From Salinisphaera sp. Q1T1-3 (GTDB lineage Bacteria; Pseudomonadota; Gammaproteobacteria; Nevskiales; Salinisphaeraceae): DNA of 64,000 bases. Positions 1 to 64,000 of the stretch are shown here, piece after piece. Made by a program: the position numbers and the translations under genes. Location: NCBI RefSeq assembly GCF_003602005.1, contig NZ_QZWD01000011.1:1-64000 (forward strand), written 5' to 3'. Numbering within the stretch: the first letter of the stretch is position 1; every line of letters begins with the position of its first letter. The notes beneath the pieces are model-generated. The model did no database searches. It was not told the origin of the DNA and saw only the letters and a list, made by a program, of their open reading frames with translations.

Positions 1-1095
1 GCCCGTTTCCGCCTGCTGCTATCGCTGCATCGTTGGTCGAGCCTGTTCAGCGGCGGTTTCGCGCTGGTCGTCTGCGTGACCGGGTTGCCTCTGATCTTCG
101 CTACCGATATCGATGTCTGGCGGCATGCGCCGGAAACCGCGACTTATGCCCAGCCGGCCACGCTGGCGGGCATGGCCGATGTCGCCCGTGCCCGCCATCC
201 GGGGGCACAGATCCGCTATGCCGGCCAAGCCGACTCGCAGCACTGGTTCATCAGCGCCCGCGATGCCACAGGGCCATGGCATCGTCTGATGTTCCGGCAC
301 CCATCCGGGCATCTGGTGATGGATCACGCGTCGGGCACCGGGCTGATGGCCACTCTATTGGCACTGCATGCCCGACTATTGGCCGGGCCCAACGGGCAGC
401 TCCTGCTGGCCGCGGTGGCCAGTGTGCTTGGCGTGGCCCTGGTTACCGGCCTGCTCGTGCATGCGCCGTTCGTCCCGCGGGCCGGGCCGCTCGCCGCCCG
501 CGGTCGCGGATCGGCACGGCTTCGCTGGCTGGATCGACACAATCTCGTCGGCATGCTGCTCGTTACGTGGATGCTCGTGCTCACCGTCACGGGCGGGTTG
601 CTCGCCCTCGCCGGCCCGATCCAGTCGCACTGGCGGGCAACCGCCTTCGCCCACCTGCTTGCCACGACGGATACCGCTCCCGCACGCGCGTCGCGGATCG
701 ATCTCGATGCCGTCACGGCCGCGGCACGCCAACGATATCCACAGGCAACGGTGGATTTCATCGCCCTGCCCGGTAGCCGCTATGCCACATCCAACGGGTA
801 CGTGGTGTACCTGGCCGGCGGACCGGGCCCTCTGACCCTGGCCCGCCATGCGGTCTGGGTCGACGCCGGCACGGCCACGCACACACAGGGCCTACCGCTC
901 GGCCTGCTCATGTCACTTCTGATGAGCATCAAACCGCTGCACTTCGGCGATTTCGGCGGCCTGGCCCTCAAGTGTGTCTGGGCCCTGCTGGATCTGACGA
1001 TGATGGTGGTGATCGCGACCGGCCTCTGGCTGTGGCTGCAACGCGTCTCGCCGCGCCTGTCCTCGCGCCGTGCCGCGTTGCGGGCCGGCCACTGA
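1..1095 (+). CDS. PepSY-associated transmembrane protein, 5' end outside window
   Basis: The reading frame is open from the first base, so the true start is upstream; 364 residues are visible. The visible N-terminus (LHRWSSLFSG, then a hydrophobic stretch ending GLPLIF) is the typical first membrane helix of PepSY-associated TM proteins. Further hydrophobic segments lie near visible residues 115-160, 180-205 and 300-350, separated by periplasmic PepSY-like stretches, giving about four helices in all. In this family the genes usually sit beside TonB-dependent siderophore receptors and are thought to act in iron release or reduction in the inner membrane; no receptor is visible here because the window starts inside the gene. 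The stop codon overlaps the next ATG (TGATG), which suggests an operon with the following small membrane protein. Confidence 0.85.
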   Translation, partial: ARFRLLLSLHRWSSLFSGGFALVVCVTGLPLIFATDIDVWRHAPETATYAQPATLAGMADVARARHPGAQIRYAGQADSQHWFISARDATGPWHRLMFRHPSGHLVMDHASGTGLMATLLALHARLLAGPNGQLLLAAVASVLGVALVTGLLVHAPFVPRAGPLAARGRGSARLRWLDRHNLVGMLLVTWMLVLTVTGGLLALAGPIQSHWRATAFAHLLATTDTAPARASRIDLDAVTAAARQRYPQATVDFIALPGSRYATSNGYVVYLAGGPGPLTLARHAVWVDAGTATHTQGLPLGLLMSLLMSIKPLHFGDFGGLALKCVWALLDLTMMVVIATGLWLWLQRVSPRLSSRRAALRAGH

Positions 1096-1379
1096 TGCGC
1101 AGCGGCTCGCGACGGCTCGTGCCCGGCCTGGCGCTGTCTCAGTCGGTCGGTCTGGCGCTGGTCTGGGCCCCACATCCGCTGACAGCACTCGCCGCCGTCG
1201 TGCTGACCGGTATTGTCCTGATCCCCATCGGGCTGGTCCTGGCGCGCTCACGTCGGGCGGCTCACAGCGTTGCCGCCAAGCGGAGCGCGAACCCGAACAT
1301 GACGAGCGCGATCAGCCCGTCGAGAACGCACCATGTCCGCGGTCGCGCGAGCCAGGGCGCGGCCGCGCGCGCGCCGTAG
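1095..1379 (+). CDS. small hypothetical membrane protein translationally coupled to the PepSY gene
   Basis: The ATG overlaps the PepSY stop codon by one base. The 94-residue product has two short hydrophobic segments (about residues 8-28 and 30-50) and then a basic, low-complexity tail. The tail runs antisense into the last 118 bp of argO on the other strand and does not look like a folded domain. Small membrane proteins often follow PepSY genes in iron operons, but I do not recognise the family. The gene may be real only in its first half, or the frame may be left over from a decayed gene. Confidence 0.4.
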   Translation: MRSGSRRLVPGLALSQSVGLALVWAPHPLTALAAVVLTGIVLIPIGLVLARSRRAAHSVAAKRSANPNMTSAISPSRTHHVRGRASQGAAARAP

Positions 1380-1861
1380 CCCAGCACGCCGAAGAACAGC
1401 AGCGACGCCGTGATCGCGCCAGCGGCAAATGCCGGGCGCGCTGCCGGATGCGCCTGACCGAGCGTGCCGAGCAGCATCACGGTATCGATATAGACGTGCG
1501 GGTTCAGCCAGGTCAGCGCCAGTGTGGTGGATGCGACCCGGATCGCCGAAGCACCACCGCACCCCTCGTCGGCCAGCAGGCCACCGCCGCCGATCGCGCG
1601 TCGGAGCGCCTGTAGACCATAGGCGACCAGGCACACGATACCGGCCAGCGTGAGCCACACCGACAACCGCGGCATGCCGGCGAGCGCCGCGCCGAGACCG
1701 AACACGCCGGCACTGATCAACACCGCATCGGATACCACACACAGCGCCACCACGAGCCCAACATGGCGGTCCGCCAGGCCCTGGCGCAGTACGAACGCGT
1801 TCTGGGCACCAATGGCCACGATCAAACCCAGCCCGGCGATCAGGCCGCTGAAAAACACCAT
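1262..1861 (-). CDS. argO: LysE/ArgO family basic amino-acid exporter
   Basis: This 199-residue inner-membrane protein has six predicted helices. It opens with the LysE-family signature (GLIVAIGAQNAFVLRQG, residues about 12-28) and has the WLNPHVYIDT motif near residue 120. Family members export arginine or lysine using proton motive force. It is transcribed divergently from an ArgP-type LysR regulator 95 bp away, the same arrangement as the E. coli argO/argP pair, which supports arginine/lysine export under ArgP control. Its 3' end overlaps the tail of the convergent small membrane ORF. The length is normal for the family. Confidence 0.88.
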   Translation of the reverse strand: MVFFSGLIAGLGLIVAIGAQNAFVLRQGLADRHVGLVVALCVVSDAVLISAGVFGLGAALAGMPRLSVWLTLAGIVCLVAYGLQALRRAIGGGGLLADEGCGGASAIRVASTTLALTWLNPHVYIDTVMLLGTLGQAHPAARPAFAAGAITASLLFFGVLGYGARAAAPWLARPRTWCVLDGLIALVMFGFALRLAATL

Positions 1862-1913
1862 GCGCTGTCATGTCCGGCAAGCGATTGAACCGGCAGGTTG
1901 CCCGGGACGCCAA

Positions 1914-1939
1914 CAACAGCAAAGCTAAAGATACTGTTG
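1914..1939. promoter_or_regulatory. candidate ArgP operator between argO and argP
   Basis: The 95-bp divergent intergenic region contains an inverted repeat, CAACAG-N14-CTGTTG. It lies in the only AT-rich part of the gap and just upstream of the argP start. LysR-type regulators bind such interrupted dyads (T-N11-A type), so this is a reasonable site for ArgP control of argO. The assignment rests on symmetry and position only. Confidence 0.4.
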
Positions 1940-1956
1940 CTGATTAAGTTTTTCTC

Positions 1957-2844
1957 ATGACACTCGATACCGCGCAGCTTGCCGCCCTGGCCGCCGTCGT
2001 CCAGGCCGGCAGCTTCGAACGCGCTGCGGCAGACCTGCACATCACGCCGTCGGCCGTCTCACAGCGCATCGCTCGGCTCGAAGATCGGCTCGGCCAGGTT
2101 CTCGTGGTACGCGGCGCCCCGGTACGCCCGACCGGCGTCGGGCGTCGGCTGGTCGCACACGCCGAACGCGTGGCTGCCCTCGAACAGGACACATTGGGTG
2201 CCCTCGGGCTGGCCGGCCCGGCCACGACGCGCCTATCGATCGCGGTGAACGCCGATTCGCTGGCGAGCTGGTTCGCGCCGGTGCTGGCCGAGCCCCTGTC
2301 GCAGCATCTCGATGTGACGCTGGACAACGAGGATCACAGCATCGACTGGTTGCGCCGCGGCGACGTGAGCGCGGCCATCGGCGCGGCCGGCGACCCGATC
2401 ACCGGCTGTGCGTGCGAGCCGCTAGGGACGCTGCGCTATCGGGCAGTCGCCACGCCGGCCTTCATCGCCCGCTGGCTGGGCGCGGACATCACGCCGGCCG
2501 CCATGGCTCGAGCGCCGGCGTTGGCCTTCAACACCGCCGATCGGCTGCAGGCACGCTGGCTTGCCGCCCGGCTGGGCCCGATCGAGCCGGCCGTCGGGCA
2601 TCGGCTGCCCTCGGCCGAGGCGTTCGTAGCCGCGACCCTGGCCGGCAGCGCCTGGAGCCTGAACCCGGAACCGTTGATCGCCGCCGCGCTGGCCGACGGC
2701 CGGCTCGTGGAGCTGATCCCGGACACGCCGCTCGATATCGCGCTCTACTGGCATTACCCACGCCGACTCGGCCCGCTGCTGGCGCCGCTGACTGCGGCCG
2801 TGCATCACGCGGCAAGCACGAGACTCCGAGCCCCGGCCGGCTGA
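1957..2844 (+). CDS. argP: LysR-family transcriptional regulator, ArgP (IciA) type
   Basis: The product has 295 residues. The N-terminal winged helix-turn-helix (about residues 3-62, with AAADLHITPSAVSQRIARLE as the recognition region) is followed by a periplasmic-binding-protein-like effector domain (about 90-290). The distinctive ArgP features are the LDTAQLAALAAVVQAGSFERAA opening and the NADSLASWFAPVL segment near residue 98. It is divergent from the argO-type exporter. ArgP activates argO with arginine or lysine as co-effector; that behaviour is known from the family and not shown here. Confidence 0.88.
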   Translation: MTLDTAQLAALAAVVQAGSFERAAADLHITPSAVSQRIARLEDRLGQVLVVRGAPVRPTGVGRRLVAHAERVAALEQDTLGALGLAGPATTRLSIAVNADSLASWFAPVLAEPLSQHLDVTLDNEDHSIDWLRRGDVSAAIGAAGDPITGCACEPLGTLRYRAVATPAFIARWLGADITPAAMARAPALAFNTADRLQARWLAARLGPIEPAVGHRLPSAEAFVAATLAGSAWSLNPEPLIAAALADGRLVELIPDTPLDIALYWHYPRRLGPLLAPLTAAVHHAASTRLRAPAG

Positions 2845-2981
2845 CCGAACAGCGCGCATCGAATACGTTGGACTCGACCGTCCAGCGGCAAGCACGGGGC
2901 CCCGACCCTGCCTTGCCTTACGACCCATCGCTCGCTCTGGTGGCCGTCGCTTGCGACTGACAACATCGGTAGCATGCGGCC

Positions 2982-3587
2982 ATGTCACGTCGTCGTTCCC
3001 GCGTTCGAAGCCGATCGCAGCCCACGCCTCGCGCCGATCGCTCGGCCCGCGAGCCGAGCCGGCTGATCGCCTTCAACAAGCCGTTCAATGTCCTTTGTCA
3101 GTTCACCGACGCCGCCGACCGCGCCACACTGGCCGATTACATCGACCAGCCCGGCGTCTACCCGGCCGGGCGACTGGACCGCGACAGCGAAGGCCTGCTG
3201 CTGCTGACCAACAACGGCCGGCTCAACGCGAAGATCACGCAGCCGAGATCCCATCAGTCCAAGACGTACTGGGCCCAGGTCGACGGCGCGCCGGATGACG
3301 ACGCCCTGGCCGCGCTCGCCGCCGGTCCCACGCTCTCGGACGGCCCGACCCGACCGGCGCGTGTACGGCGCTTGACGCCCCCGACACTGTGGCCGCGCAA
3401 CCCGCCGGTGCGTTACCGCAAGACCGTGCCGACCACATGGCTTGAAATCGTCATCACCGAAGGCCGCAATCGACAGGTTCGCCGCATGACCGCGGCCGTG
3501 GGCGCTCCGACCCTGCGTCTGGTCCGGGTCGCGATCGGCGACTGGCACCTCGGCGATCTGGCGCCTGGCCAATGGCGCCCTCTGTGA
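2982..3587 (+). CDS. rluE: 23S rRNA pseudouridine synthase RluE-type
   Basis: This 201-residue RsuA/RluB/E/F-family pseudouridine synthase has a basic N-terminal tail and no S4 domain, as in RluE. The catalytic loop [17 protein letters not shown] (about residues 57-73) contains the conserved aspartate in GRLDRDSEG. The C-terminal signature [15 protein letters not shown] lies near residue 160. RluE modifies U2457 of E. coli 23S rRNA near the peptidyl-transferase centre. The gene appears monocistronic. RluE is preferred over RluB/RluF because the protein is short and lacks the S4 domain. Confidence 0.9.
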
Positions 3588-4140
3588 GCGCCGGGCCGCA
3601 CGAGACCCACATCACCGGGCGCGCTGCGTGATCGAGCGCATCACCGAAGTCGAGGGCCCGATCAAACAGAGCCGACGACAGCAATCACCTGAGCGCGGGC
3701 CGGCAATCATCGATGCGTCCGGCGTCACGGCGCGCCACGCCCGCCAGACGATCGCGGACGGCCATCAGCCGCTGCCGGCCCGCCTCGGCGCCCTCAACAT
3801 CGAACAGCGCCGGCGCCGCCAACACACGATCCAGATTGGCCCGATCACGCGACCGGCCGCTTGGCGGCATCAGCGGATACCGTCTGCCAACGTCGCATAG
3901 CCGACGTCCGTTGCGCCGTACGACGATACCCGCACGTTTCGTCTCACCGCGCACCCGGCAGACAAGCGACGCCGCGCCATAGCGCTTCCTCCAGGGCCTG
4001 TTATTAACCCGGCATAAAAATAGATGATTTTTCGGGTTGATAACGCGCGTGTGCGAAAGCACGCGCGCCACGGCCAACGGCCGTGAAGCCATTGAAAATA
4101 AAAAGACGGACAAGTGCCGGCATTTCTTTCGATGGCGTTG

Positions 4141-4167
4141 AAAACAGCTGACGTCGTCAGCTGTTTT
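4141..4167. repeat. perfect 13-bp palindrome (AAAACAGCTGACG arms)
   Basis: Two 13-base arms are exact reverse complements around one central base. The arms begin with AAAA and end with TTTT, so the site could act as a bidirectional terminator or, given the single-base centre, as a binding site for a dimeric protein. No adjacent gene decides between these. Confidence 0.55.
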
Positions 4168-4212
4168 GGTACCGGATTAATAACACGTCGCACGTGACCG
4201 CGTTGCTGCCCC

Positions 4213-4256
4213 AAAACCGGCCAGGCAAGCCGTGCAACGCCGCATGGCCGGTTTTT
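4213..4256. terminator. long-loop hairpin with flanking A/T tracts, possible terminator
   Basis: AAAACCGGCCA (4213-4223) pairs perfectly with TGGCCGGTTTT (4245-4255) across a 21-nt loop, with a fifth T following. The GC-rich core plus T tract fits an intrinsic terminator on the plus strand, and the A tract gives the same on the minus strand. The loop is longer than usual. On the minus strand it lies downstream of the metallophosphoesterase gene. Confidence 0.45.
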
Positions 4257-4524
4257 ACGCGCAACCCGACGGGACGGCGGTCATTTTTCCGCAATCCGGC
4301 GTTATCGTTCGCTACGGCAGAATGACGGCCGTGCGCGCCCGATGCCGTGTCTTGCAAAAAATGAGCGCCGGCGCGATCTCCGTTTCTGCTGCCCGCGGCA
4401 TATCACGTCCCCGGACTCGATTGATGGCCGACACCAACCGTCGTGAAGCAACAGGTGCACCCACCCGCGTGACAGACGACCGGGCAGAGCCACCGACACG
4501 CCAAGAACGCGTGCCGGTCGCGGC

Positions 4525-5010
4525 TCATTTTCGACGCGCCAGTCGCTCGAACACATACGGCGTCATCTGCCAGTCGTCATCCGTGGCGATCAGTTCGATG
4601 AAACCCGGCCCGCCGTAGGCGCGTGTCTTGCCCGCCGCCCCCGGATTGAGCAGCCACGGCCGGCTGTCGGTGGCCATCACCCGCCGATGGCTGTGCCCGA
4701 GCACGATGGCGCGCGCGTCGGGGAAACGCGCCGCCAGCCGGCGATGGCGGTTCTTCGCCGGCCACTGATGGCCGTGCATGACCGCCAGCCTGCCGCCGGG
4801 CAGATCGCGCACGATCTCGGCCGGCCAGACGCTGTCGGCCGGGTCGTTGTTGCCGGTCACGATCAGACATTCATCGGCCAGAGCTGCCGTGGCTTCGGCC
4901 ATGCCCGGCCCGACATCGCCGGCATGGACGACCAGATCGGCGCCGGCGGCATCGCGCGCGATGCGCGGGTCCAGAAATCCGTGGGTATCGGCAAGAATCA
5001 CGACGCGCAT
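4525..5010 (-). CDS. YfcE/MJ0936-family metallophosphoesterase
   Basis: The 161-residue protein carries the calcineurin-like metallophosphoesterase motifs in order: LADTHG (residues 6-11), HAGDVG (29-34), a GNND motif (about 53-56), MHGH (about 78-81) and LGHSHRR (about 103-109). These are the metal ligands of a dinuclear phosphodiesterase. Family members hydrolyse phosphodiesters in the cytoplasm; their in vivo substrates are mostly unknown. Length and motif spacing are typical. It is divergent from the downstream ParA gene and seems to stand alone. Confidence 0.85.
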   Translation of the reverse strand: MRVVILADTHGFLDPRIARDAAGADLVVHAGDVGPGMAEATAALADECLIVTGNNDPADSVWPAEIVRDLPGGRLAVMHGHQWPAKNRHRRLAARFPDARAIVLGHSHRRVMATDSRPWLLNPGAAGKTRAYGGPGFIELIATDDDWQMTPYVFERLARRK

Positions 5011-5085
5011 GGGCTTACTGTCATAAAAAGTTCATGAAAAACCGAACAGCGTGCAATGCATTCGGTGGCCTTCTACCATGCCGGA

Positions 5086-5817
5086 ATGAAGACATGGGCG
5101 CTCTACAGCTTGAAGGGCGGCGTCGGCAAGACGGCCGCAGCGGTTAATCTGGCCTACGAGGCCGCACGCGCTGGCAAGCACGTGCTGTTGTGGGATCTCG
5201 ATCCGCAGGGGGCGGCGAGCTGGTATCTGGGCATCGACGATCAGACCGAGCTCTCGCCGAAGAAGATCGTGGCCGGCAAGACGGCCCTCGGTCGCCATGT
5301 ATGCGCCACGACCCATGCGCGGCTGTCCGTTTTGCCCGGCAATCGTGGCTATCGTCAATGGGACGTGCGCATTCACGAGGCCAAGTCGCCGCGCAAGGTG
5401 CTCGAGGGGCTGATCGAGCCGTTCTCGGAAACCTATTCGCTGATGATTCTCGATTGCCCGCCGGGCATTGGCCCATTGTCGACCGCCATCCTGCGCGCCG
5501 CCGACCGGATCGTGGTACCGGTGGTGCCCACTCCGCTGTCGTTGCGCGCCCTCGATGAAGTCCGGGATCACGTCGCCGAGAAGAAAGTCGGCAAGACACG
5601 GCTCAAGCCGTTCTTCTCCATGGCCGACCGACGACGCCGGCTGCATCGGGATCTGCTCGCCGAACCCCCGGCGACCATGGCCGACAGCGCGCAGACATTT
5701 GTCGACTACGCCAGCGTGATTGAGCAGATGGGCGCCCACCGTGCCCCTGTCGCCACATATGCGCCGCGCAGTCGGGCCACGAGCCAGTATCGCGCGCTCT
5801 ATCGCGAGCTTGCCTGA
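5086..5817 (+). CDS. ParA/MinD-type P-loop ATPase
   Basis: The start at 5086 was preferred because the next residues (MKTWALYSLKGGVGKT) place the deviant Walker A box KGGVGKT at residues 10-16, as in ParA proteins; an in-frame ATG 30 bp upstream is possible. Walker A' (DLDPQGA) is at 37-43 and Walker B-like LDCPPG at 122-127. The 243-residue length fits small ParA-like proteins that position chromosomes, plasmids or cellular cargo. No ParB or parS is visible and the locus is not next to an origin, so an orphan ParA moving some other cargo is likely. The downstream neighbour is a lipoprotein gene with no obvious link. Confidence 0.85.
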   Translation: MKTWALYSLKGGVGKTAAAVNLAYEAARAGKHVLLWDLDPQGAASWYLGIDDQTELSPKKIVAGKTALGRHVCATTHARLSVLPGNRGYRQWDVRIHEAKSPRKVLEGLIEPFSETYSLMILDCPPGIGPLSTAILRAADRIVVPVVPTPLSLRALDEVRDHVAEKKVGKTRLKPFFSMADRRRRLHRDLLAEPPATMADSAQTFVDYASVIEQMGAHRAPVATYAPRSRATSQYRALYRELA

Positions 5818-5971
5818 GCTTTTCTACCCCCGCCGAGCCGAGCGCGTGGACGCTCGCGCTCGGCGAACGAACCTCGAAACAGCCCGATCGATCGGGCACA
5901 GGCGTGTCAAAGACGGCGTATTGTGCGAATTCGGCTTGAGGCCGACGTACAGCCACGCTAGCTTATCGCAC

Positions 5972-6403
5972 ATGACGATAACGACTCGAAGCCATGCGAC
6001 GAGTGGCCGCGGCGCGATCGGCGCCGGCTTGGCGCTCGCGCTTTGCGCGCTCACCGGCTGTGCCGCCACCGATGTCACCACGCATCGCGGCATGCAGGCC
6101 ACCACCGCCAGCCTGAAGGGGACTGCCTACGCGCTTCGCGCCAGCGGGCGGGCTTCGGTTACCGCGCCCGATACGCCGCGCTATGCCGAGGCGACCGATT
6201 TCTTCGAATCGCAGCGCTCTCAGCTCGCCCGTCAGGCCGCGGCCGGCGGCGGTGAGGATATCGACGCGCTCGGGCTGTTATTGGGCAAATCCGACAATCG
6301 AGCCCTTGCAAGATGGATGCAGGCTCATTACCACGCGCTGTTCAGCGACCGGACGGTCGCTGCCTCTAGAGTAATATCACGCATCGACGCGCAGGCTGGA
6401 TAG
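5972..6403 (+). CDS. DUF3015-like lipoprotein
   Basis: The 143-residue product has a lipoprotein signal peptide ending in the lipobox LTGC (lipidated Cys30). The C-terminal half contains the pattern ADFF-like helix, then GGGEDIDALGLLL and RWMQAHYHALF. This resembles DUF3015, whose members carry a GxGExLxALAxLL stretch and a final aromatic helix. A second protein of the same type without a lipobox is encoded at 35536-35910. The start was chosen at 5972 because it immediately precedes the signal peptide. Function is unknown; an envelope location is inferred. Confidence 0.7.
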   Translation: MTITTRSHATSGRGAIGAGLALALCALTGCAATDVTTHRGMQATTASLKGTAYALRASGRASVTAPDTPRYAEATDFFESQRSQLARQAAAGGGEDIDALGLLLGKSDNRALARWMQAHYHALFSDRTVAASRVISRIDAQAG

Positions 6404-6445
6404 CGCGTACATTCAGTACTCCAAATGCAGAAAAGGCCTTTGAAA

Positions 6446-6754
6446 ATGAAGAAACTGATGATGGTTACCGCCGCCGCTCTGCTGACTGTCGGCTTGTCGG
6501 CCTGTGGCCAGAGCAGCGACAACAGCGCGTCTGACAACTCGATGTCGGACAACGGCATGTCCTCGAATTCCATGAGCGACAACGGTATGTCCGGCAACAG
6601 CATGTCCTCGAATGGCATGTCGGATAACGGCATGTCCTCCAACGGTATGTCGGACAACAGCATGTCCTCCAATGGCATGTCGGATAACGGCATGTCCAAC
6701 GATATGTCGAACAACGACATGTCCGATAACGACATGTCCTCGAACGGCATGTAA
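6446..6754 (+). CDS. MxxN(S/G)-repeat lipoprotein, MXKDX-like
   Basis: The start at 6446 follows an AAAGG ribosome binding site and gives a clean lipoprotein signal (MKKLMMVTAA..., lipobox LSAC, Cys20). An upstream in-frame ATG at 6425 is less likely. After residue 25 the mature protein is almost entirely pentapeptide repeats of the form M-S-(D/S/N)-N-(G/S/D), about fifteen units, with no hydrophobic core. It resembles the pentapeptide MXKDX-repeat secreted proteins of other proteobacteria, with Asn where those have Lys-Asp. Such a product is probably disordered. A strong terminator follows 38 bp after the stop, so it is the last gene of its transcript. Confidence 0.75.
   Translation: MKKLMMVTAAALLTVGLSACGQSSDNSASDNSMSDNGMSSNSMSDNGMSGNSMSSNGMSDNGMSSNGMSDNSMSSNGMSDNGMSNDMSNNDMSDNDMSSNGM
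6475..6754 (+). repeat. in-gene 15-bp tandem repeats
   Basis: From about 6520 to 6754 the DNA consists of degenerate 15-bp units built on ATGTC(G/C)GA(T/C)AACGGC. Each encodes one pentapeptide, and they vary mainly at third positions. Such arrays can change copy number by slippage or recombination. Confidence 0.7.
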
Positions 6755-6792
6755 GACGCCCGTCGGCCCCGTCTCGGGGCATGACGCGCACA

Positions 6793-6830
6793 AGCCGGTG
6801 CCATGCGATGCCATGGCACCGGCTTTTTTT
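6793..6830 (+). terminator. intrinsic terminator after the repeat lipoprotein
   Basis: A 13-bp perfect stem, AGCCGGTGCCATG paired with CATGGCACCGGCT around a 6-nt loop, is followed by an uninterrupted T tract. It is a textbook Rho-independent terminator on the plus strand, just before the DUF2147 gene. Confidence 0.92.
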
Positions 6831-6913
6831 CGTCCAGGGCGCGCATTCATCGACGGGACGGGTTCAAGCGGAGATGCTCGAGTCAGAACAAGAACGTCCC
6901 GAGGAGTATCCGT

Positions 6914-7414
6914 ATGATCAAGCGCTTTCTCATCGCATCGCTCGTGCTCGGTGCAGGCACGCTGGCCAGCACCACCACTGTCATGGCCGCCAGCAACCAG
7001 GCCGACGACATCACCGGCGTATGGCGCACGAAGTCTGGCGGCTACGTCCAGATCTATCGCGACGGCGATGTGTACGACGGTCGCATCGTCGGCTCGGTCG
7101 ACGGCAAGGCGCGCTACGACAAGAACAACCCCGATCCCGAAAAACGCAAACGTCGCCTGCTCGGCGTGGTGATTCTCGACCATCTCAAGCCCGAGGAGGA
7201 CGGCGCCTACGACGGCGGCGAGATCTACGACCCCAACAACGGCAAGTCCTACAGCGCCAAGGCCAAGATGACCGGCCCGGATACTCTGGATGCGCGCGGC
7301 TACATCGGTCTGAGCCTGATCGGCAAAACCCAGACCTGGCACCGTATCGATCCGGCTTCGGCCAACGTCCACAGCGATCTGTTGCACCAGCCCGTGGGCC
7401 AGTCGCCGCAATGA
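6914..7414 (+). CDS. DUF2147-family secreted protein
   Basis: The 166-residue protein has a Sec signal peptide (cleavage near VMAA-SN, residues about 24-26). The mature part carries DUF2147 features: GVWRTKSGGYVQIYRDGDVYDGRI near residue 36, a VILDHLKP segment, and GGEIYDPNNGKSYSAKAKM. A GAGGAG ribosome binding site lies 8 bp before the ATG. The family is periplasmic and of unknown function; the fold appears to be a small beta-barrel-like domain. It begins a new transcript after the strong upstream terminator. Confidence 0.88.
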   Translation: MIKRFLIASLVLGAGTLASTTTVMAASNQADDITGVWRTKSGGYVQIYRDGDVYDGRIVGSVDGKARYDKNNPDPEKRKRRLLGVVILDHLKPEEDGAYDGGEIYDPNNGKSYSAKAKMTGPDTLDARGYIGLSLIGKTQTWHRIDPASANVHSDLLHQPVGQSPQ

Positions 7415-7490
7415 CGCCAAGGCGTAACATGGCGTATCGACACACGATCTATATCATGGACGCGTCGATTCCCTCGATGCGTTTCATGCC

Positions 7491-7910
7491 ATGCGCCATC
7501 TCGCTTTCCTGTCATTCGCGCTGATCGCGATCATGCTCGCCGGCTGTAGTGCCGATGCCGACACCGCCCTGCCCGACATGCAGTGGCATTATCGCGTGAT
7601 CGCGACGTTCCCCGAGAGCGGCGATCAGGCACAGCGCATGCAGCAGGCCTTCCAGAGTTCGCCGGGCCTCGAAGAGCGCGACATCGCCTGGTTCGTCGTC
7701 GGCCCGGATCACATCACCTCCAATCTGGCGGACGACAAGGTCCCGTCGCGCGCCAGCCTGGAGAAACTGCATACCGTCGACGGTTTCCAGACCGTGCTCG
7801 TGGGCAAGGACGGCAAGCTCAAGGCCAGCCAGCTCGGCGGACTCAATATCCAGAGCCTGCTCGATTCCATTGATCAGATGCCCATGCGCAAGCAGGAGAT
7901 GCAGCAATGA
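7491..7910 (+). CDS. DUF4174-type lipoprotein
   Basis: The 139-residue product has a lipoprotein signal peptide with lipobox LAGC (Cys19). The mature domain (RVIATFPESGDQAQRMQQ..., then GLEERDIAWFVV, ending TVLVGKDGKLKASQ) looks like DUF4174. That domain has a thioredoxin-like fold without an obvious active-site CxxC, and none is seen here. The GKDGxxKxxQ segment is typical of the family end. The gene overlaps the DUF2237 gene by four bases (ATGA), indicating translational coupling. Function unknown. Confidence 0.75.
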   Translation: MRHLAFLSFALIAIMLAGCSADADTALPDMQWHYRVIATFPESGDQAQRMQQAFQSSPGLEERDIAWFVVGPDHITSNLADDKVPSRASLEKLHTVDGFQTVLVGKDGKLKASQLGGLNIQSLLDSIDQMPMRKQEMQQ

Positions 7911-8278
7911 GTACGGCCCGCAATGTGCTCGGCGAGCCGCTGGCCGGCTGCTGCAGCGCGCCGATCACCGGTTTCTATCGCGACGGCTTCTGTCATGTCG
8001 GCCCGGAGGATCACGGCGTCCACGCCGTCTGTGCCGTCATGACCGACGACTTCCTGTCATTTTCGGCTGCTCGCGGCAATGATCTCGCCACACCACGACC
8101 GGAGTTCGACTTCCCCGGTCTGGCCGCCGGCGACCGGTGGTGCCTGTGTGCGGCGCGTTGGGCCGAAGCCGAGGCGGCCGGCGTCGCCCCGCGTGTGGCC
8201 CTGACGGCCACACACGAGGCCGCCCTCGAGATCGTGGCTCTCGCGGCTCTGAAACGACATGCGATCGACCTGTCGTAG
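7907..8278 (+). CDS. DUF2237-family protein
   Basis: This 123-residue cytoplasmic protein opens with the DUF2237 signature NVLGEPLAGCC, then TGFYRDGFCHVGPEDHGVHAVCAVMTDDFL (residues about 6-53). The GDRWCLCAARWAEA segment and the histidine- and alanine-rich end (THEAALEIVAL, LKRHAIDL) are also conserved in the family. Several cysteines and histidines suggest possible metal binding, but no biochemical role is established. It starts inside the stop codon of the DUF4174 gene. Confidence 0.88.
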   Translation: MSTARNVLGEPLAGCCSAPITGFYRDGFCHVGPEDHGVHAVCAVMTDDFLSFSAARGNDLATPRPEFDFPGLAAGDRWCLCAARWAEAEAAGVAPRVALTATHEAALEIVALAALKRHAIDLS

Positions 8279-8370
8279 GCGGCATCGATGGCGGCTTCGA
8301 CACGACGTGATGAGCACGTACCCGCGGGGATCCCGCCCGTTCGCGCCACCGCATTGACAGGCGCCGACGA

Positions 8371-9756
8371 ATGACTGTCGTCGACCCCATCGGCCAGCTG
8401 TTCCTGCATCTGGAACGACGCAACCAGCCGATGCACGTCGGCGGGCTGCAGTTGTTCGAGTTGCCCGATGATGCCCCGGTCGATTATGTCCGGCGGCTGG
8501 TCGAGCGCGCCCGGCGTTTCGACATGGTCCAACCGCCGTTCGATCGCCGACTCGTGCAACGCCTGGGTCAGTCGTTCTGGCGTGCCGATACAGGGCTGGA
8601 TCTGGAATATCACGTCCGTCATCTGGCTCTGCCGGCCGCGGGTGCGATACGCGATCTGCTGGCACTGGTCTCCATGCTGCATGGCGCCCTGCTCGATCGA
8701 GCCCGCCCGCTGTGGGAGATGTACATCATCGAAGGCGTGGCCGACCATCGTTTCGCGATCTACACGAAGTTTCATCACGCCATGATGGACGGCGTCTCGG
8801 CCATGCGTCTGATGCATCGGTTCGTATCGCAGACGCCCGATGCCGAGACCGTTCACATGCCCTGGTCGCTGCCACGTAAACGCAGCCGCCAGACGAGCGG
8901 CCGGCTCGCCGACAGCTGGCAGACGATTCAGGCCGGCGCACGACAGGCCCTGGCCCTGCCGAGCGTGCCGGGCGCGCTTTATCAGAGCTGGCACGATGCG
9001 CGCCAGGATGCCGATTTCACCGGTCCGATGCGTGCACCGGCGTGCATGCTCAATCGCCCGATCAGCGGCTCGCGGCGCGTGGCTGCCCAGGGCTATTCGC
9101 TCACCCGGATCCGTGCCGTGGCCGCGCGTTTCGATGCCACCGTCAACGACATCGTGCTCGCCATGTGTGCCTCGGCGCTACGCGCTTATCTGATCGATAA
9201 CGACGGGCTGCCGGCCCGGCCGCTCATCGCCCTCGTGCCGATGTCCCTGCACGACGACAAACACGATGCGACCGGCAACAAGGTCGGCGCGATCTACACC
9301 AACCTGGCGACCAACGTCGCCGATCCGCTCGACCGGTTATCCGCCATCCAGCGTTCGGTGGCCTACTGGAAACGCCGCTACAAGACGATGTCGCCGGCAC
9401 AGATCATGGCTTTCACGGCCACGCTGTCGGCCCCGGCCGGACTCAATCTGCTCACCGGCGCCGCCCCACGCCACCAGGCTTTCAATGTGGTGATCTCCAA
9501 CGTGCCCGGGCCGGCCGAGCCACGCTATCTCGGTGAAGCACGCATGGTGGGCATGTATCCGTTGTCGGTGGTGCTCGACGGCCAGGCGCTCAACATCAGC
9601 CTGACGAGCTATGCCGATGCCATCGAATTCGGGCTGATTGCCTGTCGTCGATCGGTGCCGAGCATGCAGAACCTGCTCCAGTATCTCGGCGAAGCGCTCG
9701 ATGCACTCGATGACGCCTCGTCGGCCACCGAGCCACCGCCGCCCGGCACGATGTAA
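8371..9756 (+). CDS. WS/DGAT wax ester synthase / diacylglycerol acyltransferase
   Basis: The 461-residue protein has the acyltransferase active-site motif HHAMMDG at 135-141 (HHxxxDG, with the second His as catalytic base). It also has the conserved family segments PLWEMYIIEG (114-123), a TVNDIVLA motif near residue 254 and an NVVISNVPGP motif near 373. It joins acyl-CoA to fatty alcohols or diacylglycerol to form storage lipids. Length is typical. No reductase for fatty alcohol synthesis is visible nearby. Thioesterase genes lie about 1.2-3 kb downstream, giving a loose lipid theme. WS/DGATs are common in marine hydrocarbon-associated gammaproteobacteria. Confidence 0.92.
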   Translation: MTVVDPIGQLFLHLERRNQPMHVGGLQLFELPDDAPVDYVRRLVERARRFDMVQPPFDRRLVQRLGQSFWRADTGLDLEYHVRHLALPAAGAIRDLLALVSMLHGALLDRARPLWEMYIIEGVADHRFAIYTKFHHAMMDGVSAMRLMHRFVSQTPDAETVHMPWSLPRKRSRQTSGRLADSWQTIQAGARQALALPSVPGALYQSWHDARQDADFTGPMRAPACMLNRPISGSRRVAAQGYSLTRIRAVAARFDATVNDIVLAMCASALRAYLIDNDGLPARPLIALVPMSLHDDKHDATGNKVGAIYTNLATNVADPLDRLSAIQRSVAYWKRRYKTMSPAQIMAFTATLSAPAGLNLLTGAAPRHQAFNVVISNVPGPAEPRYLGEARMVGMYPLSVVLDGQALNISLTSYADAIEFGLIACRRSVPSMQNLLQYLGEALDALDDASSATEPPPPGTM

Positions 9757-9852
9757 TGCCTGTGGCCGGCCGAGAGCCGGGGCGAGCCAGCGCGACAAAG
9801 GTCGACCGAACGGCGCGCGCAACCACGCCAGCCGGCCAGGCGTAGACACAGC

Positions 9853-10173
9853 ATGGCCAGCGACGACACAACGTGCCGGATCTGCGGGCGCATCGGCGTC
9901 AAGACCACGCGGCATCATCTCATTCCGCGGCGCACCCACCGCCAGAAACGTATCCGCAAACGTTTCGATCGCGACGACCGGCTCGGCCGGATCCTGTCTG
10001 TCTGTCGCCCCTGTCACAGCCATATTCATGCCGTGTTGAGCGAAAAGGCCCTGGCCGAGGTCTACAACACGGGCGAGGCGCTGCGTGCCCATCCGGACAT
10101 CGCGGCATTCGCGGACTGGATCGCCGACAAGCCGGCGGGCTTTCGGCCCACGATCCGGCGGCCGAAGCGCTGA
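9853..10173 (+). CDS. small HNH-like zinc-binding protein
   Basis: This 106-residue basic protein carries CRICG near residue 9, then RHHLIPRRTH near residue 20 and CRPCHSHIHA near residue 52. The CxxC...HH...CxxCHxxIH layout is that of an HNH/McrA-type treble-clef nuclease fold with a structural zinc. The C-terminal helix (EKALAEVYNTGEALRAHPDI) is common in the related small bacterial proteins. Nuclease activity is inferred from the motif. No phage or restriction genes are beside it. Confidence 0.75.
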   Translation: MASDDTTCRICGRIGVKTTRHHLIPRRTHRQKRIRKRFDRDDRLGRILSVCRPCHSHIHAVLSEKALAEVYNTGEALRAHPDIAAFADWIADKPAGFRPTIRRPKR

Positions 10174-10221
10174 ATACGCGCCGCGCCCGCCCAGATTTTC
10201 CGGGCCATCCTCAAAGGGTCG

Positions 10222-10821
10222 CTATAACCACATGACCGCCAGGCCGGTCACACAGATCACCGACCACGCCAGCTCGTGGTTGGCCCGCAAACGCACGAGG
10301 CAGAAGCGCTGGCCGTCGCCGCTGCGCCACGGCGACAGGCGCGGCCAGAACGCCGGCACGTGCGCGGCGTGGCGCGCGGCATCCTGCGGAAACAGCTCGG
10401 CCATGCGCGCATGTTCGCGCGCGAACTTGCGCGGCAGATACCCCAGAAAGAACAGGCCGATTCCCAGCGCCCCGGCCACCCAGATCGCAACGCCCAGCGA
10501 CGTGTCGTTGTTGCCGGCCGCCATCGCGATTCCCAGAAGGATCACGAATGTCCCGAGATAGGCGGGGTTACGGGAATGGGCATAGGGACCTGTCGTGGCC
10601 AGCCGATGATTCTTTTCCAGATGACCGAATGTCCAGGCCCGCAGCATCAGGCCGCCCAGCACGAACAACGACCCGAAAATGAAGGTGCCGACGTCCGGTT
10701 CCGCCAAGGCCAGTACAGCCAGCCCTGCGGCATGCACGAACACCTGGCGCGGTGAAAGCCGACGGCTTGCCAAACGTCGGAACCAGGGTTCTGTCACACG
10801 ATACGCCGTCCGTTGGGTCAT
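10222..10821 (-). CDS. isoprenylcysteine carboxyl methyltransferase / PEMT-like membrane protein
   Basis: The 199-residue protein has four to five hydrophobic segments. The central motif TTGPYAHSRNPAYLGTFVI (about residues 83-101) is the SAM-binding signature of bacterial ICMT/phospholipid-methyltransferase-like proteins, and the region around residues 130-145 (LGYLPRKFAREHARMAELF) is the usual second conserved block. It probably methylates a membrane-associated substrate; in bacteria the substrate is generally unknown. It seems to be a single-gene unit. Confidence 0.8.
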   Translation of the reverse strand: MTQRTAYRVTEPWFRRLASRRLSPRQVFVHAAGLAVLALAEPDVGTFIFGSLFVLGGLMLRAWTFGHLEKNHRLATTGPYAHSRNPAYLGTFVILLGIAMAAGNNDTSLGVAIWVAGALGIGLFFLGYLPRKFAREHARMAELFPQDAARHAAHVPAFWPRLSPWRSGDGQRFCLVRLRANHELAWSVICVTGLAVMWL

Positions 10822-10951
10822 GCCGGCCGCTGCCTGCTCGATGAATGATGGCCGCCACCGTAACCGGGGTTGTTCTTGTCCCTGGAACGAAGATCAACGA
10901 TCAATCAATGAAGCGTTATCGCATCGCCATGCCCGGCTTCATGCGCCGGCC

Positions 10952-10973
10952 GCCGCCACGCCAGCGTGGCGGC
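10952..10973. repeat. 10-bp perfect inverted repeat downstream of tesB
   Basis: GCCGCCACGC and GCGTGGCGGC face each other across two bases, 10 bp beyond the tesB stop codon. There is no T tract, so it may be a transcript-end hairpin rather than a classical terminator. Confidence 0.4.
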
Positions 10974-10982
10974 GTGGCGGCG

Positions 10983-11864
10983 TCAGGTCTCTCGCTGGCG
11001 GATCAGGCCCTCCTGTGCCACCGAGGCCACCAGGCGGCCGTCCCGCGTGAAGATCAACCCCCGTGACAACCCGCGCGCATCCTGTGCGCCCGGGCTTTCC
11101 ATGGCATAGAGCAGCCAGTCGTCGACACGTACGTCACCGTGAAACCACAGGGCGTGATCGATGCTGGCCATCTGCATGCCGGGCGTGAAGAAGGATACAC
11201 CATGCGGCAGCTGGGCCGTGGTCAACAGATTGAAATCGCTGGCGTAGGTCAGCACCGCCCGATGCAACGCCTGGTCGTCGGGCAACCGGTCCTTGGCCCG
11301 AAACCATACGTACTGGCGCGGCTCGCGCTTGTCGGGCGCCAGCATGTTCCAGGGCGAGACCGGCCGCATGTCGATGGCGATCTCGCGCCCGACCGCCTCG
11401 CGCAGGGATTCCGGGACACGGTCCAGTGCATCCACCCATTCATGGCGCAGCTCGTCGTGACTGGCCAGGGTTTCGGGGGGCGCGACATCAGGCATCTCGC
11501 TCTGATGCACGTAGCCGCACTCGGGCACGTGGAATGAGGCGAGCATGGAAAAGATCGGCCGCCCGTGCTGGATCGCCTGGACCCGGCGCGCCGCGAAACT
11601 GCGCCCCTCCCGGATATTGTCGACTTCGTAGACGATCGATTTCGCCATGTCCCCGGGACGCAGGAAATATCCGTGCAGTGAATGACACAGCTGCCCGGGC
11701 GAGACGGTGCGCGTCGCCGCGACCAGGGCCTGACCGGCAACCTGGCCACCGAACACGCTGCGCCCCCCGAGATCCCGGGAACTGCCGCGGAACAATCGGT
11801 CCTCGAGCACTTCGAGATCGAGCTGGGCGAGCAGGTCGGCGACCCGTTGCGACGACGCGGTCAT
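10983..11864 (-). CDS. tesB: acyl-CoA thioesterase II
   Basis: The 293-residue protein is a tandem double-hotdog TesB-type thioesterase. The first hotdog includes FGGQVAGQALVAA and HSLHGYFLRPGD (about residues 39-73). The second includes YASDFNLLTTAQLPHG and the catalytic region MQMASIDHALWFHGDVRVDDWLLY (about 208-256). Conserved Asp, Gln and Thr residues of the family are present in these segments. It hydrolyses medium- and long-chain acyl-CoA to free fatty acid in the cytoplasm. Length matches E. coli TesB (286). A short dispersed-repeat-like end motif (CCAGGGCGTGTCGTCACGAG) lies just upstream. Confidence 0.93.
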   Translation of the reverse strand: MTASSQRVADLLAQLDLEVLEDRLFRGSSRDLGGRSVFGGQVAGQALVAATRTVSPGQLCHSLHGYFLRPGDMAKSIVYEVDNIREGRSFAARRVQAIQHGRPIFSMLASFHVPECGYVHQSEMPDVAPPETLASHDELRHEWVDALDRVPESLREAVGREIAIDMRPVSPWNMLAPDKREPRQYVWFRAKDRLPDDQALHRAVLTYASDFNLLTTAQLPHGVSFFTPGMQMASIDHALWFHGDVRVDDWLLYAMESPGAQDARGLSRGLIFTRDGRLVASVAQEGLIRQRET

Positions 11865-12106
11865 GGGCGAATTCCTGTCCGGCTAAAAACCTTCAGTCCA
11901 GGGCGTGTCGTCACGAGATACGCAGCCCTAAGAGCCCGCAGCCAGGCGACGACCCTCCGGCGTTATCGCGCGCTCATGTGGCCTGGGCCACACCAGGCTC
12001 ACGATGCCTTGTCTTGCTGCCGCTTGGCCGCGGGTGCGACGGTCTATCTCGTGACGACACGCCTCAAGATCACCAAAGTGCCACAATTCGAGACCGTATG
12101 GTCGAC

Positions 12107-12562
12107 TCAGGTGGCCGCCGAAGCCTCACGCAGTACGAATGTCGCCCGCGCGAAGGCGATCGGCCTGTCCGGGTTGTCCTGCCAGCATTGCGCCTGAACC
12201 TGGGCCACATGGCGACCGGCCCGGATCAGGCGTGCCGAAGCAATGCACTCGGCCGGCCCTGCCGAGCGCCAGTAGTCGATCGTGAAATCGACCGGGTCCG
12301 GCAAGCGCGGCGCCGGCGTGTCGATCAGGGCCTCGAACTGCATTGCCAGTTCCAGCAGGGCCGCCAGCGTGCCGCCGTGCAACGCCGGCAGGCTGGCGTT
12401 ACCGATATGTGCGTCCCGATACGGCATGACATAAGCGCGGCGCCCGGGCGCATCGGTCCGCACGATCAGACCGAGATAGCGCGCATATGGCACGGCGGCG
12501 ATCATTGCCTCGTCGTCGCCGGCGGCCAGAGCCGAGGCCAGGGTACTGCCACGCACGCTCAT
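12107..12562 (-). CDS. PaaI-family hotdog thioesterase, second of a pair
   Basis: The 151-residue protein contains a single hotdog domain with the PaaI/YigI-like core HGGTLAALLELAMQFEAL (about residues 62-79) preceding the central helix, then DFTIDYWRSAG and RHVAQVQAQCW strands. Such proteins hydrolyse acyl-CoA esters in the cytoplasm; the substrate is not evident. It overlaps the upstream paralog by four bases (ATGA), so the two are probably made together and may form a heteromer. Confidence 0.8.
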   Translation of the reverse strand: MSVRGSTLASALAAGDDEAMIAAVPYARYLGLIVRTDAPGRRAYVMPYRDAHIGNASLPALHGGTLAALLELAMQFEALIDTPAPRLPDPVDFTIDYWRSAGPAECIASARLIRAGRHVAQVQAQCWQDNPDRPIAFARATFVLREASAAT

Positions 12563-13017
12563 GTGGGCGCCAGCCGGCCGGTCCGGGCGAATGTGGCCGT
12601 GGCCCGCGCGACCGGGCGCGTCGGGTCGTCCTGGTGCAGTACGGCGGTGACGAAGGCCATGCGCTGTGTCACATGATGACAGTCGGCCACGACATCCAGC
12701 GCCGACCCGGCAACTGCCGGGCGCAGATGATCCATGCGCAGATCGAGCGTGGCGATGGCCGAGCGGGCCGACAGAGTCAGAAAGACCGCCAATCCGCAGG
12801 TGGCATCGGCTGCGACGGCCGCGATGCCGGTATGCCAGAGCCCGGCATCGATATCGCCCAGAAATACGTCGCGATACGGCAGGCGCATGTGGACCGACGG
12901 CGGTCCCGCATCAACGAGCGTCAGCCCGATGGCCAGACTGTGCGGAATGGCGGCATGGAAACGCTGGGCAAGCCTTGCCCATGCTTCCGGGTCGATCTGG
13001 TGGTGCGATTCGATCAT
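12559..13017 (-). CDS. PaaI-family hotdog thioesterase-like, first of a pair
   Basis: The 152-residue product is a single hotdog domain paralogous to the following gene: RLPYRDVFLGDIDAGLWHTGIAAVAADATCGL fits the core where the paralog has the canonical HGG. Here the motif reads WHTG, so a catalytic or oxyanion residue may differ. The ATG at 13017 was chosen because it matches the paralog's N-terminus; a GTG at 13089 would add 24 basic residues. The pair looks like a duplicated thioesterase with diverged active sites. Confidence 0.72.
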   Translation of the reverse strand: MIESHHQIDPEAWARLAQRFHAAIPHSLAIGLTLVDAGPPSVHMRLPYRDVFLGDIDAGLWHTGIAAVAADATCGLAVFLTLSARSAIATLDLRMDHLRPAVAGSALDVVADCHHVTQRMAFVTAVLHQDDPTRPVARATATFARTGRLAPT

Positions 13018-13154
13018 TGCCTCAAGATAGCGGGCGCGCGCAGCGGTGTCATGCCGATTGCGCGCCTCGGTATTTCTCCCCGCCGACACGGCGCATCCAT
13101 GGCACGTAGACTGGGATCAGAACCATTCGGCCTTCACGATCACGCGCAACGTTC

Positions 13155-13751
13155 ATGGACCCGACCGAACATCCGTTGTTTCCGTTGTCCACGGTGGTGT
13201 TTCCCGGCGGCATTCTGCCGATGCGGATCTTCGAGCCCCGTTATCTGGACATGGTCTCGCACTGCATGCGACAGGCTACGGGCTTTGTCGTCTGTGCGGC
13301 CCGTCCGGCGGAATCCGGCGGGTTCGCGGCGCCGCGTGCCAGCGGTACACGAGTCTCGATCGCGGATTTCGATCGCCTGGACGATGGCGCACTCGGCATC
13401 ACGGTCCACGGCCATGAGCGCGTGTCGATTCACGACGCGCGCTGCGGCGCGGACGGTCTCTGGTGGGGGCGTATCGCGGCCCTGCCCGAGAGCGCGGACG
13501 GCCCCTGTCCGATCGAGTTCGCGGCGTTAAAGGACATCGTCGCGGCCCTCATCGAGCAGACCGGGCTGCCCTACACGACGGCCAGCACGGATTACAGCTC
13601 AGCGAGCTGGCTGTCCGCGCGTCTGACCGAGCTGTTGCCGTTCGATGCCGCCACCAAGCATCAGCTGCTGTCCACCGACGATCCGATCGAGAGACTGCGC
13701 CGCATCCGGCCGATGGTTGAAATCGAGAACACCGGCCGCAGCGCCGACTGA
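13155..13751 (+). CDS. LON peptidase substrate-binding-domain protein
   Basis: The 198-residue protein begins with the LON N-domain motif HPLFPLSTVVFPGGILPMRIFEPRYLDMV (residues 6-34). The domain continues to the C-terminus, with no AAA+ or peptidase part. Stand-alone LON-domain proteins (COG2802) are common in gammaproteobacteria; their role is unknown but the domain binds substrate polypeptides in Lon. It stops 15 bp before the L,D-transpeptidase gene and may share its transcript. Confidence 0.88.
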   Translation: MDPTEHPLFPLSTVVFPGGILPMRIFEPRYLDMVSHCMRQATGFVVCAARPAESGGFAAPRASGTRVSIADFDRLDDGALGITVHGHERVSIHDARCGADGLWWGRIAALPESADGPCPIEFAALKDIVAALIEQTGLPYTTASTDYSSASWLSARLTELLPFDAATKHQLLSTDDPIERLRRIRPMVEIENTGRSAD

Positions 13752-13766
13752 ACAAGGAATTCGTTG

Positions 13767-15470
13767 ATGAGAGAACGAGGGGATCAGACAGGCCGCGGCT
13801 GGCGACGCGCATCGCGCGCGGCCATCGTGTGCATGACGCTGGCCAGCACCACGGCTTTCGGGGCTACCGATACCGGTCAGGGCAGTAATACGGCTACCGA
13901 CACGGACACGAACACGGTCCAGCCGCAGTCGCCGACGGCCCGGGCGATCGCAGACCAGCTGGACAGCATGGCCGACGGCAACGACCGCCTGGCCGCCATC
14001 AAGGCCTTCTACAAGGCGCGTCAGGACCGGCCGGCCTGGTTCGATACGGAGGGCGATCCGAATGAACAGGCCGGTGCCTTCATCGACTATCTGCACCAGC
14101 TGTCGCAGCAGGGCATCGCGGATTCGGCCTATTTCGACAGCCCGCTCGCCAACGGCGTGCCCAACGTCTCGTCGGACGACCCGCGCCGCCTGGCCGCAGC
14201 CGACGTGGCGCTGAGCCGCACGTTCGTGGCACTGGGCCATGACCTGCATCACGGCGTGATCGACGACGACTCGATCCGTGTGACCTGGCGCACGCCGAAT
14301 CCGCCGGCCGACTACCAGCAGGCGCTGGCACGCGGCACCGACGGCAATCCGGCCCAGGTCCTGAACGCACTGGCACCGCAACAGACCCAGTACGCCAATC
14401 TGACCAAGGCGTTGGCGCAATACCGCCAGATCGCCGACAACGGCGGCTGGTCGACCATCGGCGACGGCAAGGTGCTCAAACAGGGCATGTCCGATCCCCG
14501 GATCGCCACGCTCTGGTCGCGTCTGCAGGCCACGGGCGATGCCCCGGCCGACACGTCGGCGCCCAGCACATACAACGACACGATCATGAAGGCCATGCGT
14601 CACTACCAGACGCGCAACGGCCTCAAGGTCGATGGCCTGCTGGGCCCGAAGACCCGCTCCGCGCTGAACGTGTCCGTCGGCCAGCGCATCGACGAGATCA
14701 AGCTCAATATGGAGCGCTGGCGCTGGATGCCGGCCTCGTTCGGCGAGCGTTACATCGCGGTCAATGTCCCGGCGTTCAAGCTCAAGGCCGTGGACAAGGA
14801 CGGCAAGACCCTGCACATGAACGTCATCGTGGGCGGCAGCTACAACGACAAGGAAACGCCGATCTTCGGCGATACCATGCGCTATCTCGTCTTCCGGCCG
14901 TACTGGAACGTCCCACCGGGAATCGCCGCCGACGAGATCGTGCCGAAACAGCGCAAGAACCCGAATTATCTGGCCTCGAAGAACTACCAGATCGTGCGCA
15001 ACTTCGGCCCCGATGCGCAGCCGCTGGCCGTCACCCCGGCGCACATCAACGCCGTGGCCAACGGCGATCTGCTGATTCGCCAGGCCGGTGGCAAAAACAA
15101 CGCGCTCGGGCTGGTCAAGTTCATCTTCCCGAACGATCACTCGGTGTATCTGCACAGCACATCGGCCAAATCGCTATTCAAGCGCAGCGATCGCGACCTG
15201 TCTCATGGGTGCGTCCGCGTGGCCGATCCCGTCGCGCTGGCCTCTTACGTGCTGGACGGCAAGCCGGGCTGGGACCGGTCACGCATCGAACAGGCCATGC
15301 ACAGCGGCGGGCGCAAGAAAGTCGACCTGGCCCAGTCGGTCCCGGTCTACATGATGTACTGGACGGCCTTTGTCGGGCAGGACGGCACGGTCAATTTCCG
15401 CAAGGATCTGTATGGCCACGACGAGACGTTGACCAACGCTCTCGACAACACGTCCCAGGTCACCCTGTGA
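13767..15470 (+). CDS. L,D-transpeptidase with peptidoglycan-binding domain (YcbB/LdtD type)
   Basis: The ATG at 13767 follows an AAGGA ribosome binding site. The 567-residue product has an N-terminal signal, a scaffold region, a peptidoglycan-binding domain (about 268-301, IMKAMRHYQTRNGLKVDGLLGPKTR) and a C-terminal YkuD catalytic domain. The active site shows His463 and then S-H-G-C-V-R with catalytic Cys482. Large family members of this architecture form 3-3 cross-links in the periplasm and give beta-lactam-tolerant peptidoglycan. Its last bases overlap the next gene's GTG start (GTGA), linking it to an M15-type murein peptidase. Confidence 0.92.
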   Translation: MRERGDQTGRGWRRASRAAIVCMTLASTTAFGATDTGQGSNTATDTDTNTVQPQSPTARAIADQLDSMADGNDRLAAIKAFYKARQDRPAWFDTEGDPNEQAGAFIDYLHQLSQQGIADSAYFDSPLANGVPNVSSDDPRRLAAADVALSRTFVALGHDLHHGVIDDDSIRVTWRTPNPPADYQQALARGTDGNPAQVLNALAPQQTQYANLTKALAQYRQIADNGGWSTIGDGKVLKQGMSDPRIATLWSRLQATGDAPADTSAPSTYNDTIMKAMRHYQTRNGLKVDGLLGPKTRSALNVSVGQRIDEIKLNMERWRWMPASFGERYIAVNVPAFKLKAVDKDGKTLHMNVIVGGSYNDKETPIFGDTMRYLVFRPYWNVPPGIAADEIVPKQRKNPNYLASKNYQIVRNFGPDAQPLAVTPAHINAVANGDLLIRQAGGKNNALGLVKFIFPNDHSVYLHSTSAKSLFKRSDRDLSHGCVRVADPVALASYVLDGKPGWDRSRIEQAMHSGGRKKVDLAQSVPVYMMYWTAFVGQDGTVNFRKDLYGHDETLTNALDNTSQVTL

Positions 15471-16435
15471 CGCCGACCCGAGCCGGGTTGATCGCGCTAG
15501 CCTGCCTCGTGGCCAGTCTGACAGGGCTGCCCGCGGGGGCCGTGGCCGCCAGCAATGAAGGGACCGCGGACGAGGGATTCGCGGTTCGCATCAACGATCG
15601 GCTCGTCGACCGGGCGATCACGAGTGCTTTCGTGATGCCCGACGAGGCGATCCGTGTGGCGGCCCGCGACCTGCCGCCCAGCGCCCGGGTCTCGCTCGAA
15701 GCCGGGGCGGCCGGACTGTCGGCCCGGCGCACCGGCGACAATACGTGGCGTATCGAGGCGCCGTCCGCGCCGGGCGTCTATCCGATCGTGCTGAACCGCA
15801 GCGACGACGCCACCGATCGACGCCTGAACCTGTTCGTAATGCAGCGCTTTGACCCGCACACGGCGACACTCGATGGGTATCGCATCGGTCACTACGAGCT
15901 CGAGCCGCTGCGCGGCCGCGAGATCTACGAGCCGCCCCAGGCGCTGATGCCGGTCACGAAAGACGGGCTCGATACCCATCTCTCGCCCCACTTCACCATC
16001 GGTCAGTTCCTCTGCCATGCCCAACCCGGGCACTGGCCGAAGTACGTGCGCGTCAAACCGATGCTGGTGGCCAAGCTCGAGGCGATCGTCGCCGAACTGC
16101 AACGACGGGGCATCAAGGCCCAGACATTGACCGTGATGAGCGGCTATCGGACGCCGGCCTACAACAAGGCGATCGGCAACACCACGACCTACAGCCGGCA
16201 TCTCTACGGTGGTGCAGCCGATATCTATGTCGATACCAACGGCGACGGACGCATGGACGATCTCAACGGCGATGGCACCGTCGACGTCGACGATGCCGAC
16301 TGGCTGGCCGATCTGATCGCCGGACTCGCCAAGGTCCATCCCGACTTCGCGGGTGGCCTCTCGGCCTATTCGGCGAATTCGGCACACGGCCCGTTCGTGC
16401 ACACCGATGTTCGTGGCGTGGCGGCGCGCTGGTGA
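15467..16435 (+). CDS. secreted M15-type peptidase with two EF-hand-like loops
   Basis: The GTG start overlaps the transpeptidase stop codon. The 322-residue product has a signal peptide and an N-terminal beta-rich region. The C-terminal domain is Peptidase_M15/DUF882-like: SGYRTP begins at residue 225, with the zinc ligands His245 and Asp252 (HLYGGAAD) and His312 (FVHTD). Between zinc ligands two and three lies an acidic insert with two EF-hand/dockerin-like calcium loops, DTNGDGRMDD (256-265) and DLNGDGTVDVDD (265-276). Family enzymes cut D-Ala-containing bonds in peptidoglycan stems. The pairing with an L,D-transpeptidase supports a wall-editing role. Confidence 0.85.
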   Translation: MTPTRAGLIALACLVASLTGLPAGAVAASNEGTADEGFAVRINDRLVDRAITSAFVMPDEAIRVAARDLPPSARVSLEAGAAGLSARRTGDNTWRIEAPSAPGVYPIVLNRSDDATDRRLNLFVMQRFDPHTATLDGYRIGHYELEPLRGREIYEPPQALMPVTKDGLDTHLSPHFTIGQFLCHAQPGHWPKYVRVKPMLVAKLEAIVAELQRRGIKAQTLTVMSGYRTPAYNKAIGNTTTYSRHLYGGAADIYVDTNGDGRMDDLNGDGTVDVDDADWLADLIAGLAKVHPDFAGGLSAYSANSAHGPFVHTDVRGVAARW

Positions 16436-16468
16436 CACGCCATCGGCCCGGACCGCCATGATGCAGAC

Positions 16469-16749
16469 TTAGGGAACCTCTGATCTATTCATCTACGGTC
16501 GCGCCGGTGTCTTTTGCGCGCATCTGACAAGACGCCGCGAGCGCCGTTTGCTGAATGCAAATGAGCGAGCGGCAACGCCGCTCAGGCGCGCGCAAAAGCC
16601 CGGCCGCCAAGCGGTTTGGCCCAAAAGGCCGCGCTACGGCGTTGCATGGCTGGATCATGGCGTGGCTATGACGCGGCGCCATGCGCCTTGTATCGTGGCC
16701 TTCGGGGACTCAAACGCGACCGTGGATGAATAGATCAGCGGTTCCTTAG
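16469..16749. mobile_element. MITE copy 1 (273 bp plus TTAG target duplications)
   Basis: The 273-bp element (16473-16745) has terminal inverted repeats of about 24 bp, GGAACC(T/G)CTGATCTATTCAT at each end, and is bounded by TTAG on both sides as a 4-bp target duplication. It encodes no transposase; the short frames inside are not credible genes. TTAG/CTAA duplications are typical of IS5-group transposases, so a related IS elsewhere probably moves it. A second copy, inverted and about 98% identical by eye, lies at 22847-23127. Confidence 0.88.
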
Positions 16750-16854
16750 GGCCGGGATAGGCCGGTCCGGCCATTTCAGCCGGCCCTATCTGCCGACGAA
16801 ACGATCCACAGCCTGTGGACAGATGCCGCGTCTCGCGTCGCTCTGGCGGCTGGG

Positions 16855-17883
16855 CTATTCGAAATGCGCGTGCCAGCGTTTGATCGCGACCTGATCCTTG
16901 ACCAGCTCCAGCGTCTCGATCAGGGCATCCCGCACTTCATCCGATGCGCCTTCGGCGTTCTCGGCCAGGGTGCGCTGGATGACGCTGTCCACCACATCGG
17001 CGACCAGGGCATCGAACTCGGCCGAGCTCAGACCGCTGACGGCTTCGTCGAGCACGTGATTGACGGTGTCGCGAATGGCGGCATCGAGCGCTTCGGAGAC
17101 GAAACGGCCCAGCATCGGCACGCGCTCGAGACCCGCCAGCGCCGGATTGGCGTCCACGGCCCGATTGACCACGCGGGCCACATACGCCTGCATCTGTTCG
17201 CGATTGTCCTGATAGGCCGCGACCACGGCGTTTTCCAGCTGGCTGCTGATGGCCGCCGTAAGCTGATTCTGTCGCGGCGCGATCACGTCGCTGACGACGC
17301 GGCGGGTCATGGTCTGGCCGCCCGAGCGCATTTCCTCCTGCGCTCCGCTGAGCACGTTGATGACCACCCGGTCGGAGATCTCCTCGACCACGATGTCGTA
17401 ATAGACCATGAGCTGGCGATACACCCACCACGTGCGGATATCGATCACCGACAAGCGCTGCAACCGCATGAGGATCGAGATCACGCGCAGAACGCGCAGA
17501 AAACGAAACCCTGCGACCGGGATACAGCCCAGCACGTCGTACCAGCGCGCGAAGGGATAGAAATACCAGCGGTGGTAACGCTTCTGGACGATCGCCAACG
17601 TCCAGCCGGCCAGCACATCGGCCACGAAGACCGCCACGAAGAACAGATCGATCTGGCCGAAGCGGGCATGGATGGTCTCGCCGTACCAGTGCGTTGCATT
17701 CGGCGCGATGGCATTCAGCCCGTCTGCAACCGGGCCGAGACTATAGGCCAGATCGAAGACGATGAGCGCCAGATTGATACAGACGAGCGCCACGATGGCC
17801 AGATCCCAGATCAACAGCACGCGTTCGGCCGGCGAGCGCTGGGCGTCGAGCATGTCGGCCGGCGTCGGCGTGCGCTCGCGCAT
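16855..17883 (-). CDS. voltage-sensor-like membrane protein without a pore domain
   Basis: The 342-residue protein has hydrophobic helices at about residues 22-46, 77-99 and 113-124. An S4-like arginine ladder follows: R127, R130, R133, R140 and R143 within GFRFLRVLRVISILMRLQRL. This resembles the S1-S4 voltage-sensor domain of ion channels. No S5/P-loop/S6 pore follows. Instead about 190 residues of soluble, acidic, helical sequence extend to the C-terminus (many AVVAAYQ, LDEAVSGLSS type helices). The ATG lies 3 bp after the patatin gene's stop, so the two are co-transcribed. Function is unknown; a voltage- or lipid-responsive membrane protein is possible. Confidence 0.7.
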   Translation of the reverse strand: MRERTPTPADMLDAQRSPAERVLLIWDLAIVALVCINLALIVFDLAYSLGPVADGLNAIAPNATHWYGETIHARFGQIDLFFVAVFVADVLAGWTLAIVQKRYHRWYFYPFARWYDVLGCIPVAGFRFLRVLRVISILMRLQRLSVIDIRTWWVYRQLMVYYDIVVEEISDRVVINVLSGAQEEMRSGGQTMTRRVVSDVIAPRQNQLTAAISSQLENAVVAAYQDNREQMQAYVARVVNRAVDANPALAGLERVPMLGRFVSEALDAAIRDTVNHVLDEAVSGLSSAEFDALVADVVDSVIQRTLAENAEGASDEVRDALIETLELVKDQVAIKRWHAHFE

Positions 17884-17885
17884 GG

Positions 17886-19319
17886 TCACGAACGAACTCC
17901 GGCCGCCTCGACGGACACGGTCTCGAGCATGGCACGGACTTCGGGCAGTTGGCTTTCCATGGTCTGATAGCCCCAGTTGACAGCCAGTTCCAGGCCCGAT
18001 CGGCCCGGTACGAGATTGATCGGCGACAGCGTGCGCCGAAAGCGCACCATCGTATCCGCGTAGACCCGATTGATGCGCATCTGCATCTGCACGGTCTGGG
18101 TAATCGGCCACAGCCAGGCGTTCTTCGGGTCGATGCGCGGGACGAAACAGTCGAAGGCCAGGTAATAGCCGTTGCGCAGCCCGGCCCGGCCATTCGCCAC
18201 GCCGCGCCAGGCTGCGCGGGTCGGGACGTTGTCCGCCACCCCGCCATCGACGATCGCCGCCAGCTCGTCGCGCGACATGAGTTCGGCGAATATCTCGCGT
18301 GTGACACCGGCCCGAGGGCTCGGCTCGTACTGCAGTATCGACGGCACCGCCGCCGAGAAGCCGGCCGCATCGACCGCATGGATCGAGCGGGTGAGCGCAT
18401 CGCGCCCGAGCACGATCGGCTCGACCATGTCCGAACGGAAGAACGTGAGCAGACGGGTCAACCGCGCCGCCACGCGCAGCCGCAGCGGCAGCCAGCGCGT
18501 CGCTCGGCCCTCGCTGCGCAGCTGATCGGTCATCACACGCTCATAGGGCTGGCGCTTGAGCCCGGCAACCACGACATCGAGAGGGATTTCCAGTTCGTCG
18601 AGCCGGACCGGACGCCGGAATTCGCCGACCGACAATCGCTGATGCAGGGCGCGCAGATGCAGATGCAACAGACCGGGCATGCCGAATTCAGCGCGGCGAC
18701 GGGCCGCGGAGAACAGATCCCGATTGGTCAGCGCAGCGGCAAAGTCGACGTGCTCGGCCAGATCGGCGTGGCGGCGCTGGGCCCGCATCAGCCCGAGGAC
18801 CGCGCCCATCGAATTGCCCACGATGTAATCCGGGATCAACCCGGCCTCGTCGAGACAGGCGAACGCACCGGCATAGACATAGCCGGCACCGCCGCCACCG
18901 CCGGCGACCACGACGAGCGCGCGCTGCGCGGCCTCGCGATCAATGGTCTCGGCATCACACACCGCGGCATGGCTGGCCAAGAGCGCATCCCGGGCGAGTC
19001 GGGCCCGCACCCGGACGTCGCCGGCCGCCTCGACGGCCACCGCGAGCTTCTCTTCCTCAGGCGCCGGGCTGCGCAGCGCATCGTGGAGGTGATTGAGCAG
19101 CCAGTCGCGCAGCGAATCGATGGGCTGTGGATCGAGCGTCAGATCCGTGCCGTCGGGCAGACACAACCGATGCATGCGCGCCAGGCCCAGCGCATAGCGC
19201 AGCGCGGCATAGTCGGTATCGGCGATCCGGTCCGGCAACGCGCGACGCGCCCGCACGAGCGCGCGCTCCATGCGCTGCAGCGCCAGCCGGCCGCGTTCGT
19301 CACCCCGGTTATCCGTCAT
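17886..19319 (-). CDS. patatin-like phospholipase
   Basis: The 477-residue protein has about 130 helical N-terminal residues and then a patatin domain. The oxyanion-hole loop is GGGGGAGY (140-147), the nucleophile motif GNSMG (168-172) with Ser170, and the catalytic Asp lies in DGG (358-360), completing a Ser-Asp dyad. The oxyanion loop lacks the basic residue of the usual GGGxRG. There is no signal peptide; a hydrophobic patch near residue 285 could associate with membrane. It should hydrolyse acyl esters of lipids. It is directly followed by the voltage-sensor-like gene, and both lie in the MITE-bracketed block. Confidence 0.85.
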   Translation of the reverse strand: MTDNRGDERGRLALQRMERALVRARRALPDRIADTDYAALRYALGLARMHRLCLPDGTDLTLDPQPIDSLRDWLLNHLHDALRSPAPEEEKLAVAVEAAGDVRVRARLARDALLASHAAVCDAETIDREAAQRALVVVAGGGGGAGYVYAGAFACLDEAGLIPDYIVGNSMGAVLGLMRAQRRHADLAEHVDFAAALTNRDLFSAARRRAEFGMPGLLHLHLRALHQRLSVGEFRRPVRLDELEIPLDVVVAGLKRQPYERVMTDQLRSEGRATRWLPLRLRVAARLTRLLTFFRSDMVEPIVLGRDALTRSIHAVDAAGFSAAVPSILQYEPSPRAGVTREIFAELMSRDELAAIVDGGVADNVPTRAAWRGVANGRAGLRNGYYLAFDCFVPRIDPKNAWLWPITQTVQMQMRINRVYADTMVRFRRTLSPINLVPGRSGLELAVNWGYQTMESQLPEVRAMLETVSVEAAGVRS

Positions 19320-19371
19320 GTCGGCCGGCCGACGGCCGCGTCCCGGTTGACTCGTACTGTGCTCGTCACGC

Positions 19372-19830
19372 TCAGAGACAGACGGCGCCGGTCTTTTCCA
19401 GATAGCGCTGGTGATAGGCCTCGGCCTGATAGAAGGCCGTCAGGGTCTCGATATCGGTCGTGATCGGCCGGTTCAGCCGGGCCTGTTCGGCGTCGAGACT
19501 GGCACGAGCCAGCGCTCGCTGCGCCTCGTCGACGACGAAGATGACCGACCGATACTGGCGGCCGATATCCGGGCCCTGCCGGTTGCGCGTGGTGGGATCG
19601 TGGTGGGCCCAGAAGACCGTCAACAAATCCGCGTAGCCGACGAGCGTCGGATCGAAGACCACACGCACCGCCTCGGCATGGCCGGTCTGGCCGCCACAGA
19701 CTTGCGGATACGTCGGATTTTCCACGTGACCGCCGGCATAGCCCACGCGTGTATCCAGAACGCCGTGCCGGGCCCGGAAGATGGCTTCCGGCTTCCAGAA
19801 ACAACCCATGGCAAACGTGGCACTGGTCAT
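19372..19830 (-). CDS. msrA: peptide methionine sulfoxide reductase A
   Basis: The 152-residue protein has the MsrA active-site motif GCFWKPE at 9-15 with catalytic Cys10. The family segments VGYAGGHVENPTYPQVC and FWAHHDPTTRNRQGPDIGRQYRS follow. It reduces methionine-S-sulfoxide in proteins and free methionine in the cytoplasm. The length is near the minimal MsrA domain and there is no fused MsrB. Lone GGGTCTGTTGTCACGA-type repeat ends lie 40 bp upstream. Confidence 0.93.
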   Translation of the reverse strand: MTSATFAMGCFWKPEAIFRARHGVLDTRVGYAGGHVENPTYPQVCGGQTGHAEAVRVVFDPTLVGYADLLTVFWAHHDPTTRNRQGPDIGRQYRSVIFVVDEAQRALARASLDAEQARLNRPITTDIETLTAFYQAEAYHQRYLEKTGAVCL

Positions 19831-19884
19831 GCAAAGCCCCTCGCACAGTGCATCGAGGCTTCGATCATACCCTAGGGTCTGTTG

Positions 19885-20892
19885 TCACGACTCGGCCGCC
19901 TCCGGGCCATCGGCATAATCGGTGGCCAGCGGCGCCGCATCGATACCGCGCTGGCGCAGGAAATTGACGAGTACATCGGTTCGCCCATGGGTGGCGAGCA
20001 CGCGTCGTGCCCCCGTGGCCGCGATGGTATCGATCAGGCCCGGCCAGTCGGCATGATCGGACAGGACAAAGCCCCGATCGTAGCCACGCCGTCGGCGATT
20101 GCCGCGAATGCGCATCCAGCCGGAGGCGAATCCGGTGCGATGCTCGCCGAAACGCCGCATCCAGCGCGAACCCGCGGCCGAGGGCGGCGCCAACACCAGA
20201 TCCTGCGAGAAATCATGTTCCTTCGGACACTCGCTGACCGGGCAACTGGCCAGCATCTCGACCCCGGCCTCGCGATAGAGCCGGGTCAGCGGCACCAGCG
20301 CGCCGTGCAGATACGCCATGCCCGAGGTCAGCCGGCCGATCTCGGCGAGCAGCCGCTGTGCCTTGCCGAGGCTATAGCAGAACACGACGGTGGTGCGGCC
20401 TGCGGCCGCGTTATCCGCCCACCAGGCCACGATCTCGGCTGCGACCTCGGCACAGGGCGCCCAGCGATAGACCGGCAGTGCGAACGTGGCCTCGGTGATG
20501 AACGTATCGCAGGGCACGACCTCGAAATCAGCACAGGTCGGATCGTGGTCACGCTTGTAGTCGCCCGAGGCCACCCAGGTCTCGTGACCGTCGGAGACCC
20601 GAATCTGGGACGAGCCGAGCACGTGGCCGGCCGGATGAAACGACACCGTCGTCTCGCCGAATGTCAGCGCCTCACCGTAGGCCACGCCGCTGATCGCGAT
20701 ATTCGCGCCGAGACGATGCCTCAGCAGTGCGACCCCGCTGGCCTCGGCCCAGTAATGACCGTGCCCGGCCCGGGCATGATCGGCGTGTGCATGCGTGATC
20801 AGGGCGCGCTCAACGGGGCGCCACGGGTCGATATAGAAATCGCCGGCCGCACAGTAAAGGCCGCGATCGGTGGGTTCGATCAAGGCAGGCAT
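19885..20892 (-). CDS. ligase-associated-type DNA exonuclease (metallo-beta-lactamase/beta-CASP fold)
   Basis: The 335-residue protein starts MPALIEPTDRGLYCAAGDFYIDPWRPV and carries the metal-binding THAHADHA (residues about 33-40). Further ligands lie in FHPAGHVLGSSQI and ASGDYKRD. The C-terminal part contains the beta-CASP-type LSDHADWPGL and ATHGRTDVL segments. Proteins of this type normally sit beside an ATP-dependent DNA ligase and a ligase-associated helicase in bacterial repair operons; neither is visible here, so the gene is an orphan in this window. An in-frame start 57 bp upstream exists but would add a basic tail. Confidence 0.85.
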   Translation of the reverse strand: MPALIEPTDRGLYCAAGDFYIDPWRPVERALITHAHADHARAGHGHYWAEASGVALLRHRLGANIAISGVAYGEALTFGETTVSFHPAGHVLGSSQIRVSDGHETWVASGDYKRDHDPTCADFEVVPCDTFITEATFALPVYRWAPCAEVAAEIVAWWADNAAAGRTTVVFCYSLGKAQRLLAEIGRLTSGMAYLHGALVPLTRLYREAGVEMLASCPVSECPKEHDFSQDLVLAPPSAAGSRWMRRFGEHRTGFASGWMRIRGNRRRRGYDRGFVLSDHADWPGLIDTIAATGARRVLATHGRTDVLVNFLRQRGIDAAPLATDYADGPEAAES

Positions 20893-21027
20893 GAACGCAG
20901 TATCCCGGCGCGGGCGACGACATACAACCGACGCCCCGGCGGTCGCCATCGGCGCGCATCACCGGCCGAACATCCGTATCCGCATCAGCGCGCCCCTGGC
21001 GACCGGACGATCTTTTGAAAAGCGGTC

Positions 21028-21059
21028 GTCGTGCCGCTCGTAACCGCCTGCGGCACGAC
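21028..21059. repeat. 10-bp perfect inverted repeat in the porin leader region
   Basis: GTCGTGCCGC pairs perfectly with GCGGCACGAC across a 12-nt loop. It lies between the exonuclease start and the candidate porin promoter, without a T tract. Its role is unknown. Confidence 0.4.
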
Positions 21060-21132
21060 GCGATACGTGCCGGGTACGGCCCCGTGAAACGGCACCGTCT
21101 GTCGGAAATGACTGGGCCGACATCAAAAAACT

Positions 21133-21161
21133 TCAAACAGATCAAACTTTAGTGCTATATT
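21133..21161 (+). promoter_or_regulatory. candidate sigma70 promoter for the porin gene
   Basis: A TATATT -10 box (21156-21161) lies 17 bp after a weak TCAAAC -35 box (21133-21138) in an AT-rich patch of otherwise GC-rich DNA. It would give a leader of about 225 nt before the porin start. Confidence 0.4.
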
Positions 21162-21393
21162 CACCGAGCGGATTAGGGATCCGCGCGCCATGCCAGGGGG
21201 CAAGAATCGCATCCGGCACCACGCCGGGCGCTTCATCGCCACGCGACTTGCGTGTGCCCATGAAGCGCGCAGCACACGCTGCAAGCGGGGAAACACGCTT
21301 CGAACCCACCTCGGATGGCGTCGCACACTGTACGACGGAGCGGGGGATCTGATGTCGCTCCGCGTCATCGTCACCGAGGGAGAAGGGACAATC

Positions 21394-22722
21394 ATGCGTC
21401 AACACCCAGCAACGACCCTGGCCCTGGCCGTGGCCGGCTGCACCGCCCTGTGGTCGGTTCAGGCCAGCGCGCAGACCAGCAGCCAGCCGAGCCTGGAACA
21501 GCTCCAGCAGCAGATTCAGCAGCTGCAGCAGCAGGTCCAGGACATGAAGACCCAGCAGCAGAACCAGCAGACGCAGGCAGCTTCGACCAGCTCGTCGAAC
21601 AACGGTGCCGCGCCGCAGCAGGCTTCCAGCGAAGGGCCGAAGAAATCGCTCAACGTCGGCGGCGGTGTCGCGGTCGAGTATCAGGTCCAGGATCACGATG
21701 CCGCGCCCGACCAGCGTGACGGCGGCAACCTGATCTTCGACTATTTCTCGCTCAACTTCTCCGGGCAGTACGGCAAGCTGACCTACGCCGCCGAGGAACG
21801 TTTCTCGACCGTCAACTTCGCGGACTCGAGCTTCCTCCACTACGGCTGGGCCGCCTACGACTTCAACGACCACAATCAGCTCAAGGGCGGCTACTTCCAG
21901 GTTCCCTTCGGCATGGTCAAGGACATCGGGTACCAGACCTTCTGGGGTAACCTGACCTACTTCGCCGGGTTCACCGACAACCAGGCAGCCGGTCTGGGCT
22001 ACAAGTACGAGAACGGCGGCTGGCGCGTCGATCTCGATGCCTTCAAGAACGACGACCTGCAGCAGAACAGCCTGTACGGCTCCAACCCGTTCCAGGGCTA
22101 CCAGCAGATCAACGGCGGTAACGGCCGTATCGGCTATACCTTCAACAAGGACGGCGACAACTGGGTCGACGTCTCGGCCGCGGCCCGTGGCGGCCAGCTG
22201 GAAGTCGGCAACTCCAACGACAACGGCACGCGCTGGGCAGCCACGGTCGCCGCCGATGCGCGTATCGGCCTGTGGACGGTGCAGGGCCAGGTCGTCGGCT
22301 ACAAGTACAACATCCCGGACGATCGCTCGTTCAACGGTGCGGCGCTGTCGACGCAGGCCATCACGGTCGAGAACTACGGCTTTGGCTATCAGGTGCCGGC
22401 GAGCGGCGAGATCTACTCGTTCAACGTCGCACGTGATTTCCCGGTCCAGAACATGGGCCCGATCGACAAGTTCCAGGTCTACAACAACTACAGCTACCTG
22501 CACTCGGGTGAAGGCGATTACGACGAGTTCGGCAATCGTATCGGCGACGTCCAGTTCAATGCCGTGGGCGGCGAGATGGTTGCCGGCCCGGTCTACATCT
22601 GGGCCGACATGCTGATCGGCAAGAACTCGGCCATGACCTTCGTCGGTCCGAACGACGGCGACTGGCATCCGCGCTTCAACCTGACGGCTGCGATCTACTT
22701 CGACGGCGATCTCGTCAAGTAA
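21394..22722 (+). CDS. OprO/OprP-like outer-membrane porin with N-terminal coiled coil
   Basis: The 442-residue precursor has a signal peptide (cleavage after QASA, near residue 27). A Gln-rich coiled coil (LEQLQQQIQQLQQQVQDM, about 35-55) and an Asn/Ser linker follow. The rest is a beta-barrel with alternating aromatic strands (GKLTYAAEERFS, YFQVPFGMVKD, GYKYENGGWRVDLDAF). This is the phosphate-selective porin O/P architecture; the real solute is uncertain. A GAGGGAGAAGGGA ribosome binding site precedes the ATG. The codon choice is strongly optimised compared with neighbouring genes, which suggests abundant expression. An in-frame ATG at 21190 is less likely. Confidence 0.85.
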   Translation: MRQHPATTLALAVAGCTALWSVQASAQTSSQPSLEQLQQQIQQLQQQVQDMKTQQQNQQTQAASTSSSNNGAAPQQASSEGPKKSLNVGGGVAVEYQVQDHDAAPDQRDGGNLIFDYFSLNFSGQYGKLTYAAEERFSTVNFADSSFLHYGWAAYDFNDHNQLKGGYFQVPFGMVKDIGYQTFWGNLTYFAGFTDNQAAGLGYKYENGGWRVDLDAFKNDDLQQNSLYGSNPFQGYQQINGGNGRIGYTFNKDGDNWVDVSAAARGGQLEVGNSNDNGTRWAATVAADARIGLWTVQGQVVGYKYNIPDDRSFNGAALSTQAITVENYGFGYQVPASGEIYSFNVARDFPVQNMGPIDKFQVYNNYSYLHSGEGDYDEFGNRIGDVQFNAVGGEMVAGPVYIWADMLIGKNSAMTFVGPNDGDWHPRFNLTAAIYFDGDLVK

Positions 22723-22771
22723 GCGATCGATTGACCCGTCGGCCACAGCCGACGGACTCGATCAAGAACAA

Positions 22772-22801
22772 GGGGCGTCCCATCGGGGACGCCCTTTTTT
22801 T
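22772..22801 (+). terminator. intrinsic terminator after the porin gene
   Basis: GGGCGTCCC pairs with GGGACGCCC around a short loop and is followed by a run of seven T. It lies 50 bp after the porin stop codon. Confidence 0.92.
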
Positions 22802-22806
22802 GCCTG

Positions 22807-23330
22807 CTGATGGGGCCTGCCGACCCACGCCAATAGCTGTTTGCAGTTAGGGAACCTCTGATCTATTCATCCACGGTCGCGTTTGAGTCCCAAAAGGCCA
22901 CGATACAAGGCGCATGGCGCCGCGTCATAGCCACTCTATGATCCAGCCATGCAACGCCGTAGCGCGGCCTTTTGGGCCAAACCGCTTGGCGGCCGGGCTT
23001 TTGCGCGCGCCTGAGCGGCGTTGCCGCTCGCTCATTTGCATTCAGCAAACGGCGCTCGCGGCGTCTTGTCAGACGCGCGCAAAAGACACCGGCGCGACCG
23101 TAGATGAATAGATCAGAGGTTCCTTAGATGAGGCGTAGCACACCTCGTACAGTGATGCCGCGCCGGTCTGCAGGAACGCAGCATTGCCGTCGTGTTCTTG
23201 ATTGAAGACTAGTCCCGACGAATTGGGCCGCCCATGACGATTCGGGTATGGGCGCCCCGCAGCGTTGCGGGTCTGGATCATGACACGCCACGGGGCGGCA
23301 ACTCGCGCCTTGCAGAACACGATTGACGCA
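22807..23330. repeat. dispersed intergenic repeat, copy C, interrupted by MITE copy 2
   Basis: Sequence either side of MITE copy 2 matches the long repeat at 60952-61250. Left of the MITE, GACCCACGCCAATAGCTGTT corresponds to GAGTCCGCGCCAAGCGCTGTT. Right of it, GATGAGGCGT...GATTGCCGTCGTG..., GTTGCGGGTCTGGATCATG and CAACTCGCGCCTTGC correspond to the later parts. The MITE therefore jumped into a pre-existing copy. The outer ends of this copy have diverged. Confidence 0.65.
22847..23127. mobile_element. MITE copy 2 (273 bp plus TTAG target duplications), inverted
   Basis: The element spans 22851-23123, exactly 273 bp like copy 1 but in the opposite orientation. It has the same terminal inverted repeats (GGAACCTCTGATCTATTCAT) and TTAG on both sides. 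By eye it differs from copy 1 at about six positions. It contains no transposase. It sits inside a copy of the dispersed repeat family. Confidence 0.9.
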
Positions 23331-23601
23331 TGCCGGCCGCGGCGCTCGATGCAGGCCGGGACAGGCCGGTACACGCAAGACTTGAACGACCGAGCAGGCT
23401 GTCGACCTCACACACAGGACGTCTCCTGTCCCCGAACCGCCCGTCGTACCGAGACAGCCGATCGATTGGCCTATCGCCCGGCTCGCATCAACGCGGAATC
23501 CGGGCCTGACATCGACCAGCCATGATCAGTTGGCTCGGCGGTCGGTTGCCTTCTGCCGGTTCCAGGCGACAACCGCAACGGCCATGCCGCCATCGATCGG
23601 A
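23331..23601. other. 271-bp non-coding remainder before purD
   Basis: No reading frame, hairpin with T tract or known RNA is evident between the end of the repeat and the purD stop codon. Confidence 0.4.
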
Positions 23602-24903
23602 TCAGCGCTCGCGATCGATCGCGCGATGGCCGATATCGTGGCGATACGTCGCCCCCGGCCATTCAATGGCCGCCACCCCTTCGTAGGCACGTTGCTGGGC
23701 TTCGGCCACATCGTCGCCCAGCGCACAGACGCACAGCACGCGACCGCCAGCCGTGACGACGCGGCCGAGCTCGTCGAGCTTGGTCCCGGCGTGAAAGACC
23801 GCCGTATCCGCATCGCCCACGGCTTCGAGACCCTGCACCACATCGCCCTTGGCATAGGCGCCGGGATAACCGCCGGCCGCCATAACCACACCGACTGCCG
23901 CCCGGTCGTGCCAGCGCACGCTGGCCTGATCCAGGCGGCCGGCCAGCGCGGCCTCGATCAGATCGAGCAGGTCCGAATCCATCCGCATCAGAATCGGCTG
24001 GGTCTCCGGATCGCCCAGGCGGACATTGAATTCGAGCACTTTCGAGGCACCGTCCGGCTCCACCATCAGGCCGGCATAGAGAAAGCCGGTGAAGGCCCGT
24101 CCTTCGGCTGCCATCGCCTTGACCGTCGGCTCGATGATCTCCCGCATCGCCTGCTCGGCCACCGCATCGGTGACCACCGGCGCCGGCGAATAGGCGCCCA
24201 TGCCGCCCGTGTTCGGCCCGACGTCGCCATCGAAGGCCGCCTTGTGATCCTGCGAGCTGGCCAACGGCAGGATGTTCGTCCCGTCGACCAGAGCGATGAA
24301 GCTGGCTTCCTCGCCTTCGAGAAAATCCTCGACAACGATCCGGGCGCCGGCATCCCCGAAGGCATTGTCCTGCAGCATATCGCGGGCCGCAGCCAGTGCT
24401 TGTTCGATATCACGAGCAAGTGTCACGCCCTTGCCCGCGGCCAGACCGTCGGCCTTGATGACGATCGGTGCGCCGCGCTCCCGAATATAAGCCTCGGCGG
24501 CAGCATAGTCGGCGAAGTTGCGATACTCGGCCGTCGGGATCGCGTGACGCGCCAGAAAATCCTTGGAGAACGTCTTGCTCGCCTCGAGCTCGGCAGCCGC
24601 GGCACGCGGGCCGAAACAGGCCAGGCCGGCCGCCTCGAACGCATCCACGATGCCGGCGGCCAGCGGGGCTTCCGGGCCGATGACGGTGAGCGTGACCGCT
24701 TCGTCCTGGGCGAAGTTGACAAGAGCGTCGAGCGCATCGAGCGCGATATTGACGTTCTCCACACCGTTCGTGATCGCCGTCCCCGCATTGCCGGGCGCGA
24801 CATAGATCTTTTCCACGCGTGGCGAAGCGGCGAGCTTCCAGGCCAGCGCATGCTCGCGCCCGCCGTTGCCCACGATGAGAATGCGCTGCGTCGATTGGTT
24901 CAT
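23602..24903 (-). CDS. purD: phosphoribosylamine-glycine ligase
   Basis: The 433-residue ATP-grasp enzyme starts with ILIVGNGGREHALAWKLA (residues about 8-25). It carries VIKADGLAAGKGV (about 136-148), the GAR-synthetase signature in FNVRLGDPETQPIL (about 288-301) and MGAYSPAPVV. It forms glycinamide ribonucleotide from phosphoribosylamine, glycine and ATP in purine synthesis. purH, its usual partner, is not upstream here. A longer frame continues upstream but ATG at 24903 is the canonical start. Length is typical. Confidence 0.96.
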   Translation of the reverse strand: MNQSTQRILIVGNGGREHALAWKLAASPRVEKIYVAPGNAGTAITNGVENVNIALDALDALVNFAQDEAVTLTVIGPEAPLAAGIVDAFEAAGLACFGPRAAAAELEASKTFSKDFLARHAIPTAEYRNFADYAAAEAYIRERGAPIVIKADGLAAGKGVTLARDIEQALAAARDMLQDNAFGDAGARIVVEDFLEGEEASFIALVDGTNILPLASSQDHKAAFDGDVGPNTGGMGAYSPAPVVTDAVAEQAMREIIEPTVKAMAAEGRAFTGFLYAGLMVEPDGASKVLEFNVRLGDPETQPILMRMDSDLLDLIEAALAGRLDQASVRWHDRAAVGVVMAAGGYPGAYAKGDVVQGLEAVGDADTAVFHAGTKLDELGRVVTAGGRVLCVCALGDDVAEAQQRAYEGVAAIEWPGATYRHDIGHRAIDRER

Positions 24904-25048
24904 CACTCGCCCTGATCCGGCCTGTTGTGTGGTCTGGCGGCGCAAAGGGTAGCAAAAAGCCTGCCGGGCTCGGTCGTCGACACGCCGGTCTCGTATGTAC
25001 CGACGACAGACCCTAGGATAGGCCCTCACGATTTTTCGGGACCGATCG

Positions 25049-25585
25049 ATGTCCGAACAGGAAACGCTTTTCTCCGGAGACTTCTTGCGTCTGTGCCGCA
25101 CCGGACGATGGGAATACGTCCAGCGCGTGAATGCCCAGGGGGCGGCGGTGATCGTCGCGGTCACCCCGGACGACGAGCTGCTGCTCGTCGAACAGCCGCG
25201 ACCGGCCCTCGGCGGACCGGTCATCGAGCTGCCGGCCGGGCTGGTCGGCGATATACCCGGCGCCGAAGACGAGGCCCGGGCGACGGCAGCCGCCCGCGAG
25301 CTGGAGGAAGAAACCGGCTGGCGGCCGGACCGCATGCGCTATCTGACCGGCGGCCCGCCCAGTGCCGGTCTGTCCGGCGAGACACTCTGGTTCTTTCGGG
25401 CCATCTCGCTGACCCGCGTGGGCGACGGCGGCGGCGATGACAGCGAGGACATCACCGTGCACACGATCGGCCTGGACGACGTCGATGCCTGGCTGGCCGA
25501 ACGCGAGGCCGCCGGTATTCCGGTCGATCCGAAGGTTTATACCGGGCTGTACTTCATTCGATGCCGGCCCGAGACCGCTTCATGA
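25049..25585 (+). CDS. Nudix hydrolase, ADP-ribose pyrophosphatase-like
   Basis: The 178-residue protein contains ELPAGLVGDIPGAEDEARATAA and then the Nudix core RELEEETGW (about residues 85-93), with the Glu residues for magnesium. The PAG before the box and the overall layout fit the ADP-ribose/NDP-sugar pyrophosphatase branch. The Gly at the head of the Nudix box is displaced by the GDIPG insertion. Its end overlaps the convergent PPTase gene by six bases. Confidence 0.85.
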   Translation: MSEQETLFSGDFLRLCRTGRWEYVQRVNAQGAAVIVAVTPDDELLLVEQPRPALGGPVIELPAGLVGDIPGAEDEARATAAARELEEETGWRPDRMRYLTGGPPSAGLSGETLWFFRAISLTRVGDGGGDDSEDITVHTIGLDDVDAWLAEREAAGIPVDPKVYTGLYFIRCRPETAS

Positions 25586-26200
25586 GGCGCCGGTGAGATC
25601 GACACACGCCGGCGTGCGCGAAAGCGCGGCGCCGGCGTCCGGGGCCACGGCCAGACAGCCGGCGTAACCGGACGATAGACCGAGTGCCGCCAGCGGCCAG
25701 TCCTGGCCGTCGAGCCGTGCACGATCCGCGGTCAGCGTGATGGCGCGCACCCGCGCCAGCCCCACGCGGCCGCTGGCCTTGACCGTGGCCTCTCGGGCGC
25801 ACCAGGCCGCGAAGAAATCGTGCGTCTCGGCAGCGATCGCCGAGACCAGTCGCGACGAGATGCCGTCGCGACGCTGTTCTACATCGAGCCCGATCGGGCC
25901 GATCGCGCTCACCGCACAGGCCACGAGCGCGCCGGAGTGCGAAATCGAGAACCACGGCCCACCGGCGATCTCGGGCCGACCGGTCGCCGAGAAACCGATC
26001 CGGGCCAGCCGCGCCGCGTCGTCGCCGGTGGCGGCCAGACCGCGCCCGAGCAACCAGAGCCCGGCCACGGTGCGCGCCCGAGCGGCCGGACTCGTCATCG
26101 CAGCGACCCGATCACGATAGGCCGAGGGCAGCGTCTCGGACGCCGTGGCGGCAAACCGGGCCTCGCGCGCCTGATTGAGCAGGATGTAGAATACACGCAT
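25580..26200 (-). CDS. Sfp-type 4'-phosphopantetheinyl transferase
   Basis: The 206-residue protein has the PPTase motifs in order: WFSISHSG (about residues 83-90), GPIGLDVEQR (about 101-110, magnesium-binding Asp and Glu) and AAWCAREATVKASG (about 130-143, with the E...K of the W-x-x-KEA motif). It moves phosphopantetheine from CoA to the serine of carrier proteins. The neighbouring P450/acyl-AMP-ligase locus encodes an acyl-carrier domain, an obvious substrate. Divergent from the P450 gene. Confidence 0.88.
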   Translation of the reverse strand: MRVFYILLNQAREARFAATASETLPSAYRDRVAAMTSPAARARTVAGLWLLGRGLAATGDDAARLARIGFSATGRPEIAGGPWFSISHSGALVACAVSAIGPIGLDVEQRRDGISSRLVSAIAAETHDFFAAWCAREATVKASGRVGLARVRAITLTADRARLDGQDWPLAALGLSSGYAGCLAVAPDAGAALSRTPACVDLTGAS

Positions 26201-26203
26201 TGA

Positions 26204-26233
26204 TTAACGTTTTCTTTACGCGGTGCCTACAAT
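26204..26233 (+). promoter_or_regulatory. candidate promoter of the P450 gene
   Basis: TTAACG (26204-26209) and TACAAT (26228-26233) are separated by 18 bp in the short gap between the divergent PPTase and P450 genes. They match sigma70 boxes moderately. Confidence 0.35.
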
Positions 26234-26266
26234 TCATCGACCGTGGCCGCCGCGCGATTCGTCCCG

Positions 26267-27580
26267 ATGATGACAACAAGCCATTCTGACACCTTGAGCC
26301 GCCCCCCCGGGCCGGCCGAGCCATTTCCCATTGCCCCGGACGATGCCACGCGTGATGCGCTCGCCGGCTGGCAGCGCCGCTACGGCGATGTCTTCTGCGT
26401 GCCCGATATGCGCGGCGGCATGCCCCACTGGGTCGTCAACGAGCCGGCGCTCGTCCAGCAGGTGCTGGTCCGACAGGCCGGATCCTATACCAAGGGGATG
26501 GGGCTGGATCGCGTCAAGATCCTGCTCGGCAACGGCATCATGGTCAGCGAGGGGGATTTCTGGGCCCGTCAGCGGCGCTTGATGCAGCCGGCCTTCCGCC
26601 CGACGCGTCTGGCCGATTTCAATGCCATGATCTTCGACGAGAACATGGCACTGGCCGAGCGCTGGACCGAGGCGGCCACCGCCGGCCACAGCGTCGAGGC
26701 AGAAGCCGCAACCAGCGAACTGACGCTGATCATCGTGCTGAAATCCATCTTCGGCGCCGACTATGAACAGCTCGTGGCCGCCGGTCGCGACCCGTTCGCC
26801 CTGCTGACCGAGGAATCCACGCGTGACCTGAAGTTCGCTGCGCGTTTTCGTGGCCTGCGACCGGTCGTCAACGATCTCATCGAGCGTCGCCTGGCCGAGC
26901 CGAAGACCGACTTCGATTTCCTGGGCTATCTGCTGGCCGCACGCACGCGCGACGGCGAGTCGATGAGCCGGGCGGCGCTGATCGACGAGGTGCTCACGCT
27001 GATCGTGGCCGGCCATGAAACCACAGCCAGCGCGCTGGCCTTTGCCTGGTATCTGATCGCCTCCCATCCGACGGTACGGGACCGACTCCAGGCCGAAGCC
27101 GATGCCACCGACCTGACACGCCTGCGCGAAACCGGCGGTGTGGCGCGCGACACGCTGGCCTATACCGATCACGTAATCGCCGAAGTCCTGCGCCTTTACC
27201 CACCCGGCTGGCTGCTGTCACGTCGGGCCACGCGCACGCACGAACTGGCTGGGCGCCCCGTCGCAGCCGGCACGCAGGTCTTCATCTGTCCGTGGATGCT
27301 GCATCGCCATCCGGCGCAGTGGCCGGATCCGAACCGTTTCGATCCGGATCGCTTCGCTGCGACCGATACGAATCGTCATCGCCTGGCCTACATTCCCTTC
27401 GCCGCGGGGCCGCGCCACTGCGTCGGCGAGCACATGGCCGCCACCGAAATGCGCGTGCATCTGGCCACGCTGCTGTCCCGTTTCACCCCCGAATGGCGGG
27501 GCAGGACGACGCCGCGGCTCGAATCCGCGATCAATCTACGGCCCGCCGACGGAATCCCTTTACAATTGTCGTCCCGTTGA
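26267..27580 (+). CDS. cytochrome P450
   Basis: Starting at ATG 26267 (a GTG at 26243 is the alternative) the protein has 437 residues. The I-helix oxygen-activation motif AGHETT is at 248-253, the ExxR helix in EVLRLYPP near residue 310, and the heme loop FAAGPRHCVGE with the heme-thiolate Cys385. The sequence is closer to CYP4/CYP102-type fatty-acid hydroxylases than to soluble camphor-type P450s, judging from the AGHETT and RLYPPGW motifs. No redox partner is next to it. It lies 180 bp before a fatty-acyl-AMP ligase, so hydroxylation of a fatty-acyl substrate is likely. Confidence 0.9.
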   Translation: MMTTSHSDTLSRPPGPAEPFPIAPDDATRDALAGWQRRYGDVFCVPDMRGGMPHWVVNEPALVQQVLVRQAGSYTKGMGLDRVKILLGNGIMVSEGDFWARQRRLMQPAFRPTRLADFNAMIFDENMALAERWTEAATAGHSVEAEAATSELTLIIVLKSIFGADYEQLVAAGRDPFALLTEESTRDLKFAARFRGLRPVVNDLIERRLAEPKTDFDFLGYLLAARTRDGESMSRAALIDEVLTLIVAGHETTASALAFAWYLIASHPTVRDRLQAEADATDLTRLRETGGVARDTLAYTDHVIAEVLRLYPPGWLLSRRATRTHELAGRPVAAGTQVFICPWMLHRHPAQWPDPNRFDPDRFAATDTNRHRLAYIPFAAGPRHCVGEHMAATEMRVHLATLLSRFTPEWRGRTTPRLESAINLRPADGIPLQLSSR

Positions 27581-27760
27581 GGCACTTCTGGTGGCAACGT
27601 GCCGGTTCCGCGACCGGCAGGACATCGGGAGCGCCGAGTGCCTGCGGCACACGAACGACGTCGGCACGGGCATGCCTGCACCCCGGCCGGACCGGTTTCG
27701 CGAGTGTCGCGGGCATGCCATCAGACACGCCTTGAGGACGACCCCACCGGTGAGCCGCCC

Positions 27761-29722
27761 ATGACTTCGTTTTCCACACTCGCCGAGGCGCTCGACGCCG
27801 CGGCCAAGACCGACGCCGAGATCGGCTTCATCGACGGCGCCAACGACGAGCGTCGCCTGAGCTTCCGCCTGCTCTCGCGCGCGGCCGAGCGCATGCTGGC
27901 CGTATTGCAGGCCGAGGGGGCGACAGCCGGTGAGCCGCTCATCCTGTTCGTGCCGGACAATCTGCGTTTCCTGCAATTCTTCTGGGGGGCGATCTACGGC
28001 AACATCACGCCGGTGCCGGTCGCCGCCGGCGCCACGCCGGCGCATCTGGCCAAGCTGGTCAAGGTATGGCGCCACATGGGCGAGGCGCGCGTGGTGATCG
28101 ATGCCAAGCATCTGGCCCGTGTACGGGCCCACCTCGAAGCCGAAGGGGATGCCGAAGCCGCCGAACGTCTGGCCGCCCGGGCGCTTTCCGACGAGCCACC
28201 CGGTGTGGAGAGCGCGGCACGGCGCGCCACGCCAGCGCCGGACGACACCGCGTTCATCCAGTTCTCTTCCGGCTCGACCGGCGATCCGAAGGGCGTGGTG
28301 CTCTCGCACGCCAACGTACTGGCCAATATCGAGGCGATCGCCCGAGGGTCGGACTTCGCCGATAACGAAGTCGCCGTCTCCTGGATGCCGCTGACCCACG
28401 ACATGGGCCTGATCGGCTTCCATCTGACGCTCGTGGTACAGGCCTTCAACCACTATCTGATGGCCCCGGATCTGTTCGCCCGGCGCCCGCTGCTGTGGCT
28501 GGACAAGGCCAGCGAGAAACGGGCCACGCTGCTGTGCTCGCCGAATTTCGGCTATCGCCACACCCTGCGCGCGCTGGCAGCCCGCGGCATGCCCGAGGAT
28601 CTGGATCTATCGGCCGTACGCCTGATCTACAACGGCGCGGAGCCGGTTTCGGCCGCTCTGGCCCGCGAATTCACGGCGGCGCTGGCACCGGCCGGCCTGG
28701 CCGACAACGTCATGTTCTGTGTCTACGGGCTGGCCGAGGCGAGCCTGGCGGCGACGTTCCCGCCGGCCGGAGGAGGGCTGACCAGCGTGCGCGTCGCCCG
28801 TGACGAGCTGGGTGTGGGCGATAACGTCCGCTTCGATGATTCGGAACAGGCCATCGAGCTGGTCGATCTGGGCACACCCGTGGTCGGCGCCGATCTACGG
28901 ATCGCCGATGCCGCAGGGATGCCACTCACCGAGGATACGGTCGGTCGCGTCCGGATCACCGGCCCGAACGTCACTGCCGGCTATCACGAGAATCCCGAAG
29001 CCAATGCGGCCGCCCTGGTCGGCGACGGCTGGCTCGATACCGGCGATCTCGGCTTCATTCACGAAGGCCATCTGTTCATCACGGGCCGTGCGAAAGAGAT
29101 CATCTTCGTCAACGGCGCCAACCACTACCCGCAGGACATCGAGGCCGTGGCCGCCAACGCCGAGACCGTGGAAGCCGGCAAGATCGCCGCCGCCGGCATC
29201 CGGGCGCCCGGCGCCGATGCCGACGCGCTGGTGCTGTTCGTGGTCTTTCGCGGGCACACGCCGGACTTCGTACCGATCGCTCGCGACGTCGCCCAAGCGG
29301 TCAACCAGGGCACCGGCCTGGCGGTCGACCGCGTGATCCCGGTGCGCCAGATCCCGAAGACCACCAGCGGCAAACCGCAACGCGCCGAGCTGGCCCGTGA
29401 GGCCGCACGCGGCGACTACGACGCGGTCGTCGCCGAACTGGCCGCCTTGATGGCCCCCGCCGACAGCGAAGACGCCCCGACAGCCGGTGACCGGGCCGAC
29501 ACCGCGGCGATCCTGAAGACGATCTGCGACGAGGTGGCTCCGGACAAGCAGATCGGCCCGGACGACAGTCTGTTCGAAATCGGCCTGTCTTCACTGGAAC
29601 TGGCGCAGATCCACGAAGGCATCGAGGCGCGCTGGCCGGACCGGCTTGAAGTCACCGATCTGTTCGATTACCCGACGATCAACGATCTCGCGGACTTTCT
29701 CGACGATCGCACGACGGCCTGA
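27761..29722 (+). CDS. fatty acyl-AMP ligase with C-terminal acyl-carrier domain
   Basis: The 653-residue protein is an adenylate-forming enzyme with the P-loop FSSGSTGDPKG (168-178), a VSWMPLTHDMGLIG segment and a WLDTGDLGFIHEGHLFITGRAKE region typical of fatty-acyl-AMP ligases. A C-terminal carrier domain (about 575-653) contains DDSLFEIGLSSLEL, with phosphopantetheine-accepting Ser611. It should activate a fatty acid as acyl-AMP and load it onto its own carrier arm. The start was chosen at the first ATG before the conserved N-terminus. Neighbours are a P450 and a PPTase. No ketosynthase or NRPS follows, so the final acceptor is unknown. Confidence 0.88.
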   Translation: MTSFSTLAEALDAAAKTDAEIGFIDGANDERRLSFRLLSRAAERMLAVLQAEGATAGEPLILFVPDNLRFLQFFWGAIYGNITPVPVAAGATPAHLAKLVKVWRHMGEARVVIDAKHLARVRAHLEAEGDAEAAERLAARALSDEPPGVESAARRATPAPDDTAFIQFSSGSTGDPKGVVLSHANVLANIEAIARGSDFADNEVAVSWMPLTHDMGLIGFHLTLVVQAFNHYLMAPDLFARRPLLWLDKASEKRATLLCSPNFGYRHTLRALAARGMPEDLDLSAVRLIYNGAEPVSAALAREFTAALAPAGLADNVMFCVYGLAEASLAATFPPAGGGLTSVRVARDELGVGDNVRFDDSEQAIELVDLGTPVVGADLRIADAAGMPLTEDTVGRVRITGPNVTAGYHENPEANAAALVGDGWLDTGDLGFIHEGHLFITGRAKEIIFVNGANHYPQDIEAVAANAETVEAGKIAAAGIRAPGADADALVLFVVFRGHTPDFVPIARDVAQAVNQGTGLAVDRVIPVRQIPKTTSGKPQRAELAREAARGDYDAVVAELAALMAPADSEDAPTAGDRADTAAILKTICDEVAPDKQIGPDDSLFEIGLSSLELAQIHEGIEARWPDRLEVTDLFDYPTINDLADFLDDRTTA

Positions 29723-29733
29723 AGCCGCCCGGA

Positions 29734-30468
29734 TCAGCGCCGGCCGGGCGCGGGGCTGACGCCGAATTCCCCGTCGGCGGCGACGTCCAGCCGGGCCAAC
29801 CGGTCGCCGAGTACCGCGGCACGCGCCTCGGCGTCATCGCCCCGGGTCATCTCGATCGGCGCGCCGATATGGATGACCACGCGGGCAAACGGTTTCGGGA
29901 TGATCAGCGCATCCCATGAGCCGAGCTGCCAGTAGCGGTCCGCGGCAAAACTCATCGGCAGCATCGGCGTGCGCGTGAGCTGGGCGAGACTGGGCGTACC
30001 CGGCTTGGCCACCTTAGCCGGCCCGTGCGGGCCGTCGGGATGCATGATCGGCGATACCCCCTCGCGGATCACGCCGTACATGTCGCGCAGCGCGCGCGCT
30101 CCGGTCCGGTTGGCCGAGCCGCGGATCACCCGGGCGCCGAAGCCGTCGACGACAGCAGCGATCAACTCGCCATCGCGTGAGGGCGAGACCAGAAATCCCG
30201 GCTGCAGACCCGCGCTCCGTCGCGAGAGCAGCCAGCCGACGCTGTAGACGAGCCGTTGATGCCAGCAGCACAGCAGCACGGGCTGCCCGGCATCCGTCAG
30301 GGCGTCCAGATGCGATGCACCGCGCACGCCGACAGGACGCAGCGTGGCCACCAGCAACCGGGCGAGCCCACGGACGAGCGGTGCCATGACGGCGACAAAC
30401 ACGCGCTGGCGTCTCGACAGGGCGGTGCGGGCAGTGCGTTGCTGATGCGCGCGGGATTGACGACTCAT
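29734..30468 (-). CDS. DUF374 lysophospholipid-acyltransferase-like protein
   Basis: The 244-residue protein has a basic N-terminus, a hydrophobic anchor and the DUF374 motifs: LLCCWHQRL (the His of the H-x4-D-like catalytic motif), SPSRDGELIAAV, IRGSANRTGARAL and MHPDGPHGPAKVAKPG. DUF374 proteins belong to the LPLAT acyltransferase superfamily and resemble lipid A late acyltransferases, acting at the inner membrane. It is convergent with the acyl-AMP ligase gene, extending the lipid theme of this locus. Confidence 0.85.
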   Translation of the reverse strand: MSRQSRAHQQRTARTALSRRQRVFVAVMAPLVRGLARLLVATLRPVGVRGASHLDALTDAGQPVLLCCWHQRLVYSVGWLLSRRSAGLQPGFLVSPSRDGELIAAVVDGFGARVIRGSANRTGARALRDMYGVIREGVSPIMHPDGPHGPAKVAKPGTPSLAQLTRTPMLPMSFAADRYWQLGSWDALIIPKPFARVVIHIGAPIEMTRGDDAEARAAVLGDRLARLDVAADGEFGVSPAPGRR

Positions 30469-30638
30469 ACCAACCTTGGATCGCGACCCTGATGCGGGCC
30501 GGTGAACTCGTTAGACTTGGGGCTCGTGTAAACCGCGCGGTGCTCGTTCGCCACGCGGGGACCAGACCGACCATAGACTAACCGATCGCCGACCGGCCCC
30601 CGACAGACTGCCGATCGTGCCGCAAACGAGCGCCCTGC

Positions 30639-32117
30639 ATGTCCGCAATCGAAAAACTCTACGGCCACGCGCCCGCCCTGCTGACCGATCTCTATCAGCT
30701 GACGATGGCCTATGCCCACTGGGCAGGCGGCACCGGCCAGCGCGAGGCCGTGTTTCACCTGTTCTATCGTCAGGCCCCCTTCGATAACGGGTTCGCGCTG
30801 GCCACCGGCGTGCAGACCGCGATCGACTACGTCACGGAAATGCGCTTCACCGACGAAGACGTCGCCTATCTGGCCACGTTGAAGGACAACGCGGGCGGTC
30901 CGTTGTTCGACTCGGGCTTTCTCGATTATCTGCGCGATTTCGCCTTCTCCGGCGAGGTCCATGCCGTCCCCGAGGGCACGGCGGTATTCCCGCATCAGCC
31001 CATGCTGCGCGTCTGTGGCCCGATCATCGAGGCCCAGCTGCTGGAAACCGCGTTGCTCAACCTGATGAACTTTCCGACCCTGGTCGCCACCAAGGCCGCA
31101 CGCATCGCGCACGCCGCCGGCGGCGACCCGGTGCTGGATTTCGGCCTGCGCAAGGCCCAGGGCATCGATGGCGGCGTCTCGGCCGCCCGCGCAGCCTATA
31201 TCGGGGGCTGCGCGGGAACCTCCAACGTGCTGGCCGGACGGCTGTTCGGTGTACCGGTCTCGGGCACGCACGCCCACGGCTGGGTCATGGCCTTCGATGA
31301 AGAGATTGATGCCTTCGATGCGTATGCCAGGGCCCTGCCCAACAACTGCGTGTTTCTGGTGGATACCTACAACACCGTCGAGGGTATCGAGAACGCCATT
31401 CGTGCCGGCGAGAAACTGCGGGCCAACGGTTACGACATGGCCGGCATTCGCCTGGATTCGGGCGATCTCGCACAGTTGTCGCGTCGGGCACGGCGTCGCC
31501 TGGACGCAGCCGGCTTCCACCACACGAAGATCGCGGCCAGTTCCAGCCTCGACGAAAGCGTGATCGCGGATCTCAAGGCTCGCGGGGCCCCGATCGTGCT
31601 ATGGGGCGTCGGTACCAAACTGATCACTGCCCAGCCGGATGCCGCCCTCGACGGGGTCTACAAGCTCGGCGCGATCCGCGAGGATTCCGGGCGCTGGTCG
31701 TATCGGATGAAGATGAGCGACACGCCCGGCAAGCTCACCCGGCCCGGGTTGCAGCAGGTGCGTCGCTTCACCGACACATCGGGCGAGCCGGTCGCGGATC
31801 TGCTCTTCGACGAAGCCTCCTGGTCGACCGCCTGGGCCGGCGGCGTTGCCGAGTACGAACGCCATTTCGCCGCCGACGATCCGCACGTCGACCTGCTCAA
31901 GCCCATGGTGCGCGACGGCGTTCGCCTGGAGGCCGCCCCGGCGTTGTCGACCATCCGCGATTACGCCCAGTCGCAGTTCGCCTACTTCGCTGCACGTCCG
32001 AATTATCCGGCGCTGATCGATCATTATCTGGACGAATCCACAGATGCCCTGCGCGACTGGCTCGCCTGGCGGCACACCGACGGCGCGTCCTTCCGCGAAG
32101 GTGGTACCGATGCATGA
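30639..32117 (+). CDS. pncB: nicotinate phosphoribosyltransferase
   Basis: The 492-residue protein starts with the family motif LLTDLYQLTMAYAHW (residues about 11-25). It contains FGLRKAQGIDGG, SGTHAHGWVMAFDEE (the catalytic His region, about 209-223) and IRLDSGDLAQLSR (about 266-278). It converts nicotinate and PRPP to nicotinate mononucleotide for NAD salvage. It belongs to the longer bacterial subfamily. The downstream pncA gene starts eight bases before its stop codon, forming a two-gene NAD-salvage operon. Confidence 0.94.
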   Translation: MSAIEKLYGHAPALLTDLYQLTMAYAHWAGGTGQREAVFHLFYRQAPFDNGFALATGVQTAIDYVTEMRFTDEDVAYLATLKDNAGGPLFDSGFLDYLRDFAFSGEVHAVPEGTAVFPHQPMLRVCGPIIEAQLLETALLNLMNFPTLVATKAARIAHAAGGDPVLDFGLRKAQGIDGGVSAARAAYIGGCAGTSNVLAGRLFGVPVSGTHAHGWVMAFDEEIDAFDAYARALPNNCVFLVDTYNTVEGIENAIRAGEKLRANGYDMAGIRLDSGDLAQLSRRARRRLDAAGFHHTKIAASSSLDESVIADLKARGAPIVLWGVGTKLITAQPDAALDGVYKLGAIREDSGRWSYRMKMSDTPGKLTRPGLQQVRRFTDTSGEPVADLLFDEASWSTAWAGGVAEYERHFAADDPHVDLLKPMVRDGVRLEAAPALSTIRDYAQSQFAYFAARPNYPALIDHYLDESTDALRDWLAWRHTDGASFREGGTDA

Positions 32118-32730
32118 CACCCTGCTGCTGGTCGATATCCAGAACGATTTCCTGCCGGGCGGCGCCCTCGCGGTGCCCGAAGGCGACGCCGTGGTGCCGA
32201 TCGCCAACCGGCTGATGCCGCACTTCAGCCACGTGGTGGCCAGCCAGGACTGGCACCCCGCCGATCACGGCTCGTTCGCGGCGCATCATCCGGGCACGAA
32301 ACCCTTCGATATCGGCGAACTCGACGGTCTGGAACAGATCCTCTGGCCAACCCACTGCGTGCAGCACACGCCCGGCGCCTCGTTTGCCAGCGGCCTGGAT
32401 ATCGCTCGCATCGACCACGTCGTGCGCAAGGGTGACGACGCCCGTATCGACAGCTATTCGGCCTTTCACGACAACGGCCATCGCAAGGCCACCGGCCTGG
32501 CCGACACGCTCCACGCGCGGGGCAGTCGCCATCTGTTCGTGATGGGCCTGGCCGCAGACGTATGCGTGAAATTCACGGTGCTCGACGCGCTGGCCGAGGG
32601 GTTTGTCGTGACGCTGATCACCGACGGCGTGCGCGGCGTCGACATGACCGCCGGCGATACCGACGCCGCGATTCAGCTCATGCACGAGGCCGGCGCCAGG
32701 ATCGGCACCACGGTACAGCTTATCTCCTGA
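32110..32730 (+). CDS. pncA: nicotinamidase
   Basis: The 206-residue isochorismatase-fold enzyme has the catalytic Asp in LLVDIQNDFLPGG (residues about 5-18) and metal ligands in QDWHPADHGSFA (about 49-60). It also has WPTHCVQHTPGA and the nucleophile Cys in GLAADVCVKFT (about 147-157). It deaminates nicotinamide to nicotinate, the substrate of the overlapping pncB product. The 8-bp overlap implies coupled translation. Confidence 0.95.
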   Translation: MHDTLLLVDIQNDFLPGGALAVPEGDAVVPIANRLMPHFSHVVASQDWHPADHGSFAAHHPGTKPFDIGELDGLEQILWPTHCVQHTPGASFASGLDIARIDHVVRKGDDARIDSYSAFHDNGHRKATGLADTLHARGSRHLFVMGLAADVCVKFTVLDALAEGFVVTLITDGVRGVDMTAGDTDAAIQLMHEAGARIGTTVQLIS

Positions 32731-35468
<2,738 letters not shown>

Positions 35469-35479
35469 GAACCGATATC

Positions 35480-35507
35480 GCGCGGCCGGCGTCCGTCGGC
35501 CGCGCGC
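35480..35507. repeat. 10-bp perfect GC hairpin after thiC
   Basis: CGCGCGGCCG and CGGCCGCGCG face each other across eight bases, 11 bp after the thiC stop. There is no T tract, so it may protect the transcript end or attenuate rather than terminate. Confidence 0.45.
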
Positions 35508-35535
35508 GCCCCCATCGGACAACGAGGAGAAGACC

Positions 35536-35910
35536 ATGCAACGGTTTGCCTGGCTGCTGGGTATCGCGGTACTCGGCGCCGCCCTGACGCCGAATCTGGC
35601 CAGTGCCCTTGATCGGCGCGATTTCACGACCACGGCCAGCACGGCGGGAACGACGGCCTACATCGTGGGCAAGCACGACAAGGACGATCTCGCCCGCGCC
35701 CACGACTTCGCCGACAACCAGCATCTTGCCCTGCAACGCGAAGCCGCCCGCGGGCAGGGCGAGCATCTGGCCGCGCTGGCGGCGCTGCTCGAGCGTGATC
35801 CTGTCGACTTCGGACCGTGGATGCAGTCGCACTACGCGGCCCTGTATCCCGCATCCGCAGCACATTCGGCGAACCTGGTCGATCGCATCACCGCTCTGCA
35901 CGCCAGCTGA
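35536..35910 (+). CDS. DUF3015-like periplasmic protein, paralog of the 5972 gene
   Basis: The 124-residue precursor has a Sec signal peptide (cleavage near LASA-LD, residue 25) but no lipobox. The mature domain contains ARAHDFADNQHLALQRE, ARGQGEHLAALAALLE and WMQSHYAALYP. These align with the equivalent segments of the lipoprotein at 5972-6403, so the two are paralogs. The start follows a GAGGAGA ribosome binding site. Function unknown; periplasmic location inferred. Confidence 0.72.
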   Translation: MQRFAWLLGIAVLGAALTPNLASALDRRDFTTTASTAGTTAYIVGKHDKDDLARAHDFADNQHLALQREAARGQGEHLAALAALLERDPVDFGPWMQSHYAALYPASAAHSANLVDRITALHAS

Positions 35911-35920
35911 TCACGCCGCC

Positions 35921-36856
35921 GTGACCACAGCCTATTTCTCGGCCCACGACATCTGTCGCGGGCATGACATGGGGGCCGGCCATCCCGAACAGCCCGGGCG
36001 ACTGGCCGCCATCGAACAGGGCCTGGAAGTCGTCGGCATTCAGGACGCGCTGTGGCGCTGTGCGGCACCCGAGGCCTCGCTCGACGCTATCAAACGCGTG
36101 CATGACCCGTTCTACGTCGACGAGCTGTTCGCTATCGCCCCGACGCGTGGGCGGGTCCCACTGGACGGCGACACCACCCTGATGGCCGGCTCGTTGCCAG
36201 CGGCAAGACGCAGTGCTGGCGCTGCCATCGCAGCCGTGGATGCAGTGATGGCCGGCCAGGCCGCCAATGCCTTCTGTGCGACGCGGCCGCCCGGCCACCA
36301 CGCCGAATACGCCAAGGCGATGGGATTCTGTTTCTTCGACAACATCGCCATCGCGGCTGCCCATGCGCTCGCCGCGCACGGCCTGAGTCGGGTCGCGATT
36401 CTCGATTTCGACGTCCATCACGGCAACGGCACCGAGGATGTATTGCGCCATGAACCCCGTGTGCTGTTCTGCTCGTCGTACGAAAATCCGCTGTTTCCCT
36501 ACACCGACGACACCTGCGTACCGGGCAAGCTGATCAAGACCCCACTGCGGGCCGGCACCGCCGGGCGTGTCTTTCGGGACGCCATCGAGCGCGACTGGCT
36601 GGGGGCGCTGGATGACCACGCGCCGGAGCTGATTCTGGTTTCGGCCGGCTTTGACGCGCACCGAGCCGATCCGCTGGCCAATCTGAATCTGGAAGCCGAG
36701 GATTTCGCCTGGGTCACCGAGCGCATCCTGGATATGGCCGCGCATCACTGCGATGGACGCGTGGTTAGCGTGCTCGAGGGCGGTTATGCACTGGATGCCT
36801 TGGCGGCCTCGGCTGCGACTCATGTCCAGACGCTGCTGACGCGCGGCCAGCGATGA
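35921..36856 (+). CDS. histone-deacetylase-family amidohydrolase
   Basis: Read from a GTG at 35921, eleven bases after the DUF3015 stop, the 311-residue protein carries the HDAC/acetylpolyamine-hydrolase motifs: GAGHPEQPGRLAAI near the N-terminus, RPPGHHAE (the tandem catalytic histidines), GFCFFDNIAIAA, ILDFDVHHGNGTED (zinc ligands) and LVSAGFDAHRADPL. Bacterial members deacetylate acetylpolyamines or other small amides or proteins. Its end overlaps the next small secreted-protein gene by four bases (ATGA). Confidence 0.92.
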   Translation: MTTAYFSAHDICRGHDMGAGHPEQPGRLAAIEQGLEVVGIQDALWRCAAPEASLDAIKRVHDPFYVDELFAIAPTRGRVPLDGDTTLMAGSLPAARRSAGAAIAAVDAVMAGQAANAFCATRPPGHHAEYAKAMGFCFFDNIAIAAAHALAAHGLSRVAILDFDVHHGNGTEDVLRHEPRVLFCSSYENPLFPYTDDTCVPGKLIKTPLRAGTAGRVFRDAIERDWLGALDDHAPELILVSAGFDAHRADPLANLNLEAEDFAWVTERILDMAAHHCDGRVVSVLEGGYALDALAASAATHVQTLLTRGQR

Positions 36857-37269
36857 ACCGATCGCGCAAGCTCGTTCTCGCCGCCGCGATGCTGTGCGCT
36901 CCGTTTCAGGCTGCGTTCTCGGCCGCCCCCGGCGGCGGCAGTCAGCCACAGCGCGCCCCCGCCTATATCCGGCTGGGGCCGATGCCGGCGCATCCGGCCC
37001 GGCACCTGACGCGCCAGCATCGAAGCGCGCCCGGATGCGCGCCGCCGGGCGCGCTCTATATCGCCAATCAGGCCCAGAATTACCCGTTGCATATCGTATT
37101 GCGCCGCCGTGCAGCGCCGAGCGGCGGCCCGCATCGGTTCGAGACCGTACTCGCCCCGCAGGCTGTGGCAGTGCGCGTCGGCTGCGACGCCGCCGCCGGT
37201 GCCCCCGGTCACTGGCAACGTGACCGGGTCGAGTTCGTGATACCGAAATCCGATCGCACCGGCCCCTGA
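36853..37269 (+). CDS. hypothetical secreted protein
   Basis: The 138-residue product has a signal peptide (MNRSRKLVLAAAMLCAPFQAAFSAA, cleavage near residue 24). It is translationally coupled to the deacetylase gene by an ATGA overlap. The mature part is rich in Pro, Arg and Ala with two cysteines (CAPPG, VGCDA) and ends with a beta-like stretch. I recognise no domain. The overlap and signal peptide support a real gene. Confidence 0.6.
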   Translation: MNRSRKLVLAAAMLCAPFQAAFSAAPGGGSQPQRAPAYIRLGPMPAHPARHLTRQHRSAPGCAPPGALYIANQAQNYPLHIVLRRRAAPSGGPHRFETVLAPQAVAVRVGCDAAAGAPGHWQRDRVEFVIPKSDRTGP

Positions 37270-37372
37270 ACGACGAGCGCGATGATGGCGTCGGCGCTGT
37301 CGCGCCGTACTACTTGCCCCGGTGCCGGTCGCGATCCGTATCATGCGGGTATCGACCCAACGCGCCCGTGTC

Positions 37373-37795
37373 ATGAATCTGCTTCTGCTGAACGGACCGA
37401 ACCTCAATCTGCTCGGTCAACGCGAACCCGACATCTACGGGTACGAGACGCTGGCCGATATCGAGGCAACCACGCAGGCACACGCCGAAGCCCGCGGGGC
37501 GGCGCTGACCGCGCTCCAGACCAATCACGAAGGCGAGATGATCGATCGCATCCATGCCGCGCGTGGCACGGTCGATGCCATCATCATCAATCCGGCGGCC
37601 TGGTCGCACACCTCGATCGCGTTGCTCGATGCGCTCAATGCGTTTGAAGGCCGGGTGGTGGAGGTGCATCTGTCGAACATCCATCGGCGCGAGGCGTTCC
37701 GTCATCACTCTTATATCTCGGCCCGGGCCGACGCGGTACTGGCCGGCATGGGAGCGTATGGTTATCTCGCCGCAGTGGACTGGCTGATGCGCTAG
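37373..37795 (+). CDS. aroQ: type II 3-dehydroquinate dehydratase
   Basis: The 140-residue protein has the type II signature LLLLNGPNLNLLGQREPDIYG (residues 3-23), including the catalytic Tyr in REPDIYG. It also has QTNHEGEMIDRIH, IINPAAWSHTSIALLDAL and VEVHLSNIHRREAFRHHS with the active-site His. It dehydrates 3-dehydroquinate in the shikimate pathway as a cytoplasmic dodecamer. accB/accC, common neighbours of aroQ in gammaproteobacteria, do not follow. Confidence 0.96.
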   Translation: MNLLLLNGPNLNLLGQREPDIYGYETLADIEATTQAHAEARGAALTALQTNHEGEMIDRIHAARGTVDAIIINPAAWSHTSIALLDALNAFEGRVVEVHLSNIHRREAFRHHSYISARADAVLAGMGAYGYLAAVDWLMR

Positions 37796-37913
37796 GGCGT
37801 CGTACCGATCGCTATCGCCGCGCCGGATGGCGGCCGCGCCCCTTTCGTGCCCGTATTTCGCTGTGCGTACCTCACAGAATGGCATCACCGCCCTGCGTCG
37901 AACGACGACGCGG

Positions 37914-38333
37914 CTAGGCTCGCATGTGGCGATATCGGAGCACGGCGAAGACGCCCAGCATGGCCATGACGGCCAGCCCCCATAAGCCTAGCGCACTGGG
38001 CGGCGCGACCCATTCGCCCAGAGACAGCACAAGCCAGGCGGGGTAGACCGTGATCACGAGTGCGCCGCCGATAGCGACCGCGACGCGATCCAGATGTTGT
38101 TCGTGTTCGTCGGTTCGCGCATGTGCAAAGAAGCAGAGCGCTGCAAGCAGCAAGACGCCGGCACCTAGACCGAGCGTCAACGACGGCGTGATGCCACCGA
38201 CCATTCCGACACCGCCGAAATAGCCTGTCAGAAAGCCGATGGCGGCTATCGACCCGATGAGAATCCAGGTGTTCCGTGTCTTGCGTCGGTATGTCGTCGG
38301 ACTGTTTTCCGATGGCGTCTGCATGCTCGTCAC
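37914..38333 (-). CDS. four-helix membrane protein coupled to an XRE regulator
   Basis: The 139-residue protein has about four membrane helices (about residues 23-45, 50-70, 85-105 and 113-133) with a short cytoplasmic N-terminus. No enzyme motif is visible. Its start overlaps the stop of the upstream XRE regulator by four bases (ATGA). Small membrane proteins paired with a short XRE repressor are widespread and often of unknown role; the regulator may sense the state of the membrane protein. Confidence 0.7.
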   Translation of the reverse strand: MTSMQTPSENSPTTYRRKTRNTWILIGSIAAIGFLTGYFGGVGMVGGITPSLTLGLGAGVLLLAALCFFAHARTDEHEQHLDRVAVAIGGALVITVYPAWLVLSLGEWVAPPSALGLWGLAVMAMLGVFAVLRYRHMRA

Positions 38334-38560
38334 TCCTGTATGTCAACGTCCGGTGCACCGTCGGCCGGCGCACCGAAGATCGTCTCGATCGGTCGCTTGA
38401 ACAGCGCACCGATCCGAAATGCCAACGACAACGACGGATCATATTTGCCTGTTTCGATCGCATTGATCGCCTGTCGTGACACGTCCAGGCGCTCGGCCAG
38501 GGCAGCCTGACTCCAGCCCCGCTCGGCTCGTAACGCGCGTAGACAATTTTTCAAAAGCAT
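38330..38560 (-). CDS. XRE-family transcriptional regulator
   Basis: The 76-residue protein is a single Cro/CI-type helix-turn-helix: LRAERGWSQAALAERLDVSRQAINAIETGKYDPSLSLAFRIGALF (residues about 9-53), with the recognition helix at VSRQAINAIE. It is of the short YozG-like type. Two near-identical palindromes lie in its promoter (separate entry), strongly suggesting autoregulation. It forms an operon with the overlapping membrane protein. Confidence 0.88.
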   Translation of the reverse strand: MLLKNCLRALRAERGWSQAALAERLDVSRQAINAIETGKYDPSLSLAFRIGALFKRPIETIFGAPADGAPDVDIQE

Positions 38561-38570
38561 TATCGCCTTG

Positions 38571-38626
38571 TGTCAGGTTTACTTGACATTAAGCGCCATC
38601 AAACGCTGTGTCAACAAAACCTGACA
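38571..38626. promoter_or_regulatory. xre promoter with twin TGTCA-N8-TGACA operators
   Basis: Two 18-bp palindromes, TGTCAGGTTTACTTGACA (38571-38588) and TGTCAACAAAACCTGACA (38609-38626), are spaced 38 bp centre to centre and are themselves near-mirror copies. On the minus strand, TTGACA (38614-38609), a 17-bp spacer and TAATGT (38591-38586) form a good sigma70 promoter for xre. The distal operator covers the -35 box and the proximal one covers the -10 box and start site, so bound repressor would block transcription. The divergent LysE-family gene at 38732 may also be affected. Confidence 0.75.
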
Positions 38627-38731
38627 TTGCATTGGTTAAGGCTTAGACCGGGCGCGACGCACCCACCCCGGATTGGACGCACGCTGCAGGCCGCTTATAG
38701 TGGCGCGCGTTCTTTGGTCGCTTGCGACGTC

Positions 38732-39352
38732 ATGACTCTTGCAACCCTGTCCGTGTTCATCCCGACCTTCTTTCTCGTCTCGCTCACGCCGGGCCTGTGC
38801 ATGACGCTCGCGCTGTCGCTCGGCATGACCGTCGGCGTCCGCCGAACCGGCTGGATGATGATAGGCGAGATGCTCGGGGTCGGGCTGGTCGCCGTTCTAT
38901 CGGTGATCGGGGTAGCGACCGTGTTATTGCGCTATCCGATGCTGTTCACCGCATTCAAATGGGTGGGGGGTGCCTATCTCGTTTGGCTCGGCATCGGTAT
39001 GTGGCGCTCGCGCGGCAATCTGGCGATCCCCGAGATCGACGATGACGCGCCACCGCCGCCCCGTGGTCAGCTCGCCGGTCAGGGCTTCGTCACGGCGATC
39101 GCCAATCCAAAGGGCTGGGCGTTCTTCATTGCTCTGCTGCCGCCGTTTCTCGATTTCGATCGGGCGCTCGCGCCCCAGCTCGCATTACTGCTGTCGATGA
39201 TCCTGACCATGGAGCTGATCTGCATGACGCTCTATGCCACCGGCGGTTCGGCCGCCCGCGCCCTGCTGGAAAAACGCTCGAACGTGCGCGTGCTCAATCG
39301 TATTGCCGGCACACTGATCATCGGCGTCGGCATCTGGCTGGCGCTGGATTGA
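38732..39352 (+). CDS. LysE/RhtB-family amino-acid exporter
   Basis: The 206-residue membrane protein has six helices and the RhtB opening FIPTFFLVSLTPGLCMTLALSLGMTVG (residues about 8-34), plus GAYLVWLGIGMWRS and FVTAIANPKGWAFFIALLPPFL. It probably exports neutral amino acids or homoserine lactone-like compounds by proton exchange. It is distinct from the ArgO-type exporter at the left end. Divergent from the XRE gene. Confidence 0.88.
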   Translation: MTLATLSVFIPTFFLVSLTPGLCMTLALSLGMTVGVRRTGWMMIGEMLGVGLVAVLSVIGVATVLLRYPMLFTAFKWVGGAYLVWLGIGMWRSRGNLAIPEIDDDAPPPPRGQLAGQGFVTAIANPKGWAFFIALLPPFLDFDRALAPQLALLLSMILTMELICMTLYATGGSAARALLEKRSNVRVLNRIAGTLIIGVGIWLALD

Positions 39353-39413
39353 CGACCGACCCCATCCGGGGCGACGTACGCTCCGATGCGCGGTGGCCGG
39401 CTACGGGCTCGAT

Positions 39414-40301
39414 TCAGCCTGCTGCCCGCAGGTTGCGCCGCCGTCGCTGGGCCTCGTCGTATTTCAACGCCAGGAACTGCCTGGCATGGGCGGCCAACGG
39501 CGCGCTCTCGGTCCAGGTATCACGCCAGATGGCACAGGCACGCGAGAGTTTTTCATCGACCACGGCACTGGAAAAACTCTCGTAGACGACATCGCCGTCG
39601 TAGCCGATATCCAGCAGTGCATCGAAGATCCGGTCGAAATCGATCACGCCATCGCCGAGATAGCCGCGGTTGTTCTCGCCGACGTGGAAATAGCCGAGCC
39701 GGTCGCCGGCCATCCGGATCGCGCCTTCCGGATCGGTCTCCTCGATGTTCATGTGAAACGTGTCCAGGTGCAGCTTGACCGCGTCATCGCCCAGCGCGTC
39801 GAGGAACTTCAACCCCTGAGCCGTGGTGTTGAGCAGATTGGTCTCGAAGCGATTGACGATCTCCAGCACGAGGCTCACGCCGCACTCGCACCCGATGTCG
39901 GCGGCCTGGCCTACCGCCGCCAGACTGCGTTGCCACTGATCCGGGCTGGGCATGTGCGTGTATTTCTGGTGCGCCGAATAGATGATGCCGCCCAGCGAGG
40001 TCGCCCCGACGTCGCGGGCGGCTTTGATCGCGGTCTCCAGCTCGGCCCGACCGTGCGCGGCGACAGTCTCGTCTCCGCTCGAGACATCGGCATCGGGGGC
40101 CAGACCCATGGTCATGGTCACGCCCAGCCCCAGGTCGCTGGCCTTGTTCCCGAGCCGGTCTAGATCGAAGTCCGCGGCCCGCAGATTCGCCAGCTCGACC
40201 AGGGCATAGCCATGCTCGGCCGAGCGCTCGAGCGCCATTTCCAGCCCGTCCTGGCTTTGGCCGGCGGTCCAGACGAAAGAGTGAATGCCGAGTCGTCGCA
40301 T
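39414..40301 (-). CDS. sugar phosphate isomerase/epimerase (D-psicose 3-epimerase-like)
   Basis: The 295-residue TIM-barrel protein of the AP-endonuclease-2 superfamily begins RLGIHSFVWTAG. It carries metal and catalytic segments LVLEIVNRFETNLLNT (Glu), VKLHLDTFHMNIEE (Asp and His), GYFHVGENNRGYLG and VVYESFSS (Glu). These match the D-tagatose/D-psicose 3-epimerase family, with two Glu, Asp and His as manganese ligands. It is divergent from a sugar porter gene, suggesting joint use of a rare ketose or sugar alcohol. Confidence 0.85.
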   Translation of the reverse strand: MRRLGIHSFVWTAGQSQDGLEMALERSAEHGYALVELANLRAADFDLDRLGNKASDLGLGVTMTMGLAPDADVSSGDETVAAHGRAELETAIKAARDVGATSLGGIIYSAHQKYTHMPSPDQWQRSLAAVGQAADIGCECGVSLVLEIVNRFETNLLNTTAQGLKFLDALGDDAVKLHLDTFHMNIEETDPEGAIRMAGDRLGYFHVGENNRGYLGDGVIDFDRIFDALLDIGYDGDVVYESFSSAVVDEKLSRACAIWRDTWTESAPLAAHARQFLALKYDEAQRRRRNLRAAG

Positions 40302-40374
40302 ATCGATTCATGGGTTGACGGATGACCGGGCCAGCATAACCAGCATGGCACCGGCTGGGGCTACGACATAAGTC

Positions 40375-40397
40375 AAACAAAAAAAGAATATTTGTTT
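40375..40397. promoter_or_regulatory. AT-rich inverted repeat between sugar epimerase and sugar porter
   Basis: AAACAAA and TTTGTTT flank a 9-bp spacer inside a markedly AT-rich patch (about 40368-40415) of the 199-bp divergent region. It could be a shared operator, with promoters for both genes in the patch; no convincing -35/-10 pair stands out. Confidence 0.35.
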
Positions 40398-40500
40398 ATT
40401 TATGTTGTTTTAAGCCATGCCTTCCGACGAATGTCGGGTATCAAAACGGAATGACTGCCGACAATGTCTGTTTCATTGGCACCCAACACGACAGCGCGCC

Positions 40501-41868
40501 ATGTCGCCGATATTCCAGTGGTCTTTGTTCGTCGCCATTGCCGGTTTTCTGTTTGGTTTCGATACGGCCGTGATCTCGGGGGCCGACAAGCCCACACAGG
40601 CGCTCTGGGGCCTGAGTGATCTGATGCACGGCCTGCTGATCGTCTCCATGGCGCTCTGGGGCACGGTCATCGGTGCACTGGCCGGCAGCTGGCCGGCCGA
40701 CCGCTTCGGACGACGCAACATGCTGCTGGTGATCGGCATACTGTATTTCGTCTCCGCCGTTGGCTCGGCACTGGCACCGGATCCGACCTGGTTCTCCATC
40801 TTCCGTCTGATCGGCGGGCTCGGCGTCGGTATGTCGACGATCGTGGCCCCGGCCTATATCTCGGAGATCGCGCCGGCCTCGCGCCGCGGTGCGCTGGTCG
40901 CGCTATACCAGGCCAACGTGGTCCTGGGCATTTTCATCGCCTACGTCTCCAACGCACTGCTGAGCAATCTGCTGGATGCCGATGCCTGGCGCTGGATGGT
41001 CGGCGTGGAGGCGGTGCCGGCGCTTATCTTCACCCTGCTGGTGCTGACCGTGCCGCGCAGCCCGCGCTGGCTGATTCTCAAGGCCGGCCGACGCGAGGAG
41101 GCGGCGGCCATCCTGCGCCGGATCGACCCGCGCGGCGATATCAAGGCCAAGATCGCCGAAATCACCCAGGCTGACGAGTCCGACCAACAGCACCACAGCC
41201 GATTCTGGTCGGCGCGCTACCGGCCGTTGATCGTACTGGCCTTTCTCATGGCCTTCTTCAATCAGTTCACCGGCATCAACTTCGTGTTGTATTACGCGCC
41301 GCGTATTCTCGAGGCCGCTCAGCTCGGCGCCTCGGCCGCGTTGCTGTCGACCGCCGGCATCGGCCTGATCATGCTGCTGTTCACCCTGCTGGGTCTGTTC
41401 CTGATCGATCGCGTCGGGCGACGCCCGTTGATGTATATCGGCTCGATCGGGTATCTGATCTCACTGGCCGGCATCTCGCACGCGTTCTTCACGAACAATC
41501 TCGGCGGGCTTTTCGTGCCCGTACTGTTGTGTCTGTTCGTGGCCGCTCACGGCATCAGCCAGGGCACGGTGATCTGGGTGTTCATCTCCGAGATTTTCCC
41601 CAACCGCGAGCGCGCCCGCGGTCAGTCGATCGGCAGTGTGACCCACTGGGGCTTCGCCGCGCTGATCACCCTGGTGGCCCCCTGGGTGTTGTCGGCCTTC
41701 AACGGCGGCCCCCTGTTCGCCTTCTTTGCCGCCATGATGATCCTGCAGGTGCTGTTCGTGGCGTTCCTGATGCCCGAGACCAAGGGCGTTTCGCTGGAAG
41801 CGCTTCAGGCTCGATTGATGGGCCAACGCGGCGGCCGAGACAAGGGTGCCGGCGCCATGGATGCCTGA
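40501..41868 (+). CDS. sugar porter family MFS transporter
   Basis: The 455-residue protein has twelve membrane helices. It shows sugar-porter motifs: FGFDTAVISGA (helix 1), PADRFGRRNMLL (loop 2-3), an R-x-GG-LGVGM helix 4, VPRSPRWLILKAGRREEAAAILR (PESPRWL-type, about 200-222), QFTGINFVLYYAPRI and DRVGRRPL. The end PETKGVSLEALQARL is the standard family close. It imports a hexose or polyol with protons. Divergent from an epimerase gene. The start was chosen at the ATG just before helix 1. Confidence 0.92.
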   Translation: MSPIFQWSLFVAIAGFLFGFDTAVISGADKPTQALWGLSDLMHGLLIVSMALWGTVIGALAGSWPADRFGRRNMLLVIGILYFVSAVGSALAPDPTWFSIFRLIGGLGVGMSTIVAPAYISEIAPASRRGALVALYQANVVLGIFIAYVSNALLSNLLDADAWRWMVGVEAVPALIFTLLVLTVPRSPRWLILKAGRREEAAAILRRIDPRGDIKAKIAEITQADESDQQHHSRFWSARYRPLIVLAFLMAFFNQFTGINFVLYYAPRILEAAQLGASAALLSTAGIGLIMLLFTLLGLFLIDRVGRRPLMYIGSIGYLISLAGISHAFFTNNLGGLFVPVLLCLFVAAHGISQGTVIWVFISEIFPNRERARGQSIGSVTHWGFAALITLVAPWVLSAFNGGPLFAFFAAMMILQVLFVAFLMPETKGVSLEALQARLMGQRGGRDKGAGAMDA

Positions 41869-41893
41869 CGAGCGGCGTGTGTTGATGTCGGGA

Positions 41894-42895
41894 TCAGGAC
41901 GCGTCGTGCGATGATGGACGCGCCTGATCAGGCGTATCAGCGTTCGGGGAATCGCGGCGTACGCGCTCCAGACCCTGGCACAGGCGCGTCGTGGCCTCGG
42001 CCATCCGCACGGTCGGCCGACTCATCGCGCCGCGGGGCACGGTCACGAAATGATCGCGGGCCACGGCATCCAGCGTCGGCCATTGCTGCCAGGCGCGTTG
42101 CCAGCTTTTATCGTCGTCCGCCGGCTGGGCGGAGACGATCGCATCGGGATTGCGTGCAATCAGCGATTCAATACCGATATGGGGCGCCGCGGTTGGTGCG
42201 TCTTCATAAATATTCGCCCCACCACACAGACGGATCGCCGCCCCGATCATGCTGGACCCGCTGATGGTGATCAGCGGGTCCATGGCCACCTCATAGAATA
42301 CGGAGACCGGCCGCTGCTTGCCGTAACGGGATCGCAACGCATGCATCCGGTTCGTGAACGTCGTGGCCGCAGTCTCGGCGGTCGCCTCCGTACCGCCGAG
42401 CCGACCAAGATCGCGGATCGTGCGGGCGATACCGGCGAAATCGGTCGGATCATCGACATAGACGGCGATACCGAGCCCGCGTAACCGGCGTACGACATCG
42501 GCCGTATCGGACTGCGCCCAGGCCACCACCAGATCGGGCCGCCGGGCGACGATCGCTTCCAGGCTTACCGACCGATACCCGCCGACGCGCGGTATCCTTT
42601 GCGCAGCCGCCGGATAGTCGCTATAACGCACCGCGCCGACGAGCCGATCGCCCAGCCCGGCTGTGAACAAGTTTTCCACAAGATGCGGCGTCAACGCGAC
42701 GATGCGCTCGGCCGGACGCGCCAGCGTCACGCGATGTCCGGTGAAATCGGTCGCTGAAACCGCGGCCTGGGCGGCTGAAGCCGCCACGAGCGCGCCCCAG
42801 GCGACCAGCCCGATCGTTGCCAATCGCACCCAACGGCGATGTAGAACAACTCTGTGCATAAGTTGGATTGCCTGTGGAAAACCCGGGCGCGTCAT
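41894..42895 (-). CDS. btuF: cobalamin ABC transporter substrate-binding protein
   Basis: The 333-residue precursor has a signal peptide (hydrophobic core about 25-40, cleavage near AAQAA) and a class III binding-protein fold. It has RIVALTPHLVENLFTAGLGDRLVGAV (BtuF-type first lobe), GGYRSVSLEAIVARRPDLVVAW, and GGANIYED near residue 220. It delivers vitamin B12 or cobinamide from periplasm to BtuCD. The start overlaps the cobD stop by one base (TGATG). It is the last gene of the cobalamin block although btuC and btuD lie 6 kb upstream in the same cluster. Confidence 0.9.
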   Translation of the reverse strand: MTRPGFPQAIQLMHRVVLHRRWVRLATIGLVAWGALVAASAAQAAVSATDFTGHRVTLARPAERIVALTPHLVENLFTAGLGDRLVGAVRYSDYPAAAQRIPRVGGYRSVSLEAIVARRPDLVVAWAQSDTADVVRRLRGLGIAVYVDDPTDFAGIARTIRDLGRLGGTEATAETAATTFTNRMHALRSRYGKQRPVSVFYEVAMDPLITISGSSMIGAAIRLCGGANIYEDAPTAAPHIGIESLIARNPDAIVSAQPADDDKSWQRAWQQWPTLDAVARDHFVTVPRGAMSRPTVRMAEATTRLCQGLERVRRDSPNADTPDQARPSSHDAS

Positions 42896-43902
42896 CAGGA
42901 CGCCGGGGCCTCATCCGCGGCCGCAGCCAGTGCCGTGGCCAACCGCGAGGCCTGGTCGTCCGGTGCCAGACCGAAACGCAACCAGTGCCCATCGTCTCCG
43001 AGACGCGTGAGAATCGCGCGCCGTGCCAACGCCTCATGCCAGGCCGCTGCCGGGCCGGGCGCATCGAAGAACACGCTCACGAACAGCCCGCCGGAGACAA
43101 TACCGGCCGCCGAACCGAACGTCGCCCGCAGTCGCGAGACGAGCGCGTCTTCGGCGCGGGCGATTCGATGGCGTTGCATGGACTGCCACTGCCCATCGGC
43201 CAATGCCCGTACGCCGATCCAGCGGGCCGGATGCGACACGCCCCAGGGGCGGATGTCCGCGGCCAGCGGCGACAGCGTCGCCGCTGCGGCACTGACGAAA
43301 CCGAGTCGCAGGCCGGCCAGGCCGAAGAACTTGCCGACCGAGCGCAGCACGATCGCTGTCTCCGGGAACGATGGCCGCACGTTGCGGCAGCCGGCAAAGG
43401 CCGCATCCACGATCAGGCGCTGCGGACCCAGCGCCTCGGCAATGACCGCGAGCCGATCCGCGGGTGGCCATTCACCGGTCGGGTTGTTGGGGGCGATCAC
43501 CACCGCGTGATCGAGCCCGGACACCATCCCGGCCAACGCGGCCGTGTCGTCGTAATGACAGACCCTGTGACCGGCCGCCGCCCAGGCAGCCGCATGTTCG
43601 GTATAGCCGGTACGCGGCACGGCCACGCAGCCCGGCGGGACCTGGCGCGGCAGGGCCCGAATCGCATACTGGCTGCCCGGTACCGCCAGCAGATCGGATC
43701 GGGGCACGTCGTAACAGGCCGCAGCCGCTGCCTCCAGGCCATCGTCGGGCTCGGGCAGACGCGCCCAGACCTCGCCCGGCACCTCCGGCACCGGCCAGGA
43801 CCACGGTGCGATGCCGGTCGACAGGTCCAGCCAGGCAGCCGGCGCGAGGCCCCAGCGCCGTGCCGCCGCGCTGAGACAACCACCGTGACGGGCTTCGCTC
43901 AT
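42895..43902 (-). CDS. cobD: L-threonine-O-3-phosphate decarboxylase
   Basis: The 335-residue PLP enzyme of aminotransferase fold I starts with RHGGCLSAAARRWG, the CobD/CobC N-terminal motif. It carries the PLP-binding lysine in RSVGKFFGLAGLRLGF (about residues 188-203) and PNNPTGEW (about 138-145). It makes (R)-1-aminopropanol phosphate, the linker between the corrin ring and the nucleotide loop. It overlaps cbiB upstream by four bases. In the Pseudomonas naming scheme this gene is called cobC. Confidence 0.92.
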   Translation of the reverse strand: MSEARHGGCLSAAARRWGLAPAAWLDLSTGIAPWSWPVPEVPGEVWARLPEPDDGLEAAAAACYDVPRSDLLAVPGSQYAIRALPRQVPPGCVAVPRTGYTEHAAAWAAAGHRVCHYDDTAALAGMVSGLDHAVVIAPNNPTGEWPPADRLAVIAEALGPQRLIVDAAFAGCRNVRPSFPETAIVLRSVGKFFGLAGLRLGFVSAAAATLSPLAADIRPWGVSHPARWIGVRALADGQWQSMQRHRIARAEDALVSRLRATFGSAAGIVSGGLFVSVFFDAPGPAAAWHEALARRAILTRLGDDGHWLRFGLAPDDQASRLATALAAAADEAPAS

Positions 43903-44822
43903 GCCAGCCCCAGCAGCAGCACGACGGCAACAAGCCCGGCCACGGCCCGATCGACCAGACTCAGGGCGCGCTCGATATCGGCGGGCGTCGGCGGCTGCCC
44001 CCGGCCGAGCGTCGGCCGATCCCGCCAGGCGCCGTGATAGATCGCCGGCCCCCCCAGACGCACGCCAAGTGCCCCGGCGCCGGCGGCCATGACCGGCCCC
44101 GCGTTCGGGCTATCACAGGCCCGTGCCTGACGATGCCAGCACGCCAGTGCCGCGCGCCCGTCGCCGAATACCGCGAACGCCAGCGCGGTCACGCGCGCCG
44201 GCAGCCAGTTCAGCAGATCGTCGAGGCGTGCCGCCACGCGACCGAAACGCCCGAACCGCGCGGTGCGATAACCCCACATCGCATCGAGCGTATTGACCAG
44301 CCGATGGCCCACCACGGCCGCCGCCGCACCGGCCGGCCCGGCCAGCCCGCCGCCGAGTGCGGCCCAGACAAGCGGCGCGGTCACGGCATCACTGCTGTTT
44401 TCCAGCACCGATTCGAGCGTCGCACGGCAGACGCCGTCGGCGTCCATCGCCTCGGTCTCGCGCGAGACAAGTGCTGCTACCCGGCGACGCGCGCCGGCCA
44501 GATCGCCCGCATCCAGCGCTGTCGCCACCGGCCGGGCGTGCGCGGCCAGACTGCGTCGACCGATCGAGAGCCAGACCAGCACGGCGACCACGAACCAGGC
44601 CAGCGGCAACGGCAACACGGCCGCCATCCATGCCGCGACTATGACCGGCGGTACAACGAGTGCGGCCAGCGCCCCGCCGCCGGTGGCCACGCGATCGGCG
44701 TGCCAGTGGCGTTCCCAGCGTTCGGCGCACTGGCCGAAGAACACCAGCGGATGCGCCCGGCGCGGCTCACCGAGCAATGCATCGGTGATCAGCCCGGCGA
44801 GTATGGCCAGACTCAGGCCCAT
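43899..44822 (-). CDS. cbiB: adenosylcobinamide-phosphate synthase
   Basis: The 307-residue membrane protein starts MGLSLAILAGLITDALLGEPRRAHPLVFFG, the typical CbiB opening (D..LGEP...HP). It includes SRETEAMDADGVCRATLESVLENSSDAVTAPLVWAALGG, and then NTLDAMWGYR and RLDDLLNWLPAR. It joins aminopropanol phosphate to adenosylcobyric acid at the membrane. The ATG at 44822 overlaps the cobS stop by ten bases. Confidence 0.94.
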   Translation of the reverse strand: MGLSLAILAGLITDALLGEPRRAHPLVFFGQCAERWERHWHADRVATGGGALAALVVPPVIVAAWMAAVLPLPLAWFVVAVLVWLSIGRRSLAAHARPVATALDAGDLAGARRRVAALVSRETEAMDADGVCRATLESVLENSSDAVTAPLVWAALGGGLAGPAGAAAAVVGHRLVNTLDAMWGYRTARFGRFGRVAARLDDLLNWLPARVTALAFAVFGDGRAALACWHRQARACDSPNAGPVMAAGAGALGVRLGGPAIYHGAWRDRPTLGRGQPPTPADIERALSLVDRAVAGLVAVVLLLGLA

Positions 44823-45586
44823 CCGCTGCCCCAGGCCAGCGCGACCAGCAGCCCCGCCTCGACGATCTCGATCAGGGCCCCGGCCACGTCGCCGGTATAG
44901 CCGCCGATCCGGGCCTGCCAGAAACCACGCCAGAGCCAGACCGTCAGCCCGCTCAGACACGCAAGCAACAGGGCCGTCCACAGACCGAGCAGCAGCATAC
45001 CGAGTAACAGACTGATCGCGATCGCCCCCCAGATGCGCGGCGCCGAGCGCCAGGCGGCCTGGTCCCGGGCGATACCGTCGCGACGCCGATAGGCCGTGCT
45101 CGTCATCAAGGCGGCGGCCGCAGCCCGCGCGAATAACGGCACACAGAACCAGCTACCCACCGCGGCACCCGCCGGCGCCGAGACAAGCGCGACGAGTCCG
45201 GCATATTTGGTCAGCAGTATCGTCACGAGCCCGATCACCGCCATGGGCCCGGCCGTCGGCTCGGCCATCACCGCCAGCGTCCGATCGCGATTGCGATGCC
45301 CGGCCAATGCACCGTCGGTGGCATCGGCCAGCCCGTCCAGATGCAGTCCGCCGGTCAGCCCGATCCAGGCGATGAGCAACAGGGCGCCGGCCACCGAGGC
45401 CGGTGCCGTGGCCGTCAACGCCGCCACCAGCGCCAGCAACAGCCCGATGATGCCACCAACCGCCGGGTACCAGGCGACCGAGCGCCCGACGTCACGCGCG
45501 GACACATCGGGCCCGAGCGCGCGGCCGACCGGCAGTGTGGTCAGCAGTACGAGCGCCAGCAGCAGTGGCGTTATGCGACCGCGCAC
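44813..45586 (-). CDS. cobS: adenosylcobinamide-GDP ribazoletransferase (cobalamin synthase)
   Basis: Read from a GTG at 45586, two bases after the cobC stop, the 257-residue integral membrane protein has about seven helices. It carries the CobS motif WIGLTGGLHLDGLADATDGAL (about residues 74-94) with acidic residues for magnesium, then GPMAVIGLVTILLTKYAGL and RIGGYTGDVAGALIEIVEAG near the C-terminus. It joins the nucleotide loop to adenosylcobinamide-GDP. Confidence 0.93.
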   Translation of the reverse strand: MRGRITPLLLALVLLTTLPVGRALGPDVSARDVGRSVAWYPAVGGIIGLLLALVAALTATAPASVAGALLLIAWIGLTGGLHLDGLADATDGALAGHRNRDRTLAVMAEPTAGPMAVIGLVTILLTKYAGLVALVSAPAGAAVGSWFCVPLFARAAAAALMTSTAYRRRDGIARDQAAWRSAPRIWGAIAISLLLGMLLLGLWTALLLACLSGLTVWLWRGFWQARIGGYTGDVAGALIEIVEAGLLVALAWGSGWA

Positions 45587-45588
45587 GG

Positions 45589-46212
45589 CTACTCGGCGTT
45601 GTCGAGGTTGTAGCCCATCAGGCGTGCCATGCTGCCGCTCGGCGAATGGGTCACATCGATGCGCGACCGGCAACCGTAGGGCATGCCGAAACGGTTGGTC
45701 GCGCCCAGCGGCAGATCCAGCACGTGCGAGACCAGATTGCGGATCACCCCGCCGTGGCACACCAACAGCACATGACGGCCCTCATGGGTCGCGACCAGAT
45801 CGGCCCAGGCCTCGGCCACACGCGCCCGGATATCGACCAGCTTTTCGGCGTTCGGCGGCTCGTGATTGCCCGGATCGACATACCAGGCCTGGGCCAGTTC
45901 CGGCTGGCTGTTCCAGACATCGGTAATCGGCACGCCTTCCCAGTCGCCGAAATTCATCTCGCGGAAACGCGGATCGACCACCACATCCAGACCGCGCGCC
46001 TCGGCCAGCCAATCGGCAAACGCCCGACAGCGTGTCAATGGCGAGGTCACGATCGTATCCCAGCCGGACAACGGCTCGGTCACGCGCTTGAGCCGCGCCC
46101 AGCCCGCATCCGACAAGGGCACATCGGTCGAGCCCCGGAAGATACTGCCGCCCTCGCACTCGGCGTGGCGCAATACATCCACTTGCGTGGTCGGCATATT
46201 GAATTCTGGCAT
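45589..46212 (-). CDS. cobC: alpha-ribazole phosphatase (histidine phosphatase)
   Basis: The 207-residue histidine phosphatase has the RHAE motif near residue 15 (VLRHAECEGGSIFRGSTDVPLS) and the second catalytic His in LLVCHGGVIRNLV. Asp/Glu acid residues lie in FREMNFGDWEG. It dephosphorylates cobalamin 5'-phosphate or alpha-ribazole phosphate. Start 46212 is preferred over an ATG 15 bp downstream because GAGAG lies eight bases upstream. Its position between cobT and cobS supports the role. Confidence 0.88.
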   Translation of the reverse strand: MPEFNMPTTQVDVLRHAECEGGSIFRGSTDVPLSDAGWARLKRVTEPLSGWDTIVTSPLTRCRAFADWLAEARGLDVVVDPRFREMNFGDWEGVPITDVWNSQPELAQAWYVDPGNHEPPNAEKLVDIRARVAEAWADLVATHEGRHVLLVCHGGVIRNLVSHVLDLPLGATNRFGMPYGCRSRIDVTHSPSGSMARLMGYNLDNAE

Positions 46213-46305
46213 TCGCGCATCTCTCGTCTTTCAGGTCGACATCGGGGCGCCGGGCACGGCGCCTGGTCTCGACGGATCACATCATCGTTGGCCGGCGGGC
46301 GGGCA

Positions 46306-47361
46306 TCAGGCCCCGACGCCGGCTTCGGCAAAGGTGGCCATTTTCGCGTGAACGGCGAGTGCCGCGCGAATCACCGGCACGGCCGTCATGGCCCCGCTGC
46401 CCTCACCGAGCCGCATGCCGAGATCGAGGATCGGCTCGGCCCCGAGCGCCGCGAGCGCACGGGCATGGCCGGTCTCGGCCGAGCGATGCCCAAAGACCAG
46501 CCAGTCCGCGACACCAGGGTTGATGCGTACGGCCGCCAAGGCGGCCACGCTGCTGATGAAACCGTCGATCAGCACCGGCACGCCGGCCTGCGGGGCGGCG
46601 ACGTAGGCGCCCGTCAGGGCCGCGATTTCGAGCCCGCCGACACAGGCCAACACGGCAAGCGCGGCGTCGGGCGCATCCAGACCGGCCCAGCGCGCGGCGT
46701 GCCGGGCCAGGCCGGCATCGACCGCGGCCCGCTTGGCCGCAAGCCCGGCATCATCCACGCCGGTCCCGCGGCCGACCGTGGCCGCGCCGTCGAGGCCGAT
46801 GAGTGCGGCAAGCACCGCAGCCGCACTCGTGGTGTTGCCGATGCCCATCTCGCCGCCGACGAACAGGCTCGCCCCGGGATCGATCGCTGCCGCCCCGACC
46901 GCCAGCGCGTCTGCAAGCGTATCCAGGGGCATCGCCGCATCCGCGGTGAAATCAGCCGTGCCCGGCGCCAGCTGATGATTGATGACGCCCGGGATGTCGT
47001 CGGTGGGCGTGACGGTGCCGAGATTCACGACCGTCATCGCCGCCCTCGCTTCGCGCGCGAGCACGGCCACCGCCGCACCACCGGCTGCGAAATTGGCGAT
47101 CATCTGAGCAGTCACACTCTGTGGAAACGCTGATACGCCGCGCGTCACCACACCATGGTCGCCGGCAAATACTGCCAGCGTGATCGTATCCAGCGCCGGT
47201 TTTTCGACGCCCTGCCAAGCCGCGAAATCGGTGGCGACTGTCTCCAGCCGACCGAGCGAGCCCGGCGGCTTGGTCAGCTCATTCTGGCGAGCGATCGCGG
47301 CCGCGCGGGCCGCCTCGTTGGGTGTCGCGGTCGGTTGGCATAGCCATTCGGTGTTGGGCAT
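46306..47361 (-). CDS. cobT: nicotinate-nucleotide-dimethylbenzimidazole phosphoribosyltransferase
   Basis: The 351-residue CobT has ELTKPPGSLGRLE near residue 28 (substrate-binding), VFAGDHGVVTRGVSAFPQ, and GGEMGIGNTTSAAAVLAAL (about 168-186). The C-terminal catalytic Glu lies in LGEGSGAMTA. It activates 5,6-dimethylbenzimidazole to alpha-ribazole phosphate. Length matches Salmonella CobT. The upstream side is a 437-bp hairpin-rich gap, so cobT may start its own transcript or be separated from cobU by a relic. Confidence 0.95.
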   Translation of the reverse strand: MPNTEWLCQPTATPNEAARAAAIARQNELTKPPGSLGRLETVATDFAAWQGVEKPALDTITLAVFAGDHGVVTRGVSAFPQSVTAQMIANFAAGGAAVAVLAREARAAMTVVNLGTVTPTDDIPGVINHQLAPGTADFTADAAMPLDTLADALAVGAAAIDPGASLFVGGEMGIGNTTSAAAVLAALIGLDGAATVGRGTGVDDAGLAAKRAAVDAGLARHAARWAGLDAPDAALAVLACVGGLEIAALTGAYVAAPQAGVPVLIDGFISSVAALAAVRINPGVADWLVFGHRSAETGHARALAALGAEPILDLGMRLGEGSGAMTAVPVIRAALAVHAKMATFAEAGVGA

Positions 47362-47798
47362 GGGATCGCAGTTTTCAGTGGGTCGGGAATTGCAGCCGAA
47401 TTCAGCCGTTCAGCCTTTCTTCGCAAGTCGAGAGAAACAGCTCACACGGGACCCCTGGCACCGGTTTCGTACTGCCGTTTGTCCAGAAGACGGCACCAGG
47501 AAAAAGACACCCGGGTCGGCGCCGGCTGCGCCGGCCCAGTGCGAGACAAAACATCGGCGTCGCCGCATGACGGGACCGGCGCGACAAGCGGCCTGAGCTT
47601 TTGCCGCATCCGCCGGGACCGAGCATCGGTGTGGGCCCGCGAAGCGGGCGGCTGAGAGGGTGTCTTTGCCTTGGGCTACGTTCGTTTGGACACGCAAACG
47701 AACGTGACTCGCGCTGCAACGCGAAACCGGCGCCAGGGGCGCCCCGTAAGCGAGTCATCGCGCTCATCGACAAAACAGCCCGCCAATCGATGTGCTCA
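47362..47798. other. 437-bp hairpin-rich gap between cobU and cobT
   Basis: Neither strand holds a recognisable gene; a 95-codon minus-strand frame is cysteine- and arginine-rich and looks spurious. There are several hairpins: GGCGC..GCGCC near 47518-47535, CCCGC-GAA-GCGGG near 47637-47649, and an 11-bp perfect hairpin described separately. It lacks cobalamin-riboswitch boxes. It may be an inserted repeat or structured RNA. Confidence 0.45.
47678..47705. repeat. 11-bp perfect hairpin upstream of cobT
   Basis: ACGTTCGTTTG pairs exactly with CAAACGAACGT across a six-base loop. No T tract follows on either strand. It is the strongest of several hairpins in the gap. Confidence 0.5.
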
Positions 47799-48326
47799 TC
47801 AAGCACCAGCCGATCGCTTCAAATCCAACACCAATCCCGCCACCACCAACTCGACCCGCTCACAGGAACGCGCCAGCGCCTGATGCAACCAACCGGCCTC
47901 GTCCACGAACGCCCGGGATAATTGCCCCAGCGGCACCACGCCGGAACCCACTTCGTTGGACACGAGCACGACACACGCATCGCAGCAGTCGAGCACATCG
48001 AGAAAACGGTCCCGCTCGGTGGCCCAGCAGTCGGCTGCCAGCGCGTTGGACAGCCACAGCGTGAGGCAGTCGACAAGCACGACGGTGCCGGGCGCATCGA
48101 TGCCCGCCAAGCAATCGCCGAGCGCAAGCGGCGCTTCCACGGTCTGCCAGCGAGGATCGCGCTCGGCCCGATGGGCGGCGATACGGCGGGCCATTTCCGC
48201 GTCGTGGGCCCGGGCGGTGGCCACGTACACATGACGATCGGCTGCGGGCAGGGCCAACGCCACGGCTTCGGCATGACGACTCTTGCCGCTGCGCGCCCCG
48301 CCCAGAACCAGATGATGTTTACCCAT
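47799..48326 (-). CDS. cobU: adenosylcobinamide kinase / adenosylcobinamide-phosphate guanylyltransferase
   Basis: The 175-residue CobU has the P-loop GGARSGKSRHAE (about residues 9-20), then VYVATARAHDAEMARRIAAHRAERD (the GMP-accepting His region), VDCLTLWLSN and VSNEVGSGVVP. It phosphorylates adenosylcobinamide and then forms the GDP-activated intermediate. Start 48326 overlaps the btuD end by eight bases. The E. coli/Salmonella order cobUST is broken here. Confidence 0.94.
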   Translation of the reverse strand: MGKHHLVLGGARSGKSRHAEAVALALPAADRHVYVATARAHDAEMARRIAAHRAERDPRWQTVEAPLALGDCLAGIDAPGTVVLVDCLTLWLSNALAADCWATERDRFLDVLDCCDACVVLVSNEVGSGVVPLGQLSRAFVDEAGWLHQALARSCERVELVVAGLVLDLKRSAGA

Positions 48327-49095
48327 GCAGCACCACCGGCGTGCCCGTGGTCGGATGCGTGATGATGCGGGTCTCGGCTGCATAGAGCCGCGTCATGGTC
48401 TCGGCCGTCACGACCGCGGCCGGCGGCCCGCAGGCCACGGACGCCCCGTCGGCCAGCGCCAGCATCGTATCGGCATGCGCGGCCGCCAGCGAGACATCGT
48501 GGGCGACGAACACCACGGCCGCGCCGGTGGCCGCGACCCGGCGCAGGGTGTGCATGACCAGACTCTGATGCCCGATATCCAGCGCAGCCACGGGTTCGTC
48601 CAGCAGCAGCAGTCGCGTGCCGGCGTCCTCGGCGCGCCAGACCTGGGCCAGCACGCGGGCCAGCTGTACCCGCTGTTTCTCGCCGCCGGACAGCCGGGTA
48701 TAGGCCCGATCCAGCAGCGCGACGATATCGGTGGCCTGTGCGGCGGCTTCGACGATCTCGCAATCCACACGACGCCCGGTGCCATGCGGGCTGCGCGCCA
48801 GGGCCACCACATCGCGCACGGAAAACGGAAACGCCAACGGGCTGGCCTGGGCCAGGACGCCGACGCGCATTGCCCGCTCGCGACGCGGGTAGCGATCCAT
48901 GGCACGGCCGGCGAACACCACACGCCCGGCCACAGGCGACACGTCGCCGACGATGGCCTGCAGCAACGAGGACTTGCCTGCCCCGTTGGCGCCGATCACC
49001 GCCAGCAGTTCGCCCGGCGCCACGCGCAACGAGACATCGACGAGCCGTTCGTGCCCGGCCGGGCCGACCGTCAGCTGATCGATTTCAAGCGTCAC
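48319..49095 (-). CDS. btuD: cobalamin ABC transporter ATPase
   Basis: The 258-residue ATPase has Walker A GANGAGKSS (about residues 36-44), signature LSGGEKQRVQLARVLAQ (about 140-156), Walker B LLLLDEPVAALD (about 169-180) and the switch His in FVAHD. It belongs to the FecE/BtuD class. The GTG start overlaps the permease stop (GTGA). With BtuC and BtuF it forms the inner-membrane B12 importer. HmuV-like sequences are close relatives, but the cluster decides the substrate. Confidence 0.9.
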   Translation of the reverse strand: MTLEIDQLTVGPAGHERLVDVSLRVAPGELLAVIGANGAGKSSLLQAIVGDVSPVAGRVVFAGRAMDRYPRRERAMRVGVLAQASPLAFPFSVRDVVALARSPHGTGRRVDCEIVEAAAQATDIVALLDRAYTRLSGGEKQRVQLARVLAQVWRAEDAGTRLLLLDEPVAALDIGHQSLVMHTLRRVAATGAAVVFVAHDVSLAAAHADTMLALADGASVACGPPAAVVTAETMTRLYAAETRIITHPTTGTPVVLHG

Positions 49096-50099
49096 AGCGC
49101 GTAGTCCCGCGTGCCGCGCAGCAGCAGGATGAAAAACGGCGCACCGAGCACCGACGTCAACAGGCCGACCGGCAGCTCGGTGGGCGCAATCACGGTACGG
49201 GCCAGCGTATCGGCCACCAGCAGCAGGCACGCGCCGGCCAGGGCCGAGGCCGGCAACAGGCGGCGATGATCGGGCCCGATCGCCAGCCGCACGATATGCG
49301 GCACCACCAAGCCGACGAAGGTGATCGCACCGGCCAGCGCCACCGATACCCCGACCCCGAGCGCGACCAGACCGATCAGCACGTATTTGACCCGCCCGAC
49401 CGCGAAACCGAGATGTCGCGCTTCCGATTCGCCCAGCAACAGCGCATTGAGCGCGCGGGCAAGCATTGGCAGACCGACGAGCACGCCGCCGGCCACGACG
49501 GCGAGCACGGTCACGCGTGACCAGTTCGCGCCTTCGAGCCCGCCCATCTGCCAGAGACTGATGCGCCGCAACATGTCGTTGGTGGCATAGAACTCGAGCA
49601 ACGACGTCAGGGCACCGGCCAGCGCCGAGATGGCGATGCCGGCCAGCAGCATGGTGGCCACCGAGGTGCCCGAGGCCCGTGTGGCCAGCACATAGACCAG
49701 CAACACCGCCAGGCCGCCGCCGGCGAAGGCTGCCATCGAGACCAGCGACAGCCCGGCCCAGCCGGCCAGCGCACCGCCGAACACGATCGCCAGACTGGCC
49801 CCGGCCGAGGCACCGGCGGTTACGCCGATCAGCGACGGATCGGCCAGCGGATTGCGAAACAGGCCCTGCATGGCGGCACCGGAGATCGCCAGCACCGCAC
49901 CGACCAGCAACGTGAGCACGGCCCGCGGCAACCGAATGGCCTCGACGATCAGCGTGGTCTTCGACGAGGCCGTGCCGGTATGCAACAACGCGCCCAGCAC
50001 AGCGACCGGTCCCAGCCGGATGGCGCCAAAGACCAGCGCCGCCATGAAAGCCAGCAGCGTGGCAAGCGCCAGGCCGACGATGAACCCGGCCGGCTTCAC
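49092..50099 (-). CDS. btuC: cobalamin ABC transporter permease
   Basis: The 335-residue FecCD-family permease has about ten membrane helices. It carries the family motifs [46 protein letters not shown] (about residues 53-98) and [27 protein letters not shown] (about 260-286). It moves B12 or cobinamide across the inner membrane. It overlaps cobQ by four bases upstream and btuD downstream. Confidence 0.92.
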
Positions 50100-51529
50100 G
50101 GCAATGCCTCGATGTCGATCGCGGCCTCGATCGCGTCGGCCAGACGTTCGAGGCTGGCCTCGCGACGATCGGCGTGATCGATCGCGCCGCCGTCCGGCAG
50201 ACCGGCCCAGGCCAGCACCGCGTCACAGCCGGCCCCGGTATCGAACAGGCCATGCAGGTAAGTGCCGGCCACCTGGCCATCGGCCGACAGCGCGCCGTCC
50301 GGCCCGTCGGCGAGTCGCACGAACGGCCGTGCGAGCCCGGCGCCCTGCGTCCGCCCGCAGTGGATACGATAGCCGGCGATCACGCCGCCACCGACCAGTT
50401 CACCGGTCACGTTCTGCAGATGCTTGTCGGCATCGAGCCGTGTATTCAGGTCGAGCAGTCCGAAACCGGCCGTGGTGCCGGGCGTATCCTCGATACCGTC
50501 CGGATCGGCGATATCGATGCCGAGCATCTGATAACCACCGCAGATACCCAGCACTCTGCCCCCGTAGCGCAGATGGCGCTTCAGCCGCTCGCCCCAGCCC
50601 GCCTGGCGCAACCAGTCGCAATCGACACGCGTGTTCTTGGAACCGGCCAGCACGACCAGATCGGCCGGGCCCGGCGTCTCGCCGGGCCGCACGAATTGCA
50701 GATCCACACGCGGATGAGCGCGCAGGGCGTCGAAATCCGTGTGGTTGCTGATACGCGGCGTGACCGGCACCTGGACGACCAGCGTCTCGTCGCCCACGGT
50801 CTGATCGGTCGTGATCGCATCCTCGGCGTCCAGCGACAATCCAGCCAGATGTTCCAGCACGCCCAGCACCGGCTTGCCGGTATGTGCTTCCAGCCAGTCC
50901 AGTCCGGGCTGCAGCAATGCCCGATCACCGCGAAACTTGTTGATCACGAAACCCGTCACACGATCGCGCTCGGAGGCCGACAGCAGCGCCAGTGTACCGA
51001 CGAGCTGGGCGAACACACCGCCCTTGTCGATATCGGCCACGAGGATCACGGGACAGTCGACGGCCTCGGCGAACCCCATGTTGGCGATGTCGTCATCGCG
51101 TAGATTGATCTCGGCCGGGCTGCCGGCGCCTTCGACGATCACGCGCGTAAACCGCTCGCAGAGACGCGCGTGCGAGGCGAGCACCGCGGTCATCGCCTGT
51201 CGCTTGTATTGGTGGTAATCGCCGGCGTTCATGGCGGCCACCGCATGACCATGCACGATCACCTGGGCACCGACATCGCTCGACGGCTTCAAAAGCACCG
51301 GATTCAGGTCGGTCGTCGGCGCGATGCGCGCGGCCTGGGCCTGCAGATACTGAGATCGTCCAATCTCGCCACCGTCGACAGTAACCGCACTGTTGAGGGC
51401 CATGTTCTGGGGCTTGAACGGCGCCACCGCCACGCCGCGTCGCGCCCAGGCCCGAACCAGGCCGGCCACCAGCGTGGACTTGCCGGCGTCGGAGGTCGTG
51501 CCCTGGATCATCAGCGTGCGTGCCGCCAT
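50096..51529 (-). CDS. cobQ: adenosylcobyric acid synthase (glutamine-hydrolysing)
   Basis: The 477-residue enzyme begins [23 protein letters not shown], a DTBS-type P-loop ATPase domain, followed by [14 protein letters not shown]. The C-terminal class I-like glutamine amidotransferase domain has [14 protein letters not shown] (catalytic Cys) and the final YLHGLFD His region. It amidates four side chains of adenosylcobyrinic acid a,c-diamide. ATG 51529 is favoured; in-frame ATGs at 51544 and 51556 overlap cbiZ. Its presence means either de novo synthesis elsewhere in the genome or rescue of incomplete corrinoids. Confidence 0.93.
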
Positions 51530-51536
51530 CGTCGAT

Positions 51537-52277
51537 TCAACCATGTGCCGACGCACGACGATTGCCCGCGATCGCGGATTTCAGAGCCGTGACTGCCAGA
51601 CGGCCAACCGTCTCGCCGATTTCGGTATGCTTGCCGGCCGCCACCAGACGCGGCCCGACCTGCGGGCAGAAGACGCCGACCGCATCGGTCTCCGTACCGC
51701 TGGCCTGCCGCCTGCGGCGGGCGCCGGCAACATCGCTGTCGACAAAGGCGATTGTCTTGGCCTCGGTCAACGTGACCACGCAATCCACACGAGCCGCTTC
51801 ATTCAGGCCCACCGGCAGCAGCACGACCATATTGACGGTGCCCGGCTCCGCGCCCGCCGTCGCGGGCTCGCCTACACGCGCCGCGTTGTCCGTATCGCAG
51901 GTGACCATTACGCTCGTGCGATCACCGGCCAACGGCGCGCTGGCCACCCGCAGGGAGGCCATCGAAGCCGCGGTCATCATGCCCAGGACCCTGGCAGGCA
52001 GCCCGCGCATCGCGGCCGCGCGATCGAGCAACACATCCGGGGCCAGCATATCGAGCGGTTCATCGGGATCGACGCAGTGATTGAACCAGGCCTCTGCCTG
52101 CGACACACCGCCGAGCAGCGGCGCCGAGGACAGGCTCTGCTGCATCTGCTCGGCCACGGTATGCACGCCTCGGGCATCGACATAGCCACACCATCCGCTC
52201 GGTAGACAAGCGGCCGGCATATAAGTCCCGCCGGCGACCAGCTGTCCGGGCTGCCACAGCGTGTCGCGCGTCACCAT
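51537..52277 (-). CDS. cbiZ: adenosylcobinamide amidohydrolase
   Basis: The protein (246 residues from ATG 52277; a longer start at 52358 would overlap cobO) has the CbiZ pattern. It has [11 protein letters not shown] and EAWFNHCV, then the core [42 protein letters not shown] and [31 protein letters not shown]. CbiZ removes the aminopropanol arm of adenosylcobinamide or pseudocobalamin, giving adenosylcobyric acid that CbiB can rebuild with the native base. The bacterial enzyme is thought to derive from archaea. Its place between cobO and cobQ fits a remodelling role. Confidence 0.85.
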
Positions 52278-52311
52278 GGCCGCGATCCACGGCCTGACCG
52301 GTGCGCGAGGT

Positions 52312-52920
52312 TCAATAGTCCACGCCGGCACGTGCCTTGATGCCGGCCTTGAAGGCATGCTTGACGTTGTCGACCTCGGAGACCGTATCGGCGGCCTCGC
52401 GCAGGGCCGAGCCGCCGCCGCGGCCGGTGACGATCACCGATTGTGCGGCCGGCCGGTTCTTGATGGCTTCAAGAACCTTGTCGTCGTCGAGATACTTGTA
52501 GCCGAGCATATAGGTCAGCTCGTCGATGACGACCAGATCGTAGGCCGGATCACGCAACATCGGCTCGACCTGGGCCCAGGTGCGCTCGGCGGCTTCGATG
52601 TCGCCCGAGCGATCCTGGGTGTTCCACGTGAAGCCGGTGCCCATCTGGTAGAACGTCACCTCGGGACAGTGATCCCGGATATACATCTCCTCCCCGGAGA
52701 GCTGCACGCCCTTGATGAACTGCACCACGCCCACCTTCTGGCCGTGGCCAAGCGCGCGCATGACCATGCCGAAGGCCGAGCTCGACTTGCCCTTGCCCTT
52801 GCCGGTGATGAACACGAAGACGCCGCGTTCGGTGTCCGCCGCAGCGATCGCCGAGTCGACTTTTTCCTTCTGTTTCTGCATCGCCTTCTTGTGGCGTGCA
52901 TCGCTTTTCGAATCCGTCAT
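52312..52920 (-). CDS. cobO: cob(I)yrinic acid a,c-diamide adenosyltransferase
   Basis: The 202-residue CobA/BtuR-type enzyme has the P-loop VFVFITGKGKGKSSSAFGMVMRALGHG (about residues 34-60), VQFIKG, VVIDELTYMLGYKYLD and VIVTGRGG. It adenosylates the cobalt of corrinoids using ATP. It is directly downstream of btuB (13 bp), so incoming corrinoids can be adenosylated before remodelling. The name btuR or cobA is used in enterics. Confidence 0.94.
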   Translation of the reverse strand: MTDSKSDARHKKAMQKQKEKVDSAIAAADTERGVFVFITGKGKGKSSSAFGMVMRALGHGQKVGVVQFIKGVQLSGEEMYIRDHCPEVTFYQMGTGFTWNTQDRSGDIEAAERTWAQVEPMLRDPAYDLVVIDELTYMLGYKYLDDDKVLEAIKNRPAAQSVIVTGRGGGSALREAADTVSEVDNVKHAFKAGIKARAGVDY

Positions 52921-52933
52921 GGGGCCTCGTCGA

Positions 52934-54826
52934 TTACGTATCGCCCGGGGCATAGCGCACGGTGAAATACACCGTCCGGCCGGGCTGGTTGTAGAAGTCG
53001 ACCGTCTGATAATCGCGATCGAACAGATTGGATAGCTTAGCCTGGACTTTCCACGCCTTCGTCACGCGCATCTCGCCGCGCAGGCCGAACAGGGCATAGC
53101 CGCCCAGCTCATTCGTGTTGGCCAGATCGTTATAGCGTGCACCGACGAGCTGGGCGTCCGCACCGGCCGAGAAACGGCTGTACAGGTCTCGGTCTAGGCT
53201 CAGCGAAGCCGAGTAGTCCGGCCGTCGGGCGAGCTCGTTGCCGTAGTCCGCATCCGTGGTTTCGTTCCTGGTATCCAGCCAGTTGGCGCTCGCACCGACA
53301 CGCCAGCGACCGACATAGGCCGTCGCCTCGCCCTCGATACCGCGGATACGCGTCGAATCCAGGTTGAGCGGAGTGAAATCCGCATTCAGCGCGATCTGGT
53401 CGTCTACATCGGTCTGATAGGCATGGATCGACCAGTGCCCCCAGCGCGGTCGTGCCTTGAGGCCCAGCTCCGCGGTGCGCGATTTCTCGGCGTTCAGATC
53501 CGGATTCGAGGCCGGCGCAAACCCGGGCGTGTCCGGATAATAGAGATCATTGAAGGTCGGTGCCGTGAATGCGTTGCCGTAGGCGGCCGTGACGGTATAG
53601 GTCGGATCGATGTGATAGCCGTAGGTGATCGAGCCGGTGGCGTGATCGCCGTAGGCCTCGTTGTGATCGCCGCGGCCGGCCAGATCGATCTCGTGGGCGC
53701 CGAACCGGGCCTGATACTCGCCGTAGAGCCCGGTGTTGTCGCGCTTGGTCTCCTTGTAATCCGCCGAGCTGGTGATTTCGTCCTGGCGATAGTCCAGACC
53801 CAGCGTGAACGTCTGCGCGTCGGTGATCGCGAAATCATTCTGCCAGTTGAGCGCATCACGGCGCGTATCGAACCGGCTGACCCGACGGTCGTCGAAATCG
53901 TTGCGCGACTGATCGCGGCTGCGTGAAAGCGAGAGCTTGCTGCGCCATATCGCCGTCAGCGGCGCCCCCAGATCGAGGCCATAGACCTCCTGGACCGAAT
54001 GGGCACCGTTCGTGGTGGTGCCATCGTATTCGGTATCGGCCTCGGTCCGCAGATAGTGGCCATCGACCGTGACGCCGTTGTCGAAGGTGTAACCGGCATT
54101 GGCCGAGCCGCCGACACGGTTATAGCCATCGTCGTCGGGCTGGTCGGCATAGCAGCCGGCGCCACCGGCCGGGCTCGCGAACGGGCGGCCCCGACAGGCA
54201 TCGAAACCGCCGGTGTAGGCACCGGTCATGCTCACGTTGTAATGCGCGTGGGGCGTGGCCCCGGACACACCGGCCTGTCCCTTCCAGGTGTCGTAGGTGC
54301 CGCCGGTGGCGGAAAAATAAGGCGTCGGGCCCTGGCCCGCACTGCCCTGGCCGTCGCGGGTGAAGATCTGGATGACGCCGCCGGCGGCATCGGCACCGTA
54401 GAGCGACGACCGTGGCCCGCGTACGATCTCGATGCGCTGGATCTGCGAGACCGGAAAATCCTGGATCGCCGCCTGACCGCTGGTTGCCGAACCCCAGCGC
54501 ACGCCATCGACCAGAACCAGCACCTGGTTGTTGTCCATGCCGCGCATGTAGATCGAGGTCTGCTTGCCCGGACCGCCGTTGTTGGTGATCGCCAGACTCG
54601 GCGTATCGGCGAGCAGCTCGGCCACACTGGTCGCCTGACGGCGCTCGATGTCCGCGCGGGTGATGACGGAGGTCGCGGCCAGCGTATCGTCGGCGGATTG
54701 CGGGGTGCGCGTGGCCGTGACCACCACATCGTCGAGATCGGACATGGGCGGAGCAGCCCAGACCGGGCCGGCCACGGTGCATAGACCGAGCCCCAGAACA
54801 TGGCTGGTCTTCAGACGAATATTCAT
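52934..54826 (-). CDS. btuB: TonB-dependent vitamin B12 receptor
   Basis: The 630-residue precursor has a signal peptide (cleavage near VWAA, residue 24) and a BtuB-type TonB box region DDVVVTATRTPQ. The plug (about 35-150, with YMRGMDNNQVLVLVDGVRW and IVRGPRSSLYGADAAGGVIQI) is followed by a 22-strand barrel whose end reads RTVYFTVRYAP. It imports B12 and cobinamide across the outer membrane. A cobalamin riboswitch lies 70-275 bp upstream, so expression should fall when B12 is abundant. Confidence 0.93.
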   Translation of the reverse strand: MNIRLKTSHVLGLGLCTVAGPVWAAPPMSDLDDVVVTATRTPQSADDTLAATSVITRADIERRQATSVAELLADTPSLAITNNGGPGKQTSIYMRGMDNNQVLVLVDGVRWGSATSGQAAIQDFPVSQIQRIEIVRGPRSSLYGADAAGGVIQIFTRDGQGSAGQGPTPYFSATGGTYDTWKGQAGVSGATPHAHYNVSMTGAYTGGFDACRGRPFASPAGGAGCYADQPDDDGYNRVGGSANAGYTFDNGVTVDGHYLRTEADTEYDGTTTNGAHSVQEVYGLDLGAPLTAIWRSKLSLSRSRDQSRNDFDDRRVSRFDTRRDALNWQNDFAITDAQTFTLGLDYRQDEITSSADYKETKRDNTGLYGEYQARFGAHEIDLAGRGDHNEAYGDHATGSITYGYHIDPTYTVTAAYGNAFTAPTFNDLYYPDTPGFAPASNPDLNAEKSRTAELGLKARPRWGHWSIHAYQTDVDDQIALNADFTPLNLDSTRIRGIEGEATAYVGRWRVGASANWLDTRNETTDADYGNELARRPDYSASLSLDRDLYSRFSAGADAQLVGARYNDLANTNELGGYALFGLRGEMRVTKAWKVQAKLSNLFDRDYQTVDFYNQPGRTVYFTVRYAPGDT

Positions 54827-54897
54827 AACAGTTTCCGGTCGGCAGGCGCGCCCATCCGCACACCCAGACACGACCCGTGCGTGGACGGGCCCCCTTG

Positions 54898-55100
54898 TCA
54901 CCGGCCGGTATCCGGACTCGCAGTCAGGCCAGAGCCTGGACGCACCTTCCCGACGGCATCGTCAGTGGCTTGTCGCGTCGCACGAGACCACGCTCGTGTT
55001 GCTTACCGTTGCGGGGGCAGTATCGGCCTTGGATACGCCTGTAAAACGCATCCGCACCGATTTCCCGTTTACCCGTATCGCGACCCGATACGGCACCCGT
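54898..55100 (-). ncRNA. cobalamin (AdoCbl) riboswitch
   Basis: On the minus strand, in order, the region shows the conserved cobalamin-riboswitch boxes: GGGAAATCGGTGCGGATGCG (P3 region), TGCCCCCGCAACGGTAAGC, the B12-box core AAGCCACTG, TCGGGAAGGTG and the closing GAGTCCGGATACCGGCC. It sits in the leader of btuB, ending 72 bp before its ATG. Such elements block translation or transcription when adenosylcobalamin binds. The boundaries are approximate. Confidence 0.95.
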
Positions 55101-55215
55101 GACGCTCTGCATGCTAGGGGCTCGACACGCCGGGCGCAATACGCAATTTTTCGCTTATCCGGATAAGCGGATATACTCTGTCGCCTGTATTTGCGCATTC
55201 GCTCGGAAACACGGC

Positions 55216-56295
55216 ATGACAAAATCACTGGACGCGATCGAGAAAGCGCTGGCCGAGAAGATTCTGGTCATCGACGGCGCCATGGGCACCATGATCCAGA
55301 ACCACGGCCCCTCGGAGGCCGAGTATCGCGGTGAGCGGTTCGCCGACTGGGCATCCGATCTGCAGGGCAACAACGATCTGCTGACGCTGACAGCGCCGGA
55401 CCTGATCCGCGGGATCCACCGCGACTATGCCGAGGCCGGTGCGCAGATCATCACGACCAATACCTTCTCATCGACGACCATCGCCCAGGCCGACTACCAC
55501 ATGGAAGATCTGGCCGACGAGCTGAACATCGCGGCGGCGAAACTCGCCCGCGAGGTCGCCGAGGAATTCGAAACCGAAGCGCATCCGATGTTCGTGGCCG
55601 GTGTGATCGGCCCGACCAACAAGACCGCCTCGATCTCGCCGGACGTCAACGACCCCGGCAAGCGCAACACGGATTTCAACGAGCTGGCCCAGGCCTATGG
55701 CGAGGCGGCGAAGGCCCTGCTGGAAGGCGGTGTCGATATCATCCTGATGGAGACGATCTTCGACACCTTGAACGCCAAGGCCGCCATCTATGCGGTGCGC
55801 AAGCTGATGCGCGAACGAGACGAGACGATTCCGTTGATGATCTCCGGCACCATCACCGATGCCTCGGGCCGCACGCTGTCCGGTCAGACCACGGAGGCCT
55901 TCTACAACTCGGTCGCCCATGGCCGGCCGCTGACGGTGGGCCTGAACTGCGCGCTGGGCCCGGATGCGCTGCGTCAATACGTCGCCGAGATGTCGCGGAT
56001 CGCGCCCTGCTATGTGCATGCCTATCCGAACGCCGGACTGCCCAACGAATTCGGCGAATACGACCTGCAGCCGGACGAAATGGCCGAACACATCGGCGAA
56101 TGGGCCGAGTCCGGCCTGCTCAACATGGCCGGCGGCTGCTGCGGCTCGACGCCCGAACACATCGGTGCGATCGCCAAGGCAGTTGAAGGCAAGGCCCCCC
56201 GGAAGCGCCCCGACATCAAGCGCGTCATGCGTCTGTCCGGCCTCGAACCGTTCACGGCGGGCGGCTCGTCGGCCGCCGACGAGGACGCGGCCTGA
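55216..56295 (+). CDS. metH: methionine synthase, N-terminal homocysteine-binding part (split MetH)
   Basis: The 359-residue protein contains only the homocysteine S-methyltransferase barrel of Met[31 protein letters not shown] (residues about 15-44), [34 protein letters not shown], the zinc Cys in VGLNCALG, and the tandem zinc cysteines in [11 protein letters not shown]. It ends where the folate domain would begin. The rest of MetH is encoded at 56716 by a separate gene after a 420-bp gap. Splitting between domains one and two leaves each fold intact, and both halves have good starts, so this is a genuine two-subunit enzyme, not a frameshift. Confidence 0.92.
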
Positions 56296-56715
56296 ATGCC
56301 ATCGGTGCCTGCTGACGATCGCCGACGGGAGAAGATAAAACGGATCATGATTCTCTGACGTCTGCGCTGATCGGCACGGCCATGCCAGGCCATCGCGTCC
56401 TGACATGCGAGGCAGCGGCGAACGAGCGGTTCGCACGCGGTCTTGCCTTCAAGGAAGGACGCGGCCGACCGTCACCGGGCGGCTCGCTTGTGCCAGGACG
56501 ACATCATCGTGAAGACAGAGGCGTTCGACCGATAGACAACCAAGAGACAGGCCCGGGTATCGAATGATCCCAAGGCAACCGACGGCGGACGCGCGCTTTC
56601 GATCAACCGTGATTGGGCCGGCCTCGAATATCGACGACTCATACGATCGCGTTCACGACATTCTTCATCCGCTTAATCTGCGGCCATCTGCGTTCATCTG
56701 CGGATAACTATCTTT
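56296..56715. other. 420-bp gap between the two metH genes
   Basis: No convincing gene, SAM riboswitch or second cobalamin riboswitch was recognised. The last 48 bases before the second start hold four 10-bp tandem units (separate entry). Two GC-rich hairpin-like stretches occur near 56420-56480. Confidence 0.4.
56668..56707 (+). repeat. 10-bp tandem repeats directly before the second metH gene
   Basis: Units TCCGCTTAAT, CTGCGGCCAT, CTGCGTTCAT and CTGCGGATAA follow one another exactly, with consensus CTGCGNNCAT. A 10-bp period matches one DNA turn, so a protein could bind one face, or the repeats could be a short leader feature. The last unit ends eight bases before the ATG. Confidence 0.6.
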
Positions 56716-59420
<2,705 letters not shown>

Positions 59421-59439
<19 letters not shown>

Positions 59440-60920
59440 CCCACTCGCGAGACGCACGCCGGCGCCGAGAGGCGCTCGGCGAGCCGGGCCAGATGCACGA
59501 CCGACAGGAACTGCTGGCCCGCCCCGCGTCCCAGGCTGACCAGCCGGATGGCGTCGTCGAACGGCGAACCGTCACGGCTCGTTCGGCGCCGTTCGATGAA
59601 GCTCGACGTGGGTGCCTCGATGTAATCGATGCGCCGGATCTCCTCGACCGCGAAACCGACGCGCCGATTGCCGGTATCCACGATCAGGACCCGGCCGCCA
59701 GCGCGTGGCGCGCCGCCGAGCAGACCGCGCAGATCGACCAGGGCAACGCTGTGTCGGTCGTGCACGAAGCGGCCCACGAAGACGTCGCCGCGGTCCAGCG
59801 CTGTCACCTCGGCCGGGTATTCGACCACCGCGACGATCTCGTCGAGCGGCGTCGACAGGCCGGGCCCGGCCTCGAAATGAAGATAGGCGAAGCGCTGTCT
59901 CGGTTCGGCAGCCACCGTACCGGCCGTTTGATCGCCTGACGTGCCTATCGCCGCATAGGCGATGATTCGCGCATCCCGGCCGGCCGCCTCGTGATCGAGG
60001 CATAACGCACCGTGCGTGGCATTGTCTTCGAGCACGCCGTCGATCAGCCGGGTTGCACCATCCGCCACGGTCGCTGCGGCCCGATCCAGCGGCACCCGCG
60101 CCGCCGGGCCGACTTCGGCGATATCGACCACCGCATCCACGGCCAGCGCCAGTTCGCCGCAGACCAATGTCACGACAACCTGACAGGCACGCTCGGTCGG
60201 ATCCCCGACGTCCGGCAGATACAGCAACGCCAACGGATCGATCAGGGTCAACCGACGGCCCCGCCAGTCGACATGGCCGAGATAGGCCGCGGCATGCAGC
60301 GCCGGGGGCACCGGCGCGCGGGCCGGGCAGATTTCGCGGATGACGGACATCGACAATGCCAGATGCTGTTCACCGACACGCAGGATCACCATACGTTCGG
60401 TCGCCGCCGGTGCCTGCCGAGATTGATCGGCAGGCGTCGCGTCACCGATCGCAGCGGCGGTCGCGCGAACCGATAACAGCTCGTCGAGCGCAAACAGCGC
60501 GTCGACATCGAGCACATAGACACAGCGCCCGTCGGGCCGCGTGAACAACGCGGTGATCAGGCCGTCGCTGGCACGATGTCCTTCATGGCGTGCACCGGCA
60601 TCGATCGTGACGACATCCAGCACACGATCGACCGCAAAGCCGAACAGCCGCGCGCCGTGGGCGATGATCGCCACGCAGGGGGCCGCCTGGTAATCGGTGC
60701 CCACATCGTCGGCTGTCGGCGTCAACCCAAGCAATCCGACCATATCGACTACCGGAACCGGCACGCCGCGCAGGGAAAAGACACCGAGCGACCAGGCCGG
60801 GGCGCGCGGCGCCGGCATCAGCTCCACCGGTCGGCTCACGACTTCGCGCACGACCTGTCCCGGCAACGCGACTTCGCTGTCGGCGACCGCAAAGGTAGCC
60901 AGGCAATCGACGCCGGTCAT
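59421..60920 (-). CDS. protein with three CheW-like domains
   Basis: The 499-residue protein contains three successive CheW-like beta-barrel domains. They lie at about 8-150 ([21 protein letters not shown]), 175-315 ([24 protein letters not shown]) and 340-490 ([22 protein letters not shown]). CheW couples chemoreceptors to CheA. Multi-CheW proteins are rare compared with single-domain CheW and may hold several signalling units together. It lies 354 bp downstream of a soluble chemoreceptor on the same strand, suggesting they work together. No cheA is visible. Confidence 0.85.
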
Positions 60921-60951
60921 CGCCAGCGACCCGGCACTTCGCGGTACATCC

Positions 60952-61250
60952 CCAGGACGTGTTGAGGTTTCGTGCGAGTCCGCGCCAAGCGCTGTTGTGC
61001 GGCAAGACGAGGCGTCGTGCGCGCCGTGCAGTCATGCTGCACCAGCGTGCTGGAACGCGGGATTGCCGTCGTGGTTTTGATTTTGGGGCACTTTTTCCGA
61101 AGGGTAGGGCCACCCATAAACAATCGACAATGGCTGCCCGGCGGCGTTGCCAGTCTGGATCGTGGCACGCCACGATCGGCGACTCGCGCCTTGCCGGACA
61201 CGGTTTGTGGCGCCAACACGGCGCTCGCACGCAACATCAACAGGCTCTGG
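60952..61250. repeat. dispersed intergenic repeat, copy B (about 299 bp, longest)
   Basis: The left end (CAGGACGTGTTGAGGTTTCGTGCGAGTCCGCG) and right end (GGCGCTCGCACGCAACATCAACAGGC) are inverted repeats of each other. The interior includes GGATTGCCGTCGTGGTTTTG, TTTTTCCGAAGGGTAGGGCC and GTTGCCAGTCTGGATCGTGG. It separates the chemoreceptor gene from the triple-CheW gene. It has no plausible gene. Confidence 0.75.
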
Positions 61251-61274
61251 CGGCAAGACACGCAAGGACAGACA

Positions 61275-63077
61275 TCAGCGCTGCACGACCGCAGCTTCGG
61301 CCCGGTTCATCGACGCCGTACCGGCATTGTCGGTCAAGGCCTCGATCAGGGCGACGACTTGCTCGGATGTCTCACGCTGGGCGGTGATGGCCGCCGCGAT
61401 TTCCTCGACCGCCCGGGTCGTGGTATCGACGCCTTCGCTGATCCGCTCGAAGGCGCCACGCGCCCGTTCGCCCACCTGGACACCGCCGTCGATGCGTCGC
61501 TGGGATTCCACGATCAAGCGATTGATGCGGCGCGCGGCCTCGCCGGATTTCTCGGCCAGCTTGCGCACTTCATCGGCGACCACGGAAAACCCGAGACCGT
61601 GTTCACCCGCCCGTGCGGCCTCGATCGCGGCATTGAAGGCCAGCAGGTGCGTCTGCGAGGCGATTTCGCCGATCACGTCCACGATTTCGGCGATGTCTTC
61701 CGAGGAGTTGCGGATCGACTGCAACGATTCCCCGGAATCGGCAATGGCCTGACTGCCACGCTGGGATTCATCACGCGCGGACAACGCCTGATCCCGGGCC
61801 GCCCGGGTATGGTCGGCCACTGTATGGATCGACTGATTCAGCTCGCGGATATTGGCCTGCATCGCCTCGGTCTGGCGGGCGATCTGTTCTTCACGCTCGA
61901 CGACAGCCGTGATGTCCGAGGCGAATTTGACGACCTTGCAAGGCTGGCCCTCGCCGTCGAAAACCGGGTTATACGATGCCCGAATCCAGATTCGCTGACC
62001 GTGCCGTCCAAGACGCAGAAAACGTCCGCTGCAGAACTCGCCCTGGCCCAGCGTGTTCCAGAAATCGCGATATTCGGCGCTGGTCGTGTAGGTCGGCTCG
62101 CACAGCTGGCGATGATGCTGGCCGACAAGCTCTTCGGCGCGATATCCAAACAGGGTCAGGAACAAACCGTTTGCGGACAGGATCATTCCGCTCATGTCGA
62201 ATTCGATCACGGCCTGCGAGCGCTCGATCGCATCGATCTTGCCGCGCGTATCCATCTGACGGTGCTTGATCTCGGTGACGTCGGTGGCGAACTTGACGAT
62301 CCGGTGCGCTCGGCCATCGATATCCAGCACCGGGTTGTAGCTGGCCTGGATCCACACCGCTCGTCCGTCGCGGGCCAGGCGACGGAATTCGTCGACCACG
62401 AACTCGCCGGCCCGCAGCCGAGCCCAGAACGCGGCATAGTCGTCGCTGCGTGCGTACTCGGCATCACAGAACATCCGGTGGTGACGACCGACGATCTCAT
62501 CGAGTTCGTATCCGAAAGCCGCCAGAAAAGCAGCATTGGCGTGCCGGATAGTGCCGTCGAGATCAAACTCGATGACACTCTGCGCCCGATCGATCGCCCG
62601 CATGCGGCTCTGGAATTCGACGTTGCGCAATTTTTCATCGGTGACGTCGAAGGCACACTTGACGACTTTGACGACGTGACCGGCGGCATCGCGGATCGGT
62701 GCATAGGTCGCACGCAACCAGACCGAGCGACCGTCGCGTGTCAGGCGTCGATACTCACCCGTATCGGCCTCGCCCTGGCGCCCGAGCTTGTGCCAGAACT
62801 GCCGATACGCCGGCGACTCGACATCGGCCGGCAGACAGAACACGCGATGGTGGGCGCCGACCAACTCCTCGCGGCTGTAGCCCATGAGCGCGAGAAACGG
62901 TGCATTGGCTTCGAGAATGATGCCGTCGGCATCGAATTCGATGATCGCCTGCAAACGATCCACCGCTTCGATGATATCGGCACCGCGCGCTCGTGCGCTC
63001 GGTTCGGCCCGTGGCGATAGGCCCTCAGGGCGGCCATGCGGTAATGTTTCAGCCATCGGATTCGGCTTTGGCGCCAT
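61275..63077 (-). CDS. soluble methyl-accepting chemotaxis protein with three PAS domains
   Basis: The 600-residue protein has no membrane helix or signal peptide. Three closely similar PAS domains occupy about 30-150, 155-272 and 277-393; each begins (I/V)IEFD..G.I..AN..FL, contains GY..(E/D)E(L/I)VG.HHR and ends in a PAC-like VKFA.D(V/I)T. The C-terminal MCP signalling domain (about 400-600) carries the hairpin tip [24 protein letters not shown] and then [18 protein letters not shown] domains of this type often bind heme, FAD or small ligands and sense redox or oxygen. There is no C-terminal CheR-docking pentapeptide. TTG at 63080 or ATG at 63056 are alternative starts. Confidence 0.9.
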
Positions 63078-63335
63078 CAAATTGTGGTTGACCCTTTATT
63101 GAACGACCAAGCTCGCAAGAACTTGAGCCCTGTTCGGTGCAATGGTCGCTCGAACGGACGGCGTCACATGCCGGGGCATCCCTCGGTCATCCATGGGGTA
63201 TCCCGGCCAGCCACTGCAACGCGTGACGGCTCGGGCACGTAATCCCACTCATGCCGCCGGGTGCGGCCGCGCCCGGCGTGCGGTTGCCCGGCGGCGGCGG
63301 ATTTCGATAATCGATGCGGGGGCCTGTGGATGGGT

Positions 63336-63531
63336 CGTCGTGCGCGTCCGCGCCGGGTGCACCCTGAAATGGACGATGGGCGGCAAGACGAGGCGTCGCA
63401 TGCTGGATTGCCGTCGTGTTTTTGATCCGGGGCGCTTGTGCCGAAGGGTGGGGCCGCTCGCGCATGGGCGCCTTGCAGCAGGCACGGCGGACTCTCGACG
63501 AAAGCACTCGCACGACACATCCTCAGGTCAT
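63336..63531. repeat. dispersed intergenic repeat, copy D
   Basis: Segments GCGCGTCCGCGCC, GGCAAGACGAGGCGTCG, GATTGCCGTCGTGTTTTTGAT and GTGCCGAAGGGTGGGGCC match copy B in order. The right end GCACTCGCACGACACATCCTCAGG matches the right terminus. A further left-end-like motif (CCAAGGACTGTTGTTGTTTCG) occurs at about 63585. The surrounding 552-bp gap has no other recognised feature. Confidence 0.65.
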
Positions 63532-63629
63532 CGGCGGTAATCGGCCGCCGTTCGCCACGAGACCGACTGCGGAGCGAGACACGTGCCAAGGACTGTTGTT
63601 GTTTCGACGCGGCGTGCCGGACGCACGCC

Positions 63630-64000
63630 ATGAGCACACGCCCTGTCCGACGTCGGTCGGCGGCCGCGCCCCGACTGCGTGCCGAGGCACTGACGGTGAT
63701 GGGCATCACCGCGGCCATATTGATCGTCATCGCGTTCTGGCTGCGTCATCGGGGGGATCTCGGTACCGCATTCGCGATCGCGGCACCCTGCGGATTCGGG
63801 CTGATGGCGGCACTGGTGATGCTGGCCCTGCCCGCCTATCCCCATGCCCGGTTCGGCGTGGCCAACATGCTGACCACCGCACGCGCCGGCATCACGGCCC
63901 TGATCGGTGCCCTGGCTTTTGAGGCAGAGCGCCTGACCGCCCCCGAGCCGAGGCTTGCCTGGCTCGCCACCGGGGCCACCGCGATCGCGCTCGCGCTCGA
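63630..64000 (+). CDS. CDP-alcohol phosphatidyltransferase family protein, 3' end outside window
   Basis: The frame is open from ATG 63630 to the window end (123 residues seen). It begins with a basic tail, then two membrane helices (about 22-38 and 45-70) and the family's N-terminal motif GVANMLTTARAGITALIGAL (N79 to R85). The catalytic D-x2-DG-x2-AR motif would follow just past the window edge. Such enzymes make phospholipids from CDP-diacylglycerol. The start follows a repeat-like segment and is the only good one. Confidence 0.75.
   Translation, partial: MSTRPVRRRSAAAPRLRAEALTVMGITAAILIVIAFWLRHRGDLGTAFAIAAPCGFGLMAALVMLALPAYPHARFGVANMLTTARAGITALIGALAFEAERLTAPEPRLAWLATGATAIALAL

Follow-up and report, generated by a model that had tools for sequence, protein, structure and literature searches.

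A protein encoded in the salt-loving bacterium Salinisphaera belongs to a bacterial family that, by profile comparison, is homologous to the voltage-sensor domains (VSDs; helices S1 to S4) of ion channels and is predicted to carry about 200 soluble residues after S4, with no S5-S6 pore. Judged from its sequence, the protein is most likely a stand-alone sensor of membrane potential. Its gene lies directly downstream of a gene for a patatin-like phospholipase, and this pairing was seen only in Salinisphaera; the sensor family is a larger finding than the gene pair.

A voltage-sensor domain without a pore

Both genes lie on the minus strand of the window, as we call the whole 64,000-nucleotide stretch of Salinisphaera DNA that was analyzed. 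Their features are as follows.

16855 to 17889, minus strand: stand-alone voltage-sensor-domain protein, 342 amino acids (aa) from the ATG at 17883 or possibly 344 aa from the GTG at 17889
17746 to 17817, minus strand: S1, residues 23 to 46, with D27, N37, and D44 conserved (hydropathy and conservation in 120 sequences)
17590 to 17658, minus strand: S2, residues 76 to 98, with F86 and D/E89 as the charge-transfer positions (aligned to channel S2)
17518 to 17568, minus strand: S3, residues 106 to 122, with the family motif HWYDVLGCIP and the counter-charge D116 (conservation)
17452 to 17505, minus strand: S4, residues 127 to 144, with R127, R130, R133, R140, and R143 (conservation and profile alignment)
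16858 to 17451, minus strand: C-terminal soluble domain, residues 145 to 342, without a transmembrane (TM) segment (conservation and TM-window scan)
17886 to 17889, minus strand: GTGA stop-start overlap of the patatin and sensor genes (an overlapping start is possible in 12 of 13 genomes)
17886 to 19319, minus strand: patatin-like phospholipase, 477 aa (PF01734, 63.5 bits)
18810 to 18812, minus strand: codon of catalytic Ser170 (GNSMG)
18246 to 18248, minus strand: codon of catalytic Asp358 (DGG)

The 342-residue open reading frame (ORF; 16855 to 17883) and its five S4 arginines were located just as the original prediction had placed them. The spacing of the two genes differs from the 3 bp given there: the sensor ATG follows the patatin TGA by 2 bp, and a GTG two codons before that ATG (17887 to 17889) overlaps the patatin stop. 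Of 13 genomes of the genus, 12 offer a start codon that overlaps the patatin stop in this way, and the product may therefore be the 344-aa form; in the remaining one, L006, the genes are separated by 16 bp. Translational coupling of the two genes through the GTGA overlap is possible. Scans of the sequence for promoters and terminators found none.

The Pfam Ion_trans model (PF00520), which we take to describe a VSD plus a pore, scored the window sensor at 14.2 bits, under the 25-bit cut-off; 8 of 16 family members matched it at E values up to 1 (best, 0.0073). Since the Ion_trans score fell below the cut-off, homology was tested by comparison of profiles. The family sequences came from 127 sensor neighborhoods, in 123 of which the gene caller had found the sensor (it missed those of the window, L051, L091, and L093). 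With the window protein added by hand, this gave 124 rows and 120 distinct sequences, among which differing start calls may leave near-duplicates and some genomes are present twice, from two collections; nine rows of the first sequence list were omitted from set A3. The profile of the 120 distinct members matched 15 Kv channels with an hhalign E value of 7e-11 (probability score, 97), the three short Kv channels among those 15 with an E value of 2e-11, and 26 Nav channels (the set left once L236, for which the wrong ORF had been picked, and channel ORFs of at least 420 aa were removed) with an E value of 4e-5 (probability score, 70). Nine control profiles, comprising two reversed channel sets and seven unrelated families of neighboring proteins, reached a probability score of 0.4 or less. 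The aligned stretch covered residues 24 to 142, S1 through S4, and ended there. A search of PDB sequences with the sensor returned ten weak matches (best E value, 0.14), of which nine were to ion transport proteins, and a search with the A2 profile returned two designed helical proteins (best E value, 0.0091).

Conservation within the family follows the pattern of a voltage sensor. Among the 120 distinct homologs, arginine is present at position 127 in 119, at 130 and 133 in all 120, and at 140 in 119, while position 143 is R in 95 and K in 18. The counter-charge positions are likewise acidic (position 116, D in 115 and E in 5; position 89, D in 87 and E in 33), and the charge-transfer aromatic at position 86 is F in 103 and Y in 11. 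Other near-invariant sites are D44 (116), N37 (114), W114 (120), and P122 (120). Thus, the features that define a VSD, arginine at every third S4 residue and acidic counter-charges in S2 and S3, each occur in 119 to 120 of the 120 sequences. The S4-type arginine ladder of the original prediction is borne out by these counts, and near-invariant R127, R130, and R133 together with a channel profile match far above the controls indicate that the arginine pattern is not a chance one.

The same data bear on whether the VSD fold serves as a mere membrane anchor that does not sense voltage. An anchor would fit the very short S3-S4 connection (11 residues from D116 to R127) and the strict three-residue spacing, which is kept only at R127, R130, and R133, with R140 and R143 at the end of S4. 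However, the gating arginines and their counter-charges are more strictly conserved than an anchor would presumably require: the mean entropy is 0.43 bits in S3, the lowest among the segments measured, and 1.00 bits in S4, versus 1.99 bits in the C-terminal part. We therefore consider an anchor improbable.

No pore was recognized. None of the 120 distinct homologs has a K-channel or Nav selectivity filter, and none of the 117 that carry the S4 motif has a TM-like window past it, whereas most channel controls were positive in the same filter and TM scan (15 of 16, 23 of 26, and 13 of 15). Hydropathy of the family resolves S1, S2, and a compact S3-S4, with no strong peak past residue 150. A split pore partner encoded next door was also considered, and none was recognized among the listed neighbors, by eye and with Pfam for a subset. 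These results agree with the voltage-sensor-like domain without a pore that had been proposed. Compared with Kv and Nav channels, the sensor has the same S1-S4 order, the S2 F-x-x-D/E, the S3 aspartate, and the S4 R-x-x-R-x-x-R of PF00520, but it has no S5-S6 and no selectivity filter, its S3-S4 is very short, and its C-terminal domain is a different one. That domain, with conserved EEISDR, PR, RxPMLG, and VKxQVxxxRW motifs, would lie on the cytoplasmic side.

The S1-S4 domain could itself conduct, as a bacterial Hv-like proton channel or a leak channel. Eukaryotic stand-alone VSDs can conduct protons, as a passage of PMC10377628 notes for Hv1, and Hv1, also a VSD on its own, resembles the sensor in the regular spacing of three S4 arginines. 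The S4 tryptophan of Hv1 (RxWRxxR) is absent from the sensor, however; the window protein has RFLRVLR and the family consensus is RxLRVLR. In addition, position 37, which we presume to align with the selectivity residue Asp112 of Hv1, is N in 114 of the 120 homologs; four others have S and two have D. Neutralization of Asp112 in Hv1 gives anion permeability, according to a passage of PMC10377628. Asparagine at the presumed S1 selectivity position and the missing S4 tryptophan both argue against Hv-type conduction; we rejected an Hv-type proton channel and hold conduction of either kind to be quite improbable. Motifs resembling the S2-S4 of voltage sensors have also been reported for TolQ, MotA, and PomA, in a passage of PMC6768053. 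Only one weak PF01618 match was seen among 16 sensor family members (E value, 0.48), and the match to channel VSDs is far stronger; TolQ and MotA are a different family.

Spread and architecture of the sensor family

Relatives of the sensor at E values below 1e-60 were present in 19 of 41 near relatives and in 19 of 85 genomes of the order. In a sample of the class, 9 of 369 genomes had relatives (E value, 1e-12), three of the nine being Salinisphaera, and in a sample of the phylum, 11 of 224 did (E value, 1e-8), all within the same class. The family was found in 94 of 390 genomes and 33 of 142 genera of one gammaproteobacterial order, that of G446 (E value, 1e-30); in 3 of 197 genomes of another order, all of one genus; and in 1 of 1, 1 of 2, and 1 of 4 genomes of three small orders. 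In a contig collection, at least 566 of at least 594 pattern matches encode sensor relatives, and 80 of these were kept.

A second branch within the order consists of six proteins of 252 to 276 aa, all six with the S4 motif and none with a channel filter; in one protein, the stretch past S4 includes a borderline hydrophobic window (1.72, against a threshold of 1.6). This branch matches the sensor family overall (E value, 6.8e-20) and Kv channels (E value, 1.7e-12; its own controls scored a probability of 2.9 or less). It also matches the C-terminal domain of the family taken alone (E value, 1.5e-9; probability score, 96; seven controls, 0.3 or less). Because the second branch matches both parts, the VSD and the soluble domain look like one old architecture.

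The patatin gene and its pairing with the sensor

The partner gene encodes a predicted phospholipase with intact catalytic motifs. Its PF01734 score of 63.5 bits compares with a cut-off of 27.7, and GxSxG, DG[GA], and the oxyanion glycines are all present (GGGG at 140 to 143, G168-N-S170-M-G172, and D358-G-G). The catalytic Ser170 and Asp358, described earlier as intact, are invariant across 13 aligned patatins, as are G168, G172, G359, and G360. A search of PDB sequences matched PlpD (E value, 0.0011). The protein shares the Ser-Asp dyad and glycine-rich oxyanion loop of patatin-like phospholipases but belongs to a rare subfamily with its own N-terminal part of about 130 residues, found in 3 of the 369 class genomes, all Salinisphaera. 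By eye it has no obvious signal peptide, and thus it should share a compartment with the soluble domain of the sensor.

Within Salinisphaera, the sensor was found in 13 of 14 genomes, the patatin in the same 13, and the two genes were adjacent in 13 of 13; G010, an 81% complete genome, has neither. Beyond the genus, the result differs. When called genes of the 127 sensor neighborhoods were searched by phmmer, a patatin matched in 13, all Salinisphaera and some of them the same genome twice; a 14th patatin-bearing neighborhood, L093, is also Salinisphaera and its gene had been missed by the caller. Three genomes that belong to the same family but to other genera lack a full-length patatin of the window type, and G024, G028, and G031 have a 38 to 42% identical patatin on contigs other than those of their sensor-type matches. 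Adjacency across unrelated lineages was not seen, and a conserved two-gene system beyond Salinisphaera is not supported. The original prediction had proposed a two-gene system and had named rare adjacency of homologs as evidence against it; the tight pairing stands within Salinisphaera, and outside that genus the genes were not seen adjacent. Since the sensor family occurs in many lineages without a patatin of this type, the patatin cannot be its general partner.

The gene order around the pair suggests how it formed. Three sensor loci come from other genera of the family, and in two of them (L041 and L043; Pfam for L043) the gene immediately upstream is msrA; the window, by eye, has an msrA-like gene (19372 to 19830) and a metallo-beta-lactamase-fold protein upstream of the patatin. 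The patatin may thus have slotted into an existing gene order. On a tree of 57 rows, eight of them Salinisphaera, the pairing requires one change (support, 98/80; 98% of bootstrap trees). The adjacency, the msrA context, and this single change point to one origin of the pairing, apparently beside msrA, after which it was kept. Downstream of the sensor, 11 of the 13 Salinisphaera genomes (L002 to L005 and L007 to L013) have a DUF302-type gene, judged by eye to encode a lipoprotein (example, L054); no such gene was found in the window or in G001 within the stretch searched.

Patatins occur as defense effectors in other systems, and the pair could accordingly be a phage-defense or toxin-type module whose lipase is freed by membrane damage. 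PADLOC gave no match for the pair or nine neighboring ORFs, and a pair carried by 13 of the 14 Salinisphaera genomes does not show the patchy distribution of a defense gene. We rejected the defense role suggested in the original prediction and regard it as extremely improbable.

Several other elements were observed in the window. An element of about 275 to 320 bp resembling a MITE occurs twice (16448 to 16770 and 22851 to 23123), with one copy just downstream of the sensor; it has long terminal inverted repeats (56 nt, 79%), and one 14-base stretch matching its end lies close to a K-channel gene in this genome (L267). A cobalamin riboswitch lies at 54886 to 55115 on the minus strand (87.9 bits), and two tandem thioesterase-like ORFs were recognized by eye at 12107 to 13089 on the minus strand.

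Gene neighborhoods and the role of the sensor

Neighbors of the sensor outside Salinisphaera are diverse. In 28 loci from 18 families, with no Salinisphaera among them, lipid-related genes on the same strand encode PldA, a 4HBT thioesterase, and a PlsC-like acyltransferase. At the same loci, Pfam identified non-lipid neighbors on the same strand (nitroreductase, MMPL, SIMPL, amidase, and MltD-like), and further same-strand neighbors encode a globin, MFS, methyltransferase, DUF1631-GGDEF-EAL, Exo_endo_phos, and cobalamin adenosyltransferase. The lipid-enzyme category was set after seeing the data, and so we make no statistical claim for it. In G018, the PldA gene starts 7 bp after the sensor stop. 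A 4HBT-type thioesterase gene immediately precedes the sensor in 40 of 78 named loci, most of them titled as Halomonadaceae (Pfam for one). An AtoE-like transporter gene was noted by eye in 42 of 80 sensor neighborhoods (L091 to L170).

Family f13 resembles the Acinetobacter records, and on that basis we take it to be Moraxellaceae. In all four of its loci the sensor is followed by minC-like and minD-like genes, and in three of the four it is preceded by an acyltransferase-like gene, by eye and with Pfam for one minC-like and one acyltransferase-like gene. In Acinetobacter itself, the sensor lies between an acyltransferase gene and minCDE (L282, 3716 to 4762; L296, 4950 to 5996), and two of seven plasmid-collection records with a match annotate it as "preprotein translocase subunit SecA." Two contigs are labeled "Acinetobacter phage MD-2021a," and we considered and rejected a phage origin of the gene. 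The one opened, L296 (CAKLQH020000030.1), carries minCDE, dut, rep, and ftsK and resembles a bacterial chromosome. A passage of PMC4829611 reports that Bacillus subtilis MinD loses its membrane pattern on depolarization; this dependence on polarization makes the minCDE context of the sensor a lead, and we take it as no more.

These neighborhoods leave room for the alternative that the sensor does detect voltage but has an independent, general job, such as envelope or membrane homeostasis; the patatin in Salinisphaera would then be no more than a co-transcribed neighbor, brought into the operon with no physical coupling. The variety of neighbors (msrA, PldA phospholipase A1, 4HBT thioesterase, acyltransferase with MinC, amidase, MltD-like, and cobalamin adenosyltransferase), the single change on the tree, and conservation of the C-terminal domain also in lineages without the patatin would all be expected if so. 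Set against this, the overlapping start is kept in 12 of 13 genomes even though the proteins are only about 62 to 74% identical to those of the window, and an enzyme acting on lipids or acyl groups, as we noticed after the fact, is a same-strand neighbor in several unrelated lineages. An independent general job is, on balance, a real possibility.

Tentatively, we favor control of the patatin by the sensor, which the VSD homology, the conserved gating charges, the lack of a pore, and the adjacency of the genes, with a possible start overlapping the patatin stop, make plausible. The Ion_trans score under the cut-off and the Nav probability score of only 70 count against this reading, as do the many lineages whose sensor lacks this patatin and the msrA gene found in its place in related genera. 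The S4 arginines would sit in the membrane field, so that a change in membrane potential would move S4, and the conserved EEISDR segment would relay this movement to the soluble domain in the cytoplasm. In Salinisphaera, that domain would keep the patatin, a presumed cytosolic protein, at the inner membrane and raise or lower its phospholipase activity as the membrane potential changes. Such a mechanism would resemble that of the voltage-sensing phosphatases, with the enzyme separate and co-expressed: in Ci-VSP, a VSD controls a cytoplasmic enzyme acting on membrane lipids, which offers an analogy of mechanism, but there the enzyme is a fused phosphatase, whereas the partner here is a separate patatin gene confined to one genus.

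A broader proposal, which we consider doubtful, is that Gammaproteobacteria have a widespread membrane-potential receptor, a pore-less VSD with its own cytoplasmic output domain, that has been wired lineage by lineage so that voltage would directly gate lipid remodeling or division-site control. The wirings would be to patatin in Salinisphaera, possibly to PldA in one relative, and to acyltransferase-MinCDE in Acinetobacter and its kin.

Stand-alone VSDs are known in eukaryotes (Hv1, VSP, and TMEM266; PMC6392501). Human TMEM266, whose function is there described as unknown, is like the sensor in having S1-S4, no pore, and partially structured cytoplasmic termini (PMC6392501); the likeness is one of described features, and unlike the sensor, TMEM266 is a human protein with no enzyme gene attached. 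For prokaryotes, a passage of a 2023 review states that every VSD known to date is accompanied by an S5-S6 pore (PMC10377628). Searches of an open-licence library listed no paper with a title or opening abstract lines on a bacterial pore-less VSD family. The presence of the sensor family in nearly a quarter of the sampled genomes of one order (94 of 390) would contradict the rule as it is worded in that passage (PMC10377628). With such a family, bacteria would have a candidate for direct sensing of the membrane potential, and research on how a VSD can act on targets other than a pore would gain a simple model.
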